Of a stretch of 64,000 nt of DNA, positions 1 through 64,000 are shown one piece after another. The notes beneath the pieces are model-generated. The model searched no databases, was not told where the DNA came from, and worked only from the letters and a program-made list of their open reading frames with translations. The first letter of the stretch is position 1. Each line of letters starts with the position of its first letter. The stretch comes from Heliorestis convoluta (GTDB lineage: Bacteria > Bacillota > Desulfitobacteriia > Heliobacteriales > Heliobacteriaceae), in the NCBI RefSeq assembly GCF_009649955.1, contig NZ_CP045875.1, positions 2,275,501 to 2,339,500 on the forward strand, in the 5' to 3' direction. A program made the translations under genes and the position numbers.

Positions 1-54
1 TTGACTGTTCTAGCGAATAACTTACAAAAGCGGGTTGATGAGTTCTCTGAATAA
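1..54 (+). CDS. C-terminal end of a gene, possibly a chemoreceptor (partial)
   Basis: The first 17 codons read LTVLANNLQKRVDEFSE and end at a double TAA. The gene begins outside the window. An ending of the form 'LQ..V..F' is typical of the cytoplasmic tip region of methyl-accepting chemotaxis proteins, but 17 residues are too few to be sure. A terminator follows at 99-132. Confidence 0.4.
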   Translation: MTVLANNLQKRVDEFSE

Positions 55-98
55 TAAATCGAGAAAAGCGTAGCCCAAGTAAGAATACGTAGCAAATT

Positions 99-132
99 AA
101 GGCCAAGGATTGAGAAGTCCTTGGCCTTTTTG
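99..132 (+). terminator. Rho-independent terminator
   Basis: An 11-bp perfect stem (99-109 with 118-128) closes an 8-nt loop and runs into a T tract. It ends the gene entering from the left edge. Confidence 0.85.
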
Positions 133-157
133 TGAGATGCAGCTTTTTTAAGGGTAT

Positions 158-436
158 TTACACTTCTTCCTCAAAAGAAGTAATCTCCTGAATGATTTTA
201 GTCCATGTTTCTTCGTTAAATTCCCCTTCTGGAAAATCAAAAGTAAGATAATCATATCTCATTGCATACCCACACAGAAGGTTTTCTTCTGCTGAGATGG
301 TGTATGAATAGTGATCGTTCTCTATGTACAGATTAACCCTTTGATTTTGTTCGATTATCTCATACTCATACTTCATACCTGCGATAATTGGCGTAGTAGC
401 TCGTAATTGTTCCAAACGCTCTTGAATTTGTTCCAT
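158..436 (-). CDS. Hypothetical protein, 92 aa
   Basis: I do not recognise this protein. It is acidic, has no signal peptide or membrane segment, and starts with a charged helix (MEQIQERLEQL), followed by what looks like beta-rich sequence (YEYEIIEQ, VNLYIEN, YSYTIS, YLTFDF) and an acidic helical end. An AAGGAGA ribosome site lies about 10 nt before the ATG, so it is likely translated. It stands alone, and the next leftward gene ends near 546. Confidence 0.6.
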   Translation of the reverse strand: MEQIQERLEQLRATTPIIAGMKYEYEIIEQNQRVNLYIENDHYSYTISAEENLLCGYAMRYDYLTFDFPEGEFNEETWTKIIQEITSFEEEV

Positions 437-545
437 TGTCTTTTTTTCTCCTTAATTTTTTCCTCTACTGCGATGTGTCGACAGAAGCTGTGGAAAATCA
501 GCACCAATCTAAACTGTAGTCGCTGCCTTTATCTTCTCCGCTAAC

Positions 546-746
546 TCACCGATATCCTATTTCATCTGATAAGAAATATAACAAACAGAAGAAACTAACG
601 ACAAAAAGACCAGAAAGCGATATCTGGTCTTTTTTGAATATTATGGCATTTTCCCAGTTCTTCATTAATTCATCTCTGTGAATCTCACACCATGCTAAGA
701 CAAGCTTTAATTGTTTAGATGGTTCAAAACAAAAGAGGCATGACAA
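546..746 (-). pseudogene. Remnant of a DUF4160 gene (C-terminal piece only)
   Basis: About 30 residues in the middle of this 66-codon frame (KQLKLVLAWCEIHRDELMKNWENA) match the conserved end of DUF4160 proteins, whose usual ending has the form 'lrLVleW.ElHrdELleNWe'. The N-terminal two thirds of the domain are missing. The frame begins inside the last codons of the CPBP gene and runs through the terminator hairpin at 601-634, giving a nonsense hydrophobic tail. I read it as a truncated remnant, with the break at the 3' end of the neighbouring protease gene. DUF4160 proteins often occur in toxin-antitoxin-like pairs, but no partner (DUF2442) is visible. Confidence 0.6.
601..634 (-). terminator. 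Terminator hairpin, first of two copies
   Basis: A 12-bp stem with a 7-nt loop is flanked by A and T runs, so it could work in both directions. The same 34 bases recur at 3004-3037. Confidence 0.75.
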
Positions 747-1473
747 TAAGTTGATTAAAAACGTGGGTCAGCATGTGTGCTAAAATTGCATAGGCTAACC
801 CACTTTTCCAATAAAGATAGCCAAATCCAATACCTGCAAGGCCGTTTAATAGAAATGCTCGAATAATAATCGGCGTTGATAGCCCTAGCAGGACCGACGT
901 AGCTGGCAAATGACCAGCAGCAAAAATCAACGCTGCTAAAAGTATTGCACTTACATAGATCCAGGAAGGAATAGACTCTTCTTTATTAGCTCTTGCGAAT
1001 AATCTCCAAAGAACAAAGACGATTAAAGATATTAAAAAGAGTCTCATCATTAATTCTTCAACAATACCACCGTATAAAACACTAGAGATAAAGTACCACA
1101 GTGAAAAACGATAAGTTTCGATCTGGTGAGGTAGATATGGAGCAAATACATACTTATCAAAACCGGACAACGTGATAGCCAAAACCGTTGCAATTATGAA
1201 AGCTATTATTACACTATTTTTTTCATATCTAAAATTTAAGCTTAAATGTACTTTCCTGGCCAATTTAAGTCCAACAAATGAAGAAATGAAAGCATATATA
1301 GCTGTTTGTACTGTGGAAATGACTAGCAGTATTTCTGTTGAGCCAAGTTGAGCCACAATCTGTTGTCTTACTTCTTCAGTCGCAGCTGATAGTTGAAAAT
1401 ATCCTAAAGAAAAACCTGCAGCAAGTCCTATCAGTGTAAAAAGAAGGCTTATCTTTAGATCGTTGTTTTTCAT
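724..1473 (-). CDS. CPBP-family intramembrane metalloprotease
   Basis: A polytopic membrane protein of about 249 residues with the CPBP (CAAX protease / Abi-like) motifs: a paired glutamate motif EELMMR at about residues 139-144, an FxxxH-type motif (FAAGH) near 188, and histidines in HMLTH near 233-237. These residues bind the catalytic metal in the family. Members cleave prenylated or other membrane proteins, and bacterial ones are often linked to bacteriocin immunity, but nothing nearby supports that role. The frame stays open to a TTG at 1494, but a GGAGG ribosome site lies directly after that codon, so the ATG at 1473 is the better start despite a long spacer. The 3' end overlaps the DUF4160 remnant. 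Confidence 0.85.
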   Translation of the reverse strand: MKNNDLKISLLFTLIGLAAGFSLGYFQLSAATEEVRQQIVAQLGSTEILLVISTVQTAIYAFISSFVGLKLARKVHLSLNFRYEKNSVIIAFIIATVLAITLSGFDKYVFAPYLPHQIETYRFSLWYFISSVLYGGIVEELMMRLFLISLIVFVLWRLFARANKEESIPSWIYVSAILLAALIFAAGHLPATSVLLGLSTPIIIRAFLLNGLAGIGFGYLYWKSGLAYAILAHMLTHVFNQLIVMPLLF

Positions 1474-1552
1474 AGTTCCGTTCTTTTCCTCCAAATAAAA
1501 CGATTCTTAGTTAGGCCTGTGTACCAGAATCCCTTTTTATGTGAATATTGTG

Positions 1553-1690
1553 CTAAAAAAGGAAATATTGAGCCAAATCATACCAACCCTTCTGTTTATC
1601 CCAGGGAATCGCTGTTTGAGCGACTAACGTAGCCTCTAAGGCATCACCATCGGGACCGGCAACAATTCGTGGTCTTTTCTGTTCGGTCAT
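1553..1690 (-). CDS. Hypothetical small protein, 45 aa
   Basis: A 45-codon frame starts at an ATG with an AGAGGTGA ribosome site 6-8 nt upstream. The product begins MTEQKRPRIVAGPDGDALEA and ends WYDLAQYFLF. It has no membrane segment and no motif that I recognise. The good ribosome site is the main reason to call it. Confidence 0.5.
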   Translation of the reverse strand: MTEQKRPRIVAGPDGDALEATLVAQTAIPWDKQKGWYDLAQYFLF

Positions 1691-1891
1691 TACATTCACC
1701 TCTGCAAGTAGGATACCCGAGCTAGTTTAGCTTATCAGTACATCTTCAGATAGCTTAAACCAATTGATCGACCCTTCAATTGGAATGATAAAAGCGAAGG
1801 GTGAAAGATCGACTCATGCTGTTCTGGCGGAATACCGATGCTGCCGTATCTCCTAGTCCAAATGAGATGACCCTTCTCTCAATATTAATAC

Positions 1892-1935
1892 AAAGGTCAC
1901 AGGTTAAAAATCTTCTTAACCTGTGACCTTTTATG
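1892..1935 (-). terminator. Bidirectional terminator hairpin
   Basis: AAAGGTCACAGGTTAA pairs with TTAACCTGTGACCTTT across a short loop. It sits 33 nt past the stop of the SEC-C gene and would end that leftward transcript. Confidence 0.8.
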
Positions 1936-1967
1936 CATTAAGGCTCTCTATCTTGAAATTTCGCTTT

Positions 1968-2882
1968 TTAAGTATATGCACAACACTTCTTGTATTTTTT
2001 CCCACTGCCACATAGACAGGGATCATTCCTGCCAACTTTTTTGCTACTTTTAGCCTGTTCACTAGAATGGCCTGCCAAATTAGGCCTTTTCGTTATATTT
2101 AATATTTCTTCCGGTGTATGGCCGTTGTTTTCACATAGCCTTGTATTGTTGGCCAAATCGATGACAAGCTGCATCACTTCAGATACCTGATCTCTATTTT
2201 TAAAGATTACATTTCTACGGTTAAAGACATCAATAATGTTTTCCATTGAGAAATCATACTGGCAGGTGCCTTGAATATCTGAACAAAGATTTTCTGCTTT
2301 GAAAAAATCACCTTTAAAGATGTTCTTGCTTAGATAGTTTAATAAAGCTTTGTATTGTTTCGTAATCTCGTGGTATGATTCCTCTTTGTATTTTAGTAAC
2401 TCTTCTTGCTCTGGAACGTAAAAAGGCTTACCTATCCGTTGCCTAAGTTGTTCTTCGAACTCGTCATACTCTATGATTGTCTCTTCCACAAAGTAATCGT
2501 CAAATACTACAACAAAATTATTTCTTAATTCTAGTGGCGCCACTCGAGCAATTTTGGCAAGGGTGTCTGAGTTAACTTCGGCATTATTTTGCCGGTTATA
2601 AATCTCAACCACCTTGTCTTTGTGGACTATACCATAGAGGTGGGTGAGGGATATGGCATAATCGAGCAATAACTTGTTATTTTTGTAGAAAATAGCCCGC
2701 TTGGCTTGTCGGTCTAATAACTGTCCGATTCTACTAGTTGACAGCTCAAACTGGGCTGCTATCTCTTTATAGGTCATTCCCCGCAAGAACATTTTAACGA
2801 TCTGCTTACTCTTTTTATTGCCAGATAAAATATCGGTATCTGTAATGCTATTAAAGGCCGCAAGTTTTTCTGCTTTGTTCAT
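1968..2882 (-). CDS. HTH protein with C-terminal SEC-C zinc motif
   Basis: The 304-residue protein starts with a predicted helix-turn-helix (about residues 28-60, 'GMTYKEIAAQFELSTSRIGQLLDRQ') resembling sigma-factor region 4 or a LuxR-type HTH. It ends with the SEC-C zinc finger (about 284-302; NDPCLCGSGKKYKKCC), the motif of the SecA C-terminus. The middle is not recognised. SEC-C proteins are varied and often nucleic-acid-linked. An HTH plus SEC-C suggests a DNA-binding protein with a protein- or ribosome-contacting tail, but its target is unknown. The ATG has a GGGAG site 8 nt upstream. It appears monocistronic, with a terminator on each side. Confidence 0.75.
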   Translation of the reverse strand: MNKAEKLAAFNSITDTDILSGNKKSKQIVKMFLRGMTYKEIAAQFELSTSRIGQLLDRQAKRAIFYKNNKLLLDYAISLTHLYGIVHKDKVVEIYNRQNNAEVNSDTLAKIARVAPLELRNNFVVVFDDYFVEETIIEYDEFEEQLRQRIGKPFYVPEQEELLKYKEESYHEITKQYKALLNYLSKNIFKGDFFKAENLCSDIQGTCQYDFSMENIIDVFNRRNVIFKNRDQVSEVMQLVIDLANNTRLCENNGHTPEEILNITKRPNLAGHSSEQAKSSKKVGRNDPCLCGSGKKYKKCCAYT

Positions 2883-3003
2883 GAATGTATCTCCCTATCA
2901 GAATAGCTTCGATAAGTAATATACCACATTTCTACACCATTTAGTTCACTCGCTAGATATGTTATTCTTTCACTTGTATCATGGGGTACATAGACTACCA
3001 AAC

Positions 3004-3041
3004 AACAAAAAGACCAGAAAGCGATATCTGGTCTTTTTGTC
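3004..3041 (-). terminator. Terminator hairpin, second copy (spoVR end)
   Basis: Same 34 bases as at 601-634: a 12-bp stem, 7-nt loop and T tract, 20 nt past the spoVR stop codon. Confidence 0.8.
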
Positions 3042-3061
3042 ATCCATTCCGTTTCCGCCAC

Positions 3062-4513
3062 CTACTGATACTTCCGCGTAACCTTCTCGCCATTATAGGT
3101 AAAAAGAACTTTCTTCCCATCAATCATCGTCTCTAGATGTACCGGCCTCTGCCAAAAGGTATAGAGATAAGGAATCGTTCTTTCCAAGTAAGGAATATCC
3201 AATTCTACGCCTTCGTAGGCGTGTCGCAAATAGAGTTCTCCTGCTCGGTTAAAATCACCATCTTCCACGTAGATGGTCGGGAAGCCGCCATTGGTTAATT
3301 TGTCTACCAATTGATCGCGGACTACTTCCCAGTTCTTTTCGATCACTTGCCACTGGTTGCCGACTTTTTTGTAGATATATAAGTCAAGGTCATGGACTAG
3401 TTCTTTGGTTAGGTAGTTGCGTAAAAAGGATTGGTCTGTTTCCACTTCCCGCACTTCAAACATCTTCTCTCGGCCATAGCGCTTCTCAATGTCTTCAAAC
3501 ATTTTCAAGCCTACATAGTAAGGATTGATCGATAAGCGAGAAGGCTGCACGACCTGGGCATGCATTTTGGCAAATTCCCAGGCATCGTTTTCGGTCATCT
3601 CCATTTCTCGCATGATCCGTAGGTGCCAGTAGGAGGCCCACCCTTCATTCATGATCTTCGTCCGCAACTGCGGCCAAAAATAAAGCATTTCATCACGTAT
3701 GATCGAAAGAATATCTTGTTGCCACTCTTCCAGAAAGCGTCCTTCTTTCATCAGAAAGAGCAATACATCTTTTTGGGGTGATAGTTTTTTTGTAGAGCTT
3801 TCATTTTCTTCTTTCTTCTCATTCGTTTCACTATGTGATAAAATTTTTGACTTACTATCGCTGCTTGTTTTTTCTTTGCTAACTTTGGCTTCATCTCTCT
3901 CTTTTTTTGCAAGCTTATCTTCGAGTTGGAATAAGTCATCATAACGGCTTGACTGTGGGGGACTTTCTTTTTTCTCTTTCACTTCTTTAATCGTACGATG
4001 ATAGGGATCGATATGTTCTTGTAAAGCCAAAGCTGCATCTAGAAACTTCTCTACTTCTTGCCGACCCTGTTCTAACTCGTACTTCCGAATTCGCTCTGCC
4101 GAAGAAGCCATAGACTCGACCATAAACCGCGAAGTACCTGCATAGGCGGCGTTATTCTTGAAAAAGTCACAATGGGCCAACACATGGGCACTGACAAGTT
4201 CATTTTGAATTGGTCGATTTCCTTCTAATAAAAAGGCATAGCAAGGGTCTGAGTTGATCACCAGTTCATAAATTCGCGATAGGTTATAATCGTAAGACAT
4301 CTTCATTTTCTGAAATGTCTTACCAAAAGACCAGTGAGTAAATCGAGTCGGCATTCCGTAGGCTCCAAAAGTATAAAGAACATCTGCCGGTACGACTTCA
4401 AAGCGCATCTCATAAAAATCAAGTCCATAGTCTTTTGCGATGTCCATCAACTTGGGAATGGATTGAGCCAGCCGATCCAAGTCTCGATCTAAAGGGCTTT
4501 TATGGGAATTCAA
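3062..4513 (-). CDS. spoVR: SpoVR family protein
   Basis: The N-terminal half follows the SpoVR/YcgB pattern: '[37 protein letters not shown]', then '[12 protein letters not shown]'. SpoVR is needed for spore cortex formation in Bacillus, and it usually accompanies YhbH and PrkA, both present here about 12 kb away in the same orientation. A lysine/glutamate/serine-rich linker (about residues 185-245) separates the two conserved parts. The start is a TTG preceded by AGGAGG with a 10-nt gap. The protein has no signal peptide, so it is likely cytoplasmic. Its biochemical activity is not known for the family. Confidence 0.93.
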
Positions 4514-4597
4514 AAGGAATCTACCTCCTTGTACTTCACTTCCTTTTCAACATATGTATGTCGTCCCTAAATCAATATGTAAATATTATGAAAAGTA

Positions 4598-4630
4598 AAG
4601 AGAACGCCCGATTACTGGCGTTCTCTTGCT
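4598..4630 (-). terminator. Terminator of the iron ABC operon
   Basis: AAGAGAACGCC (4598-4608) pairs with GGCGTTCTCTT (4616-4626), about 107 nt beyond the stop of the ATPase gene on the minus strand. Confidence 0.75.
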
Positions 4631-4732
4631 GTTAAGCTACTGCTATAGCTGCTTTATGGTACCTTATGGTTGCTTCAAGGCTGCTTTGTGAAGTTCTATA
4701 TATTTCATTACTTGGTTAAAGGAATCGGTCCT

Positions 4733-5788
4733 TTAATCGGCTCTGACAACAGCCACAAAATGAGGCAATACACGAAAGCGCAGGCGATCCCCTTTTTTGA
4801 CACTTTCTTCAGGATGGATATGAACTAGAATTTCTTGCTTTCCACCATCAGCTAATTCCGCTTCAATCAAAGCATCAATGGCTTCCCCGGTGTAGGTCCA
4901 TTGCATCAAAGTCCCGCACACCATACCTTCTGGATCTAGTTCCAGACTATCTGGTCGAATGGAGATATAAGCCTCTTCGCCAGGGGAAAGGTTGTGGGTG
5001 TGATTACAGGCAATCGTACCTAACGAAGTAACGACGGAGCGTCCATCGTCACCAATTCTACCTTTCATTAAATTAGATTGCCCCACAAAAGTGGCGACAA
5101 AGCGATTGGACGGATACTGGTAGATCTCCCGTGGTGTACCGAGTTGTTGAATCACACCATGACGCATTACAACGATACGGTCGGAGATAGCGAGCGCATC
5201 TTTCTGATCATGAGTAACAAAAACAGCCGTTGCGTTCGCTTCTTTGATAATATCTTTGACTTCAACGCGCATCTGCGTACGAAGATCAGCATCTAAATTA
5301 CTAAAAGGCTCATCGAGTAGAACTACAATAGGTCTGCGTGCTAACGCTCTTGCTAAGGCAACGCGCTGCTGCTGTCCCCCTGATAGTTCATGGGGGTACC
5401 GCTTTTCATAACCCTGCAGATCCACAATCGCTAAGACTTCGCGGACCCTCTCTGCTTTGTCTCGCTCGCGATAGCCAAAGCCCACGTTATCAAAGACGGT
5501 AAGGTGAGGAAAAAGAGCATAATCTTGAAACACCATGCCAATGCCTCGTTTTTCCGGTGGTACCCAGTTGCTTTTGCTGCTAACAATGCGTCCACCCAGG
5601 GAGATCGTGCCCTGATCAGGCCGCTCGAAGCCTGCGATCAAGCGCAATGTCGTCGTTTTACCACAACCACTTGGGCCAAGCAGTGTTACGATCTCTCCTT
5701 TTTCCACGGCAAGGGATAAATTCTTCACCGCTGCTTCTGTAGATCCTGGATAGGTCTTATATAAGCCTTGCAAATCAATATGATACAA
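4733..5788 (-). CDS. fbpC: Iron(III)-type ABC transporter, ATP-binding protein
   Basis: A 351-residue ABC ATPase: Walker A GPSGCGKTT (38-46), Q-loop region 'MVFQDYALFPHLTV', signature LSGGQ (135-139), Walker B VVLLDE (155-160) and the H-loop 'VFVTHDQ'. A TOBE-like C-terminal region follows from about residue 240. This is the FbpC/PotA-like arrangement. It is the last gene of the operon, 33 nt after the permease gene. The start is a TTG with an AAGGTGG site. The substrate is inferred from the family of the binding protein and permease; other metals or polyamines are less likely. Confidence 0.9.
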   Translation of the reverse strand: MYHIDLQGLYKTYPGSTEAAVKNLSLAVEKGEIVTLLGPSGCGKTTTLRLIAGFERPDQGTISLGGRIVSSKSNWVPPEKRGIGMVFQDYALFPHLTVFDNVGFGYRERDKAERVREVLAIVDLQGYEKRYPHELSGGQQQRVALARALARRPIVVLLDEPFSNLDADLRTQMRVEVKDIIKEANATAVFVTHDQKDALAISDRIVVMRHGVIQQLGTPREIYQYPSNRFVATFVGQSNLMKGRIGDDGRSVVTSLGTIACNHTHNLSPGEEAYISIRPDSLELDPEGMVCGTLMQWTYTGEAIDALIEAELADGGKQEILVHIHPEESVKKGDRLRFRVLPHFVAVVRAD

Positions 5789-5821
5789 AAGAAAGTCACC
5801 ACCTTTATGTTTATGCCTTGG

Positions 5822-7468
5822 TTAATATTTTTTCAGCATCCACCGTAAAGGAATAATCGATAAGAGCACAAGCAACAAAGCGGCTGGTGCAGCAGTCTGA
5901 TAAAAGCCTTCACTCGCATCAATCCAGATTCGAACGGCCAGTGTATCCATCCCAGGGGGCCGCAAAAGAAGTGTCGCTGGCAACTCTTTGATAGCACTGA
6001 CAAAGACAAGAGCACTGCCTGCCAAAAGACCTGGCGTGATCAGAGGCAAGGTCACTCGCATCATCACTTGCCAGGGTGAGTAGCCGGCCATACGTCCTGC
6101 TTCATCGAGTCGTGGTGAGACAGCCGTTAAAGCCGCTTCAGCCGCTTGCATGTTCTGGGGCAAAAAGCGAATCACATAGGCCACAATCACCAAGGCCGCT
6201 GTGCCGTAGAGAAAAGGAATATACTGATTGAAAACAAAGATAATCCCCAAGGCGACAATAACACCTGGCAAAGCATAGCCTGCATAAGCAAGCTTATCTA
6301 CAAAAGTACTGACAATAGAAGGATTTCGAGACTTAAGATATACAACGGGCAATGCTAGAATCATACAGAGTACGCTGGCAGAGCCGGCCATAAAGACACT
6401 ATTCCAAGCAAAACCCCAGAAGCGAGAATCAATGGCACCACGAGTAATGCCCACAGAGGACCAGTAAAAAAGAACAGCCAAGGGCAAGACTACGGCCAGC
6501 GTGAAGATAGCAATGACATAAAAGAGCAGAGGCAGCTTATAGTGCCCTAGCTCACTAACAGGCGCTTGTCGCGGTGTGCCTTTCGATTGATAGAAGCGTT
6601 GTTTTTCTCTTGTTTTCGCTTCTCCCCAGATAAATACCAGGGTAATTGCAATTAAGAGTACACTTAAGATGGCAGCGGCCACTTGATCATAGTTGCCCAT
6701 CTGAAAATAAATGGCTGCCGTAAACGTTGTATAGCGTAAAGCAGCGACGGCACCAAAGTCCGAAAGAACATAAAGGGCCACCAAAATAGCGCCTGCCCCC
6801 ATGGCGGGACGTAAAAGCGGCAACGTCACTTTCCAGAAAACTTGTCCGTAGTGAAGGCCCGCAATTCTGGCTGCTTCTTCATAATTTAAGTTCGATCGTT
6901 TTAAAGCAGCAGAGGTAATCAAGTATACATAGGGATAGGTAAAGAGAATCAGAACAAAAGCGACACCCCAGAAAGAATAGATGTTAAAAAGAGGGCTTCC
7001 AAGCCAATCACGGATCCACCCCGTAGGGCCAAAAATTATGATATAGGTAATCGCTCCTACATAAGGGGGAATTAAAAGAGGCAACGCAAGCAACCATTGC
7101 CAAGCTTTACGTCCTGGCAGATCGGTTCGAATGACCAAAAAAGCCAAGGTTACGCCAATGAACAGGGCAAAGAAGGTTACTACAAAAGTCAAGCTGAGTG
7201 TGTTCTGCAAAAGAATAGGAATTCGTGTATCTAGTAGTCGAAGCCAGCGATCGGCACCACCTTGTATTCCCCGTATAACCACATAGAGAATGGGTACTAG
7301 CATGGTTAGTGCTGTCACAATGGCAACAGTGAGGAGACCAAGGCCTGGTGGATTGCCGCGCCACAGCTTTAACCAGAAGAAGGAAAAGGCCCCTGGTAGA
7401 TCAGGGACCTTTTCCTGGGATTGTTCAATTGTTTCAGGCGGTACGGACTTTTTCGGTATACTTTCCAA
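5822..7468 (-). CDS. fbpB: Iron(III)-type ABC transporter permease (fused two-domain)
   Basis: The protein has 548 residues with about twelve membrane segments in two similar halves, as in FbpB/SfuB permeases where two permease domains are fused. Each half carries the EAA-type loop for docking the ATPase: 'EEAARIAGLHYGQVFWKVTLPLLRPA' in the first half and 'DEAGRMAGYSPWQVMMRVTLPLITPG' in the second. The start is a TTG with an AGGGG site. It lies 31 nt after the binding-protein gene and 33 nt before the ATPase gene. It would move the cation delivered by the lipoprotein across the membrane. Confidence 0.92.
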   Translation of the reverse strand: MESIPKKSVPPETIEQSQEKVPDLPGAFSFFWLKLWRGNPPGLGLLTVAIVTALTMLVPILYVVIRGIQGGADRWLRLLDTRIPILLQNTLSLTFVVTFFALFIGVTLAFLVIRTDLPGRKAWQWLLALPLLIPPYVGAITYIIIFGPTGWIRDWLGSPLFNIYSFWGVAFVLILFTYPYVYLITSAALKRSNLNYEEAARIAGLHYGQVFWKVTLPLLRPAMGAGAILVALYVLSDFGAVAALRYTTFTAAIYFQMGNYDQVAAAILSVLLIAITLVFIWGEAKTREKQRFYQSKGTPRQAPVSELGHYKLPLLFYVIAIFTLAVVLPLAVLFYWSSVGITRGAIDSRFWGFAWNSVFMAGSASVLCMILALPVVYLKSRNPSIVSTFVDKLAYAGYALPGVIVALGIIFVFNQYIPFLYGTAALVIVAYVIRFLPQNMQAAEAALTAVSPRLDEAGRMAGYSPWQVMMRVTLPLITPGLLAGSALVFVSAIKELPATLLLRPPGMDTLAVRIWIDASEGFYQTAAPAALLLVLLSIIPLRWMLKKY

Positions 7469-7499
7469 TATCTACAACCCCTAGCTTAGACCATTATCT

Positions 7500-8558
7500 T
7501 TACAGGTTCAAATCTAGACCAGCATCTTCAATCAATTGTTTTACATCAGACCAGACAGGGCCTAGTTCTTGTAATGGCATATCCATTACTTTGTATTCAT
7601 CAATCTTTTTCGCAAAGCCAACTGCTTCTACAGCAGGATTCAGAGGAACTTCCATGCTATTGAAAGCAAATACTTTTTGTTGTTCTGGTTCTAAGAGCCA
7701 GTCAATAAAGGCTTTCGCATTCTTCGTATTGGGAGCGTCTTTGATAAGTGCTACGCCTGCAGCGTTGACAAAAGCACCGATGTCATCAGAGCCTTGATCC
7801 GGGTAGATAGCACCTACATTGTTATCTTTGTCTTCGTTGAGCTGCAAGTGATAGTAGTAGTTGTTAACAAGACCAAACTTAAATTCACCGGCACCCACAG
7901 AGCGACGAATGTCACCGTGACCATTTACAACAGCGCCTGCATTTTCTCGAACTTGCTCAATCCATTCTTTGGTCTTCTCATCGCCCCAAGCGGCACGTAG
8001 CGCTGCAACGTGAGCAACCATAGAACCATTGCCACCGCGGGTAATCATAAACTCTCCTGACCACTTCGGATCCGTTAATTCCCATAAGGCCTTGGGCATT
8101 TCTTCTTCTGAAATAAGGTCTTTGTTGTACATCAGAACGCGAGTTCTGGCAGAAAGACCTACCCAGGAGCCATCCACAGCGCGATACTTGGGATCAATGA
8201 CTTCTAACGCTTTAGAATCGTTGCTCGCTAAAAGGCCTTCTAAACGAAGATATTCCATGGCGCCAGCATCATTGGAGAAAAAGATATCAGCTTGTACATT
8301 GTTTCTTTCTTCGATAATCTTGTTCACACTTGCTTCGTTGCCACTGAGCATGCGAACTTTGATGCCTGTCTGCTCCTCAAAGCTTTCTACAAGAGGCTGT
8401 ACAAAGGTTTCGTTACGGGCCGAGTAGATAACAAGCTCCTTCGTTTCCTTGTCTGCATCTGCAGCCGTTGAAGTACTTGAAGACGAGGAACAACCGGTAA
8501 CGAACAAAGCGGTACCAAGCAAGGTAGTCATCAGCAATTTACCTAGAGACTTCTTCAT
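7500..8558 (-). CDS. fbpA: Iron(III)-binding lipoprotein of an ABC transporter
   Basis: The precursor of 352 residues has a lipoprotein signal: a lysine-rich start, a hydrophobic core and the lipobox FVTGC with Cys at 23, followed by a serine linker. The mature part 'ELVIYSARNETFVQPLVESFEEQTGIKVRML' matches the FbpA/FutA class of extracellular solute-binding proteins. A tyrosine-rich stretch 'NNYYYHLQ' (about residues 235-245) could hold the iron-ligating tyrosines of the family. It is the first gene of the operon; an AGGAGGGA site precedes the ATG. A consensus promoter and Fur-like site lie upstream at 8664-8718. Confidence 0.92.
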   Translation of the reverse strand: MKKSLGKLLMTTLLGTALFVTGCSSSSSTSTAADADKETKELVIYSARNETFVQPLVESFEEQTGIKVRMLSGNEASVNKIIEERNNVQADIFFSNDAGAMEYLRLEGLLASNDSKALEVIDPKYRAVDGSWVGLSARTRVLMYNKDLISEEEMPKALWELTDPKWSGEFMITRGGNGSMVAHVAALRAAWGDEKTKEWIEQVRENAGAVVNGHGDIRRSVGAGEFKFGLVNNYYYHLQLNEDKDNNVGAIYPDQGSDDIGAFVNAAGVALIKDAPNTKNAKAFIDWLLEPEQQKVFAFNSMEVPLNPAVEAVGFAKKIDEYKVMDMPLQELGPVWSDVKQLIEDAGLDLNL

Positions 8559-8663
8559 AACTCTTAGGTCCCTCCTATGATTCGGTCGTTTTTATGTATA
8601 GAACCGGAGCAATTCCGGATACTACCGAAAATTGTAATTTCCTTTACTTGTGTCGGTTTTTGG

Positions 8664-8683
8664 TGATAATGATTTGCGATTGC
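8664..8683 (-). promoter_or_regulatory. Fur-like operator
   Basis: GATAATGATTTGCGATTGCA resembles the Fur box built from GATAAT hexamers. The first hexamer is perfect, and the next two are degenerate. It sits just after the -10 element, over the expected transcription start of the iron operon, which is where a repressor would act. It is read from sequence only. Confidence 0.5.
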
Positions 8684-8689
8684 ATTTAT

Positions 8690-8718
8690 ATACTACTGTG
8701 CTAGCCTCTCGGTGTCAA
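8690..8718 (-). promoter_or_regulatory. SigA-type promoter of the iron ABC operon
   Basis: On the minus strand a perfect TTGACA (-35, 8713-8718) is followed after 17 nt by TAGTAT (-10, 8690-8695). The start would be near 8683, giving a leader of about 125 nt before the binding-protein gene. Confidence 0.7.
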
Positions 8719-8766
8719 CACTCTTTTTACAGAAAATTTTCACAAAGCAGTCTCTCTTAAAAACTA

Positions 8767-8812
8767 GAAAAAGATAGGTTTGCTTATGGTGTAGCAAACC
8801 TATCTTTTTCGC
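8767..8812 (-). terminator. Terminator after the REC-GGDEF gene
   Basis: GAAAAAGATAGGTTTGCT pairs perfectly with AGCAAACCTATCTTTTTC around an 8-nt loop. It separates the GGDEF gene from the iron operon promoter. Confidence 0.85.
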
Positions 8813-8895
8813 TAAAACAATCTTGTCATGTACCCGGGGCCGGTCTTCTTCATTTACTGCCAAGCCCTATAAAAGCTTGTTATGTACATACTTTG

Positions 8896-9798
8896 TTATT
8901 CTACACGGTTCCGTCCCTTTTTCTTCGCATTGTAAAGAGCTCGATCCGCTCTTTCTAACAGCGATTTCGTTGTTTCTTCAGGACCTTCATATTCTGCAAT
9001 ACCAAAACTGGCGGTAATGGGAATCTTAAAATCTTCAGAGACGATGACAGGCTCTTTTTCAATGGTCTTTCGTAATTTCTCGGCTAGTTCAAAAGCGCCG
9101 TGGCTATCTGTCTCAGGAGCAATAATGCAAAACTCTTCACCGCCGAAGCGGCAAACTGTATCGGTCGATCGTACTTTTAATTGCAGACGACCTGCTAGAT
9201 GTATAAGAATTTTATCACCGACAAGATGGCCATGGCGGTCATTGATTTGCTTGAAAAAGTCCACATCGGTCAGTAAAACAGAAAAGGTGTGTCCATAGCG
9301 CTTTACCCTCGCCAATTCTTCTGCCATCTTTTGATCAAGATATTGGCGATTATAGAGGCCCGTAAGAAAATCTCGAATAGAGCCAGCACGCAAAATTGTT
9401 TCTCTTCGTTTTAACTTGTCTATAGATTGTTTATACCGCAAAACAATTTCTAAACGCAAAAGCAGTTCATCAAAGTCCAGCGGCTTCACAAGATAGTCAA
9501 AAGCACCACAGCGGAAAGCTTCTAGCTTATCTTGCTTGTTGTTATTGCTTGAAGCAATAATAATCTGAATCTTTTGCGTATCTACATCTTCTTGTAACAG
9601 GCGAGCTAATTCTAGGCCGTTCATCCCAGGTAAAACAATGTCACAGATAATGACATCGGGCTCAAAGCTTTTGGCCATTGACAGTCCTTCCTGACCACTG
9701 CGGGCCACATTGACATGATAGCCCTGGTAGGAAAGCAAATCGAGCATAATTCTTCCTTCTAAGGAAGAATCATTGATGATCAATATCTTTTGTTGCAA
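8896..9798 (-). CDS. Response regulator with GGDEF domain (diguanylate cyclase)
   Basis: A receiver domain ('KILIINDSS', phosphoacceptor D in 'VIICDIVLPGMNG', 'LVKPLD') is followed by a linker and a GGDEF domain. The active site reads GGEEF, and an RxxD inhibitory site (RSTD) sits five residues before it, so an active cyclase with product inhibition is expected. It would make cyclic di-GMP on phosphorylation. The open frame extends 66 codons further upstream, but that part contains a near-consensus promoter and a terminator-like hairpin. I chose the TTG at 9798, which has AGGTGA 6 nt upstream; the GTG at 9807 is the alternative. Confidence 0.85.
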   Translation of the reverse strand: MQQKILIINDSSLEGRIMLDLLSYQGYHVNVARSGQEGLSMAKSFEPDVIICDIVLPGMNGLELARLLQEDVDTQKIQIIIASSNNNKQDKLEAFRCGAFDYLVKPLDFDELLLRLEIVLRYKQSIDKLKRRETILRAGSIRDFLTGLYNRQYLDQKMAEELARVKRYGHTFSVLLTDVDFFKQINDRHGHLVGDKILIHLAGRLQLKVRSTDTVCRFGGEEFCIIAPETDSHGAFELAEKLRKTIEKEPVIVSEDFKIPITASFGIAEYEGPEETTKSLLERADRALYNAKKKGRNRVE

Positions 9799-9964
9799 AT
9801 GCTTCACCTGCCCAAAATAGAATAGAAAAGGAGCCTGCCTAAAAGCAGACTCCTTTTCTGGTCCAGAAACTTCCCCGAGGACCAGCCAAACGTCCTGCCG
9901 TTCCTCATTATACTCCTGCACAAGAGCAGGTATCGTTTGCAGCCAGTTGACCGCTCCTCTTGAT
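9799..9964 (-). ncRNA. Structured leader with attenuator-like hairpin
   Basis: Between the promoter and the chosen start lie about 165 nt. A perfect 7-bp hairpin (9858-9864 with 9879-9885) comes first. A 13-bp stem with one G-T pair follows (9826-9838 with 9845-9857), and after it a T-rich tract. The second hairpin looks like an intrinsic terminator in front of the gene, so expression may be controlled by attenuation. I could not match it to a known riboswitch; the c-di-GMP-I core is not visible. Confidence 0.5.
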
Positions 9965-9967
9965 ATT

Positions 9968-9996
9968 ATTGTAACTCTCTTGTTCAGAAAAGTCAA
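9968..9996 (-). promoter_or_regulatory. SigA-type promoter of the REC-GGDEF gene
   Basis: TTGACT (9991-9996), a 17-nt spacer and TACAAT (9968-9973) on the minus strand form a near-consensus promoter. It lies inside the longest open frame, which argues against using that frame's first TTG as a translation start. Confidence 0.75.
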
Positions 9997-10065
9997 CCTA
10001 TAATCGTAAGTAATTTTTTCCCATGATTATATTAGCTGTCATTGCTGCGCTTTGCTCTTTTGTCT

Positions 10066-11274
10066 CTATTCGTTCGTTGTTTTCCAGAAACGAACCAATC
10101 CCGTTACAGCCGCGGCACCTGCTCCAATGGCGATAATGCCTGTAACACCATGAACAAAGGGTTCAATCATTTGCACATATTCACCTTGAACGAGTGTATA
10201 GGTAGCCTGAAAGAAGAAAAGTCCCGGAAGAAGCGGAATGATACCACCAATGACAAATAAAGTAACAGGCACTCGATAGTACCGTGCAAAAATTTCACTA
10301 AAAATCGCAACAGCCAAGGCGCCCCAGAACATGCCTAGTAGGGGTGAACTGCCCATAGCAACGGTTCCTGCTAAAACAGAGCGACTTATAAGACCAACAA
10401 GACCGGAAGCTAGCACCGTATTGCGCGGTGTGTTCAAAGCCATAGAAAAAAAAGCTGCAATGAAAAAGCCAAATAGCATCTCCATCGCCAAGCCATAAGA
10501 CGATGAGACGTTTACATCTTGGATATAACCGTTTCCTATGGTTGCTAATATTAAGCCAGCACCACCAAAAAGTGCTACTGTAAGACCTGTTGCTTCTAAG
10601 CCTCGGATTGCTCCGGCTAAAAGATCGCCCGCTACGATATCACGAACAGAGTTAACCATATAGGCGCCGGGAAAAGCAGAAAGCAACAAGCCTATCAGTA
10701 TCGGTACCATGTCAATCTCTAGAAAAGCTTTCGTGAGCAGAACGAGAAGCATGCCGAAGGCGCCTAAGGTAAATTCTCTAAGAAATGGTGTGTTCATAAA
10801 GACTTTTGTCTTAACCATAAAGTAACGAAGAGACAAGCTGACGAGCAAAGCAACGACAAATTCTAAGCCCGTTCCGCCGTTGAGCATGGCCAAAATGGCT
10901 GCGACCAAAGAAATGCAAAAAACTTGCCAGTACCAGTGATAGGGCTCTTTTTCTTTTTCAATTCTCTCTAGTCTCGTTAAAGCTTCTTCAACGGTCATAG
11001 AGCCTTGTGAAAAAGTTCGAGCCAATTCATTGACTTGAGAAATTCTTCGTAGATTGATGGCTCTCTTGAAAACACGGCGCACTGCTGTGCGCGGCTCTCC
11101 AGTTTCTTCTGTGTAGCCCACGAATAAGCCCGTTGGCGTGCAATAGCTTTGCACTTCTTTAAGCTGTAATGCTTTGCCCAATCGTATGATCGTTTCCTCG
11201 ACTCTATAAATCTCAGCGCCTGACTCCATCAAGATGCGACCACTTCGAAGTAAAAGTGTAAGTGACTTATCCAA
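10066..11274 (-). CDS. ThrE-family threonine/serine exporter (fused form)
   Basis: The 402-residue protein has an N-terminal cytoplasmic part ('RSGRILMESGAEIYRVEETI...YCTPTGLFV', typical of ThrE/YjjP) followed by about ten membrane segments. The N-terminal half matches the YjjP (DUF1212) part and the C-terminal half the YjjB (DUF3815) part, which are separate genes in many bacteria. It would export serine or threonine. The start is a TTG at 11274 with only a weak AAAGG site, but the residues directly after it are conserved in the family, so a later start is unlikely. It lies between two signalling genes, with no clear functional link. Confidence 0.85.
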   Translation of the reverse strand: MDKSLTLLLRSGRILMESGAEIYRVEETIIRLGKALQLKEVQSYCTPTGLFVGYTEETGEPRTAVRRVFKRAINLRRISQVNELARTFSQGSMTVEEALTRLERIEKEKEPYHWYWQVFCISLVAAILAMLNGGTGLEFVVALLVSLSLRYFMVKTKVFMNTPFLREFTLGAFGMLLVLLTKAFLEIDMVPILIGLLLSAFPGAYMVNSVRDIVAGDLLAGAIRGLEATGLTVALFGGAGLILATIGNGYIQDVNVSSSYGLAMEMLFGFFIAAFFSMALNTPRNTVLASGLVGLISRSVLAGTVAMGSSPLLGMFWGALAVAIFSEIFARYYRVPVTLFVIGGIIPLLPGLFFFQATYTLVQGEYVQMIEPFVHGVTGIIAIGAGAAAVTGLVRFWKTTNE

Positions 11275-11312
11275 AGGTCTATTGCACTGCCTTTCAAGAA
11301 AAGTAAAAATAA

Positions 11313-11354
11313 CAAAAGCCCTCTTGCCTCAATCTAAGTTCAAGAGAGCTTTAT
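11313..11354 (-). terminator. Terminator after the hybrid histidine kinase
   Basis: AAAGCCCTCTTG pairs with CAAGAGAGCTTT (one mismatch), followed by a T run on the minus strand. It lies 40-80 nt past the kinase stop codon. Confidence 0.7.
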
Positions 11355-11392
11355 TCTCTTTGAATCCATCATAGGATATAGAGAGCTATTTT

Positions 11393-13060
11393 TCAATCAT
11401 CATTCCGTCTTTGGGGTGATATTTTTTCTATGGGTAACCATTTTGCAAGCAAGATTTCTAACTGCTTTACGTTGAAAGGCTTGCTTAAATAGTCATCCAT
11501 TCCTGAATCAATACACTCATCCCGATCGCTATTCATGGCACGAGCTGTAATCGCTATAATGGGTATGTTTTTTTCTTCTTCCATCATACGGATTTTTTTC
11601 GTTGCTTCAAAACCGTTCATCACCGGCATTTGGCAGTCCATTAAAATTAAGTGATAGGTATGTTTTTTTACAGCTTTGATCGCTTCTTGTCCATTCAGCA
11701 CCGCATCGACTTGATAGCCTAACTTTTTCAACTGGCAGGTAACAAGGCGCTGGTTGATCAAGTTATCTTCAACCAACAAAACTCGAAAGCTATCATTACA
11801 GCGACTTTTGCCATTCTCTTTACCACTGTGAAGTTTCTTTTTCATTGAGCAGTTGCTATTGAGCTTTCTTGGATTCAGCTTTGGCTTTGGCTTTTCTGCT
11901 TTATTGATAGCCTTGGCTTTTGCAAAAGGAATGATACACCTGAAAGTAGAGCCTGTTCCTTCCCTGCTTGTTACACCGATGGTTCCTCCCATTAAGTGAA
12001 CCAACTTTTTACTAATGGGAAGACCGAGGCCTGTTCCGTGATAATGACGACCTGATTTATCATCGACTTGCACAAAGGGGTTAAATATTTTTTCTACACT
12101 GTCAGAAGAAATGCCTATGCCTGTGTCTGTTACTTCAAAGCGAACTAGCATTTCTTGATCACTTTCCTGTTCTAGAGTGACTTGGAGACTTACTTTTCCA
12201 TAGGATGTAAATTTAATAGCGTTCCCAAGCAAGTTCAACAAAACCTGGCGAAGTCGAATCGGATCGCCTCGCAAGACTTGGTTGAGTCGAGGATCAATCT
12301 CTTTTTTGAAGGTTAAGCCTTTGCTCGTCGCTTTCGAAGAAAGCAAATAAACACTCGTCTCAATAAGGGTGGGTAAGTCAAATTCTTTGATTTCTAGATG
12401 CAATTGAGAAGCTTCAATTTTGGAAAAATCGAGGATGTCATTAATAATGATCAAAAGCATTGTAGAGGAATCGCGAACTACCTGGGCAAACTCACTTTGC
12501 TCTAGACTTAGCTGAGTCTCTAGAAGCAAATCGATCATTCCAATAATCCCGCTCATCGGTGTTCGTATCTCATGGCTCATCGTTGCTAGAAAATCCGTTT
12601 TGGCACGATTGGCGCATTCGGCCACTCTTTTGGCTTCTCGCAAGGCCTTTTCAACTTCCTTCTCTTTCGAAATATCTCGAAAAAGAATGGTAAGCCCAAT
12701 GCGCTCTCCTTCACAAATAATCGGCCTTACTACATAAGAAACAGGGAATGTTGAACCGTCTTTACGAATAAAAGTGGCGCTTGCCGTTCGAACCAAAGTA
12801 GGTCCCTCTTGCTCATATAGAGCCATCCAATCGATAGGCATTCTTGACTCTGAAGGATTATCTACAATTACCGTTGTTTCTTGACCATAAAGTTCTTCTG
12901 TAGACCAGCCAAGGATTTGCATGGCAATGGGATTCAAAAATACAATAGAGCCTACACAATCAATGATAAATAGAGCCTCACCGAGACTATTCAGTAAAGA
13001 TTGGTTTATGTCATTCTGCAATAGCTCCTTTTTCAATATGATTCGACCCATCTTTTCCAC
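11393..13060 (-). CDS. PAS-containing hybrid sensor histidine kinase
   Basis: Domains in order: a PAS domain with PAC tail (about 20-135), an H-box with phosphorylated His163 ('MSHEIRTPM'), a HATPase domain with N-box 'LLNLLGNAIKF', G1 'DTGIGIS' and G2 'GTGLGLPIS', and a C-terminal receiver with Asp475 ('LILMDCQMPVMNG') and 'LSKPF'. No membrane segment is seen, so it is a soluble sensor; the PAS domain may sense redox state or a cofactor. A basic linker of about 40 residues joins kinase and receiver. The start is a GTG with GGAG 10 nt upstream. No dedicated output regulator is adjacent. Confidence 0.92.
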   Translation of the reverse strand: MEKMGRIILKKELLQNDINQSLLNSLGEALFIIDCVGSIVFLNPIAMQILGWSTEELYGQETTVIVDNPSESRMPIDWMALYEQEGPTLVRTASATFIRKDGSTFPVSYVVRPIICEGERIGLTILFRDISKEKEVEKALREAKRVAECANRAKTDFLATMSHEIRTPMSGIIGMIDLLLETQLSLEQSEFAQVVRDSSTMLLIIINDILDFSKIEASQLHLEIKEFDLPTLIETSVYLLSSKATSKGLTFKKEIDPRLNQVLRGDPIRLRQVLLNLLGNAIKFTSYGKVSLQVTLEQESDQEMLVRFEVTDTGIGISSDSVEKIFNPFVQVDDKSGRHYHGTGLGLPISKKLVHLMGGTIGVTSREGTGSTFRCIIPFAKAKAINKAEKPKPKLNPRKLNSNCSMKKKLHSGKENGKSRCNDSFRVLLVEDNLINQRLVTCQLKKLGYQVDAVLNGQEAIKAVKKHTYHLILMDCQMPVMNGFEATKKIRMMEEEKNIPIIAITARAMNSDRDECIDSGMDDYLSKPFNVKQLEILLAKWLPIEKISPQRRNDD

Positions 13061-13514
13061 CCACTCAATTCTCCATTTTCATGGTCTTTTGTGGACAGAT
13101 ATTCTTATTATGCTTTACTTTGTTGCATTCTCCTTGATGTTTTGCTTTGCTGCCTATCATGTCCCTCGTGATTTTTTTCTTTATTGCTTTTCTACGCCCC
13201 CCCTTCCTTATCCTGCTATGGATTGTTAATAAGTTGAATAGATTAATTTGCTTTGCCTGGCTCTGTTGATAATCGTTTTCAATTGGCTTCATTTTACTGT
13301 TTTTTTCTGTAGCTGTCAATGCTATTTTTGGTATAGATTTCACAATCTTTTGCTTTTCCTTATAGTTTCCCTAAGAAAGCCCTACCTAAATTAGGGGTGG
13401 CATGGGGGTAGCAGGTGAAAATATTTTCTAAAGTTTAGATCTTCAGAAGGAATCTTGTCATTCTTAGCTAACTTTCTACTTTAGAATCCTCTAAAGAAAA
13501 GGAGAGGTCCATCA
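13061..13514. other. Intergenic region upstream of the kinase and the SLH gene
   Basis: This 454-nt region separates two divergent genes and should hold both promoters. A 92-codon minus-strand frame (13065-13343) crosses it but is lysine-rich, has only a weak ribosome site and no recognisable domain, so I do not call it. Nothing else stands out. Confidence 0.5.
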
Positions 13515-15776
13515 ATGGCTAAAAAGGGACGCTTACTACTTGCTTGTTCTTTATCAGTTAGTATGAGTATGATGCTCTCTATCTTCCCTACCGACGCTTT
13601 TGCTGGTACGAAAGCCCTACCTGCCAATCTTATGATGATCTCTGAGCAAGCTGAGGTCACTTCTGAAAAAGGCTTCCCCTCCCCCTTACAGGAAGTACGG
13701 TTGTCTTTAGAAGAAGCGATCCAAGAGGCAAAAAGAATCGTTACGATTCCTGAAGACTATAACTCTTTCTCTTATGCTTTCGAAAAACATAGTAATTGGC
13801 AAGGCTGGTCTCTTACCTGGATTCAACAAGAAAACGATCGTACTGCTGCTTCTATACATCTATTGATCGATAGTCAAAGCGGTCAACTTTTACGGCTTCA
13901 TCACTGGCTCCCTTACGACGATAGAAAGCAAAGCACTCTTTCTCAACAGGAAGCACAAAAGATTGCTACACAATTCATGCAACGTGCTGCGCCTAAATAT
14001 ATGGCGCAACTTGAGCTTGAGCCCTTAGACCCTGAAGCTTTCCCCTGGCCAGGACAGCGCGGTCAGAGAAACTATGCCTTCCACTGGCAGCGCCAAGAGG
14101 CCTCTATTCCCGTTGGCAATGATGGTATACGCATCACCATCAACAGCGACTACGCTTCGATTGAGTCTTTCGAAGTAACATGGAGTCAAAAGTCCCTTCC
14201 ATCTTCAAGAGAAGCCATCTCTTTATCAAAAGCAGAGCAAGCCTTCACAGATGCAGGGCTTATGAAACTACAATATATGCAACCCACTCGTTATAGAACT
14301 TTTTCTTCTGACGACAGGGCTGAAGTTTTGCTTGTCTATCGCCTAACAAGCCCTTCGATGGGACGCATTGATGCCCTAACGGGACAGCCATTTATACCGC
14401 CTCAAGAGAGCCATTTAGACGATAATGCTAGAAAAGAAGCAGGAGATGCCTCTATGCCCATGGAGGAAGAAGCTGCTTTGGAGTCTAGAGCCCTTCCTTT
14501 AACGCCACAAGAAGTAGAAGCCATTTATAAGCAAGCCAATCTTTTGACAGAAGAACAAGCCATCCAAGCAATTGGTCAATGGGTGGATATTCCATCTAAC
14601 TTACGCCTTCATGGGGCAGACCTTTCGAAGAGGGAAAATGATTATGTCTGGAATTTCCGCTGGCAGAGCCAAGAAGGCAAAATGGCTTATATGAATGCTT
14701 CTGTAAGCGCTACAACAGGTGAGCTGTTAAGCCTTTATCTGCCTCACGATTACGAAAAGACGATAGAACAAGATAAGCAAATTCCTTTGGAAGAAGCGCA
14801 GAAAATTGCTGAAGCTTTTCTGCAAAAAGTTCAACCAGAACGATTTGCACAAGTAGAACTCCGAGAAAATGATAGCCTATGGGTTGGTCCTCTTTCAGAA
14901 AACCGCTATCAAAATTTCTATTATCAACGATTGGCTCACAACATTCCGTTTCCTGGCAATGGATTCTACTTGGTCGTAGATAGAGCAGAGCAAAAAGTGA
15001 TCCAGTACAACCTTACTTGGACTTCTGCAGAAATCCCGGCTCCAGAAAACATTCTCTCAGAAAAAGAAAGTCATAAGAAATATCTAGCAAACTATCCTTT
15101 ACAAATTCGTTACGCACCGCACTATCTACCTCGCCTAGATGAGCAACAGTTCTATCTTCTCTATGAACCCAAAAGCTTGCCCAATCAAACCTTTTCACAA
15201 ATAATCGATGCCAAATCAGGTGTTCCTCTAGACTGGCAAGGCCAAGAAATTAAAAAGTCTTTCGACGGTGCTTTCAGCGATATTGCGGGTCACATGGCTG
15301 AAAAGGAGATTCGCAGACTTGGCCAAGCGGGACTCTTTGTTGAGTATGGCGAGGTCTTTCGCCCTCAAGAAAATTTATCGGTACTGTCATTGCTGCAAGG
15401 TTTGTACAAGCTAAATAACCCGTACTCGTTCTATGGGCCTTCTCCCTCTGACGAAGTTCTTGTCAAAGAAGCTCGGGAAAATGGTCTTATTGCAGAAACA
15501 GTAGAAGGCAAAGATTCTGTGAATCGAGAGATTATTACACGAGCCATGATCGGATTGCTGAATCTTGATCAAGCCGCAAAGCTTGAACAGATCTATCAAG
15601 TCCCTTATGAAGATCAAGATCGCTTTCCGGCTGGCTTTCGAGGCTATGCTGCCCTAGCTTGGGGATTCAATCTGCCAGGAAGCAACGATAAAACCTTTGC
15701 TCCCGAAGAAACTGTTACGCGCGCCGAAGCAGCTGTAATGATTATGAGAACCTTAGAAATTAGACAAGCTATGTAG
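13515..15776 (+). CDS. Exported YcdB/YcdC-repeat protein with SLH domain
   Basis: The protein has 753 residues. An N-terminal signal peptide (about 1-31, cleavage after AFA) is followed by repeated YcdB/YcdC (PepSY-like) units. These are seen as recurring 'AqkiAtqFmqr..P..maqlel' and 'YvWnFrWqsqeGk..Ymnasvsa.tGellsl' segments around residues 60-270 and 340-560. One SLH (S-layer homology) region lies near the C-terminus ('ITRAMIGLLNL...FAPEETVTRAEAAVMIMRTLE', about 640-750). It is probably attached to the cell wall through the SLH part. PepSY-type domains are often linked to peptidase inhibition or cell-wall work, but the role here is unknown. AAAGGAGAGG lies 8 nt before the ATG. Confidence 0.85.
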   Translation: MAKKGRLLLACSLSVSMSMMLSIFPTDAFAGTKALPANLMMISEQAEVTSEKGFPSPLQEVRLSLEEAIQEAKRIVTIPEDYNSFSYAFEKHSNWQGWSLTWIQQENDRTAASIHLLIDSQSGQLLRLHHWLPYDDRKQSTLSQQEAQKIATQFMQRAAPKYMAQLELEPLDPEAFPWPGQRGQRNYAFHWQRQEASIPVGNDGIRITINSDYASIESFEVTWSQKSLPSSREAISLSKAEQAFTDAGLMKLQYMQPTRYRTFSSDDRAEVLLVYRLTSPSMGRIDALTGQPFIPPQESHLDDNARKEAGDASMPMEEEAALESRALPLTPQEVEAIYKQANLLTEEQAIQAIGQWVDIPSNLRLHGADLSKRENDYVWNFRWQSQEGKMAYMNASVSATTGELLSLYLPHDYEKTIEQDKQIPLEEAQKIAEAFLQKVQPERFAQVELRENDSLWVGPLSENRYQNFYYQRLAHNIPFPGNGFYLVVDRAEQKVIQYNLTWTSAEIPAPENILSEKESHKKYLANYPLQIRYAPHYLPRLDEQQFYLLYEPKSLPNQTFSQIIDAKSGVPLDWQGQEIKKSFDGAFSDIAGHMAEKEIRRLGQAGLFVEYGEVFRPQENLSVLSLLQGLYKLNNPYSFYGPSPSDEVLVKEARENGLIAETVEGKDSVNREIITRAMIGLLNLDQAAKLEQIYQVPYEDQDRFPAGFRGYAALAWGFNLPGSNDKTFAPEETVTRAEAAVMIMRTLEIRQAM

Positions 15777-15784
15777 AAAAAGAT

Positions 15785-15828
15785 AACCCCTCTCTCCACG
15801 TAGAGCTGAGGGGTTTTACTTTTTTATT
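15785..15828 (+). terminator. Terminator shared by convergent genes
   Basis: AACCCCTC (15785-15792) pairs with GAGGGGTT (15808-15815), with inner pairing TCT/AGA, then a T run. It ends the SLH gene and overlaps the end of the leftward small gene. Confidence 0.8.
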
Positions 15829-16009
15829 GATAACCTAAAAGCTTCTTTTTGCTAGTTAGGTGGTCAATTTCATTTTGAATCACTTTTTCTGTTGCCTTGG
15901 GCAGTGGGACACCGTTTTCTTTACAGTAAGCGAGAAAACGGCGATGAACGCGTACTTCATTGATGAGCACTTTTAGCTTTCGTTGCTCTGCTTCTATCAC
16001 CTTTTGCAT
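15824..16009 (-). CDS. Hypothetical small helical protein, 61 aa
   Basis: A 61-residue, charged, probably all-helical protein (MQKVIEAEQRKLKVLINEVRVHRR..., ending HLTSKKKLLGYQ). I recognise no domain. The two helical stretches could form a short coiled-coil hairpin. The ATG has only an AGAGG site 13 nt upstream, so the call is tentative. It lies downstream of yhbH in the same direction, with a gap of about 130 nt to that gene. Confidence 0.45.
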   Translation of the reverse strand: MQKVIEAEQRKLKVLINEVRVHRRFLAYCKENGVPLPKATEKVIQNEIDHLTSKKKLLGYQ

Positions 16010-16142
16010 TTGTCGTTCTTTGCCTCTTGACTCCCAAAAAGCGTCTAATATGATTCTTCACTCCCATTTTTTTGCGTTGTGCTTTCTCTGGCTCTTTGTC
16101 CTTATTATTTGCGATTCTAGCTAAATCATAAGATGGAAGATC

Positions 16143-17288
16143 TTAATGGGCTTCATTCGTTTTGAAAAAGGTCTTCAAGGCATCGTAGACTTCGCTTCTA
16201 TCTCGAATCGTTACAGATGAGAATTTGTCGTTTTGTATTTTTCGCAAGGCGTTCATTAAGGTGCTAGAAAAGTGAGAGCGTACAATCTCGCCGTAACCAA
16301 AAAGGTTCGTTCTTTCTAGTAATTGATTGACAAGGCGGAGGCAGTTTTCGTTATCGCTAGATAGATTGTCACCGTCGGAAAAGTGGAAAGCGTAGGTGTT
16401 GTAGTCTTGTGGTGGAAAGCGCTCGTTAATAATGTTAAGAGCCAACTGGTAGGCTGAGGAGCAGCGAGTCCCTCCTGATTCACCTTTTGTAAAAAATTCT
16501 TCTTCTGTCACTTCTTTTGCTTCTGTATGATGGGAGATAAAAACGAGTTTTACAGCATGATACTTGGTCCTTAAAAAGCGCGTCATCCAGTAGAAAAAGG
16601 TGCGCGCAATATACTTTTCAAAGTTGCCCATGGAACCTGAGGTATCCATAAGAGCTAAAACAACCGCATTGGAGTGCCGTTCATTGTGGATTTCCCAGGT
16701 CTTATAGCGCATGTCATCGGGAAGAACGGGATAAAAGCCTGGATTCCCCTGTCTCGCGTTGCGCTTTAACGCTTCTAATAGAGTGCGCTTGCGGTCTATA
16801 TTGCCTTGCAAGCCTTTTTTGCGTACTTCATTAAATCGATAGGATTCTGTTTCTAGTTCGGGCACCCGCTTTTCTTCCATATTGGGCAAGCTTAAGTCTG
16901 CAAAGAGAAGTTTTTGGATTTCTTCAATCTCTACTTCTGCTTCATAGTAGTCGACACCGGGCTGCTCACCTGCGCCAGGCCCTTTGCCTGTTCCGGAGGA
17001 AGGACTGCCATCTCGCCCTAGCACATCCCCTACTTTGGTCTTGCCATTGCCTTGGCCAACTTGTTTTTGTTTGTTAAAGTCATAGCGAATGCGGTACTCT
17101 TCTAAAGAGCGAATGGGCACTTTCACCGTTTTTCGTCCATCACTTAAAATAATGGCTTCTTCCGAAATGATCTGGGGCAAGTTTTTCTTAATGGCTTCTC
17201 GAACTTTCTCCTGGTGACGAGCCTGGTCGATCTGGCCTTTGCGATGCAAAGACCAGTCTTCTCTCGACAAGATAAAATCATCTGTCAT
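16143..17288 (-). CDS. yhbH: YhbH/DUF444 family sporulation protein
   Basis: A DUF444 protein of 381 residues. A basic N-terminal part is followed by a Gly-rich linker (about 85-115) and a von Willebrand A-like half with a metal-site motif 'ALMDTSGSMG' near residue 215 and 'FHFSDGDN' further on. YhbH is linked to stress and sporulation and is almost always encoded beside the PrkA kinase, as here (14 nt apart). AGGGGG lies 9 nt before the ATG. With prkA and spoVR it forms the conserved PrkA-YhbH-SpoVR set. The protein is likely cytoplasmic. Confidence 0.93.
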   Translation of the reverse strand: MTDDFILSREDWSLHRKGQIDQARHQEKVREAIKKNLPQIISEEAIILSDGRKTVKVPIRSLEEYRIRYDFNKQKQVGQGNGKTKVGDVLGRDGSPSSGTGKGPGAGEQPGVDYYEAEVEIEEIQKLLFADLSLPNMEEKRVPELETESYRFNEVRKKGLQGNIDRKRTLLEALKRNARQGNPGFYPVLPDDMRYKTWEIHNERHSNAVVLALMDTSGSMGNFEKYIARTFFYWMTRFLRTKYHAVKLVFISHHTEAKEVTEEEFFTKGESGGTRCSSAYQLALNIINERFPPQDYNTYAFHFSDGDNLSSDNENCLRLVNQLLERTNLFGYGEIVRSHFSSTLMNALRKIQNDKFSSVTIRDRSEVYDALKTFFKTNEAH

Positions 17289-17302
17289 GACTGAAGGCCC
17301 CC

Positions 17303-19198
17303 TTAGCGATTTAACAATGAGCCTGTGTAGCGAAGCAACTCATTGGCGCAGACTGGGCAGTAGCCATGATCTTCCATGAGTCGGGCTGTCACTTCGTTCA
17401 TACGCTTTAATTGCTCTGCATTGGGCGTTCGCGTTGACGTGGTAATCTTGACGACATCTTTGAGGTCTGAGAATAATTTTTTCTCAATCGCTTCTTTTAG
17501 GCGCTCATGAGAAGTATAATCAAAAGCTTTTCCACGTCTTGCATAGCTTGAAAGGCGAATTAGAATCTCTTCACGAAACGCTTTTTTCGCATTTTCAGAA
17601 ATTCCAATCTGCTCTTCAATGGAGCGCATCAGCTTTTCATCGGGATCGAGTTCTTCATCGGTAATCGGGTCTTTTAGTTTTACGCCATTGCAATAGGCTT
17701 CCACATTGTCTAAATAGTTGTTAAGAATGGTACGAGCTGATTCTTCGTAGGCGTAGACGAAAGCTTTTTGCACTTCTTTTTTGGCCAGCTCATCGTATTC
17801 ACGTCTTGCTGTCGCGATAAAGTTCAGATATCGTTCTTTTTCTTCTTTTGAAATCGAAGGGTGCTGATCAAGGCCATCTTTTAAGGCTCTGAGAACGTCT
17901 AGGGGATTAATGCAAATGGTGTCTTTGCGAATAAAGGCAGAAGAAAGCCGGTTGATAACGTAGCGAGGATCTACACCGCTCATGCCTTCATCACTGGTCT
18001 CATTTTGTAGCTCAATCAGATCTTTTTCTTTAAATCCTTCTACGTCTTCTCCATCATAAAGGCGCATTTTTTTGACAAGATCCATGCCTTGCTTTTTTGA
18101 TTCTTTCAGGCGGGAAAGTATCGAGAAAATGGCTGCAACGCGCAAGGCATGAGGTGCTATATGGATATGTTTGAGATCAGATTGAGCAATTAGTTTTTCG
18201 TAAATTTTTACTTCTTCTGTTACTTTTAAGTTATAAGGCACTTTAACAATAATCATCCGTGAAATTAGGGCTTCGTTCTTTTTGTTAGAGACAAAAGATT
18301 TGTATTCATTTTCGTTCGTATGGGCCACAATAAGCTCATCAGCACTAATCAAGGCAAATCGCCCTGCTTTGAAGTTGCCTTCCTGCGATAGCGACAGCAA
18401 GTGCCAGAGGAATTTCTCATCCGATTTGAGCATTTCTTGGAATTCCATCATGCCTCGGTTGGCTTTGTTCAGTTCGCCGTCAAAACGATAAGCTCGAGGG
18501 TCTGACTCTGATCCATATTCTGAGATGGTAGAAAAGTCAATGGAGCCTGTTAGATCAGCAATGTCCTGGCTTTTGGGATCAGAGGGGCTGAAAGTTCCGA
18601 TACCAATGCGGTCTTCTTCTGATATGAAGAGTCTTTCTAGAGGTACCTCTTCAATTTTGCCACCCCATTCTGTGTTAAGGCGCATTCTACAATGAGGGCA
18701 TAAGTTTCCTTCGATGTAGACGTTGTACTCACGCTGGAACTCTTCTCGTAATTCCTTCGGTATAAGGTGTAAAGGTTCTTCATGCATAGGGCAACCTTTG
18801 ATTGCATAGATTGCGCCGAAGTCCGTGCGGCTAAAGTTTTCTAAGCCACGCTTTAGCATCATAACAATGGTTGATTTTCCCCCTGATACTGGGCCCATTA
18901 AGAGAAGTATCCTTTTTCGTACTTCGGTGCGACGAGCGGAGGAGTGAAAATATTCTTCCACCAACGTTTCCAAAGTGCGATCCAGTCCAAAAATCTCTGA
19001 AGAAAAAAACTTATAGCGTTTGACACCGTTTACTTCCTCGACGCCTTCTGAAACAATCATGTTATAGATCCTCGAGTGTGACAGCTGCGTAATCTCAGGT
19101 TTTTCTTTCACCAGTTTTAAGTAGTCTCGAAAGGTACCTTCCCAGACCAAGTCTTTTTCCCGTTGACGAAATGTTTCTAGCTTGTCTAGAAATCCCAT
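17303..19198 (-). CDS. prkA: PrkA-family serine protein kinase / AAA+ ATPase
   Basis: 631 residues, the usual PrkA length. A Walker A motif GPVSGGKST (102-110) lies in the N-terminal AAA+-like domain, and the C-terminal region carries the PrkA kinase-like domain. A CxxC pair ('CPHC', about residue 165, with a second 'CPVC' near the C-terminus) could bind metal. PrkA was described as a serine kinase and more recently as an ATP-dependent protease-like AAA+ protein, and it acts in sporulation and starvation. It is the first gene of prkA-yhbH, with AGGAGGGAGA before the ATG. Confidence 0.94.
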   Translation of the reverse strand: MGFLDKLETFRQREKDLVWEGTFRDYLKLVKEKPEITQLSHSRIYNMIVSEGVEEVNGVKRYKFFSSEIFGLDRTLETLVEEYFHSSARRTEVRKRILLLMGPVSGGKSTIVMMLKRGLENFSRTDFGAIYAIKGCPMHEEPLHLIPKELREEFQREYNVYIEGNLCPHCRMRLNTEWGGKIEEVPLERLFISEEDRIGIGTFSPSDPKSQDIADLTGSIDFSTISEYGSESDPRAYRFDGELNKANRGMMEFQEMLKSDEKFLWHLLSLSQEGNFKAGRFALISADELIVAHTNENEYKSFVSNKKNEALISRMIIVKVPYNLKVTEEVKIYEKLIAQSDLKHIHIAPHALRVAAIFSILSRLKESKKQGMDLVKKMRLYDGEDVEGFKEKDLIELQNETSDEGMSGVDPRYVINRLSSAFIRKDTICINPLDVLRALKDGLDQHPSISKEEKERYLNFIATARREYDELAKKEVQKAFVYAYEESARTILNNYLDNVEAYCNGVKLKDPITDEELDPDEKLMRSIEEQIGISENAKKAFREEILIRLSSYARRGKAFDYTSHERLKEAIEKKLFSDLKDVVKITTSTRTPNAEQLKRMNEVTARLMEDHGYCPVCANELLRYTGSLLNR

Positions 19199-19415
19199 TC
19201 TTTCTCTCCCTCCTGCTGGCTAACCAGAAGCTGGTTACTTCTACCTTATGCGCGAGAATCTGGTTGAAACACTTTTCATCACATCCAAATTCAGGGTAGC
19301 ATATAAAGTGGAAGCGCTAAAAAGTGCCTATTCTTATACTTATGGCTTTCTTAGCGAAGACAGGTCTTTTTTATTGTTTTTTTCTTTTTTTCTTTTTTCT
19401 AGGAAGGAGCCTGCC

Positions 19416-19520
19416 ATGTCTGGTGAAAAAGTTGTAGCCATTGTAATCGCGCTACTTCTTATCGGGTCAACTATCTACGCGCTTTACCAGGCTTGGTTTA
19501 AGCAAATGCTGAAACCATAG
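19416..19520 (+). CDS. Small single-pass membrane protein, 34 aa
   Basis: The open frame starts upstream at 19248, but a clear AAGGAG site sits 7 nt before the ATG at 19416. The product MSGEKVVAIVIALLLIGSTI... is one membrane helix with a short basic tail (KQMLKP). It has no known domain. Single-helix proteins of this size often associate with membrane complexes, but no partner is evident. Confidence 0.65.
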   Translation: MSGEKVVAIVIALLLIGSTIYALYQAWFKQMLKP

Positions 19521-19585
19521 ACTTTAGTACTATCTAGACAAATTCTCTTTTCCTCGCTATGGTAAAGAGTGAGGTGAAGCATCTT

Positions 19586-19972
19586 ATGGAAAATATGACC
19601 TTAGAAGAAGTGCAAAAGCAAGTCGATGACTATATCTCTCAGTTTGAAGAAGGTTATTTCGATCCACCTACTTTAATTCTTCGTTTTTGTGAAGAATTGG
19701 GAGAACTTTCGAGAGTTGTCTCTCACCGCTATGGGCCGAAAAAGAAAAAGCCTGGTGAAGAAGAAGGCGATATGGAATTAGAGATGGGCGATCTCTTTTT
19801 TGTCCTTATATGTCTAGCCAATCGACAAGGTTACGATCTGAACGAGATTTTTCAAAAAACAATGGAAAAGTATAATCATCGTGATAAAGAGCGATGGACT
19901 CGTAAAAAAGAAAAACCACCTTCCTATGAAGGTGGTAACGAGCCAATCAATGAACTGGATTTGAACCAGTGA
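19586..19972 (+). CDS. MazG-like nucleotide pyrophosphohydrolase
   Basis: 128 residues from the ATG at 19586, which has GAGGTG 9 nt upstream (an earlier ATG at 19559 lacks a site). The all-alpha NTP pyrophosphatase motifs are present: 'RFCEELGELSRVV' (EExxE) and 'EMGDLFFVLICLAN' (ExxD), which bind Mg2+ and the triphosphate. It is a single-domain MazG like those that remove non-canonical or excess NTPs. The last 25 nt of the gene overlap, on the other strand, a tRNA-like cloverleaf (19947-20013). Confidence 0.85.
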   Translation: MENMTLEEVQKQVDDYISQFEEGYFDPPTLILRFCEELGELSRVVSHRYGPKKKKPGEEEGDMELEMGDLFFVLICLANRQGYDLNEIFQKTMEKYNHRDKERWTRKKEKPPSYEGGNEPINELDLNQ

Positions 19973-20013
19973 GAAAGGATGCCACAGTCCTTTCTAGCAC
20001 CTGCTATCATTGA
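19947..20013 (-). other. tRNA-like cloverleaf element of 67 nt
   Basis: Read on the minus strand, a 7-bp acceptor-like stem (TCAATGA/TCATTGA, extendable to 9 bp) closes a four-way junction. The arms are a 4-bp arm with loop AGGT, a 7-bp arm with an 8-nt loop CTGTGGCA, and a T-arm of 5 bp (ACTGG/CCAGT) with the canonical loop TTCAAAT. The D arm is too small and the anticodon arm too long for a normal tRNA, and no CCA follows. It could be a decayed tRNA, a tRNA-like regulatory RNA or chance. Confidence 0.45.
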
Positions 20014-20152
20014 TTCTTTTCAGTCTTACTTAAATTTTATTAAATGTTGTTCTCTATGTTCTACTATATTTTTCGTTATTGTCATCGTGTTTTTGTCTGC
20101 ATCTGCCCTCGGTTTTGTATTTTTTTAGATAGAGTTTTTTTCCTTTTCTCTT

Positions 20153-20857
20153 CTATGGCGATTCAGCCTCTACTACTAGGTACTGTAGAAGCTGATCGAG
20201 CTCTGGTGCCTTCATAGTACCAGAGGCTGTTGTCGCCAGGTTGCCTTCTTCATCCAATAAGATGAAAAAAGGAAGGCCTTCTACTTTCAATTCACCACTG
20301 GCAATGCGAGGATCATTGCGTCCTACATCGACCATTTCAATCATAACTTGTTGTAATATATCCTTTCGTTGGGTAAGCCATTTTTGGAACTCTCTTTTTT
20401 GTTCTTCGCATTCTTGACAGGGTAAAGCATAGTAATATTGAATGATGCCAACATAGGTAGCAGGGGAAACAATGTTATCTTCGTCCTTCGTATTCGCCTC
20501 TTGCTCTTTCGGTACGTCCTGTTCCTTACTTGGTTCTTTTCCTTCTTCTCTCTGCGTCTCTTTATAATTTGTTTCTATCTCTTCTGATGAAACGTTGTTG
20601 TCATGATTTTTTGCATTTTGGCCTTCTGAGCCTCTCGTGCTACGTACTAGGTTCTCTTGCTCTGGTGTTATTGTATCTTCTGTTTCAACTTCTACACTTT
20701 CAGATGGTTCTTCTTGTATGCTATCTTGTTCTTCTATTGCTTCCTGATTCCGATTCTCCCAGCTCGTCTCGCTTGCTATCAATTGCATCGTGCAGCCCGA
20801 GATAAGAGACCCTGTGAGCAACAGTGCAAGGAGAACCCACCACCCCTTTTTTCCCAT
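20153..20857 (-). CDS. Thioredoxin-like lipoprotein with acidic linker
   Basis: From the ATG at 20857 (GGGGGA upstream) the product has 234 residues. A lipoprotein signal with lipobox LISGC comes first. A long Glu/Gln/Asn-rich linker (about residues 30-125) leads to a thioredoxin-fold domain with 'YYYALPCQECEEQKREFQKWL' carrying a CxxC (CQEC), and then 'VDVGRNDPRI...VEGLPFFILLDEEG' with the cis-proline region. It would sit outside the cytoplasmic membrane on a flexible arm and act as a thiol-disulfide oxidoreductase. Its partner is not known, and it stands alone. The frame remains open for 25 codons upstream without a better ribosome site. Confidence 0.75.
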   Translation of the reverse strand: MGKKGWWVLLALLLTGSLISGCTMQLIASETSWENRNQEAIEEQDSIQEEPSESVEVETEDTITPEQENLVRSTRGSEGQNAKNHDNNVSSEEIETNYKETQREEGKEPSKEQDVPKEQEANTKDEDNIVSPATYVGIIQYYYALPCQECEEQKREFQKWLTQRKDILQQVMIEMVDVGRNDPRIASGELKVEGLPFFILLDEEGNLATTASGTMKAPELDQLLQYLVVEAESP

Positions 20858-21066
20858 TTCTGCTTCCCCCCTTTGGAAAGGTAGCTGTAACAACAACGAT
20901 AGGTTGACCTGTTTTCTTGCGCATGTGTGCACATTGTCTATTCTATTCGACTTTGCGCTTTTATCTTCCTTCTTATCCTATCGAAAATTGTTCCAATCAT
21001 CTCCAGTATTTCGTGAAAAGCGAGGGGAGTAGTAGAAAACTATAGAGCGAAAGGGGGATTGTTGGT

Positions 21067-21231
21067 GTGAGCGATAAGAAAAAACCGCTTTGTAAGCTTA
21101 TTGAAAAAGATCTGATCAAAAAAGATCTAAGTTCTTTTAAAGAGATCGTCTCTAAGGCGGGCTACTATTGTAAAAAGTGTGGCCGAGTGGCAAAGAAAGA
21201 TAAACAACTGTGCAAACCAGAAAGCCTCTAA
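21067..21231 (+). CDS. Small zinc-ribbon-like protein, 54 aa
   Basis: A 54-codon frame starts at a GTG with AAAGGGGGA about 10 nt upstream. The product is lysine-rich (MSDKKKPLCK...) and has cysteines at 9, 35, 38 and 49, including CKKC, which suggests a small metal-binding ribbon. It has no membrane segment. I do not recognise a family. It is convergent with the nuclease gene 16 nt away. Confidence 0.6.
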   Translation: MSDKKKPLCKLIEKDLIKKDLSSFKEIVSKAGYYCKKCGRVAKKDKQLCKPESL

Positions 21232-21247
21232 TCTTTAGCATCTAAAT

Positions 21248-21769
21248 TTATAAGCCCCAAATACCTCTCTTTTCTTTCCGTGCTTCTTCTTGGGCTGCTT
21301 TGAAAATGTCAACGTATTTTACATTGGGAGGAAAGGTAGTTACTTCCGCAAAACCATTTCTCACCAAGGTTTCGTTAAAAAGTTCTTCCTCAAGCCAAAT
21401 GTAGCCTAACAATCTTCCGTAGCGATCTCGCTCTTGTACGTCAAACTCCAGTTGAAAGGTACGCCCTTCGAGCCTTTGCTTTGTATAATCACTCGCTTCT
21501 CGGCCATAAGGCTCTTCACCGATGGTAGGGTGAACTGTTTCAGGTGTATCTATGCCAATAAAGCGAAGTCGTTCTTGTTTTCCGTCAATTAAAATAACAG
21601 CCGTGTCACCATCAACCACTCGGACCACTTGTACCGTAACGGTCTGTTCAGGAACTTCTCTAACAACAATTACCGTATCGCCCATGAAAACTGTCTTGTT
21701 CATACAGCCTGTTAGGAACAGCAGCAAAAGGGCTGTAATAAGGGCAACGTAGATAGGGTGCTTCTTCAT
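21248..21769 (-). CDS. Thermonuclease-family (SNase) lipoprotein
   Basis: The 173-residue precursor has a lipoprotein signal (lipobox FLTGC, Cys22) and a staphylococcal-nuclease-like domain: 'VVRVVDGDTAVIL' (calcium-binding Asp), 'LRFIGIDTPET' (catalytic Arg and Asp), 'YGREASDYTKQ' and 'ERDRYGRLLGYIWL' (second catalytic Arg). All key residues are visible, so an active, membrane-anchored secreted nuclease is expected, perhaps for DNA scavenging. AAGGAG lies 11 nt before the ATG. Confidence 0.9.
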   Translation of the reverse strand: MKKHPIYVALITALLLLFLTGCMNKTVFMGDTVIVVREVPEQTVTVQVVRVVDGDTAVILIDGKQERLRFIGIDTPETVHPTIGEEPYGREASDYTKQRLEGRTFQLEFDVQERDRYGRLLGYIWLEEELFNETLVRNGFAEVTTFPPNVKYVDIFKAAQEEARKEKRGIWGL

Positions 21770-21820
21770 TGGGTTGAATCTCTCCTTGTGATTGTAGTTA
21801 CCTGCATTTCATATATACAT

Positions 21821-21878
21821 AAAGAAATCACCTCGCAGAGAGGATAAGGCTTCACTCTGCTGAGGTGATTTCTTTTGT
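21821..21878 (-). terminator. Terminator after htpX
   Basis: A 14-bp perfect stem (21821-21834 with 21862-21875) is extended by an inner GCAGAG/CTCTGC pairing. It lies 17 nt past the htpX stop on the minus strand. Confidence 0.8.
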
Positions 21879-21894
21879 AAGAAGATAGCCGTCT

Positions 21895-22776
21895 TTATAG
21901 AGACTGTAAGCTACGAATGCGATCGTCAAGATCGGGGTGACTGGAGAATAGCTTGGTCCACTTGCTGGCGCCACCGTTGATCTTCATGGTCTGTAAAGCT
22001 TGCTGATCTGTATCGACAAGTTGTACATTTTGCTTCAGAGATTGTAAGGCATGAATCATCTTCTCTTTGCCCGCTAGCATAGCGCCACCGCGGTCGGCAT
22101 GGAATTCACGATAGCGCGAGAAGGCCATGACAGCAATACTGCCGAGGATAGAGAAGAAGATCTGGAAGAAGATAATCGAAGCAAAGTGAACGATAGTAGC
22201 ATACTCTTCACGAACAAAGGTAGAAACTGCGTAAGCTAGAATACGGGAAATAAAGACTACAAAGGTGTTAACAACGCCTTGGATCAGTGCCATCGTCACC
22301 ATATCGCCATTGGCAATATGAGCTACTTCATGAGCGAGAACACCTTCAACAGCCGCATCATCCATACGATTGAGTAAGCCTGTTGATACAGCAACAAGAG
22401 AACTGTTTTTCGTTGCTCCTGTGGCAAAGGCATTCACCTCAGGGGAATCATAGATACCGACTTCTGGCATTTTCGTAATTCCCGATTGGCGAGACATATT
22501 ATGGACAAGTTGAACAATTCGATATTCTTCGGATGTTAAATTCCCATTGGGATCGAGAACGCGAACGTTCATCATTTTCTTGGCCATCCAGCGAGAAAGG
22601 GCCAAAGAGATAAATGAACCGGAGAAGCCTACAATGGCTGCAAAAACGAGGAGGCTTCCATAATCAATGCCATAGGCAGTGATGTATCCTCCAACGCCCA
22701 GCAAACTAGTCATAATTACAATGGTTAATAGAACTAGAAAGTTAACGAGTAAGAACAAACCGATACGTTTGAACAT
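21895..22776 (-). CDS. htpX: HtpX-type zinc metalloprotease
   Basis: A membrane protease of about 293 residues with two N-terminal membrane helices, the zinc motif HEVAH (149-153) and a downstream glutamate in '[11 protein letters not shown]', plus two further hydrophobic segments around 160-220. HtpX helps degrade misfolded membrane proteins. The frame opens at a TTG three codons earlier, but a GGAGG site 9 nt before the ATG at 22776 decides the start. No linked regulator is visible. Confidence 0.95.
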
Positions 22777-23011
22777 CCACCACAACCTCCTTTTTCATAA
22801 TCGAAAATTATCTCTCGCATCGGGCACCGATAGGTATTATACCATATATTTGATATTTTTTTAAGTTTTATTTCATCTAGTTTTTTGGTAAAATTTACAA
22901 GGAGACTCTTTTTCATAGCTTGACCCAGCATAAGATTGATTTTTGTGTTACTATACCGTAAAGAAGACTTTCTTATCCAGACTTTTTACGAAAGGGGCGT
23001 ACTTTTGTACT

Positions 23012-24103
23012 GTGGAAAACCTATTATACCTGGATACACTTTTTAAAGATCTTGTGATAGCGACAACCATATTCTTTTTCTTCCTTTTACTTCGCAAAAT
23101 TTTTACTCGTTACGTTTATCAGTTGATCCTAAGAATCCTTCACAAGACGGAAACGGAGTTTATCACTCGCATTTTCCTTGCTTTTGAAAAACCTTCGCAG
23201 TTTTTCTTTATATTTATCGGTATTTACGTTTCACTGAAATACGTTGACTTATCGCCTTACTATCAAGATCTATCTCTGAAATTCTTCCGCTCTGCCCTGA
23301 TTGCTTTAATCGCCTGGGGGCTTTATAACCTTAGTGATGTTTATACGGGCATTTTCAGCACTCTAGAGAAGCGGCTCAGTGTAGAGTTTAATGAGATTTT
23401 AGTTTCTTTTTTCTCTAAGGTACTTCGAGTGATCGTTGTTTTGTTTGCTGCTAGTATTATTGCCCAAGAGTGGGGCTATCGAGTAGAAGGGCTTGTTGCC
23501 GGTCTAGGTTTAGGTGGCTTGGCTTTTGCACTGGCCGCTCAGAATACCTTGTCCAACATTTTTGGTGGCGTAGTCATTATCATGGACAGGCCTTTTTCCA
23601 TCGGTGATTGGATTAAAACGCCCAGTGTGGAAGGTACTGTAGAGGATATTAGTTTTCGCAGCACCAAGGTTCGAACTTTTGCCCAGGCTCTTGTCACGGT
23701 ACCCAATTCTACGCTGGCCAATGAAGCGATTACGAATTGGTCACGGATGGGAAAACGGCAAATTGCTTTCCATGTCGGTGTTACATATGATACGACGCGT
23801 GAACAAATGGAAAAAACGGTCGCTTCTATCAAGGATATGCTTGTCAATCATCCTGAGGTTCACCCCGAGACTATCTTCGTTGTCTTTGACAAATACAATG
23901 ATAGTAGCCTCGATATCTTCCTTTATTTCTTTACAAAGACCACAGTTTGGGGCGAGTTCTTAGCTGTAAAGCAAGATGTAAATCTTAAGATTATGGAAAT
24001 TCTTGAAGAGAACAATGTATCGGTAGCTTTCCCCACTACAACAGTCCATGTGGAAAAGTCCTCAGAAGAAGAGCTTTCTTTTCGGAAAATGCCTCTCGCT
24101 TAA
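23012..24103 (+). CDS. MscS-family mechanosensitive channel
   Basis: The protein of about 363 residues has several N-terminal membrane helices and a conserved pore-lining and beta domain: 'GLVAGLGLGGLAFALAAQNTLSNIFGGVVIIMDRPFSIGDWIKTPSVEGTVEDISFRSTKVRTFAQALVTVPNS'. It is close to the YkuT type. It would release ions and solutes on hypo-osmotic shock. The open frame starts at 22943, but the GTG at 23012 follows an AAGGGGCG site (13 nt gap), and the upstream residues are not membrane-like, so I prefer it with moderate confidence. A terminator follows at 24113. Confidence 0.9.
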   Translation: MENLLYLDTLFKDLVIATTIFFFFLLLRKIFTRYVYQLILRILHKTETEFITRIFLAFEKPSQFFFIFIGIYVSLKYVDLSPYYQDLSLKFFRSALIALIAWGLYNLSDVYTGIFSTLEKRLSVEFNEILVSFFSKVLRVIVVLFAASIIAQEWGYRVEGLVAGLGLGGLAFALAAQNTLSNIFGGVVIIMDRPFSIGDWIKTPSVEGTVEDISFRSTKVRTFAQALVTVPNSTLANEAITNWSRMGKRQIAFHVGVTYDTTREQMEKTVASIKDMLVNHPEVHPETIFVVFDKYNDSSLDIFLYFFTKTTVWGEFLAVKQDVNLKIMEILEENNVSVAFPTTTVHVEKSSEEELSFRKMPLA

Positions 24104-24112
24104 ACAGCAACG

Positions 24113-24155
24113 ACCTCCTTGTTGGGCTCTAAGACAAGGAGGTTTTGCTTTTTTC
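24113..24155 (+). terminator. Terminator after the mechanosensitive channel gene
   Basis: ACCTCCTTG (24113-24121) pairs with CAAGGAGGT (24135-24143), followed by TTTTGCTTTTTT. Confidence 0.85.
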
Positions 24156-24225
24156 GTCGAATCATATCTGGAAAAGCGTAGTAATTGTTCGTTTTAACGG
24201 GGTTGTTGTCGATTGGCGTCGCAAG

Positions 24226-24322
24226 TTATCTACAACCTTGTCCACACCAAGAAAGCCTGCTATTTCAACCTTTCCACAGCTTTATCCACATTATCCACAA
24301 TACTGCTATCCCCTTATCCACA
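24226..24322 (+). promoter_or_regulatory. Cluster of six co-oriented DnaA boxes
   Basis: Three perfect DnaA boxes TTATCCACA start at 24282, 24291 and 24314. One-mismatch boxes TTATCTACA (24226) and TTGTCCACA (24238) and a weaker CTTTCCACA (24270) accompany them. All lie on the plus strand within 97 bp of gene-free DNA between mscS and a small membrane protein gene. Such a cluster is typical of an origin, a DnaA-titration site or a DnaA-regulated promoter. dnaA itself is not in the window. Confidence 0.8.
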
Positions 24323-24427
24323 TGGCCTATTGGGTCGTTTTTTTCAGAAATTTCCAGATATCTGGGGCTTATAAAAATCGAATAATGACATACTGATGAA
24401 CGAATGAATACTGTGAGGTGTTGCTTT

Positions 24428-24769
24428 TTGGCACCGATTCTTCTGATGTTACTAATCGGCAGTTTGCTGATTGCTCTTGTTGTAACGTTCCAGACGAAAT
24501 ATATAGACCCTACTTTGTTGGAAGTGGCCAAATATAATCTCTATACTTTCCCCTTTATGTTCGTAGCCAATACAATGCTTTTTATTGCTTTTACGAAAGG
24601 GCAAGCTATTTTTGGTTCTTTAGCTGTTGTTGTGGGCATGCAAATCGCCATCTACATGCTGGCAATCGCCCTGTTTGGCTACTTCATTCTAGCACAGCAA
24701 CCGAGTTGGAACACTCTAATCGGAATCTCTTTGTTAGTAAGTGCTGTTTTTTTCTTGAATCGAGGGTAA
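24428..24769 (+). CDS. Small four-helix membrane protein, EamA/SMR-like
   Basis: A product of about 113 residues with four strongly hydrophobic segments and few charged residues, resembling half of an EamA-type transporter or an SMR-like protein ('FVANTMLFIAFTKGQAIFGSLAVVVGMQIAIYMLAIALFGYF', 'LIGISLLVSAVFFLNRG'). The substrate is unknown. I prefer the TTG at 24428, seven nt after GAGGTG; an ATG at 24404 is possible. It lies directly downstream of the DnaA-box cluster, so DnaA may affect its transcription. Confidence 0.55.
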   Translation: MAPILLMLLIGSLLIALVVTFQTKYIDPTLLEVAKYNLYTFPFMFVANTMLFIAFTKGQAIFGSLAVVVGMQIAIYMLAIALFGYFILAQQPSWNTLIGISLLVSAVFFLNRG

Positions 24770-24834
24770 AAAAACAAGAGCTGATGCATCCTATGATGGA
24801 AGTTATCTGATAGGACAAGGAGGTTTCTCCGTCA

Positions 24835-25083
24835 ATGACACAACAACACATCCATTGCACTGTTGATAATTGTCATTACTGGGCCCAAGGTAACAAGTGT
24901 GTGGCCAATGAAATTCTCGTAGCTTCTGATCAATTGGGTGCCGATCAACCGGATCGGATTGATGCAACGACAGCACAAAATCTTAACCCCACGCCGGTAA
25001 ATACTTGTATGTCAACCTGCTGTAAATCTTTCGTGGCAGGCAATTCTCCCAACACCAATGTTGATGGTATTAAAAAGCAGTAG
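24835..25083 (+). CDS. DUF1540 domain protein
   Basis: 82 residues with the DUF1540 pattern: 'IHCTVDNCHYWAQGNKCVANEI' (C-x4-C-x7-C) and a second cysteine group 'CMSTCCKSF' near the C-terminus. The conserved cysteines suggest metal binding. These proteins are common in spore formers; no function is established. AAGGAGG precedes the ATG. A paralogue lies at 41582-41782. Confidence 0.85.
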   Translation: MTQQHIHCTVDNCHYWAQGNKCVANEILVASDQLGADQPDRIDATTAQNLNPTPVNTCMSTCCKSFVAGNSPNTNVDGIKKQ

Positions 25084-25103
25084 GCTTTCCTACTGCTTTT
25101 TAG
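25072..25103 (+). terminator. Terminator after the DUF1540 gene
   Basis: AAAAGCAGTAG pairs with CTACTGCTTTT around a 6-nt loop. The stem overlaps the last codons of the gene. Confidence 0.8.
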
Positions 25104-25194
25104 CTTCTTCTTGCTACTTCAATCGCTTCATCTGCATCGACGGCAGTTTAATGGGGTACGATGATTAGCAGCAAAATTTTTTCGGAGGTGTTCA

Positions 25195-25386
25195 ATGGCT
25201 GTTTTTTATCTATCCGAGATAAAAGAAGCGATTCGACGCGGTGTCTGGCCTCCTGATTCTTGGAAGTTGCCTGCACCTTTACCTGAGCTAGAAATCAAAG
25301 AAGAAGATAGTCCTGAGAAAGTAAACGCCCAGCTCGAAACTTTGGCAAAAGATTGGGCCCAAAAAAACGACGTGAAGCTGCATTGA
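25195..25386 (+). CDS. Hypothetical protein, 63 aa
   Basis: CGGAGGTG lies 6 nt before the ATG, so translation is likely. The product (MAVFYLSEIKEAIRRGVWPP...) is amphipathic with a proline-rich centre (PPDSWKLPAPLPEL) and a helical, acidic end. No domain is recognised. A hairpin terminator overlaps its last codons. Confidence 0.65.
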   Translation: MAVFYLSEIKEAIRRGVWPPDSWKLPAPLPELEIKEEDSPEKVNAQLETLAKDWAQKNDVKLH

Positions 25387-25416
25387 CCCACAACGAAGGG
25401 TCCCTGCAGCTTCTTT
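25374..25416 (+). terminator. Terminator between convergent genes
   Basis: GAAGCTGCA (25374-25382) pairs with TGCAGCTTC (25404-25412), followed by TTTTCTT. It separates the 63-aa gene from the convergent NDH-2 gene. Confidence 0.75.
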
Positions 25417-25418
25417 TC

Positions 25419-26627
25419 TTAGAATAGTTTTAGTTTGCCCTTTTTTAAGAGCAAGCCTAAGCCACCAAGCATAAAAAGGTAGCGATTGTCGATGATTTTT
25501 TTCATCAGTACGGCTTTTTTGCCTACAAGCATTTTTCCGAAGACGACACCAATTGCTTCTTCACTTCCTAGAGATGCAACCGTTCCTTTGATTTCAATTT
25601 TTATGTCTTGAAGTGCTTCTCCTTTTAGTAGCGCCTTGATATTGTTGGCACAGGTTTCAGCTTGTTGAATCGTAACTTGTGCGGATGGGGGGTAGGGACG
25701 TCCTGATTCTTGATCGTAAAGGACAGAACAGTCACCAATTACAAAAGTATGATCGTCATGAGGTGCTCGTAAGTCTTTACGCACTTCTACGCGACCTCGC
25801 TGTGTAGGAAAGCCCGATTGACTTACCAAAGAGTTGCCTTGAACACCGCCTGTCCAGACGACTGTATCGGCCTTAATTATTTCTTCTTGTTCCCCTTGTG
25901 CAATCGTCACACCATCGCTATGACAGGCTTTTAACATACTTTTCAGATAAAACTCTACACCACGACTTTTCAAGTAGTTGTATGCATATTCTACCAACTC
26001 CGGTGCAAAGCCCGGTAAAATCGTGGGACCTGCTTCAACGTTAATGATTCTAACTTTTTGGGGATCAATATCAAATTCCTTGCATAGAACAGGAACTCTT
26101 TCTACTAGTTCACCAACAAACTCTATACCTGTAAAGCCAGCGCCACCTACAACAATCGTGAGCATCTCATCGCGCTTTTCATGGTGATATCTGGCAAAGG
26201 TACATTGAATATGTTCACGAATCTTGCGTGCTTCGTTAATACTTCGTATGCAAAAGGAGTGCTCTTTCAAGCCTGGTATGCCAAAAGTAGCTGGTTCAAA
26301 GCCTAAAGCGACGACGAGATAGTCATATGACAAGGTTCTACCGTTTTTCAAGAGGACTTGCTTTTTCTCCGTTAGAATCGTAGTAACTTCATCTTGAATA
26401 AAGGTAACACGCTTCGTATCAATCACTTCTTCGATGTTTACACGGTTCTGATCCTGATGGGCTGTTCCTGCTGCATTTTCATGAAGCAGTGTTGTTTGGT
26501 AATGGTAAGGATGCTTATTGACCAGTGTAATGGACGCTTCTTCGCTGGCAAGCATTTTCTGTAGGTGCAGTGTGGTCATTATGCCACCATACCCGGCACC
26601 GAGAACTAGAATTTCTGCTTTTTTCAT
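25419..26627 (-). CDS. ndh: Type II NADH dehydrogenase (NDH-2)
   Basis: A 402-residue flavoprotein with two Rossmann motifs: GAGYGG (11-16) for FAD and 'IVVGGAGFTGIEFVGEL' (about 159-175) for NADH, plus the second FAD contact 'VIGDCSVLYDQESGRPYPPSAQ'. It matches the Ndh/YjlD family that transfers electrons from NADH to quinone without pumping protons. AAGGAG lies 10 nt before the ATG. It is a single gene. In an anaerobic phototroph it would help balance the quinone pool, but that is inferred. Confidence 0.9.
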   Translation of the reverse strand: MKKAEILVLGAGYGGIMTTLHLQKMLASEEASITLVNKHPYHYQTTLLHENAAGTAHQDQNRVNIEEVIDTKRVTFIQDEVTTILTEKKQVLLKNGRTLSYDYLVVALGFEPATFGIPGLKEHSFCIRSINEARKIREHIQCTFARYHHEKRDEMLTIVVGGAGFTGIEFVGELVERVPVLCKEFDIDPQKVRIINVEAGPTILPGFAPELVEYAYNYLKSRGVEFYLKSMLKACHSDGVTIAQGEQEEIIKADTVVWTGGVQGNSLVSQSGFPTQRGRVEVRKDLRAPHDDHTFVIGDCSVLYDQESGRPYPPSAQVTIQQAETCANNIKALLKGEALQDIKIEIKGTVASLGSEEAIGVVFGKMLVGKKAVLMKKIIDNRYLFMLGGLGLLLKKGKLKLF

Positions 26628-26807
26628 TTTGTCTTGGCTCCTTATCTCCTCAGCACACTTTTTTTGATAACTTCTGAATCACCCTTCGATTCGCTGGGAT
26701 AACAATTTTATTACGAACCCAACTACTATTCTCCATTTATTATCATTTTCCTGCTTAAATCCCTTTTCAGGATTAAAATACCTTGTGTTCTCAAGCACGA
26801 GGCGATC

Positions 26808-26843
26808 AAAAAAAGACTACCTGATTTCGGTAGTCTTTTTTTT
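26808..26843 (-). terminator. Bidirectional terminator
   Basis: AAAAAAAGACTACC pairs with GGTAGTCTTTTTTT across a 7-nt loop, directly after the leftward gene ending at 26850. Confidence 0.85.
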
Positions 26844-26849
26844 GATTAC

Positions 26850-27560
26850 TTATAGTTCTTTTAAAGAAGGGCCTATTCGTTGTACCAGTTCTCGTGCAAA
26901 AGGGCCTAAATCATTGATAGAGTATGCTTTCATGGTGCCTGCTGTAGGGACTCGAAGTGCTACAGCAATCCACTCTTCTGGAACGCCTGCTTGACGAAGT
27001 CTCTTCTCAACACGAAGTGCTGCCCGAATTCCTTCTTCGGCAGCTACACTGTTCACGAAGGCAACTTGATCAGCAGGACCCGGAACAGAAGGTGCAAGGT
27101 CTTTGAGTAGCTCTGCAATGCGCTGGTACCTTTCCTTTTCTGTTGCATCTATGACGAGCAGTCCTTCTTCTCCTAATTCCATTTCACGAAAGTGTCCGAT
27201 GACTTTTACACCGACAACGGGCAAATCAATGCCTGCACTTTTTATTTTTTCTGCTGTTATCGTTGTTGCCATATTGATAAAGAGGGTGTTGTTGCCAATG
27301 CCTTTTGATTGTAGTTCCTGTAATACAGGGATGACAATGGGTGCTGGCAATGTAAGAATGGCTACTGTTGCCTCTTGTACATCCTCTATCGAAGTACTAT
27401 AAGAAGCAGCCGTCATGCTGGCGACATTACGAGCGACTTCTTCTTCTTTATCAATGACAAGCAGCTCTACTTCTTTGGGTAGGCGTTTTACAATAAGAGC
27501 ACCCAGTCGTCCAGCACCTAAAAGAGCAACTCTTTCCTCTCTCTTTTCCAATGGATCCAT
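26850..27560 (-). CDS. NAD(P)-binding F420/ProC-like dehydrogenase-type protein
   Basis: 236 residues with an N-terminal Rossmann fold 'RVALLGAGRLGALIVKRL' (about 10-27), like the pyrroline-5-carboxylate reductase/F420-dependent NADP oxidoreductase superfamily. The C-terminal half is helical ('NSVAAEEGIRAALRVEKRLRQAGVPEEWIAVALRVPTAGTMKA'). The enzyme activity is not clear from sequence. It lies 34 nt after the CarH-like regulator gene and is probably cotranscribed with it, so it may be a regulated target. Confidence 0.65.
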   Translation of the reverse strand: MDPLEKREERVALLGAGRLGALIVKRLPKEVELLVIDKEEEVARNVASMTAASYSTSIEDVQEATVAILTLPAPIVIPVLQELQSKGIGNNTLFINMATTITAEKIKSAGIDLPVVGVKVIGHFREMELGEEGLLVIDATEKERYQRIAELLKDLAPSVPGPADQVAFVNSVAAEEGIRAALRVEKRLRQAGVPEEWIAVALRVPTAGTMKAYSINDLGPFARELVQRIGPSLKEL

Positions 27561-27594
27561 CCTTTCTCCTCACTGTGAAGGTTCAGGTTGTTAT

Positions 27595-28536
27595 TCAAGC
27601 AGATGCGTCTATTGCTTTTTTATTCAACTTACGTAGCCATTCATCCCACTTCTCTGTCGTTCTGCCTGTGTAGGCATCGCCGATTTCCTCTTGCTTTTCT
27701 TTAGAAAAGTCGATACCTCGTCCTCCAATGGCCAGCTTTAGGTTCATATCCATCTCCTCGGCGAGTTTTTCTAGTTTTTCTTTCAGTTGAACCATTGTAG
27801 TTAGCGCTTGAGCCGTACCCACAGAAAAAGCAACAATCCGAGGCCGCAGTTCTGTAAAAGCTTGCATCATATCTTCCATTGGCACATTTTGACCTAAGTA
27901 AATGACCCTAAAGCCTCTTCTTCGCAAGTAAATCGAAAAAATCAAGAGCCCAAGTTCATGTTGTTCTTCAGCGATACAGCCTGTCATTACGATAGGCATC
28001 TCGCGGTTAGAGGGCAAGGCGCTAAGCATGGTTCCAAGACGAGCCCGGAAGAAGTTCGAAGAAAAGTGCTCTTGGGCTACTGTGATTTCTTGCTTGGACC
28101 AGCGATCGCCCAAATTGTGAAGAATCGGCAAAATGATATCTAGGGACACTCTTTCCATGCTAAAGAGGCTTAAGGCTTCTTCGAGAGCAAATCCTGCACT
28201 TTGTTCATCGTAGTCATCTAAAGCTTTTATAATTCTATCTTTTATATCATCAACAATATCTTTGCCCATATCCATGATCGGACTAATCGGCAGAAGATTG
28301 TCTCGCTGGTGAAGCATTTTTACGGCTTGGCCAATTGTAACACCGTTTTTTACTTGCTGTGCTAACCATTGAATGGTTTGTACGTCTTCTTGAGAGTAGA
28401 CACGATAGCCAGCACGATTTCTTTCTGGCCTGATAACTTGATAACGCTGTTCCCAGACTCTAAGGGTACCTGCTGCAACACCAGTCATATTTTCTACTGC
28501 TTTAATGTTATAGAAACCTTTCTCATCAAAAGCCAC
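27595..28536 (-). CDS. MerR-type regulator with B12-binding (CarH-like) domain
   Basis: The N-terminal 75 residues form a MerR winged-helix DNA-binding domain ('YNIKAVENMTGVAAGTLRVWEQRY'). The rest is a B12-binding module. All cofactor ligands known for CarH are conserved: Trp146, then Glu156-His157 nine residues later ('WSKQEITVAQEHF'), and His193 in 'EEQHELGL'. CarH repressors bind adenosylcobalamin and release DNA in light, so this may be a light- or B12-responsive regulator. A GTG start has AAGGGGTG 7 nt upstream. A direct repeat upstream (28553-28578) may be its operator. The downstream dehydrogenase-like gene is probably in the same operon. Confidence 0.85.
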   Translation of the reverse strand: MAFDEKGFYNIKAVENMTGVAAGTLRVWEQRYQVIRPERNRAGYRVYSQEDVQTIQWLAQQVKNGVTIGQAVKMLHQRDNLLPISPIMDMGKDIVDDIKDRIIKALDDYDEQSAGFALEEALSLFSMERVSLDIILPILHNLGDRWSKQEITVAQEHFSSNFFRARLGTMLSALPSNREMPIVMTGCIAEEQHELGLLIFSIYLRRRGFRVIYLGQNVPMEDMMQAFTELRPRIVAFSVGTAQALTTMVQLKEKLEKLAEEMDMNLKLAIGGRGIDFSKEKQEEIGDAYTGRTTEKWDEWLRKLNKKAIDASA

Positions 28537-28552
28537 GTTGACACCCCTTCAT

Positions 28553-28578
28553 TATAAATAACGAATGCTATAAATAAC
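28553..28578 (-). repeat. Direct repeat, possible operator of the CarH-like gene
   Basis: The ten bases TATAAATAAC occur twice, at 28553-28562 and 28569-28578 (period 16 bp), 17-42 nt upstream of the regulator start codon. The position suits autoregulation, though the sequence is AT-rich and simple. Confidence 0.4.
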
Positions 28579-28807
28579 TTGTTCTAACTAATTATAAGGT
28601 ATAAACAAAGAAAAAACACTGGTTATGCATGGAAAGAGAAAGTCCCCTAAAAAATATTTTTCACTACGAATACTATGATATTGCTTTTACCTTATTATCT
28701 TCTACTTTATAATAGCAATGGTATATTCATGACTATTTCATTTGCCATCATGAACTTGTGTAAAAAAGCAAGGAACTTATCTTGAGGAAGAATCGAGGTG
28801 ATCATGT

Positions 28808-29512
28808 TTGTTTGAAGATGCTCAAAAAATAAGTGCCGTATTTGCCGATAGAACTCGCTTTTCCATTTACCAGTTTATTGTCAATCTTTCTACGCAGACT
28901 TGCAACGTAAAAGAGATTGCCAAAGAGTTTTCGATTCACCCCAATGTAGCGCGCCTTCATTTATCAAAGCTAGAAGAAATCGGTCTGCTAGAGTCCGATT
29001 GGGATCACCAGGCTACACCAGGTCGTCCTGGACGGGTCTATAAGCTTTGTACAAAAGCGTTATCGCTTACTTTCCCGCCACGCAGGTACGAATTACTGTC
29101 CCATCTACTTTTAGAAAGTCTTTATAGTTATGATGATGCTTCCGATGTTTTAGAGCGAATTGGCTATCAATACGGCAAAAAGCTAGCGCAAAAAGTAACT
29201 GCCCAGGAGAGCTTTTTAATGTCTCAGTCCATGGATGAAGAGACAAAGAAAAAATATTTAATACAGATTCTTTCTGCACAAGGTGTAAGTTTTATGATAA
29301 CCAAGGAAGGTACCCAGAAAGTAATTCGCCTTACAAACTGTCCTTTCCGGGAGTTGGCTTTGGAACATTCTCATCTAACTTGTAAGCTTCATCAAGCGAT
29401 TATTGCAGGTCTCTATGAAAGCTTTTTCGAACCTGTTCAAATGACGACTTTGTCGAGACAATCTAACAATGATACATATTGTGAGCTTCTCTTGTCCCAA
29501 GAGAAACCATAA
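28808..29512 (+). CDS. HTH regulator of the ArsR/SufR-like type
   Basis: 234 residues. An N-terminal winged helix ('RFSIYQFIVN...CNVKEIAKEFSIHPNVARLHLSKLEEIGLLES') is followed by a middle domain. The C-terminal cysteine motif 'NCPFRELALEHSHLTCKLHQAIIAGLYESFF' is like that of SufR-type repressors, where such cysteines hold an Fe-S cluster. It may therefore sense iron-sulfur or redox status; only two to three cysteines are visible in the key segment. A TTG start has GAGGTG 7 nt upstream. It is transcribed away from the CarH-like gene. Confidence 0.75.
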   Translation: MFEDAQKISAVFADRTRFSIYQFIVNLSTQTCNVKEIAKEFSIHPNVARLHLSKLEEIGLLESDWDHQATPGRPGRVYKLCTKALSLTFPPRRYELLSHLLLESLYSYDDASDVLERIGYQYGKKLAQKVTAQESFLMSQSMDEETKKKYLIQILSAQGVSFMITKEGTQKVIRLTNCPFRELALEHSHLTCKLHQAIIAGLYESFFEPVQMTTLSRQSNNDTYCELLLSQEKP

Positions 29513-29517
29513 AATAT

Positions 29518-29560
29518 AAAAAAGTGGACCTCTTCTTGCGGAAGGGGTCCACTTTTTTAT
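29518..29560. terminator. Bidirectional terminator between convergent genes
   Basis: AAAAAAGTGGACC pairs with GGTCCACTTTTTT; it serves both the regulator gene and mdh. Confidence 0.85.
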
Positions 29561-29568
29561 TCTACCGA

Positions 29569-30531
<963 letters not shown>

Positions 30532-30568
30532 TTACGTATGAGTACGTCTTCTCACTTACAGCTATAAA

Positions 30569-31815
30569 TTACATCCGATCTACTACAGCTTGTGCAAATT
30601 GAGAAGTTTTTACTTCATTGGCGCCTTCAATACCGCGAGCCAGGTCATAGGTCACCACTTTGTCCTGAATGGCTTTTTCAATCCCTTTAATGATGAGATC
30701 GGCCGCTTCTTGCCACCCTAGGTGCTCTAACATCATGACACCGGAAAGAATGACAGAACTGGGGTTAATTTTGTCGAGACCTGCATATTTCGGTGCTGTG
30801 CCATGGGTTGCTTCAAAAACAGCATATTCGTCAGAAAGGTTGCCGCCGGGTGCCATACCAAGGCCTCCTACTTGAGCGGCTAGAGCGTCAGATAAGTAGT
30901 CACCATTTAAGTTGGGAGAAGCAAGTACGTCATACTCGTTAGGGCGGATTAAAGCTTGCTGGAACATGTTATCGGCAATGCGATCTTTTAAGACAATCTT
31001 GCCTTCAGGCGCTTTGCCTTCATACTTCGCCCAGAGCTCATCTTCTGTAATCACTTGATCAGCAAATTCATCTCTAGCCAATTCATAGCCCCAGTCTTTA
31101 AAAGCACCTTCTGTAAATTTCATAATGTTGCCTTTGTGAACTAGGGTTACGCTTTTGCGCTTATGCTGAATGGCGTATTGAATTGCTTTGCGAATGAGGC
31201 GTTTACTTCCAAAGTCAGTCATGGGCTTTAATCCCAAAGCTGTGCCGTCCCGTAAAATTTTAACGCCTAGTTCGTTGCGGAAAAATTCAACGGCTTTTTC
31301 AGCTTCTTCAGAACCGGCTTGCCACTCCAAACCAGCATAAACGTCTTCTGTATTTTCACGGAAAATAACCATGCTTACTTTTTCAGGCTCTCTTACAGGA
31401 CTGGGAACACCATCAAAATAGCGCACAGGACGGACGCAAGCATAGAGATCAAGAACTTGGCGAAGTGTCACGTTCAGGGAGCGAAAACCGCCTCCTACAG
31501 GTGTTGTTAAAGGACCCTTGATCCCGACACGAAACTCTTTAAATGCTTCTACCGTCTCTTCAGGGAGCCACTCGCCACATTTGTCTTTTGCTTTCTCACC
31601 AGCATAGACTTCCATCCAAGCAATGGATTTTTTGCCACCATAGCTTTTTCTACAGCAGCATCAAAGACTTGCTGAGAAGCACGCCAAATATCAGGACCAG
31701 TCCCATCACCTTCAATGAAGGGAATAACCGGTTTATCAGGTACTTGTAAAGAGCCATTTGCATACTGAATTGCTTCACCCTGCGCAGGTACTTGTGCATA
31801 TTGGTACTTAGCCAT
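30569..31815 (-). pseudogene. icd: Isocitrate dehydrogenase (NADP), split by one frameshift
   Basis: Residues 1-59 are read in one frame (from the ATG at 31815, GGAGG upstream; '[29 protein letters not shown]'). The remainder, '[29 protein letters not shown]...VQAVVDRM'-like sequence to the stop at 30569, is in another. A single missing base near 31642 explains the break: with one more T (minus strand) the sequence reads [20 protein letters not shown], as in other isocitrate dehydrogenases. Phosphorylation-site and substrate residues '[15 protein letters not shown]' are intact. A sequencing error or a recent mutation are both possible. The gene would supply 2-oxoglutarate. It lies upstream of mdh. 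Confidence 0.9.
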
Positions 31816-31957
31816 TCGATGTTCTTCCTCCTTGTCAGCGATTGCATTACAAAAATATACATCCCTAGTAATGATAGTCCAAAAAATGGTGCTTGTCCAC
31901 TTTTCTTCACTATCTTCGTCATCGATGGGAAAAAACCCTTCTCCTGTGAGATATCGA

Positions 31958-32605
31958 TCAAATTCTGTAAATCATTATCTTGCGTCCTGTCCCTACAAAA
32001 GATTGAATTGTACCATAGAGTGAACGATCAATGGTATCGTAGGTATGAGCAGCCAAATGAAAATCTTGCTCTACCTTCTTAACAACAAGTAAAGTATGAT
32101 AAGGTCGTCCTTCCGGCAGTGTTAGCTGAATCACATCGCCTCTCCACAACTTTTCCAACCACTGCGGCCACTGTGCGATCATCTCTTCAGGGCTATGAAT
32201 GCTGTAGTCTGTGGCACGCTTAGACCAGTGATTATGAAAAGCAGAAGCGACTTTCCAGGTTAAAGTAATTCGGCGATCGCCGTCTCGGTCCGTAGCGCCA
32301 GGCTTACACCACCAGTATGTGGCCCAAGTAAAACGTTCTAAGGGTCCTTCCACCCAAGGCATCCCTCCGGCAAAAAGGCATTGAGAGATAAAGTTGGTAC
32401 AGTCTCCACCTTCACCGGGATCGCCAAAAAAGGGATAGGCTCGATTGGGGTTGTTCCAATGTCGATAAGCATAGGCAACGGCAGCTTCTCGATTATAGCG
32501 AGATTGTTTTGCTAAGGATTGACGGGACTTGGCTTGTGATGATTTCCTAGGGAAAGTGGCAATGATCAAGTCTCGCAAAGAAAAGGTTACCCTCTTTTTC
32601 TTCAT
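31958..32605 (-). CDS. Putative amidase (Amidase_6 domain)
   Basis: About 215 residues from the ATG at 32605, which has AGGAGG 9 nt upstream (the frame opens 8 codons earlier). The motif '[48 protein letters not shown]' with Cys in 'GGDCTNF' and the later 'YHTLLVVKK' His are those of the Amidase_6 family, a papain-like fold often found in clostridial surface or spore proteins. No signal peptide is seen, so it may act inside the mother cell. Function is otherwise unknown. Confidence 0.8.
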
Positions 32606-32698
32606 CAACGAAGACCTCCTAGGATTCACGTTTTGTTTGGAAGTTTCGTTTCATGCTATGTAAGAAGGTACAAAAGAAAGACCATCCATCACCTTCCA

Positions 32699-33031
32699 TC
32701 AAGATGTTGTAGATGTAATCTTCAAGCCAACAATTCCAATTAGAATGAGCAAAATAAAAAAAAGACGAGATAGTTCTCTTGACTCCCCAAAAAGTACAAT
32801 ACCCAGCAAGACCGTGCCTATCGCACCAATACCTGTCCACACTGCATAGGCCGTACCTAAAGGCAAGGACTTCAATGCTTGCGCAAGCAAGAAAAAGCTT
32901 AAAACCATCGCGCAAAGGGTACCTATAGAAGGCCATAGTCGACTAAAGCCTTCGGAATATTTTAGCCCAATCGCCCAAAGTACTTCAAAAAGACCTGCTA
33001 TAAAAAGATAAAGCCAAGCCAGTTCTATCAC
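32699..33031 (-). CDS. SMR-family exporter, Gdx/SugE type
   Basis: 110 residues with four membrane helices, and the signature of the guanidinium-type SMR proteins: 'FEVLWAIGLKYSEGFSRLWPSIGT' with the essential Glu in helix 1, and 'GTAYAVWTGIGAIGTVLLGIVLFGE'. Gdx proteins export guanidinium in exchange for protons. No guanidine riboswitch is visible upstream; the 80-nt gap holds only the terminator of the neighbouring operon. The start is a GTG. Confidence 0.85.
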   Translation of the reverse strand: MIELAWLYLFIAGLFEVLWAIGLKYSEGFSRLWPSIGTLCAMVLSFFLLAQALKSLPLGTAYAVWTGIGAIGTVLLGIVLFGESRELSRLFFILLILIGIVGLKITSTTS

Positions 33032-33055
33032 CTCATACCCTACACTCTATGCTTG

Positions 33056-33108
33056 ACAAAAACAATGCGATTGTAATCCTTCTATAAGGTTACAATCGCA
33101 TTGTTTTT
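33056..33108 (-). terminator. Terminator after iorB
   Basis: CAAAAACAATGCGATTGTAA pairs with TTACAATCGCATTGTTTTTG around a 13-nt loop, right after the iorB stop. Confidence 0.85.
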
Positions 33109-33111
33109 GCT

Positions 33112-33696
33112 TTACTTCACAGCAAAGTTATAGCCAGCCATGAAAGCTTTTTTATTCACTTCTAATAATTTTGCAGGTACTTTGGCTTCTAGCGCTTCCT
33201 GCCATCTTTCAAGAGGGATATCCATATGAGCAGCTAGAATCCCCATTAAAACGACATTCGTTGCTTTTGCATTCCCTGCTTCTGTAGCCAAATCAAGGGC
33301 GGGTATCACCGTTACGTTCTGTATAGAGCTGTTTAGGTCGTCCAGTATGCTATCTGGATACTTGGCAGCACCAATAAGCACAGGCAACGGTTCAATGCGC
33401 TGATCGTTTACAATTGCTTTGCCATCTTTTTTTAGCATGTGAGCCCAACGATAGGCTTCTAGCTTTTCGAAAGCAACAAGAATATGGACGTCTCCAGCTT
33501 CAATGGTCGGTGAAAAAACTATTTCACCCATTCTGACCTGGGTCACAACAGATCCACCCCGTTGTGCCATACCATGAATCTCTGAAAGTTTTACATCCCA
33601 TCCTTTGCTCAAAGCAACATGAGATAAAATTTTTGAAGCCAAGATGGCACCTTGACCGCCAACACCTACAAAGAGAATATTTAAGACTCCTGACAT
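33112..33696 (-). CDS. iorB: Indolepyruvate ferredoxin oxidoreductase, beta subunit
   Basis: 194 residues from the ATG at 33696 (GGGAGGGG site). It matches the IorB gamma-type domain: 'NILFVGVGGQGAILASKILSHVALSKGWDVKLSEIHGMAQRGGSVVTQVRMG'. With IorA it oxidises aryl-2-oxoacids (indolepyruvate, phenylpyruvate) to the acyl-CoA with ferredoxin as acceptor. It overlaps or directly follows iorA (2-nt spacing). Confidence 0.93.
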   Translation of the reverse strand: MSGVLNILFVGVGGQGAILASKILSHVALSKGWDVKLSEIHGMAQRGGSVVTQVRMGEIVFSPTIEAGDVHILVAFEKLEAYRWAHMLKKDGKAIVNDQRIEPLPVLIGAAKYPDSILDDLNSSIQNVTVIPALDLATEAGNAKATNVVLMGILAAHMDIPLERWQEALEAKVPAKLLEVNKKAFMAGYNFAVK

Positions 33697-33697
33697 C

Positions 33698-35512
33698 TTA
33701 GGCCCCTCCCTTGCGCAGTGCACCAAACTTACAAATCTGAATACAAACATTGCAACCTGTACAAAGCGGCTTGTTCACAACGACAGTCTTACCTTCTTCA
33801 TCAAAAGATAGGGCAGGACAGCCAATTCTCAAGCAGACGCGACAAGCTTTGCAATCTTCACAAACAACAGCTTCTGTCTGGCCTTTTAGCATCAGTGCAC
33901 AAGGTTGGCGAGCAATAATTACCGATGGTTCGGGCGCAGCCACTTCTTCCTGAATCACTTTCTTAACTGTTTCTAAGTCAAAAGCGTCTACTTCAGCAAC
34001 TCTTCGAACACCTAAAGATTTAGCCAAAGCGGCAAAGTCGACAGTGGGTGAATCTTCATTCATCAAGGTCTTACCTGTACCAGGATGATATTGATGACCT
34101 GTCATGGCTGTAATAGAGTTGTCCAAAATTATGATAGTTGCAGCTGTTTTGTTATAGACTACATCCATTAACCCGGTAACACCAGAGTGCATAAAGGTGG
34201 AGTCTCCAATGACTGCTACGAGCTTACCAGCCAGTTCGGGATTGGCTTTTTCCATACCGACAGCAGCGGAGATAGAAGCGCCCATACAGATACATGTATC
34301 CATCGCTTCTAAAGGTGGCATGGTACCTAAGGTGTAACAACCAATATCACCTGATACAACTAGCTTAAGCTGCTTAATCACATAGAAAACACCACGGTGT
34401 GGGCAACCGGGGCACATAACAGGTGGACGAACAGGTGCTGTAAAGGGTTGCTGTACCTCTTGCATTATATTGCTTTGTTCTGTTGTAACAGCAACAGAAG
34501 GGTTCGCTACATTCAGGTAAGCACCTAAGTTTTTCTGTAAAAGAGAAACAGAAAGCTCTCCATAAGGAGGCAATAGATCTTTTCCTACTACTTTGATGCC
34601 CAGAGCTTTAATCTGGTTTTCTAAGTATGGTTCTAGTTCCTCCACGACAAACAAGGTATCGACTTCATTGGCAAAATCCATAATTTTTTGCTTTGGAATG
34701 GGATGAGTTATACCAAGGCGTAATACAGAAGCTTGCGGGAACGCTTCTTTTACATACTGATAGGATACACCGGAAGTGATTATGCCGAAAGACTGCTGTC
34801 TCATTTCCACAAAATTCGCAGCTGATTGCTCTGAAAAAGTGGCCAACTGGGCATCCCGTTCTTCTAAGAAAACCCGCCTTGTGCGAGCATGCGCTGGAAT
34901 CATCACAAACTTTTTAGCATCTTTTGTGTAGGGCTTGATTTCTCTTTCCATGGGTTCTCCAAGCTCTACAAGGCTCTGGGAGTGAGCAATGCGAGTGGTA
35001 ATCCGCAGCAATACAGGCGTATCAAAAGTTTCAGAAATTTCTAGCGCTAGCTTAACCATATCTTTAGCTTCTTGCGAATCAGAAGGTTCTAGCATCGGTA
35101 TTTTAGCAAAAGGTGCGTAATGACGATTGTCCTGCTCATTCTGAGAAGAATGCATGCCTGGATCGTCAGCCGATACTAAGATAAGACCACCGCGAACCCC
35201 ACTATAGGCAGCTGTAAAAAGTGGATCAGCTGCTACGTTGACGCCTACATGTTTCATGGCTACCAATGTACGAGCACCAGCAATAGAAGCACCGACGCCC
35301 ACTTCCATGGCGACTTTCTCATTAGGGGACCACTGACTATAGATTTCTGGATATTTTGAGATGTTTTCTAGAATTTCAGTACTCGGTGTACCAGGGTATG
35401 CAGCAGCTACAGAAATACCATACTCATAAGCGCCCCGAGCAATCGCTTCGTTACCGGTTAGCAAAGCTTTCAAGTCCAGTCCCCGCCCTTCATCATTCGC
35501 AAATATATTCAT
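33698..35512 (-). CDS. iorA: Indolepyruvate ferredoxin oxidoreductase, alpha subunit
   Basis: About 604 residues from the ATG at 35512. Pyruvate-ferredoxin-oxidoreductase-like pyrimidine-binding domain first ('LLTGNEAIARGAYEYGISVAAAYPGTPSTEI'), a TPP-binding domain later ('GDIGCYTLG', 'VIGDSTFMHSGVTGLMDVVYN'), and at the C-terminus two 4Fe-4S motifs ('CEDCKACRVCLRIGCPAL' and 'CTGCNVCIQICKFGAL'). The start is uncertain: the frame is open 22 codons upstream and no strong ribosome site is seen. It lies 43 nt after paaK. Confidence 0.92.
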   Translation of the reverse strand: MNIFANDEGRGLDLKALLTGNEAIARGAYEYGISVAAAYPGTPSTEILENISKYPEIYSQWSPNEKVAMEVGVGASIAGARTLVAMKHVGVNVAADPLFTAAYSGVRGGLILVSADDPGMHSSQNEQDNRHYAPFAKIPMLEPSDSQEAKDMVKLALEISETFDTPVLLRITTRIAHSQSLVELGEPMEREIKPYTKDAKKFVMIPAHARTRRVFLEERDAQLATFSEQSAANFVEMRQQSFGIITSGVSYQYVKEAFPQASVLRLGITHPIPKQKIMDFANEVDTLFVVEELEPYLENQIKALGIKVVGKDLLPPYGELSVSLLQKNLGAYLNVANPSVAVTTEQSNIMQEVQQPFTAPVRPPVMCPGCPHRGVFYVIKQLKLVVSGDIGCYTLGTMPPLEAMDTCICMGASISAAVGMEKANPELAGKLVAVIGDSTFMHSGVTGLMDVVYNKTAATIIILDNSITAMTGHQYHPGTGKTLMNEDSPTVDFAALAKSLGVRRVAEVDAFDLETVKKVIQEEVAAPEPSVIIARQPCALMLKGQTEAVVCEDCKACRVCLRIGCPALSFDEEGKTVVVNKPLCTGCNVCIQICKFGALRKGGA

Positions 35513-35555
35513 AATCCAACATGATTTTACCAAAAAAGTTTCCACTTGAAATCCA

Positions 35556-36857
35556 TTAATCTTTGGGTCTGTTGTCAATAATTCTCTTGGATTTTCCTGT
35601 TGTTCTTTCTAGGGACCGTGGCTCTACCAGACGTACTTTGGCTGTTATTGATAATACACTTTTCAGTTGCTGATGGATTGTTTTGGTGAGAGACTCCAAC
35701 TCACGATATCGGTCTTGGAAGTACTCTTCGGCCAATTCAACATGCACTTCTAAGGTATCCATGTAGCCTTGTCTATCCACGACCAGTTGATAGTAAGGCG
35801 CTACACCTTCCGTCTCCATAAGTACGCTCTCGATTTGTGAAGGAAAGACATTGACGCCTCGAATGATTAACATATCATCGGTTCGGCCTGTCACACGGCG
35901 CATCCTAACGGTACTGCGGCCACAACTGCAAGCATCAGCGGTGAGCATACTGATATCTTTGGTCCGATATCGGATGACGGGAAAACCTTCTTTGGTTAAA
36001 GTGGTAAAGACAAGCTCTCCTTCTTCTCCATACCCTTTCGGTTCTCCTGTATCAGGATCGATCACTTCGACGAAAAAGTGATCTTCTTGAATATGTAGAC
36101 CATCGCCAACAATACATTCACCGGCCACGCCTGGCCCCATAAGCTCTGTTAAGCCATAATTATCACTGGCACGAAGAGACCAATCTTTTTCCAACTGTCG
36201 ACGTACGCCTTCTGACCAAGGCTCAGAACCAAAAAGGCCGATGCGCAAAGGCAATGCTGCCGGATCAAGGCCCATCGTTCTTGCTTCTTCCGCCATGTGA
36301 AGAGCATAGCTCGGCGTGCAAACGAGTACCGTCGTTTCAAAGTCCTGCATGAGCATGAGCTGCTTTTGCGTGTTACCACCCGATGCTGGCACAATGGTAC
36401 AGCCCACTTTTTCTAAGCCATAGTGAAGCCCAAATCCTCCGGTAAAAAGACCGTAGTTAAAAGCAATTTGTGCTGTATCTTCACCAGTAACGCCTGCCAT
36501 GGTCACAACGCGGGCTACCATTTCCGACCAGTTTTCTAAGTCTTTCTTGGTATATCCACCGACTACAGGCTTGCCTGTTGTTCCAGAAGAAGCATGGAGA
36601 CGGACAAGCTCTTTTTTCGGCACTGCAAAAAGTCCAAAAGGGTAGTTATCTCGCAAATCATGCTTTGTGGTAAAAGGAAAGCGGCCTATATCTTCTATGC
36701 TTTTTAGATCATCGGGATGTACACCGGCTTCATCAAACCGACGGCGATAATGCGGTACTTTCTTATAGACCCTCTGTAACGTTTCTTTCAACCGCTGTAG
36801 CTGTAATCGCTGCAAGGCCTCCCGCTCCATACATTCGGCCTCGGCGTTCCATATCAC
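35556..36857 (-). CDS. paaK: Phenylacetate-CoA ligase
   Basis: 433 residues, a normal length for PaaK. ATP-binding motif '[12 protein letters not shown]' and the adenylate-forming motifs '[15 protein letters not shown]' and 'YRTKDISML' are intact. It activates aryl-acetates to CoA thioesters and is often coupled with IorAB, where it takes the reverse direction to conserve energy as ATP. It starts at a GTG overlapping the stop of the permease gene by 4 nt, so translation is coupled. Confidence 0.93.
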
Positions 36858-38404
36858 GTATTTATCTCCTCCCTTATGGACGACGGATTATATTGTTTGG
36901 ACTTTTCCTGCTCCTCCGTGCCAAAAGCCTGGTCCACTCTGTCTGTTGGTAGCGGTGCTGTTAAAAGACTTACAACAGGCACTACTAGCAGAGACGTTAG
37001 CATGGCCAGCGTTCCGACCAACGGCGTATCCAAGCGAATTTCGCCAATGGACGTGAAACCGAATAAAGGAGCAATAAAAGATAACCCCACGGAAATTGTT
37101 AGGCCTGTTAAAGCACCAGCCCAGGCGCCGGCCTTGGTCGTCTTGCGCCAAAAAAGACCGTATAGATAAGGCGCCAAGAAAGTTCCTGCTACTGTTCCCC
37201 AGGAGATGGCCATAAGATCTAAGATAATCGCTGGTTTGGCGATAGCAATAAGCAAGGATAAAAGAACAAAAATAATACAAAGGGCTCTCATTAATAAAAC
37301 GCCATACTTCTTGCCCCAATCAGGCTTAACGATACCAACAAAGTCTATGGCAATGGCAGAAGCTGATACGAGAACAAGCGAAGCAAGGCTTGACATAGAT
37401 GCAGAGAGAACGAGCAAGAGAATAATCGTAAGTCCAAAGAGTGGCAACGTTTCTGTTAAAATCTGTGGAATGATTAAGTCTGGATTGGGTTGTCCATCAA
37501 GCAGTGGTAACTGTTCAAAAAAGAGCGGCGATAAAGCACCGATACCATAAGCACCTGCTCCAATTATGATACAAAAGACTGTCGATACCCAGGTCGCTCG
37601 ACTGATAGAAGCTTCATCTTTGATAGAGTAAAATTTTTGCACCATTTGTGGAAGTCCCCAGGTCCCTAGAGATGTGAGTAGCACCAAGGAAACGAGGGCT
37701 ATGATGGCAGGCAAAGAAGTAGGTGCTGCTAATGCAAGAGCTGGATTTACGGCATCTAGTCGAACAATTGCTTCTGACAGGCCGCCCACTTTTTCATGAC
37801 TGAAGACGAAAAAGAGCATCATAGCCACACCGAAGAGCATGACAATCCCCTGTATAAAGTCTGTAATAGCCACCGCAAGATAGCCACCCATGACGAGAAA
37901 AAGCGCTGTAAGACCGGCCATCATAATGTTGGCCATGAGGTATTCCATGCCTAAAACTTCCTGAAATAGATAGCTTAATCCCATGTAAACTGAAGCAGAG
38001 TAAGGAACTAAGAAGATAAAGATGATTAAAGCACTATAGAGCTTTAAGTTTCTACTTCCATAGCGAGCTTCTAAAAATTCTGGCATTGTGCGAGCATTCA
38101 AACGCACAGTCATTCGACGCGTTCTTTTTGCTAGAATCCACCAGGCTAACAGGGAACCGATCAAAGCATTGCCTACGGCAATCCAAAGCGCGGATAGTCC
38201 AAAGCCCCAGCCGACCTTTCCAGCATACCCAATAAAAAGGACAGCCGAAAAATAGGTCGTGCCGAAAGCAAAAGCTGACATCCACGGACCTACATTACGA
38301 TTGCCCAAGAAAAAATCGTTTACAGTCTTTGTTTTGCGCATGGCGATATAGCCACTGCCTAATAAGAGGGCTACAAAAAGCCCCAGCATAAGCCATTGAA
38401 TCAT
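36854..38404 (-). CDS. Sodium:solute symporter (SSS family)
   Basis: 516 residues with about thirteen membrane helices. Typical SSS motifs: '[33 protein letters not shown]', '[15 protein letters not shown]' and '[25 protein letters not shown]'. The C-terminus has an '[19 protein letters not shown]' segment. The transported substrate is probably an aryl-acid or 2-oxoacid because it leads the paaK-iorAB operon, but this is inferred; PutP/PanF-like substrates are possible. AGGAGG-type site and ATG start at 38404. Confidence 0.9.
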
Positions 38405-38630
38405 ATTCTACCATCCTCCCATTCTACAGAACCATTGAGCCCAGGCACCGTACTACATCTTCTCTTCCTTTGGTTGCAGTTCCTTCCTATTACGAGTAAC
38501 TGAGGACCTTGGTTAAACCTTATCTTTTTTTCCAACATTCTGTTTTTGAATACTCTGAAAAGCACTACAGATATATTATTCAAAAAATGCACTTTCGTCT
38601 AGTGATAATATAATTTTTTGTAGAAAAAAA

Positions 38631-38668
38631 GCAAGTGCACCTAACAATACATCGTTAGGTGCACTTGC
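38631..38668 (-). terminator. Terminator of the ferredoxin genes
   Basis: GCAAGTGCACCTAAC pairs with GTTAGGTGCACTTGC, 8-nt loop, about 20 nt past the stop of the first ferredoxin gene. Confidence 0.8.
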
Positions 38669-38684
38669 AAAAGGTTGTTTTCGC

Positions 38685-38846
38685 TTAGCCTTCAATAGCG
38701 CCAACAGGACATACGTCTGCGCAAACGCCACAGTCTACACAGTCATCATTGATTTTGTAAGGGTTGCCAGCAACGATTGCGTTAACGTAACAGGAGTCAA
38801 CACATTGTCCGCAAGCTGTGCAAGCGCTAGAAATCTTATGTGCCAT
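38685..38846 (-). CDS. 2[4Fe-4S] ferredoxin, probable reaction-centre PshB type
   Basis: 53 residues with two CxxCxxCxxxC cluster motifs: 'CTACGQCVDSC' and 'CVDCGVCADVC', the classic 8Fe-8S ferredoxin fold. The first motif is followed by Tyr rather than Pro. A closely related 54-aa copy lies 60 bp upstream. Heliobacteria have two adjacent ferredoxin genes of this size, pshBI and pshBII, which carry the FA and FB clusters of the type I homodimeric reaction centre, so this pair may be them. Standard clostridial-type ferredoxins would look similar. GCAGGTGA ribosome site. Confidence 0.85.
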   Translation of the reverse strand: MAHKISSACTACGQCVDSCYVNAIVAGNPYKINDDCVDCGVCADVCPVGAIEG

Positions 38847-38906
38847 TCTTCTTTTCACCTGCCTTTTCAGGGTAATTCATAAGTACGTAGACAGTTCATA
38901 AAAAGG

Positions 38907-39071
38907 TTAGCCTGCACTGATTGCACCAGCAGGGCAAGTGTCTTCGCAAGATCCGCAATCGATACAAGTATCCTCAATGGTATAAGGGTTTCCTTCTTTG
39001 ATAGCATCGACTGGACAAGAATCCAAACAAGCACCACAGGAAACGCAAGCATCAGAAATTGTATAAGCCAT
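38907..39071 (-). CDS. 2[4Fe-4S] ferredoxin, second copy
   Basis: 54 residues with '[12 protein letters not shown]' and '[12 protein letters not shown]'. It is the upstream partner of the gene at 38685 in tandem, about 55-60% identical to it. It is the more canonical of the two because both motifs end in proline. GGGAGGTGA lies 10 nt before the ATG. The two products would bind as interchangeable FA/FB proteins if the PshB assignment is right; soluble electron carriers for IorAB or nitrogenase are alternatives. Confidence 0.85.
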
Positions 39072-39162
39072 TAACTCGATTCACCTCCCAGTACTTCGTA
39101 GGACAGTGCATCTTTACAATATCATGGAAATACAAAAGCTTCAATATATAAATTACGTAAAA

Positions 39163-40540
39163 TTATAAATTTAATCTTTGTTGCACTGATTGAATTGCTT
39201 TTTGCACAGCTTCTACAGCCGGTCCCCCCGGTACTTTGCGATCATTCACACAACGAGCCACGTCAATGGCTTCAAATACGTCTTCTTCAAAAACGGGAGA
39301 GCATCTCTGGTAATCTTCAAGAGAGAGCTCATCAAGAGAAAGACCTTTTTCCAGGCACAAGAAAACCATCTTACCCACAATTTCATGAGCTTCTCGGAAA
39401 GAGAGGCCTTTTTTCACGAGATAGTCGCTACATCGGTAGCATTGGTAAAGCCACCTTTTGCGCCTTCTTTCATCTGGTCTTTCCGTACTGTCATCGTCGC
39501 GATCATGGGGGTAAAGGCGGTAAGGCATCCTTTCACGGTGTCAATGGCATCAAAGAGCGATTCTTTATCTTCTTGCATGTCTTTGTTATAGGCTAGTGGC
39601 AAAGCTTTCATGACCGTCAGCAATGCCATTAAAGAGCCGTAGACTCGACCTGTTTTTCCACGAATTAACTCTGCCACATCCGGATTTTTCTTTTGTGGCA
39701 TCATAGAGCTACCGGTCGAGTAGGCATCATCAAGCTCGATAAAAGAAAATTCTTGGCTGCTCCAAAGGATAATTTCTTCACAAAAGCGAGACAAATGCAT
39801 CATGATCATGGAGGCGGCACTGCAAAATTCAATGGCAAAGTCACGATCAGAAACAGCATCTAAGCTGTTTTCTGTAATGCCATCAAAAAGAAGCTCCTCG
39901 GCAACACCTTCACGGTCCAGGGAAAAGGTAGTACCTGCCAAGCACCGGAGCCAAGAGGAGAAAGGTTCATCCGGCGAGCACAGTCTTTTAATCTACCCAG
40001 GTCACGTTCAAACATCTGTACATAAGCAAGCAAATGATGGGCCAATGTTATCGGTTGCGCTTTTTGCAGATGGGTATAGCCTGGCATAATAGTATCGATA
40101 TTCTCTTCTGCTCGTTCTAAAAGCGTTTTGATCAAGCTTTGAAGAAGAATCATTGTTTCTTCGATTTCGTCGCGAAGATAAAGTCGTATATCTAATGCCA
40201 CTTGGTCATTGCGACTGCGACCAGTGTGCAATTTCTTACCAACTTCTCCTACTCTCTCTGTGAGCAGTTTTTCTATATTCATGTGAATATCTTCAGCAGC
40301 TACGTCAAATTCAACGGTACCTGCATCAATATCAGCTAGAATGGCACCTAGACCTTCGAGAATCTTGTTCGCATCTTCTAGCGTAATAATCCCTTGCCGA
40401 CCTAGCATTCTCGCATGGGCCATAGAGCCTTTGATATCTTGACGGTACAGACGCTGATCAAAGCGAATGGAAGAATGAAAATCTTCTACCACTTTGTCTG
40501 TCCCTTTCTGAAAACGACCACCCCAGAGTTTTTCTGTCAC
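39163..40540 (-). pseudogene. argH: Argininosuccinate lyase with two frameshifts
   Basis: Three overlapping frames cover all of ArgH. The first part ends in '...[12 protein letters not shown]', the second runs '[12 protein letters not shown]...[10 protein letters not shown]', and the third '[18 protein letters not shown]...QSVQQRLNL'. Adding one T to a T run near 39941-39946 and one G near 39421-39424 (minus-strand reading) rejoins a full-length enzyme of about 458 residues. Signature '[12 protein letters not shown]' is intact. The start is a GTG with AAGGAGG 9 nt upstream. It would split argininosuccinate to arginine and fumarate. No other arg genes are next to it. Confidence 0.92.
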
Positions 40541-40697
40541 AAAAAACTGCCTCCTTGAGCGAAACTTTCTCTGCCTTTTATGTGTCTAAGATCGTAATAG
40601 ACATTGAGAACCAGACAAGGCAGTATTTTGAATCTTTATTCTCTATCACTCTTATTGTACCTTATTCTTTCATGAATAGGAAGAGAGGTGAAGCCGA

Positions 40698-40808
40698 TTG
40701 AAATCCTTATGCAATAAGTTAAAGCTATCTTATCATGAAAGGGAGCTCTTGTCCCTTATGATTTTATTTATCATCGCGCTGGGGTTGGCGGCCTTCACCC
40801 ATGTATAA
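40698..40808 (+). CDS. Small single-pass membrane protein, 36 aa
   Basis: A TTG start has GAGAGGTG 8 nt upstream. The product is a charged N-terminus (MKSLCNKLKLSYHEREL) followed by one membrane helix (LSLMILFIIALGLAAFTHV). No family is recognised. It is the first plus-strand gene after the long leftward block. Confidence 0.5.
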   Translation: MKSLCNKLKLSYHERELLSLMILFIIALGLAAFTHV

Positions 40809-40854
40809 ACAGATGACTTGATAAGCACTCTAAGCATAAAAAGGAGTGCTTTCT

Positions 40855-40995
40855 ATGAGTGATTCTGCCAATATAGTTCCAACATTGTCCAGCGAGGTAT
40901 CTTCTATACCAGAAACCGAATCTAAGCAAGAAATGGTCGTTCTTCTCGACGATGGTACCATTTTCCCTTTATCAACCGAAGAGCCTCCTTACTAA
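40855..40995 (+). CDS. Hypothetical small protein, 46 aa
   Basis: AGGAG lies 7-9 nt before the ATG. The product is serine/proline/glutamate-rich (MSDSANIVPTLSSEVSSIPE...) and ends in 'TIFPLSTEEPPY'. No domain is visible. Its last 8 codons form one arm of a perfect 21-bp hairpin. Confidence 0.5.
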   Translation: MSDSANIVPTLSSEVSSIPETESKQEMVVLLDDGTIFPLSTEEPPY

Positions 40996-41018
40996 AGGTA
41001 AGGAGGCTCTTCGGTTGA
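40972..41018 (+). terminator. Perfect 21-bp hairpin overlapping a gene end
   Basis: Bases 40972-40992 pair without mismatch with 40998-41018 across a 5-nt loop that contains the TAA stop codon of the 46-aa gene. No T tract follows directly, so it may be a processing or stability hairpin rather than a classical terminator. Confidence 0.6.
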
Positions 41019-41112
41019 TTGGTAATCTTTTTGTTTGCCAACTTGATCAATAAAAGGATTTAGACTTGATTTTTCTGTATCAAAAGGTACAATCAAGTGG
41101 GAGGTGGTCTCT

Positions 41113-41456
41113 TTGATCAACATATCCGAAATTGCTCGAGATAAGTTAAAAGAGTTGATGCTGAAAATAATGCGCCTCATATCCGTATCTATGCACTTGA
41201 CCGTACTCACTCTGCTTATGAGTTGGCTTTTGAGTGGAGCCCTAAAAAGAGCGACCTTGTAGTTGAAGTACAGGGTATCTCTTTTGTAGCCGATGATGTT
41301 ACGAAAGATTATCTTCAAGGCCTGACTGTAGATTATGAGGAGAGCGATGATGAAGTAGGCTTTGTTGTGCGCTCTTCTTTTAACACAGGTTGTGGAGCTT
41401 TGGCTTGTGATCACGGTTTTGGAACCTGTAGTGGCGATGGAGAATGTAAAAATTAG
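41113..41456 (+). pseudogene. HesB-like protein gene with one frameshift
   Basis: A TTG start with GGGAGGTGG upstream opens 'MINISEIARDKLKELMLK', which is out of frame with the rest, 'RIYALDRTHSAYELAFEWSPKKSDLVVEVQGISFVADDVTKDYLQGLTVDY...NTGCGALACDHGFGTCSGDGEC'. One extra A in the A run at 41164-41167 would rejoin them to a product of about 114 residues. It resembles HesB/IscA-like domain proteins, with cysteines in the C-terminal tail that could hold iron or an Fe-S cluster. A terminator follows. Confidence 0.7.
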
Positions 41457-41469
41457 TTTATCAAAGAGA

Positions 41470-41497
41470 AAGCCGACTGAAAAAAGTCGGCTTTTTT
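41470..41497 (+). terminator. Terminator after the HesB-like gene
   Basis: AAGCCGACT pairs with AGTCGGCTT, followed by six Ts. Confidence 0.85.
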
Positions 41498-41581
41498 CTT
41501 TTCTTGTAGAATAATTTCTTTGCCTCTATAACAAATTAAGAATGGCTAACGTTCAATAGAAGTTGATAAGGAGGTACTACC

Positions 41582-41782
41582 ATGCCAGATGTAAATTGTA
41601 CTGTAAACACCTGTCACTATTGGCAAAATGGAAACTTGTGTACAGCAAAGCAAATTGTAGTCCAAAACGACCAACAAGGCGGCTTTTCACCGAGTTCTAG
41701 TCTGAACCAGTTGGCAGCTACACCAGCTAGCAACACTGACGAAACTTGCTGCCAAACATTTAAAAACAAAAATTCCCAGTAA
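41582..41782 (+). CDS. DUF1540 domain protein, second copy
   Basis: 66 residues: 'VNCTVNTCHYWQNGNLCTAKQIVV' and a C-terminal 'ETCCQTF' cysteine group. It shares the spacing and key cysteines of the copy at 24835, and ends shortly after the CC motif, which is the canonical DUF1540 length. AAGGAGG lies 7 nt before the ATG. Probably metal-binding; no function is known. Confidence 0.85.
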   Translation: MPDVNCTVNTCHYWQNGNLCTAKQIVVQNDQQGGFSPSSSLNQLAATPASNTDETCCQTFKNKNSQ

Positions 41783-41860
41783 TTGGTTTTCACCCTTGTA
41801 AGCTTACAATACTTTTTGCTTTTTATTAAGTTATAAATGAAAAGTGTGTTACTTTTTACC

Positions 41861-42283
41861 TTATTTTTCTTTATCGAAGCATTCTGCAAACCATTGCAAT
41901 GCTTCGATAAATTTTTCTGCCTTTTCTGGCTCATGGCGTATCTGTTCACGAATTAAGAGCAAAGCCGATTCACTTACATTTGATAAAAGTTTTTCTCCTT
42001 CTGAAGATAGCGCAATTACCCATTCACGCTGGTCCACAGGGCTTTGAGTCCTTGTAATGAGCCCTTTTTGCTCTAAATCTTTCAGGGCTGTAGACAGTGC
42101 ACCTTGTGTAAGATGAAACAGTTTACGCATGTCTTTTTGTAGCGCCAGTCCACGGTGATTGATATGGTGAATCAATAAAAACTGTGTGTGAGTCAGAGGC
42201 GTTTTCTGGCTCATTTTTGACATGGTTCGCATCATTGTTTCATAGAAGTCGTGAAGGGCATATTGAAAATCTCTTTCCAGCAT
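41861..42283 (-). CDS. MarR-family transcriptional regulator
   Basis: 140 residues with a winged helix-turn-helix ('LTHTQFLLIHHINHRG...RKLFHLTQGALSTALKDLEQKGLITRTQSPVDQREWVIALSSEGEKLL'), the standard MarR core including the Asp-Arg wing (DQRE). It is read towards the left and is divergent from the trehalose genes, so it may regulate those or itself; its ligand is unknown. Confidence 0.88.
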   Translation of the reverse strand: MLERDFQYALHDFYETMMRTMSKMSQKTPLTHTQFLLIHHINHRGLALQKDMRKLFHLTQGALSTALKDLEQKGLITRTQSPVDQREWVIALSSEGEKLLSNVSESALLLIREQIRHEPEKAEKFIEALQWFAECFDKEK

Positions 42284-42802
42284 AATGGAAGCACCTGCCT
42301 TTATTCATCCTCTTATTTATTCATCTTGAGTAATAATTCATAATTTTTGCATCTTTCATTGTAACATATAAAGACTCTAAAAGCATCGACTTGGTAGAAA
42401 GAGCTCTAGAAGAAAGCTTGAAAGTTCAAAGTATAACAAGCGGAATTCTTTTTTTATTGAGATATTTTATTGCAAACTCCTTTTTGGATAAAAAATGTTT
42501 TTTCAGTCAATCCATCCAATTGGAATCTTTAAGAATCACTAAGGTTGACAATTTCTTTTTGGCTATGAAATAATTATTATACTTTATCACCTAAATCTTC
42601 CGCAATGTGGTTTCTAAAATATTGTTTCCTTTTTTGTCTTCCATGTGTCTCATTACAGGCTTATTTATTTATTTTTGTATTTATTGATTATTGTTATTTC
42701 GTATCGCAAATTGTTTTTAATTTCAATGGACTCTGTGAAAGAAAGATAGCAACTTAGAAAGGATTGGTGATAGAGCCCTATTCGGAAAAGGAGGAGCTGT
42801 AT
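42284..42802. other. AT-rich intergenic region before otsA
   Basis: 519 nt with no convincing gene. A 60-codon plus-strand frame (42391-42573) has no ribosome site and biased composition. A TTGACA at 42544-42549 followed by AT-rich sequence may be part of a promoter for the trehalose genes, but I see no clean -10 at 17 nt. Confidence 0.4.
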
Positions 42803-44296
42803 ATGGGATTGCTTAAGCCACTATCCAACTTAGATAGGCGATTGGTAGTTGTCTCCAATCGGGGACCTTTTACTTTGAAGGACAGCGATAAAGGAACCGA
42901 TATTGTTCCTTCCGTAAGTGGTCTTGTCTCAGCACTTACCCCTATTATCAATCAAGAAGGGGGTGCTTGGGTTGGTTGGGGTGGTCGCTTAGGTAAGCCA
43001 GAAGACGTCTTTGGGAGAACCCTTCCTATTACAAATCGTAACAATGCTTTCTTTCATGAAGTCATTCTTACACAAGAAGAAGTAGAGGCCTTTTATGAAG
43101 GCTTGTCAAACAGTTGCCTCTGGCCCCTGTGCCATAACTTTGTAGAAAAGTCAATTTTCGATATAGAGCAGTGGACCAACTATCGCAGCGTCAATGCAAA
43201 ATATGCCAAGACTTTACTGCGCAAAAGCAACTCTCGTGATTTAATTTGGATTCATGATTATCATCTAGCACTCGTTCCCACCTTTGTTCGAGCTGAAAGG
43301 CCACAAGCCCAGCTATCTTTGTTTTGGCACATTCCTTTCCCAGCACCTGAGATTTTTGCAACTTTGCCCTGGTCGAGAGAATTACTGCGTGGAATGCTCA
43401 ATTGTAATCTTATTGCCTTTCACACGGAAAGTTATGTGCGAAATTTCCTAATTACGGTGGAAGAGTTGCTTGATGCCAAAGTAGATCATTTGACAGGTTC
43501 CGTCTTTTGGATGGGGCGCAAAGTAAAGGTGGCTGCCTTTCCAATTGGCGTTGACTGGAAAGAGTTTGAGGCCTTCGCGACGAAGCCAGAAATTCGTCAG
43601 AAAGCACAGCAGTTAAAGCAAGCCGCTGGTGGGGATTACTTGATTCTCGGTGTAGATCGACTTGATTATACCAAAGGCATTCCAGAGCGCTTAAAAGCCA
43701 TGGAGTGGCTCTTCGAAAACTACCCTGAGTACAGACGTAAAGTTACTTTTATTCAAATAGCCGTTCCCAGTCGCACCCAAGTTACAGCCTATCAGGATTT
43801 ACGCCGAGAAGTAGAAGAAAGCGTAGGAAGAATCAACGGACGCTTTACAGAAGATCACCATATTCCGATTCGCTATCTTTTTAAGCCTTTACGCAAAGAC
43901 CATCTGGTAGCTCACTATCTTGCAGCTGATATGTGCCTGGTAACACCGCTGCGCGATGGCTTGAATTTGGTGGCCAAAGAGTATATAGCCACCAATGGTA
44001 ATTATTCTGGCACCTTGCTGTTAAGTCCTTTTGCCGGTGCTGCCAACCAGTTAAAAGAGGCTTTACAAGCCAATCCTTATTCGCCCCAAGAAACGGCACA
44101 AAAGATTATCAAAGGGTTGCAAATGTCTGAAGGCGAAAAGAAAAGAAGGCTCCATAGCCTCTATAAAGGTGTAAAAGAGCAGGATATTACTTGGTGGTGG
44201 AAAGCCATTAAGCAGGCCTGGCTAACTGGATCTACCATAGCCGTTCCAAAAACGACAAAAGCAGAGGATCCGAAGCATGAGCCAACGATTAGCTAA
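42803..44296 (+). CDS. otsA: Trehalose-6-phosphate synthase
   Basis: 497 residues from the ATG at 42803, with AGGAGGAG 6 nt upstream (the frame is open for 13 codons before). GT20 motifs: 'SNRGPF', 'WVGWGG', 'IWIHDYHLALVP', 'FWHIPFPAPE', 'LGVDRLDYTKGIPERLKA' and 'VTPLRDGLNLVAKEYIA'. It transfers glucose from UDP-glucose to glucose-6-phosphate. It overlaps otsB by 20 nt. Confidence 0.95.
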   Translation: MGLLKPLSNLDRRLVVVSNRGPFTLKDSDKGTDIVPSVSGLVSALTPIINQEGGAWVGWGGRLGKPEDVFGRTLPITNRNNAFFHEVILTQEEVEAFYEGLSNSCLWPLCHNFVEKSIFDIEQWTNYRSVNAKYAKTLLRKSNSRDLIWIHDYHLALVPTFVRAERPQAQLSLFWHIPFPAPEIFATLPWSRELLRGMLNCNLIAFHTESYVRNFLITVEELLDAKVDHLTGSVFWMGRKVKVAAFPIGVDWKEFEAFATKPEIRQKAQQLKQAAGGDYLILGVDRLDYTKGIPERLKAMEWLFENYPEYRRKVTFIQIAVPSRTQVTAYQDLRREVEESVGRINGRFTEDHHIPIRYLFKPLRKDHLVAHYLAADMCLVTPLRDGLNLVAKEYIATNGNYSGTLLLSPFAGAANQLKEALQANPYSPQETAQKIIKGLQMSEGEKKRRLHSLYKGVKEQDITWWWKAIKQAWLTGSTIAVPKTTKAEDPKHEPTIS

Positions 44297-45113
44297 TCAA
44301 CCTTTACAGTCAGCACAGCAGCTCTGGGCCCAACTTGTCATTCAGGCAGAAGAACCTTTGCTTTTATTACTTGATTATGATGGCACCCTTGTACCGATCC
44401 AAGACAAACCAGACCTTGCTCGACCTTCTGCCCCTCTTTATGAAAGCCTTATAACTCTTTCGAAGCAACAAAATCTTATCATTGCTATTGTATCAGGACG
44501 AGATATTAGAGAGCTTAAAAGCTTTCTGGCCATAGAAGGGATTTACTACGTGGGAGGTCACGGCGCAGAAATGGAAGATCTTCATGGAAACCGATACAAT
44601 TTTGTCAACCAAAGAATAGAATGGATTGAGTCCTTAGCAGAAATTGCTTGCCAATGTATCGGCTCCCATGAAGGCTTTCTCCTAGAGAGAAAAAAAACTT
44701 CCTTTGCATTCCACTACCGTCTAGCCTGTCCATCAATTGCTTCTGTTGTCTTAGAACAATATCGTAAAAAGATCCAAAGAATACTTGAAATAGAGAAGCT
44801 AGAAATGGTAGAAGGTAAAAAAGTGATAGAAGTGCGCCCTGCTTACATCAACAAAGGAACTGCTGTATTACAACTTATGGATCGCTACTCCCAACATCGC
44901 CCTCTTTATATGGGTGACGACAAGACGGACGAAGATGCTTTTAAGGCAATTGCAGGCTATGGCTTTACCAGTTCTACTGTTCTCATATCCGAAAACCCAA
45001 AACCCTCGTATGCCTTTTACCGTATGAGAAACTCCCAGGAAGTAGTTCAATTCTTACAAATCCTTTCTATGAGGTGTAGTGATGGTTCAATTCAATCCGC
45101 CGTCCCCCCGTGA
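44277..45113 (+). CDS. otsB: Trehalose-6-phosphate phosphatase
   Basis: 278 residues, HAD superfamily: motif I 'LLLDYDGTLVPI' (nucleophile and acid Asp), 'IVSGRDI' (motif II) and 'YMGDDKTDEDAFKAI' (motif IV). It removes the phosphate made by OtsA. Start is ATG inside the end of otsA, with an AGAGGA site; it ends 30 nt past the start of the next gene, so all three are translationally linked. Confidence 0.94.
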   Translation: MSQRLANQPLQSAQQLWAQLVIQAEEPLLLLLDYDGTLVPIQDKPDLARPSAPLYESLITLSKQQNLIIAIVSGRDIRELKSFLAIEGIYYVGGHGAEMEDLHGNRYNFVNQRIEWIESLAEIACQCIGSHEGFLLERKKTSFAFHYRLACPSIASVVLEQYRKKIQRILEIEKLEMVEGKKVIEVRPAYINKGTAVLQLMDRYSQHRPLYMGDDKTDEDAFKAIAGYGFTSSTVLISENPKPSYAFYRMRNSQEVVQFLQILSMRCSDGSIQSAVPP

Positions 45114-46326
45114 ACGTTCTCGAACCCTTGCTTCTTATCAGAATCTTGTCTCTCCAGAACAATTGGTAAATATCGAAAAACTTGCGAAACCGCTGCAAAA
45201 CAAGACAATACAACACATTAATTCCACCTTTGTAGGTGGTGGTGTGGCCGAAATCTTACAGAGTTTGATTCCGTTGATGAAATCAATCGGCTTACAAGCT
45301 CAATGGGATGTCTTAACTGCGCAAAGTGATTTTTTTGAAGTAACGAAGGCCTTTCACAATGCTTTCCATGGTGAAAAGATTCATTTTCGTGAAGAAATGA
45401 TAAAAATTTACAACGATACTTTACAGCGAAACCTGTCTATTATCGATAAAAATGCAGACTTTGTTATTCTTCACGATCAACAGCCCCTTGGACTTGTTAA
45501 TGCCAAAAAAGGACAAAAAGGTCATTGGATCTGGTATTGTCACATCGATCCCATTGACGTAGACCCTAGAGTCTGGAACTTTCTGAGCCATTATGCTAGA
45601 CAATGTGATGCTGCCATTTATCATCTCGATGATTATGCCAAGCACCTTCCTCATAAGCAGTTTATTTTGCCACCGGCAATCGATCCTTTAAGTGATAAAA
45701 ATCGTGAGGTAACGTCAGAGGAAAGTGAAAAGGTCTTGCAATCTCTGGGAATATCAACAGATAGACCTTATGTTCTTCAAGTGTCTCGCTATGACCGCTT
45801 GAAAAATCCCTTTGGCCTTGTGCATGCCTATCTTGAATTGCTCAAAGTTTTTCCTTGTGATCTTATTTTTGCTGGCGGTGCCGCTGACGATGATCCTGAA
45901 GGTTTGGAAGTCTACAATGAGCTTAAAGAACTGACCAAAGATCATAGTACCATTCAAGTACTCAATTTATCACCAACGAGTCACCTAGAAATCAATGTAT
46001 TACAGCGTTCTGCTGCTGTTGTTGTTCAAAACTCCAGTCGTGAAGGTTTTGGCTTGACGGTAACAGAAGCCATGTGGAAAGGTAAGGCCGTCGTCTCAAC
46101 GCCTGTTGGCGGTATTCGCATGCAAGTGATACCTGGTAAAACAGGTCTAATGGCTTCTTCCGTTCAAGAGCTAACACAAGCCCTGTTGGAGCTCTTGCAG
46201 AACCCTTCACTGGCACAACAATTGGGCCAACAAGCAAAAGAGCATGTGCGACAAAACTTTATCACGCCTGTCTATCTCCAGCGTTGGTTAGAATTGATGA
46301 ATGACCTAGAAAATAAAAAAGCTTGA
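45082..46326 (+). CDS. treT: GT4 glycosyltransferase, TreT-like trehalose synthase
   Basis: About 414 residues. GT4-type C-terminal half with 'VLQVSRYDRLKNPFGLVHAY', 'VVVQNSSREGFGLTVTEAMWKGKAVVSTPVGG' and N-terminal 'INSTFVGGGVAEILQSLIPLM...HDQQPLG'. These match TreT (trehalose glycosyltransferring synthase), which makes trehalose from NDP-glucose and glucose. Located with otsA-otsB, it gives two routes to trehalose. A GTG at 45079 is also possible; GAGGTG 5 nt before the ATG at 45082 favours it. Sucrose-synthase-like GT4 enzymes are an alternative family. Confidence 0.85.
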   Translation: MVQFNPPSPRERSRTLASYQNLVSPEQLVNIEKLAKPLQNKTIQHINSTFVGGGVAEILQSLIPLMKSIGLQAQWDVLTAQSDFFEVTKAFHNAFHGEKIHFREEMIKIYNDTLQRNLSIIDKNADFVILHDQQPLGLVNAKKGQKGHWIWYCHIDPIDVDPRVWNFLSHYARQCDAAIYHLDDYAKHLPHKQFILPPAIDPLSDKNREVTSEESEKVLQSLGISTDRPYVLQVSRYDRLKNPFGLVHAYLELLKVFPCDLIFAGGAADDDPEGLEVYNELKELTKDHSTIQVLNLSPTSHLEINVLQRSAAVVVQNSSREGFGLTVTEAMWKGKAVVSTPVGGIRMQVIPGKTGLMASSVQELTQALLELLQNPSLAQQLGQQAKEHVRQNFITPVYLQRWLELMNDLENKKA

Positions 46327-46358
46327 GTAGCCTCTAAAGGTTGCTCAAGCTTTTTTTT
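46315..46358 (+). terminator. Terminator of the trehalose operon
   Basis: AAAAAAGCTTGAGTAGCCT pairs with AGGTTGCTCAAGCTTTTTT (one mismatch) and ends in Ts; it overlaps the last codons. Confidence 0.85.
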
Positions 46359-46428
46359 GTAAAGAGATTGAACGGACAGGACATAATAGTGTTAGATTTC
46401 GCTCAATCTATCGTGGGAGGTGAAAGTC

Positions 46429-46545
46429 GTGAAAAACAAAAAAAATAAAAAGAACCGTAACAATACAGAGCCAGCTAAACAGGTAAACACTGTGAGTCCT
46501 GGTGAACCTGAAGTTCGTAACTTGCCACAAAACCAAACAGACTAA
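46429..46545 (+). CDS. Small basic hydrophilic protein, 38 aa
   Basis: GTG start with GGGAGGTG 6 nt upstream. The product (MKNKKNKKNRNNTEPAKQV...) is rich in Lys and Asn with a 'PGEPEVRNLPQNQTD' end, reminiscent of small spore proteins, but not matched to a known family. Confidence 0.45.
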   Translation: MKNKKNKKNRNNTEPAKQVNTVSPGEPEVRNLPQNQTD

Positions 46546-46558
46546 GAAAGTAAATTAA

Positions 46559-46605
46559 AAGTCCCTTAATGACGTCATAAGTTCTAACGTCATTAAGGGA
46601 CTTGC
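46559..46605 (+). terminator. Strong hairpin between small genes
   Basis: A 17-bp stem (AAGTCCCTTAATGACGT with its complement at 46587-46603); T tract is weak, so termination is likely but not certain. Confidence 0.6.
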
Positions 46606-46661
46606 TTGCAAATTCTTTAATTTTCACGTATCGCAGAGAGTTCATAGGAGGTGTCACTAAG

Positions 46662-46874
46662 ATGGTAAAAAGAAAAAAGAGCATTGATACAGGCAAGGAA
46701 ACTGAGACAGTAAAAGAAGCTTTCCAAAGAGATCAGGCAGTTCAGGTAGAAAATTCCGACGCCATCCCAGCACATCATGCTGAAATCATTGCGAAAACAA
46801 ATATGGGCGTTCTTCCTACGCCTCTTTATTCCGAATTGGAAGATCCGGAAAGCTTTCGTAAAAGAAAGGAATAA
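46662..46874 (+). CDS. Hypothetical protein, 70 aa
   Basis: The ATG at 46662 has AGGAGGTG upstream. The product is basic at its start (MVKRKKSIDTGKETE), then acidic, ending 'ELEDPESFRKRKE'. No domain is recognised. The frame opens earlier at 46602 without a ribosome site. A hairpin follows at 46882-46908. Confidence 0.6.
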   Translation: MVKRKKSIDTGKETETVKEAFQRDQAVQVENSDAIPAHHAEIIAKTNMGVLPTPLYSELEDPESFRKRKE

Positions 46875-46914
46875 AAAATAAAAAACCGACATAGTAAGTC
46901 GGTTTGAAAAATCT

Positions 46915-46990
46915 TGGTTGCGGGGACAGGACTCGAACCTGTGGCCTTCGGGTTATGAGCCCGACGAGCTACCAACTGCTCCACCCCGCG
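46915..46990 (-). tRNA. tRNA-fMet (CAT anticodon)
   Basis: On the minus strand the gene begins CGCGGGGTGGAGCAG and ends with encoded CCA. The unpaired C1, the anticodon stem with three G-C pairs (GGG CTCATAA CCC) and anticodon CAT identify the initiator. The T arm reads ACAGGTTCGAGTCCTGT. It lies downstream of the minus-strand 23S fragment, a common place for tRNAs in rrn operons. Confidence 0.95.
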
Positions 46991-47126
46991 ACATTTTGTG
47001 TTCTACTTTTATAGTATAGGCAAGATACAAAGTTTTTATGCATTATATTCAATAATTTCTTCAAAAAATATCATGAATTTTGCACCTTGAAAGCTACACA
47101 GAGAAATATTCGCGATGTAAAGAGTA

Positions 47127-47328
<202 letters not shown>

Positions 47329-47570
47329 CCAAAAAATGGGAACCAGGGGCTTTGATATGTTATTGGCTTTTTATTAATAAAGAAAAATTTTACAGGGTTA
47401 AAAGTAAAGTATTCTCATTTTCTTCTTTAGTTCGTGGTATTGAATCAGACCTATCGTTAGAGAAAAAAAGACCGAAGGGATATCTTCCTTCGGTCGACTT
47501 GTATCCAACGAAAAAATCACAGGTTGCTAATAGATTTTTTTGTATTTTTTTACTTTGATGCAAGGCTATT

Positions 47571-47972
<402 letters not shown>

Positions 47973-48068
47973 CTCTTTACATCGCAAGTTTTTCTCTGTG
48001 TAGCTTTCAAGGTATAATTTTGATTCAATTAAAATGCAACTGAGAATTTAATAATCATAAGTAGAAGC

Positions 48069-48112
48069 AAAAGACCTTACAGCTGAATAAGAGCTGTGAG
48101 GTCTTTTTTTCT
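48069..48112 (+). terminator. rrn-type terminator downstream of the 23S fragment
   Basis: AAAGACCTTACAGCT pairs with AGCTGTGAGGTCTTT (one G-T pair), then TTTTTCT. It would end transcripts from the plus-strand 23S fragment. Confidence 0.8.
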
Positions 48113-48178
48113 AGAGAAATTCTTGCTCAGCATAAAGAAATTGAGTACTGGAAAAGAAAGCAAAAGGAATAAATCAAT

Positions 48179-48916
48179 ATGATTAACAAGGAAATGAAAG
48201 AGAAAACAAAAATCGTACCGATGGGTGATACAGCATGGGTCATTTACTGGCCAGATAAAATATCACCTACTATTAACGAGGAAGTACAAAAAGCAGCAGA
48301 AAAGATAAGGAAAGAGAATCCTCCCTGGCTAATCGAAGCTGTACCTACTTTTTCTTCCCTCGCCCTATACTATGACTGCTTACAATTTGATGGAGAAGAA
48401 GTAAAAAAAATTATAGCAAAACAACTCAAGAATCTTACAGAAACACAAAAAAAAGAAAAGAAAGAATGGGAGATTCCAGTTTGCTACGGTGGATCTTACG
48501 GACTTGATCTAGAAAATTTAAGCCGTGAAAAAAAACTAACGAAAGACGAGATCATCAAATTGCACACGCAGAAGCAGTACATCGTATACATGCTCGGTTT
48601 TATACCGGGATTTTGTTATCTCGGAGATGTCGATGAGCGCATTGCATCACCTCGTCTGGCAACACCACGAAAAGCAGTACCAGCAGGATCTGTAGGCATT
48701 GCAGGCCAGCAAACGGGCATTTACCCAGTAGAGGCACCGGGGGGGTGGCAAATTATCGGTCGGACGCCAATTAAAATGTATAACCCAGAAGATGGTGAAC
48801 CCGTTTTCGTTCAAGCAGGAGACTATATAAAATTTCGAGCTATCGCGGAAGAAGAATTTAATGAATGGAAAGTAAATCAAAGAGGGCCCGTAATGAAAGG
48901 AGTGTTAAAACAATAA
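48179..48916 (+). CDS. pxpB: 5-oxoprolinase subunit B
   Basis: 245 residues, KipI/PxpB family: 'DTAWVIYWPDKISPTINEEVQKAAEKI', 'VPTFSSLALYYD', 'HTQKQYIVYMLGFIPGFCYLGDVDERIASPRLATPRKAVPAGSVGIAGQQTGIYPVEAPGGWQIIGRTP'. With PxpC and PxpA it hydrolyses 5-oxoproline to glutamate using ATP. It is the first gene of pxpBCA, with an AAGGAA site before the ATG. Confidence 0.92.
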   Translation: MINKEMKEKTKIVPMGDTAWVIYWPDKISPTINEEVQKAAEKIRKENPPWLIEAVPTFSSLALYYDCLQFDGEEVKKIIAKQLKNLTETQKKEKKEWEIPVCYGGSYGLDLENLSREKKLTKDEIIKLHTQKQYIVYMLGFIPGFCYLGDVDERIASPRLATPRKAVPAGSVGIAGQQTGIYPVEAPGGWQIIGRTPIKMYNPEDGEPVFVQAGDYIKFRAIAEEEFNEWKVNQRGPVMKGVLKQ

Positions 48917-48987
48917 AGCGCATTTATCCAAAAGGATCAAGGATAAGAAACACCACCTAGGTAAAGGGTAATGCGCCAAGAATCATT

Positions 48988-50145
48988 ATGACTGTTGAAG
49001 TTTTAGAATCAGGCCTTTATACGACCATACAAGATAAAGGGCGTTATGGCTACCAGGCAGCAGGAATACCTGTATCAGGTGCTATGGACTCCTTTGCCCT
49101 ACAGGTAGCCAATCGACTCGTGGGCAATGAAACCAATAGAGGCGCATTAGAAATGACCTTACAAGGTCCAACATTGCTATTTGAAGAAGACTGCGAGGTT
49201 GCCATCACTGGGGCTGATATGACCCCAACATTAAATGACCAGCCAGTGCCATTGTGGGTAAACCTTTATATCCCTAAAGGAAGTATCCTTCGATTTGGTT
49301 ATGCTCAAAAAGGTTGTCATACCTATTTGGCTGTGGCAAAAGGATGGAAAGTTCCAGAAAAATTTGGTAGTACATCTACTTATGTCCGTGGTGCTATCGG
49401 GGGCTACCATGGAAGAGTAATCAAAAGAGGCGATATTCTTCTCCTCAATCAGAATCAAGTTAATCAAGAAGCAGAGAAAAAAATGGAACTACGAGCTCTC
49501 GAGCCAAACCGTACACCACAATATAACAATAAAATAAAAGTTGCAGTAATAGCAGGCCCGCAAGCAGAGTATTTTACAGACGAAGCATGGCAAACTTTTT
49601 ATCGACAAGTCTACCGCCTCACCACAGCAGCCAACCGAATGGGCTATCCCTTAGAACCAGTAGAAGGAAAATTACTCACTCGCAAAAGTAATAAAGAAAT
49701 GATTTCTGATGCCACAGCAGTTGGTGCAATTCAAGTACCTCCGAATGGACAACCTATCGTTCTCATGGCCGATCGCCAAACAACAGGTGGTTACCCCAAA
49801 ATCGCAACGGTTATCTCTGCCCATATATCTAGAATCGCACAGGCTCAACCGGGCAGCCTTATTCAGTTTGCAAAAACGGATCTTTCTAGGGCTCACCAAT
49901 TGGCAAGACAACAACAAAAAGTGATTGAAGAAAAAATAATAACAGGAGCCAAAGGCAAAGAAGCTTGGTTAGAGCAAGCATTGCTGCAACGAAGAAAAGT
50001 GATTGCACAAATTGAAAAAAGAAAAGGTCAAGAAAAAATTATTTACAGCATTACCTGGGAAAAAGAAAATGTAGGGAACGAAAAAAAATCAAAAAATATT
50101 TTTCATCAAAAAGCTGTTATTTATCCTGAAATAATAGACAGTTAA
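48988..50145 (+). CDS. pxpC: 5-oxoprolinase subunit C
   Basis: 385 residues, KipA/biotin-dependent-carboxyltransferase-like: 'VLESGLYTTIQDKGRYGYQAAGIPVSGAMDSFALQVANRLVGN' and 'GGYPKIATVISAHISRIAQAQPG'. It is the partner of PxpB. A lysine/glutamine-rich extension of about 60 residues follows the domain. No strong ribosome site is seen near the ATG. It lies between pxpB and pxpA. Confidence 0.92.
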   Translation: MTVEVLESGLYTTIQDKGRYGYQAAGIPVSGAMDSFALQVANRLVGNETNRGALEMTLQGPTLLFEEDCEVAITGADMTPTLNDQPVPLWVNLYIPKGSILRFGYAQKGCHTYLAVAKGWKVPEKFGSTSTYVRGAIGGYHGRVIKRGDILLLNQNQVNQEAEKKMELRALEPNRTPQYNNKIKVAVIAGPQAEYFTDEAWQTFYRQVYRLTTAANRMGYPLEPVEGKLLTRKSNKEMISDATAVGAIQVPPNGQPIVLMADRQTTGGYPKIATVISAHISRIAQAQPGSLIQFAKTDLSRAHQLARQQQKVIEEKIITGAKGKEAWLEQALLQRRKVIAQIEKRKGQEKIIYSITWEKENVGNEKKSKNIFHQKAVIYPEIIDS

Positions 50146-50208
50146 CATAGAAAGATTCACCTTGGTTCTTTTATAAAGTAAATCTAATAGAAAGGCTGGC
50201 AAAAACTT

Positions 50209-50967
50209 ATGCAGATAGACGTAAACTGTGACCTCGGTGAAAGCTACGGCATCTATAGGATAGGTTCCGATGAAGCTATGATGCCACTGGTGTCATCCGT
50301 AAACATTGCTTGTGGCTTTCACGGCGGTGATGCAGATACCATGGCAGAGACAGTAGAAAAGGCCTTAAAGCATGGAAAAGCAATCGGAGCTCATCCTGGT
50401 TATCCTGATCTACAGGGCTTCGGACGTCGCCACATGGCAATGACGCCATCGGAAGTGATCAATGTAATGATCTATCAAATTGGCGCACTAGATGGATTTA
50501 TACGCGCAGCCGGTGGACAACTACACCACGTTAAACCACATGGTGCTTTGTATAACAAAGGAGCCATCGATCCTGCTTTGGCCGATGCGATTGCAAGTGC
50601 TATCAAGAAATTGAATCCTCAACTCTTTCTCTACGGCCTAGCTGGTTCAGAACTATGTAAGGCAGGTCAACGGCAAGGTTTAAAAGTAGTGCGAGAAGCA
50701 TTTGTTGATCGAACATACCAGGAAGATGGCACTTTAACACCGCGGCAGCAAGAAAAAGCCCTTATTCACGACGCAGATCAAGCGCTTCAACAAGCATTAT
50801 CAATTATCGAAAAAAAAGCAGTACAAACTACAACAGGCACGTGGATATCCTTAGAAGCAGATAGCTTATGCCTTCATGGTGATAATGAAAAAGCTGTTGA
50901 ACTCGCTCAATATCTTAGAAAAAAGTTTTCAGAAAAAAACATCACAATTAAGGCTCCTTTTTGCTAA
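50209..50967 (+). CDS. pxpA: 5-oxoprolinase subunit A
   Basis: 252 residues, LamB/YcsF family: 'DVNCDLGESYG', 'VNIACGFHGGDADTM', 'IGAHPGYPDLQGFGRR', 'HVKPHGALYN' and 'EAFVDRTYQEDGTL'. It completes the PxpABC complex. An AAAGG site precedes the ATG. Confidence 0.95.
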   Translation: MQIDVNCDLGESYGIYRIGSDEAMMPLVSSVNIACGFHGGDADTMAETVEKALKHGKAIGAHPGYPDLQGFGRRHMAMTPSEVINVMIYQIGALDGFIRAAGGQLHHVKPHGALYNKGAIDPALADAIASAIKKLNPQLFLYGLAGSELCKAGQRQGLKVVREAFVDRTYQEDGTLTPRQQEKALIHDADQALQQALSIIEKKAVQTTTGTWISLEADSLCLHGDNEKAVELAQYLRKKFSEKNITIKAPFC

Positions 50968-51147
50968 AAAAGGGTTATAACAATAATTTTTCATAAAGAG
51001 GCCCAATTATTTAACTACATGAAGGCCTCAACTTGTCAAAATTTTTTATCAAATTAACTTTTTTACTATCCAGTGGAACCAAAAAGTCTTATCAGGAATA
51101 CATTACCACTGAAATAAAGACCAACTCTTGATAAGGAGTGAAGTACA

Positions 51148-51615
51148 TTGGATTGGTGGATGATGCCTGCGCAACGTCCGATGATGTGTGATCACTTACG
51201 TGGCATGATTGGTGAAACCATGAGGGCTGAAGTAAGACACCCCAGTGGGATGCGCACTTACACAGGTCGACTCGTTGCAGTAGGAGATGACTTTATCGAG
51301 CTAGAAATAGGTGAAGCAGACGATAGAGCAAGATACTATGAAGTAGAGTCATCAACAATACCAAATGAGCCAGAACACCTCTATCCTTTAGAATCAGGAC
51401 AATATGAAGAATCAGTTGGACCTATGGCACCGATGGATCAATTAAGTCCGATGGATGAAAGTGGACTATACTCACAAGTAGAACAATACAGTCAAGGTGA
51501 TGAAGTAGAAAGCCAACAATTTATTGGAGGACCTTTTTCACGACTCCTGATTCCCCTTGTGTTACTATCCACTCTCTATACCTATCCCCGTCGACGCCGT
51601 CGTCGCTACTGGTAA
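51148..51615 (+). CDS. Hypothetical protein, 155 aa, arginine-rich tail
   Basis: TTG start with AAGGAG about 9 nt upstream. The middle resembles a small beta-barrel ('MRAEVRHPSGMRTYTGRLVAVGDDFIELEI'), of the kind seen in Sm-like or spore-coat proteins. An acidic, methionine/proline-rich stretch follows, then a hydrophobic patch ('RLLIPLVLLSTLYTY') and a tail of six arginines plus Tyr-Trp. Function is unknown. A good terminator follows at 51626. Confidence 0.6.
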   Translation: MDWWMMPAQRPMMCDHLRGMIGETMRAEVRHPSGMRTYTGRLVAVGDDFIELEIGEADDRARYYEVESSTIPNEPEHLYPLESGQYEESVGPMAPMDQLSPMDESGLYSQVEQYSQGDEVESQQFIGGPFSRLLIPLVLLSTLYTYPRRRRRRYW

Positions 51616-51625
51616 CAATACCCAC

Positions 51626-51661
51626 AAAAAACCCTCTTGCATGGTAAGCAAGAGGGTTTTT
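51626..51661 (+). terminator. Terminator
   Basis: AAAAAACCCTCTTGC pairs with GCAAGAGGGTTTTTT across a short loop. Confidence 0.9.
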
Positions 51662-51890
51662 TCATAGATACGTCAAGGAGAACATAAGCTATTTTTTATA
51701 TAACGTAATAAAAAAAGAAATTCTAGGCTGTGAAGGAGCAGCATAAAATATTTTTTCGCATAACCTTTTATTTCCAATGCCATCCTAAAAAGTGAAAATA
51801 ATATCGTTGACAAGACGAAAGGAACGACATAAAATAAAGATGAAACTGAGATTCAATATCGATAACAAAGAATACGGGGAGGGTTACACG

Positions 51891-52511
51891 ATGGCTCCAA
51901 CTGTAATTCACTGGAAAAAGAGCCTTGACCAGAAAGAGTCCGTGCAAGTTAGATTTGAGAAATGGCTTTTTGTTAACTTATCAAAAGTAATTATCGGTGG
52001 AAAAACAGGTGAGTTAATCCGTTTTAAAGCACCCTTTTTCCGTAAAAGCTTGCTAGAAACATTGCGTGATGGAGAAAAACTATCACATCAATGGGGCCTT
52101 GAGGTATTCGTATTACGAAAATGTCACAACTGCGCCCATGTTATTTTTTATGACTCTCAGCGGTTAGAAGATGCTTTAGATGAAGCGAGAAAGACGCCTC
52201 TATTAGAGCGCTTGCAATACGATCAACAAATTACGGGGAAAGAGTTTTTAGAACAGTTACGCCATAAGTGGCAGCACAAAGGGACCATTCCTCATGAGAT
52301 TGGAATCGCTGCTGGCTATCCTGTCAAAGATATTCTAGGGTTTATGGGCTTAGCGCCCTTACCACTCACCACCGTCTGCGGATGGCAAATCTATGGCGAT
52401 GCCAACCCATCTTTGATCATGAAAGAACGCTTTGATCAAGCGCAACGATGGGCCATGGATTATATTGATGTCGATCAATCTATTTTTTTACGGGATGAGC
52501 TTCGTCATTAA
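51891..52511 (+). CDS. DUF3793 family protein
   Basis: 206 residues from the ATG at 51891, which has GGGGAGGG 7 nt upstream; the open frame begins at 51792. The C-terminal half has the DUF3793 pattern ('IPHEIGIAAGYPVKDILGFMGL', 'CGWQIYGDANPSLIMKERFDQAQRWAM'). The domain is common in clostridia and heliobacteria, often near Fe-S or metal-handling genes; its function is not known. A terminator lies at 52582-52614. Confidence 0.8.
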   Translation: MAPTVIHWKKSLDQKESVQVRFEKWLFVNLSKVIIGGKTGELIRFKAPFFRKSLLETLRDGEKLSHQWGLEVFVLRKCHNCAHVIFYDSQRLEDALDEARKTPLLERLQYDQQITGKEFLEQLRHKWQHKGTIPHEIGIAAGYPVKDILGFMGLAPLPLTTVCGWQIYGDANPSLIMKERFDQAQRWAMDYIDVDQSIFLRDELRH

Positions 52512-52581
52512 GAAAAATAACTTCCACAGTAAACAGAATTTTCCCAATATATATTTTTTTCAATAATAATACTATAAGAGA

Positions 52582-52616
52582 AAAAGAGCCTATTAAGAGA
52601 GGCTCTTTTTCTTATG
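52582..52616 (+). terminator. Terminator upstream of pdxST
   Basis: AAAAAGAGCCT pairs with AGGCTCTTTTT around AATTAAGAG-like loop; T run follows. Confidence 0.8.
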
Positions 52617-52763
52617 CTTTTGACAGACCTTGTTAGGTTTTGCAGGTTAGTGTAGAATATTTAGGTAGTCGTGGATAGACTAGATTGAGTAGCACTAAAG
52701 GGCATTCCCGGCGCGGGAGGCCAGATGGGAGCCCGAACATCGCACGGGGAGGAAGGAAAATAA

Positions 52764-53660
52764 ATGACAGACGTAAAAGCAGAAAAGGGAACTTGGACTG
52801 TAAAGAAAGGTCTTGCTGACATGCTCAAAGGTGGCGTGATCATGGATGTTACAACGCCAGAGCAAGCAAAAATTGCAGAAGAAGCTGGCGCTTGTGCCGT
52901 AATGGCCTTAGAAAGGGTGCCTGCTGATATCAGAGCCGCTGGTGGCGTCGCTCGCATGGCTGATCCGACTGTCGTTCTACGTATTATGGACGCTGTTACC
53001 ATTCCAGTCATGGCGAAAGCACGGATTGGTCACTTTGTAGAAGCACAAGTGTTAGAGTCACTCGGTGCAGACTACATTGACGAATCAGAAGTTCTTACAC
53101 CAGCTGATGATCTCTATCATATCAACAAGAATGACTTCAAAGTTCCTTTTGTCTGTGGAGCTCGCAACTTAGGGGAAGCCCTTCGTCGTATTGGTGAAGG
53201 TGCCGCCATGATTCGAACAAAAGGTGAGCCTGGCACAGGCAACGTTGTAGAAGCCGTTCGTCATGCTCGTCAAGTTCTGAGCGATATTCGCAAGCTTGTG
53301 AATATGCCAGAAGAAGAAATGATGACATTTGCGAAAGAAATTGGAGCACCTTTTGATCTGCTTCGCCAAGTGGCGAAAGAAGGTCGTTTGCCTGTTGTCA
53401 ACTTTGCAGCAGGTGGTATTGCCACGCCTGCCGATGCAGCTTTGATGATGCAAATCGGTGTAGATGGCGTATTTGTCGGCTCCGGTATCTTCAAATCAGG
53501 CGACCCCGTTCGTCGCGCCAAAGCCATTGTAGCCGCTACAACCCACTACAACGATCCCAAGATTATTGCAGAAGTCTCCAAAGACTTAGGCGAACCCATG
53601 GTGGGCATTGAGATTCCTACCATTCCTGCTGAGCAACGGATGCAAGAGCGAGGCTGGTAG
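52764..53660 (+). CDS. pdxS: Pyridoxal 5'-phosphate synthase subunit PdxS
   Basis: 298 residues, a (beta/alpha)8 enzyme with the highly conserved PdxS core ('[46 protein letters not shown]', '[13 protein letters not shown]', '[12 protein letters not shown]'). With PdxT it makes PLP from ribose-5-phosphate, glyceraldehyde-3-phosphate and glutamine. A candidate promoter (TTGTTA, 17 nt, TAGAAT) lies about 110 nt upstream. GGGGAGGAAGG precedes the ATG. Confidence 0.97.
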
Positions 53661-53666
53661 AAGTCC

Positions 53667-54248
53667 ATGAGAAGAAAAATCGGCTTATTGGCCATGCAAG
53701 GTGCTTTTGTAGACCATGAGAAGGTGATGCAAAAGCTCGATTGCGAAACGCTACAAGTTCGTACGCCAGAACAGCTTGGTCAAGTTGACGGTTTGATCAT
53801 ACCCGGTGGAGAAAGCACGACCATTGGAAAGCTCATGGACCAGTTTGGTCTTGTTGATGCCGTTACAGAAAGAGTTCGTAACGGCATGCCGATCTGGGGA
53901 ACTTGCGCTGGTATGATTTTGCTAGCAAAAGAAATTGAAGGTTCTGATCAACTACGACTGGGTCTTATGGACTTAAAAGTTCGACGCAATGCCTTCGGTC
54001 GGCAAGTCGATTCTTTTGAAGCGCCTCTTCAGATAGAAGAACTCGGACAAGAGCCTTTTCCTGCTGTTTTCATCCGGGCTCCATATATTGCTGAGAAAAG
54101 TGACAATGTATCAATCTTAGCAACGTACCAGGACAAAATTGTTGCAGTGCGCCAAGGTTGTTGCCTAGCTGCAGCATTTCACCCTGAATTGACTGCAGAC
54201 AGTCGTATGCATCAATACTTTCTTGACATGGTGAACCAATCCCTGTAA
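53667..54248 (+). CDS. pdxT: Pyridoxal 5'-phosphate synthase glutaminase PdxT
   Basis: 193 residues. Glutaminase motif 'LIIPGGEST', nucleophile Cys in 'WGTCAGMILLA', catalytic 'FHPELT' His-Glu. It supplies ammonia to PdxS. It starts 6 nt after pdxS, so the two are coupled. Confidence 0.97.
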   Translation: MRRKIGLLAMQGAFVDHEKVMQKLDCETLQVRTPEQLGQVDGLIIPGGESTTIGKLMDQFGLVDAVTERVRNGMPIWGTCAGMILLAKEIEGSDQLRLGLMDLKVRRNAFGRQVDSFEAPLQIEELGQEPFPAVFIRAPYIAEKSDNVSILATYQDKIVAVRQGCCLAAAFHPELTADSRMHQYFLDMVNQSL

Positions 54249-54356
54249 AATTTGAAAAAACAAAGTCATAGTTTTTACAGAATGAATATATCTTTTTATG
54301 TCTCTATCCAAGGGAACAGAAAGATGGATCGTCTTCTATGGTGGTGAAAGAAACGA

Positions 54357-55289
54357 ATGGGCATATATCGAGGAAATGGCGTAGAATTATACTATGAACT
54401 CCATGGACCTCATGATGCCCCTGTCCTCGTTTTTACTCATGGAGCAGGATGGGATCATGAGCAGTGGACTCCACAGATTAAAGAATTTTCTAAGGATTAT
54501 CGTGTCCTTGTCTGGGATATTCGCAGCCATGGTCGCTCTTCCTGCTCTAATGAAGCCCTAGAAGGGAAGTTATTTAGCCAGGATTTGCTCCATTTATTGG
54601 ACCATTTAGATATTGAAAAAGCAGTTCTAGCTGGCTGCTCCATGGGAGGGCATATCTCTCTTCGTGCTGCTGTAGAAAGACCTGACAAAGTCGCAGCTGT
54701 TGTTGCCATGGGGACACCTGTGACAAGTGCTTTTAACTGGTATAATCGATTGGGACGCTGTTTTAAAGAACGATCCATACGCAAAATGACGATGGAAATC
54801 GTCGATATGTCCCTGCAATCCTTTTCCTTTTTTGCCTATGGCTTATCGATGCGCATGCTTTCGATGGAAACACTGGCGAAGCTTCATGCGAAAGGTTTAA
54901 GCATGATTAGCCCACAGTTAAGAGAATATTTTTATCAGGTTACTGTAAAGCATAAGAAAGAACAATGGATCCGCATTTTCAATACGGTGTCAAGAATGGA
55001 GCTTTTGGAAGACCTTCCTAAAGTATCTTGCCCCACCATGGTGATTGAAGGCGATGCTGAGTGGATGATGCGTCGACAGCATCGATACATTTGTGAATGT
55101 ATTGATGGAACAGTGCACTGTCTCGTCAGCGACGCAGGACATGCAGCCAATCTTGACAATCCGGAAAAAGTAAATAGCCTGCTACGGGATTTTTTAGACA
55201 AGACGGTTTTTACTCCTGTAGAGCCAGCAGCAGAAAATCCCAAAGCCTCAGCTTTGCCGCCAGTGAATTGGCCTGCTTGTCAGCCCTAG
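54357..55289 (+). CDS. Alpha/beta hydrolase
   Basis: 310 residues, alpha/beta-hydrolase fold: oxyanion region 'FTHGAGWDHEQW', nucleophile Ser in 'AGCSMGGHIS' (about residue 98), acid in the 'VIEGDAEW' strand and catalytic His in 'SDAGHAANLDNP'. The substrate is unknown. The C-terminal about 25 residues are proline/alanine-rich. GGTGGTGA precedes the ATG; it lies between pdxT and the T-box leader, read the same way. Confidence 0.85.
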   Translation: MGIYRGNGVELYYELHGPHDAPVLVFTHGAGWDHEQWTPQIKEFSKDYRVLVWDIRSHGRSSCSNEALEGKLFSQDLLHLLDHLDIEKAVLAGCSMGGHISLRAAVERPDKVAAVVAMGTPVTSAFNWYNRLGRCFKERSIRKMTMEIVDMSLQSFSFFAYGLSMRMLSMETLAKLHAKGLSMISPQLREYFYQVTVKHKKEQWIRIFNTVSRMELLEDLPKVSCPTMVIEGDAEWMMRRQHRYICECIDGTVHCLVSDAGHAANLDNPEKVNSLLRDFLDKTVFTPVEPAAENPKASALPPVNWPACQP

Positions 55290-55339
55290 ATAGATCTTGC
55301 CAACAAAGAAAAGCTATGGTAGAATTCTCACAAATCCTA

Positions 55340-55577
55340 TATTTATAGTGATGATGGGGAACAGTAACCAGAGAATAGGTGCAGAAAGTTGGCGGGTTCG
55401 ATGCGAGCCAATCCTAATAACTGGTGAATTTCCACCCCTGATGCTGGCGATGATGAATCGTCCGGTCATGTCCGTTACGCATGGTTGAGTGGACTTTCGA
55501 GAGGAAGTCAAGCAGGGTGGTAACGCGGGTAGCCTCTCGTCCCTGACCATAGTGTCAGTGACGGGAGGTTTTTATGT
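55340..55577 (+). promoter_or_regulatory. T-box leader, probably serine-specific
   Basis: The T-box core 'AGGGTGGTAACGCGG' (55514-55528) is followed by a terminator hairpin ending in a T run near 55577. Upstream is a stem I-like region with 'GGTGAATTTCCACCCC' (about 55424-55439), in which the codon TCC (serine) followed by A is the likely specifier. Uncharged tRNA-Ser would allow readthrough to the aminotransferase, serA and serS. It fits a serine-synthesis operon. Confidence 0.85.
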
Positions 55578-55654
55578 TTCAGCCCACTTTGTATACAAGG
55601 ACTCTGTATACAAACGAATTAGGACCCCTGGATATCCTAAGGAGGAATAAGATT

Positions 55655-56818
55655 ATGTATGAAAAAGAATACCTCATGTTACCGGGGCCGACACCTGTAC
55701 CGCCTCGCGTATTGAGGGCTCTGTCAGAACCTCTGATCAACCATAGAGGTCCTGCTTTCAAAAAACTGATTGAAGATGTAACTGAAGGCATCAAATTTGT
55801 CTATCAGACGAAGTACGATGTTCTTGTTCTCCCTGCTTCCGGTACTGGCGGCATGGAAGCTTCTATTGTGAATTTTCTCTCACCAGGTGATAAGGTACTC
55901 GCTTTATCGATTGGTGCCTTTGGTGATCGCTATGCGACCATTGCCAAGAATTATGGTTGTGTCGTTGATAAAGTTGACTTCGAATGGGGCACTGCCATTG
56001 ATTTAGAAGCGGTAAAAGCAAAGCTGGCCGCTGACGTAAAGCAAGAATACAAGGCCATTTTAGTCACTCATAATGAGACATCTACAGGCGTTTGCAACGA
56101 TCTTAAAGGATTGGCAGAAATCAGAGGCAATCATCCGGCTTTATTACTTGTAGATTCTGTTTCAGGTCTTGGTGTAATGGATGTAAGGCCGGACGAGTGG
56201 GGACTTGATGTCGTTGTAACAGCAGCGCAGAAAGGGTTTATGATTCCACCAGGTCTGGCCTTTATCTCCGTAAGCCCAAGAGCCTGGGAAGCCTATGAGC
56301 AATCGAAAGCACCTAAGTTTTACTGGGATCTTGGTTCAGCGAAGAAATTTTTAGACAAAGGTCAGACACCAGTAACTCCAGCATTGCCTCAGTATACAGG
56401 TCTTCGAGAAGCACTTAAGATCTTCCAGGAAAAAGGCATGGAGTTCATGTTTGCCAAGCAACTTTATTTGCGCGATATGACTCGAGCTGCCGTAAAAGCT
56501 TTAGGTCTCAAGCCATTGGCCGAAGATGCCATTGCTTCTGCAGCTGTTACAGCTGTATGGGCACCGGAAGGCATTGAAGCCAAGGCAATTAATAAAAAAA
56601 TGCGGGAAGAATATAATGTCGTTCTCGCCGGTGGACAAAAACAACTAGAGAACAGAATCTTCCGCATCGGTCATCTTGGCTATGTACAACATCTAGACAT
56701 TCTTGCTACCATCGGAGCGCTGGAAATGTGTCTCCAAGAGCTCGGTTACCCTGTAGAACTTGGTCAAGGTACCAAAGCCGTACAAGAAGTCATTATGTCA
56801 AGAAAGGGGATCATTTGA
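55655..56818 (+). CDS. Alanine-glyoxylate / serine-pyruvate-type aminotransferase
   Basis: 387 residues from the ATG at 55655, which has AAGGAGGAAT upstream (the frame opens at 55574). Class V aminotransferase: 'LMLPGPTPVPPRVLRALSEPLINHRGPAF', 'PASGTGGMEASIVN', 'DSVSGLGVMD', and the PLP lysine in 'TAAQKGFM'. Being upstream of serA suggests serine or glycine interconversion (phosphoserine or alanine-glyoxylate type). Confidence 0.9.
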   Translation: MYEKEYLMLPGPTPVPPRVLRALSEPLINHRGPAFKKLIEDVTEGIKFVYQTKYDVLVLPASGTGGMEASIVNFLSPGDKVLALSIGAFGDRYATIAKNYGCVVDKVDFEWGTAIDLEAVKAKLAADVKQEYKAILVTHNETSTGVCNDLKGLAEIRGNHPALLLVDSVSGLGVMDVRPDEWGLDVVVTAAQKGFMIPPGLAFISVSPRAWEAYEQSKAPKFYWDLGSAKKFLDKGQTPVTPALPQYTGLREALKIFQEKGMEFMFAKQLYLRDMTRAAVKALGLKPLAEDAIASAAVTAVWAPEGIEAKAINKKMREEYNVVLAGGQKQLENRIFRIGHLGYVQHLDILATIGALEMCLQELGYPVELGQGTKAVQEVIMSRKGII

Positions 56819-56822
56819 TCTT

Positions 56823-58403
56823 ATGCGCGTACTTGTTTGCGACCCTATATCACAGCAAGGTATCGAAGTTTTTCAGGCCGCTGGCAACATTGAAGTCGAT
56901 GTAAAACTAAAGCAGACTGAAGATGAGATTGTCAACATAGTGGCTGATTACGAAGGAATTATTGTTCGTTCAGAGACAAAAATTACGAAAAAAATTATTG
57001 AAGCAGCCGACAAACTAAAAGTTATTGGTCGGGCTGGTGTGGGCGTAGACAACATTGACGTAGAAGCAGCCACCCAAAAAGGGGTTGTTGTGGTCAATGC
57101 ACCAGAAGGCAACACCATTGCAGCAGCAGAACTTACCTTAGGACACATTATTGCTCTAGCTCGTAATATTGCACCTGCCAATGATGCTCTTAAAGGTGGA
57201 ACTTGGGCAAGAAGTAAGTATGTTGGACTGGAATTAAAAGGCAAAAAGCTGGGCATACTCGGAATGGGTAAGATTGGATCTGAAGTTGCCAAAAGAGCAA
57301 GAGCTTTTGACATGATTGTATACGCCTATGATCCTTTCGTATCAGAAGAGCGGGCTCGAAACATTGGCGTTCAAGTTAAAGACCTTGATACAGTGATTCG
57401 AGAAGCTGATATTATTTCCATTCACATGCCCAAAACGAAAGACACCTATCGTCTTTTGAATGCTGAAAAGTTTTCCATGATGAAAGATGGCGTCTATATC
57501 GTGAACTGCGCTCGTGGTGGCATTGTGGATGAAGAAGCGCTTTATGAAGCTGTTACTTCTGGCAAAGTGGCTGGAGCCGGTCTTGACGTTTTCGAAAAAG
57601 AACCGATGACCGAAAGCCCTCTTTTTGGTTTAGAGCAAGTGCTCGTCACACCACACCTCGGTGCATCCACGAAAGAAGCACAAGTCAACGTTGCTGTTGA
57701 TGTCGCTCATGATATTGTTAAAGTCCTTCGTGGTGAAGCCGTTAGCGCTGCTGTCAATATTCCTGCCGTAAAACCGGAGTTAATGGCCATCTTCAAGCCT
57801 TATCTCGATCTAGTAGAAAGACTGGGCCGTTTTATCGGTCAAGTTACAGACGGTCATATCGAAAAAATTTCTCTAACCTATGCTGGCGATCTGGCTCAAT
57901 ACAATGTCAATCCGCTGACAACAACGATCCTCAAGGGATTGCTTCGTCCTACCTTACAAGATGCTGTGAACTATGTAAACGCTCCTTTCGTAGCTAAAGC
58001 GAGAGGTATCAAAGTAACAGAAACGAAGACTGTCGATATGGATGACTATGCCAACTTGATTACTCTAGAAGTGGTTACTAGCAAAGGAACGAAAAAAGTA
58101 TCTGGCACTATTATGCAGAAAGAGCCTCGCTTTGTTCGCATTGATGACTTCAGTCTCGATATGGCGCCGATTGGGCATATGCTTGTAATGCCTCATATTG
58201 ATAAGCCTCGGATCATTGGTCGAACAGGTACGATCATTGGGGAACATGATGTAAATATCGCAGGTATGCACTTAGGAAGAAAAGAACTAGGGGGTCCTGC
58301 TATCGCCATCTTAAATATCGATGGCACAGTTCCAGAAGCTGCCTTGAATCAACTGAAAGAAATTGACGGCGTTATTGATGTGAAGTACGTCAACTTACAG
58401 TAA
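56823..58403 (+). CDS. serA: D-3-phosphoglycerate dehydrogenase
   Basis: 526 residues from the ATG at 56823. NAD-binding motif 'GILGMGKIGSEVAKRA', catalytic Arg/Glu/His regions ('NCARGGIVDEEAL', 'LVTPHLGAST') and a C-terminal ACT domain ('IIGEHDVNIAGMHLGR') that usually senses serine. It is the first committed step of serine synthesis. It begins 4 nt after the aminotransferase stop. Confidence 0.95.
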   Translation: MRVLVCDPISQQGIEVFQAAGNIEVDVKLKQTEDEIVNIVADYEGIIVRSETKITKKIIEAADKLKVIGRAGVGVDNIDVEAATQKGVVVVNAPEGNTIAAAELTLGHIIALARNIAPANDALKGGTWARSKYVGLELKGKKLGILGMGKIGSEVAKRARAFDMIVYAYDPFVSEERARNIGVQVKDLDTVIREADIISIHMPKTKDTYRLLNAEKFSMMKDGVYIVNCARGGIVDEEALYEAVTSGKVAGAGLDVFEKEPMTESPLFGLEQVLVTPHLGASTKEAQVNVAVDVAHDIVKVLRGEAVSAAVNIPAVKPELMAIFKPYLDLVERLGRFIGQVTDGHIEKISLTYAGDLAQYNVNPLTTTILKGLLRPTLQDAVNYVNAPFVAKARGIKVTETKTVDMDDYANLITLEVVTSKGTKKVSGTIMQKEPRFVRIDDFSLDMAPIGHMLVMPHIDKPRIIGRTGTIIGEHDVNIAGMHLGRKELGGPAIAILNIDGTVPEAALNQLKEIDGVIDVKYVNLQ

Positions 58404-58481
58404 GCCCCTGATTTCTTTTATTCACCGCTATTTCATGTAAAGTGTTTTCCTGGAATCAGAGGGTAGAGACGCTGTTGGTAG

Positions 58482-59795
<1,314 letters not shown>

Positions 59796-59917
59796 AAAAT
59801 TCTATAACCCCATAAAGCGTTTTTTCAATGGCCTAATATAGGTATAGGTTTGAGGAATAATTTTTTTTTATAAAAAACAATATAATTTGAAATAATTCTG
59901 AATAGGATGAATAGGAT

Positions 59918-59950
59918 AAAAGAGCCTTACTTCGACAAGGCTCTTTTTTG
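59918..59950 (+). terminator. Terminator after serS
   Basis: AAAAGAGCCTT pairs with AAGGCTCTTTT across a 9-nt loop, then Ts. Confidence 0.85.
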
Positions 59951-60043
59951 TAATAGCAGGACTTTTAATGATTGAAAGCGAAGATGTAAGCAAAATTATA
60001 AAGATAGAAGGCTTCCAGATGAAAGACGATGAGGTGTGAAAAG

Positions 60044-61216
60044 ATGAAGGAAAAGATAGAAGGAAGGGACAGCAAAAAACACATCTCCGTTGATAGTATT
60101 ATAAGAAATAGTGAAGAGCGTTTTTTTGCCGTTATAGAGAAGATACCTGTTGGTGTCTGTATTACGGATGAGAATGGATTTTTTGAATATGTAAATCCTG
60201 CTTACTGCAAAATCTATGGCTATGAGAAAGCAGAACTTCTGCATCAACATTTTACCATTGTCGTACCTGAGAATTTGCGCCCTTATATGAACCATATGCA
60301 TCGAGAATTCGTAGAAATAGGGTCAGAAGTTCGTGGTGAATGGAAAGTTGTAAGAAAAGATGGTAGTGAATTAACAATTTTAGCCGATGCAGTTCTCTTT
60401 TATGACATAGATGGTCAGCCTCGCAAAGCCACATTCGTCACAAATATTACTGAACGAAAAAAAATGGAAGAAAGTCTGCGAATTGCGAAAGAAGCGGCTG
60501 AGAAAGCCAGTTTGTTTAAATCAAAATTTCTTTCTACCATGAGCCATGAATTGCGGACACCATTAAATGCTATTATAGGTTACGCAGATTTGGTTATGTC
60601 GGATTTAGATCATCCACTTAACGAAGTGCAGAAAGAAAGCCTTAACGAAATATTGCAAGCAGGTGAGTTTTTACTTAAATTGGTCAACGATCTTCTGGAT
60701 CAAGCGAGTATTGAAGCAGGCAAAGTTGTACTAACGAAAGAAAAGGTAAACCTGACTAAAACATTGCAAGAAAGCATTCAACTCATTATGCCCATGGCGG
60801 AACAGCAAGGATTGAAGCTTCGTGCGCGTAACAATGATTGTATGCATGTAGAAGTAGATCCAAGGCGTTTGAAGCAAGTTCTAGTGAACTTACTTTCGAA
60901 TGCAGTCAAATACAACCGAATCAATGGTACGATAGATATTCACTGTGAAGAAAAAGATGAAACTTTCATTCGTGTATCTATAAGCGATACAGGAGCAGGC
61001 ATTTCAGTTGAAGATCAAGAAAAAATATTCGACCCCTTTCAACGGGTTAATTTTAGCTATTCACATTTAGAAGGTACGGGCATCGGATTGCCCATTGCAA
61101 AGTCAATTATAGAACTAATGGGTGGTTCTATGGGCGTTGCAAGTCAAGTAGGTGTTGGCAGTACATTTTATATCGATGTTCCGAAAAGCAGCTACGAGGA
61201 AAAAAGTCTACGCTAA
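60044..61216 (+). CDS. PAS-domain sensor histidine kinase
   Basis: 390 residues from the ATG at 60044 (GAGGTG 7 nt upstream). PAS domain (about 20-135), H-box 'STMSHELRTPLN', N-box 'LVNLLSNAVKYN', G1 'DTGAGIS' and G2 'GTGIGLPIAKS'. No membrane segment or receiver is present, so it is a soluble sensor. A REC-GGDEF gene is about 600 nt downstream, across a tRNA gene, and could be a partner. Confidence 0.92.
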   Translation: MKEKIEGRDSKKHISVDSIIRNSEERFFAVIEKIPVGVCITDENGFFEYVNPAYCKIYGYEKAELLHQHFTIVVPENLRPYMNHMHREFVEIGSEVRGEWKVVRKDGSELTILADAVLFYDIDGQPRKATFVTNITERKKMEESLRIAKEAAEKASLFKSKFLSTMSHELRTPLNAIIGYADLVMSDLDHPLNEVQKESLNEILQAGEFLLKLVNDLLDQASIEAGKVVLTKEKVNLTKTLQESIQLIMPMAEQQGLKLRARNNDCMHVEVDPRRLKQVLVNLLSNAVKYNRINGTIDIHCEEKDETFIRVSISDTGAGISVEDQEKIFDPFQRVNFSYSHLEGTGIGLPIAKSIIELMGGSMGVASQVGVGSTFYIDVPKSSYEEKSLR

Positions 61217-61346
61217 AGCTTTTTTATTTACCATGACTTTCCTCGAAAAATAAGCGGAGAAATACTTGCAAAGGGAATATGATTGTATTATAATAATTGA
61301 GTCTTAGCAAGAAATTCACTTGAGGAACTTCTTGTTCAGTAACATT

Positions 61347-61436
61347 GGAGAGGTGTCCGAGCGGTTGAAGGAGGCGGTCTTGAAAACCGTTGAACCTTTG
61401 CGGGTTCCGTGGGTTCGAATCCCACCCTCTCCGCCA
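61347..61436 (+). tRNA. tRNA-Ser (TGA anticodon)
   Basis: A 90-nt tRNA with encoded CCA. Acceptor GGAGAGG/CCTCTCC, long variable arm (TTTGCGGGTTCCG-like), anticodon TGA at 61381-61383, T loop TTCGAAT. It fits the serine theme of the nearby T-box operon. Confidence 0.95.
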
Positions 61437-61804
61437 CTTAAGAAAAGCTTGGTGTAGAGCGGTTTGTAGCGACTATGTAGTCTGAAGTTCCAAAGAAGAT
61501 ACACCAATTAATTAGATAAAAAAGACGGTAAACCGTTGAACCTAGAAAGGCCACTCTGCGCCTGCTGTAGGTTCAACGGTTTTTTATTTTTTTCGAAAAG
61601 ATGCGATGCTTCAAAAAGCACAAGAACAAGCCGCAGCAAGAATCACGAAGAAGGAATTTCACTACTACAATAGAATAGTAATCACTGAAAAGTTTTATCA
61701 AAAACATAGAAGGATCATAAAAGGAGGACCAAAATTTTTTTCTGAGATAAAAATTTAGCATCGATATGGCACAAAAAACGACGAAAGAAAGGGGAAGTAA
61801 TAAG
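61437..61804. other. Intergenic region with a terminator hairpin
   Basis: 368 nt. It holds the terminator at 61530-61586 and, before the REC-GGDEF gene, an AT-rich stretch (61600-61800). Minus-strand frames here are shadows without ribosome sites. Confidence 0.4.
61530..61586 (+). terminator. Terminator after tRNA-Ser
   Basis: AAACCGTTGAACCT (61530-61543) pairs with AGGTTCAACGGTTT (61569-61582), with an inner AGGC/GCCT hairpin, then Ts. The left arm is identical to 61384-61397 inside the tRNA. Confidence 0.8.
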
Positions 61805-62776
61805 ATGGGCAGAGCAAAGAACTGCATCCTAATTGTTGATGACTCAGAAGATGTTCGACGCCTTCTCCAAGAAATGCTTCGTCGGGAAGATTACGATGTA
61901 ATTGTTGTTGAATCAGCTCAGAAAGGAATTGCTTTATTATCAGAGAACACTGTAGATCTCATTCTAATGGATGTCCTTTTACCAGCTATGAATGGACTAG
62001 AAGCGTGCCAGTTGATCAAGTCCATGCCAGAGTGGCGTCACATACCCATTATTATGGTCACAGACTTAGAAGACATGGAAGAGCTTGATCGCGCTTTCTC
62101 TGCAGGTGCGATTGATTATATTACCAAGCCGATCAAAAAGGTGGAGCTCTTAGCGCGCATTCGTTCAGCACTCGCACTAAAAAAAGAAATGGACGAACGC
62201 AAAGCGCGAGAAACAGAACTACTCGCAGTCAATGGACTATTAGAAAAAGCAATCGAAAAACTAAAGACACTCTCTTCTCTTGATGGATTAACAGAATTAC
62301 CCAATCGGCGACGCTTTGATGAATACCTACATACAGAATGGAAAAGAGCGTACCGAAATAACATACCTATTTCCTTAATTATGCTAGACATTGACCACTT
62401 CAAAGCCTATAACGACAGCTATGGCCATCTAGGTGGAGATGAGTGTCTAAAAGAAATATCCAGAATATTGAATAAAAAAGTGCGTCGTCCAGGAGATCTT
62501 GTTTGTCGCTATGGCGGAGAAGAATTTGCCATAGTACTACCAGAAACCAACTTACATGGCGCGGAAGTGCTTGCTGAGAACATAAGAAAATCTATCGAAC
62601 AAAGGAAGATTTTCCACAATAGCTCTCCCATTCATAATGTCGTTACAGTCAGCGTTGGTGTAGCTACCAAAATACCACAGTTAATTACAAGTTGGAATGA
62701 CCTAATCCTAAGTGCAGATCAAGCCTTGTATAAAGCGAAAAACCAAGGTCGAAACCGTGTAGTTTTAGCGAATTAA
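61805..62776 (+). CDS. Response regulator with GGDEF domain
   Basis: 323 residues from the ATG at 61805 (AAGGGGAAG upstream). Receiver with Asp in 'LILMDVLLPAMNG' and 'YITKPIKK', linker helix, then GGDEF domain with active-site GGEEF and the inhibitory RxxD (RPGD) five residues before. An active, feedback-inhibited diguanylate cyclase is expected. It shares the layout of the gene at 8896. The sensor kinase at 60044 may phosphorylate it, which is inferred. Confidence 0.92.
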   Translation: MGRAKNCILIVDDSEDVRRLLQEMLRREDYDVIVVESAQKGIALLSENTVDLILMDVLLPAMNGLEACQLIKSMPEWRHIPIIMVTDLEDMEELDRAFSAGAIDYITKPIKKVELLARIRSALALKKEMDERKARETELLAVNGLLEKAIEKLKTLSSLDGLTELPNRRRFDEYLHTEWKRAYRNNIPISLIMLDIDHFKAYNDSYGHLGGDECLKEISRILNKKVRRPGDLVCRYGGEEFAIVLPETNLHGAEVLAENIRKSIEQRKIFHNSSPIHNVVTVSVGVATKIPQLITSWNDLILSADQALYKAKNQGRNRVVLAN

Positions 62777-62860
62777 AACTTTCAATTTGTTGAGCTTGTG
62801 CCTTTTGGGGCAAGCTACAAAAAGCATTTTCCGAGTAGTTGTAAATAAGGAGGGTGTATT

Positions 62861-63172
62861 GTGGAGTTACTAGGCCAGATACTGTCGTTAATCATAGTAG
62901 CGGCTACTATATTCTGGCTTCTGCTCTTTACAACGGATCGTTCTTCTCGCATCATTCTTGCTTTCTCTTGTGGAGCCTTGCTTGCCTTAGGAACGACAGA
63001 ACCCTTTATCTATCAGATATGGGGTATGCGAGTTTTAGCACCTTTGTTTGCTGGTTGGGCAGTTGCCTATTCTTGGATTTTCCCAAAAACTCTCATCTTC
63101 GGAGCTCTTTTCTACTACATCACCATACTTCTGGAAAGAATCATAGGAGAGAAAAAAGAGGAAGAATCATAA
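62861..63172 (+). CDS. Small membrane protein, 103 aa
   Basis: GTG start with AAGGAGGGTG upstream. Three to four membrane helices, with charged residues only in short loops and a C-terminal 'ERIIGEKKEEES'. No family is recognised. It lies upstream of the nif leader but is not otherwise linked to nif. Confidence 0.7.
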   Translation: MELLGQILSLIIVAATIFWLLLFTTDRSSRIILAFSCGALLALGTTEPFIYQIWGMRVLAPLFAGWAVAYSWIFPKTLIFGALFYYITILLERIIGEKKEEES

Positions 63173-63397
63173 GAGCCAAAACCTACTCTTGCTTTTGTAT
63201 CAGAAAAGAAAGGTTTCTAGGTTTAAAAAACATTTAATAAAATGAAATACTGAGAAAACAAGAGATAACCGGAATTAAATGGTTTACAATAGATATAATT
63301 GGCTGAGATTCCTGATTATAAGAAGTGACCTTATCAATAAATTGATGTATCGTAATAGCATAAGTTGACGGAAAGAAATCGATAAAAAAGATGGCAA
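63173..63397. other. Intergenic sequence before the nif leader
   Basis: 225 nt without a convincing gene or a recognisable element, apart from AT-rich, low-complexity sequence that may include a promoter. Confidence 0.35.
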
Positions 63398-63442
63398 AGG
63401 CGCCATTTTGAAGTGAAAGTTTACTTCAAAATGGCGCTTTTT
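63398..63442 (+). terminator. Terminator upstream of the nif region
   Basis: GCGCCATTTTGAAGT pairs perfectly with ACTTCAAAATGGCGC around an 8-nt loop, followed by T6. Confidence 0.9.
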
Positions 63443-63486
63443 TGTTTCTTCAACCGTCCATCTCTTTGGTAAAAAGAAACGGTAAA

Positions 63487-63580
63487 AGACTCTTACGATG
63501 GCAATGCTGCCATAGCAGTGCACTGGATTGGTGCCAGTACACTGCGCGCCTTAAAGCAGCAGATCGTAAGAGTTTTTTTT
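63487..63580 (+). ncRNA. Structured leader RNA with terminator in front of nifI1
   Basis: An 11-bp closing stem (63489-63499 with 63563-63573) surrounds a hairpin with two stacked stems (GCAGTG/CACTGC and ACTGG/CCAGT, 63515-63545, with loop ATTGGTG) and a further TGCTGC/GCAGCA pairing. Eight Ts follow. It looks like a multi-branched RNA that ends in a terminator, about 120 nt before nifI1. It fits an attenuator or riboswitch, but matches no class I recognise. Confidence 0.55.
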
Positions 63581-63696
63581 ACACCTTAAAAAGGGGGTGG
63601 TGCCCAGTAAAATATAACCAATCACGTACTCGTCAGAAGAACGAGCAAGTTCACTCCAAAAATATAAAAAGAGGATATAAGGAGGAGTAGGGTCTT

Positions 63697-64000
63697 ATGA
63701 AAATGATTCGAGCAATCATCAGGCCTGAACGGGCAGAAGCTGTAGCAGAGGCACTTTCCGAAGAGGGTTTGAACTCTCTCACGAAAATGCACGTCTTCGG
63801 GCGGGGTAAGACAAAAGGCATGCGCATTGGCGACATTGTCTATGATGAGTTCCCCAAAGTAATGCTGCTCATGGTTGTAGAAGATGGCATGGCTGACAAA
63901 GCCATCGAAACCATCGTCAATATCTCAAAGACAGGTGCCATGGGAGATGGCAAAATCTTTATCACTCCCGTTGAAGAAGCATACACCGTAAGAACGGGGG
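63697..64000 (+). CDS. nifI1: Nitrogen regulatory P-II-type protein NifI1 (partial)
   Basis: The first 101 residues of a P-II family protein: 'MKMIRAIIRPERAEAVAEALSEEGLNSLTKMHVFGRGKTKGM...GDIVYDEFPKVMLLMVVED', ending 'AYTVRTG' at the window edge. The T-loop is of the NifI1 form ('FGRGKTKGMRIGDIVYDEF'), not GlnB/GlnK. NifI1 and NifI2 switch nitrogenase activity in response to 2-oxoglutarate. In heliobacteria these genes open the nif operon. AAGGAGGAGT lies 9-10 nt before the ATG. Confidence 0.93.
   Translation, partial: MKMIRAIIRPERAEAVAEALSEEGLNSLTKMHVFGRGKTKGMRIGDIVYDEFPKVMLLMVVEDGMADKAIETIVNISKTGAMGDGKIFITPVEEAYTVRTG

Follow-up and report, generated by a model that had tools for sequence, protein, structure and literature searches.

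A Cluster of Six DnaA Boxes Downstream of mscS in Heliorestis convoluta

In the photosynthetic soda-lake bacterium Heliorestis convoluta, a gene encoding an MscS-type mechanosensitive channel (positions 22943 to 24103, plus strand; Pfam MS_channel domains) is followed on the same strand by a gene for a small membrane protein (24428 to 24769), and six DnaA boxes lie between the two genes, in the gap from the mscS stop (24103) to the likely TTG start of the second gene (24428), where just short mechanical open reading frames are present. Positions are those of the window, i.e. the whole 64,000-bp stretch that was analyzed (genome positions 2,275,501 to 2,339,500), which belongs to the chromosome of H. 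convoluta HH (CP045875; PMC7143216), a single contig of 3,218,981 bp. Read from the TTG at 24428, the small membrane protein has 113 amino acids, its mechanical open reading frame starting at an ATG at 24404, and it showed a weak EamA/DMT-like similarity below the Pfam cut-offs. Inspection by eye revealed on the plus strand an inverted repeat (ACCTCCTTG/CAAGGAGGT) followed by a T-rich stretch (24113 to 24143), which is probably the mscS terminator, and a putative extended -10 element (TGaCATACT, 24386 to 24394) located 66 bp past the last DnaA box; a promoter scan listed other weak sites and did not recover this element as such. An Rfam search of the array region revealed no structured RNA.

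A box scan agreed with the initial annotation of this DNA, which had described co-oriented boxes spaced by 9 to 32 bp in a gene-free gap. All six boxes are on the plus strand, between 24226 and 24322 (genome positions 2,299,726 to 2,299,822), three of them being perfect, two having one mismatch and one having two mismatches. They start at 24226, 24238, 24270, 24282, 24291, and 24314, with start-to-start distances of 12, 32, 12, 9, and 23 bp. Box 1 (TTATCTACA, 24226 to 24234) and box 2 (TTGTCCACA, 24238 to 24246) carry one mismatch each, and box 3 (CTTTCCACA, 24270 to 24278), with two mismatches, is located 3 bp ahead of box 4. The three perfect boxes share the sequence TTATCCACA; box 4 (24282 to 24290) abuts box 5 (24291 to 24299) with zero spacer, the two making up an 18-mer, TTATCCACATTATCCACA, which is found repeatedly in genomes of the phylum, and box 6 extends from 24314 to 24322.

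The whole window contains 23 boxes with one mismatch at most, a mild enrichment with respect to the 14.4 expected, and it is the local clustering that constitutes the outlier. The Poisson expectation of finding at least five same-strand boxes (one mismatch at most) within 97 bp is about 2 × 10⁻⁷ per genome, and more than three clustered boxes were never observed in 60 Markov-simulated 64-kb windows. When perfect boxes were counted throughout the genome, 40 were found versus 15 for the reversed control, and 3 of these 40 are in the array.

The Array Is Located Far from the dnaA Locus

A single dnaA gene was found at about 801–802 kb of the genome, flanked on both sides by perfect boxes, with a dnaN-like gene (so assigned by its position) and gyrB at one side and rpmH at the other. 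An origin near 801 kb fits the coding direction observed in sampled 20-kb stretches, which is mainly leftward from about 320 to 740 kb and, for a large part of the region from about 840 to 2,020 kb, mainly rightward. The GC skew of the sampled 20-kb stretches was patchy and often did not follow the gene strand. Located at 2,300 kb of the 3,219-kb chromosome, the array was placed away from dnaA in the initial annotation, and the distance is indeed 1.50 Mb out of a maximum possible of 1.61 Mb. It is therefore not proximal to oriC, and it is not next to dnaA-dnaN, the usual location of oriC in Bacillota. The terminus would be at about 2.5–2.6 Mb, as placed from the sampled gene-strand bias, and a search for a dif site with a Bacillus-like consensus did not find any. 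A scan for the DnaA-trio gave no match at the array and, with the same pattern, none at the genome's own oriC. Clustered beyond chance and lying outside the dnaA locus, the array is in these respects an off-oriC DnaA-box cluster of the kind described in Bacillus subtilis.

No inflection of the skew or of the gene strand was seen at the array (24 kb), and within the window the genes and the skew turn from mostly leftward to rightward at about 40–42 kb, i.e. 16–18 kb to the right of the array. The presence of pdxST and serS in this part of the window had raised the idea of an origin-neighbor position. In ten complete relatives, each a single contig, serS starts at about 10–11 kb, and in relative G005 some 62 kb separate it from the boxes of the dnaA region. 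The numbering is taken to start at dnaA, which boxes near position 1 suggest for relative G010 and which is an assumption for the remaining genomes, as is the position of dnaA in G005. Because serS is 1.53 Mb from dnaA in H. convoluta, the serS block appears to have moved. The pdxST-serS block (window positions 40000 to 64000) is thus best read as a relocated origin-proximal piece, and the switch in strand and skew as a rearrangement junction, an arrangement that speaks against the origin-neighbor position.

The sampling of the chromosome also revealed that the plus strand from 1,120,001 to 1,132,000 is strongly C- and A-rich over about 12 kb, with a GC skew down to -0.47 and an AT skew up to +0.51. 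This stretch contains a 1,186-codon open frame starting with SLH-like repeats, and its skew is contrary to the expected leading-strand sign.

The Boxes Are Conserved in the Sister Species Heliorestis acidaminivorans

Conservation of the array was analyzed by comparison with a second species of the genus, H. acidaminivorans DSM 24790 (NZ_WBXO01000014.1), which keeps the gene order around the array. In the alignment of the two species, 53 of the 54 box bases are identical, every spacing is kept, and there is no indel within the array. Boxes 1 to 5 are unchanged, and the sole change affects box 6, whose counterpart, TTTTCCACA, is still a one-mismatch box. The identity outside the boxes was 27 of 43 bases in the spacers within the array and 135 of 227 in the remaining gap (about 60% together), and the difference was supported by Fisher tests of the boxes versus all other intergenic bases (p about 7 × 10⁻¹⁰) or versus the spacers alone (p about 4 × 10⁻⁶). 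Moreover, the order and spacing of the array with respect to the extended -10-like element, which reads TGgCATAAT in H. acidaminivorans, are kept in both Heliorestis species.

Outside Heliorestis, the mscS orthologues of three relatives (G010, G012, and G022) have no adjoining array, which rules out that the array is tied to mscS. Similarly, H. mobile, H. chlorum, and UBA2598 have the small membrane gene but no boxes beside it. With the gene present in other genera where the array is missing, a tie to this gene is rejected as well, and from these comparisons the array looks Heliorestis-specific. Judged from its sequence and from the two species compared, it is a real and conserved off-oriC DnaA-box array, of a kind already known from B. 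subtilis.

Abutting DnaA Boxes Recur at Fixed Positions in Other Genomes

Further DnaA-box clusters were found in H. convoluta outside the dnaA locus, at 844.5 kb (844543 to 844616), 1,522.9 kb (1522893 to 1522994), 2,621.1 kb (2621135 to 2621177), and 2,891.9 kb. Three mutually abutting boxes are present at 1,522,919–1,522,945, and two abutting perfect boxes at 2,621,135. The cluster at 2,891.9 kb is located 3' of tsaD and comprises TTATACACATTATCCACA at 2,891,940 plus two weaker boxes; it has in common with the window array the submodule box-3 bp-box-0 bp-box, and the abutting pair of this cluster is also present in H. acidaminivorans.

A context-free search for TTATCCACATTATCCACA retrieved 66 of the 83 genomes of the class and 136 of 398 genomes sampled across the phylum, and the reversed control of this sequence was absent from the matches listed in both searches. 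A small set of marker proteins was compared by tblastn with ninety loci containing the pair, 50 from the class and 40 from outside it. Closely related species are numerous among the class loci, and hence the counts that follow are not independent. TsaD was encoded near the pair in 45 of the 90 loci, and in all 45 the pair is 3' of tsaD, on the opposite strand, and at a median distance of 171 bp, often with a third, inverted box 5–6 bp past the pair. Hpf was encoded near the pair in 15 of the 90 loci, with hpf being downstream of the pair and co-oriented in every case. The loci from outside the class were distributed among tsaD (18), hpf/comF (13), dnaA (2), and none of the markers (7).

It is worth comparing the tsaD-associated loci with B. 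subtilis, whose DnaA protein has a strong in vitro binding region (region 4), with ten sites, downstream of gcp (tsaD) and ydiF (PMC4447404). H. convoluta and most of the relatives examined have a cluster 3' of tsaD as B. subtilis does, and the gene context suggests that the tsaD-3' site and the gcp/ydiF site are of the same ancestry; the window array, in contrast, adjoins mscS and not tsaD. No description of the hpf-upstream site was found in the literature searched, which covered few subscription journals.

A Probable Role of the Array in DnaA Titration

The initial annotation had proposed that the boxes form a titration site or a DnaA-controlled locus, and the conservation of the array, together with the similar off-origin arrays at fixed places in the phylum, supports such a function as far as sequence comparison goes. 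We favor the view that this off-oriC cluster probably titrates DnaA and perhaps also affects the downstream promoter. Titration is supported by an array that is far beyond chance, by the conservation of its boxes, and by the canonical box-recognition signature (GRDHTTVIHAH) of H. convoluta DnaA, as well as by the other clusters of the genome and by the occurrence of the pair at fixed off-origin sites, one of them matching the B. subtilis gcp/ydiF region. In agreement with this reading, B. subtilis initiates replication early when six of its off-oriC clusters are deleted, as summarized in reviews (PMC5295017 and PMC13220808); one review, however, considers these clusters minor for initiation control. 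The B. subtilis clusters (Okumura et al. 2012, as outlined in the same reviews) resemble the array in having several intergenic boxes away from dnaA and in being several per genome, but the array has other neighbor genes and is terminus-proximal and not oriC-proximal. Because a position near the terminus implies low copy number and late replication, the array would be a weaker titrator than origin-proximal clusters.

A titrating array might work as follows. DnaA would first occupy the perfect abutting pair (boxes 4 and 5) and box 6, and the weaker upstream boxes would be filled next, by cooperative spreading. The main effect would most likely be that several DnaA molecules are kept off oriC and free DnaA is thereby buffered, and as a side effect the array-bound DnaA may alter transcription from the promoter located 66 bp downstream.

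In B. subtilis, DnaA regulates sda, ywlC, and other genes. A possible, albeit doubtful, explanation of the array is that DnaA bound to it acts as an activator or repressor of the small membrane gene (24428), whose expression would thus be coupled to the replication state. The position upstream of a promoter suits regulation equally well, since the array ends 66 bp upstream of the shared extended -10-like element and this layout is kept in two species. The sda/yqeG promoter region of B. subtilis also has a DnaA-box array upstream of a small gene, although the gene is unrelated, and the strong off-oriC sites of that bacterium are often upstream of DnaA-regulated genes (PMC4447404). However, the counterparts of this gene outside Heliorestis (H. 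mobile, H. chlorum, and UBA2598) lack boxes, and the EamA/DMT-like function of the gene has no obvious link to replication. Such a responsive promoter and DnaA titration are compatible and do not exclude each other.

It is very unlikely that DnaA assembly on the array changes the nucleotide state of the protein, by ATP hydrolysis or ADP release, as an element like datA or DARS would do. The Escherichia coli datA, DARS1, and DARS2 loci are also off-oriC DnaA-box clusters, and the off-oriC location, strict spacing, and abutting boxes of the array would fit an element of this type, but those loci belong to a distant phylum, depend on IHF or Fis as partners, are not known outside E. coli-like bacteria, and have been reported absent from B. 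subtilis (PMC13220808). That the boxes are chance or decaying functionless sequences, or sites of another regulator with a similar motif, might agree with an array that lies beside mscS in the genus Heliorestis only, but it is highly improbable given the chance expectation calculated above and the almost complete retention of the boxes in surroundings that have diverged by 40%. Finally, a second replication origin, as considered in the initial annotation, or a cryptic one, which a box density resembling that of an oriC half and the flip of gene strand and skew to the right of the array could suggest, is practically ruled out by the full dnaA-linked oriC with its own box clusters at about 801 kb and by the lack of an inflection at the array, the nearby flip being explained by the relocated serS block.

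To our knowledge, DnaA control in Bacillota outside Bacillus is little studied. The array and the tsaD-3' and hpf-upstream positions would offer defined and deletable targets for studying off-oriC DnaA binding as a conserved control layer. An unlikely but broader scenario is that Clostridia-type Bacillota possess a conserved off-oriC DnaA control set, composed of the site 3' of tsaD, the site upstream of hpf, and lineage-specific ones such as the array, in which abutting boxes would order DnaA into an activity-regulating complex. If true, this set would be a functional counterpart of datA and DARS in a group from which no such element is known. As a single site, the array is of moderate interest, to which the recurrent tsaD and hpf positions add somewhat.

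Two coding sequences on the minus strand of the window were found to be interrupted. An argH-like sequence (39163 to 40540) is split into overlapping frames (39860 to 40540, 39414 to 39941, and 39163 to 39528) by frameshifts that are either real or sequencing errors, and an isocitrate dehydrogenase-like sequence (30569 to 31815) is distributed over two frames (31549 to 31815 and 30569 to 31615), which may reflect a frameshift.
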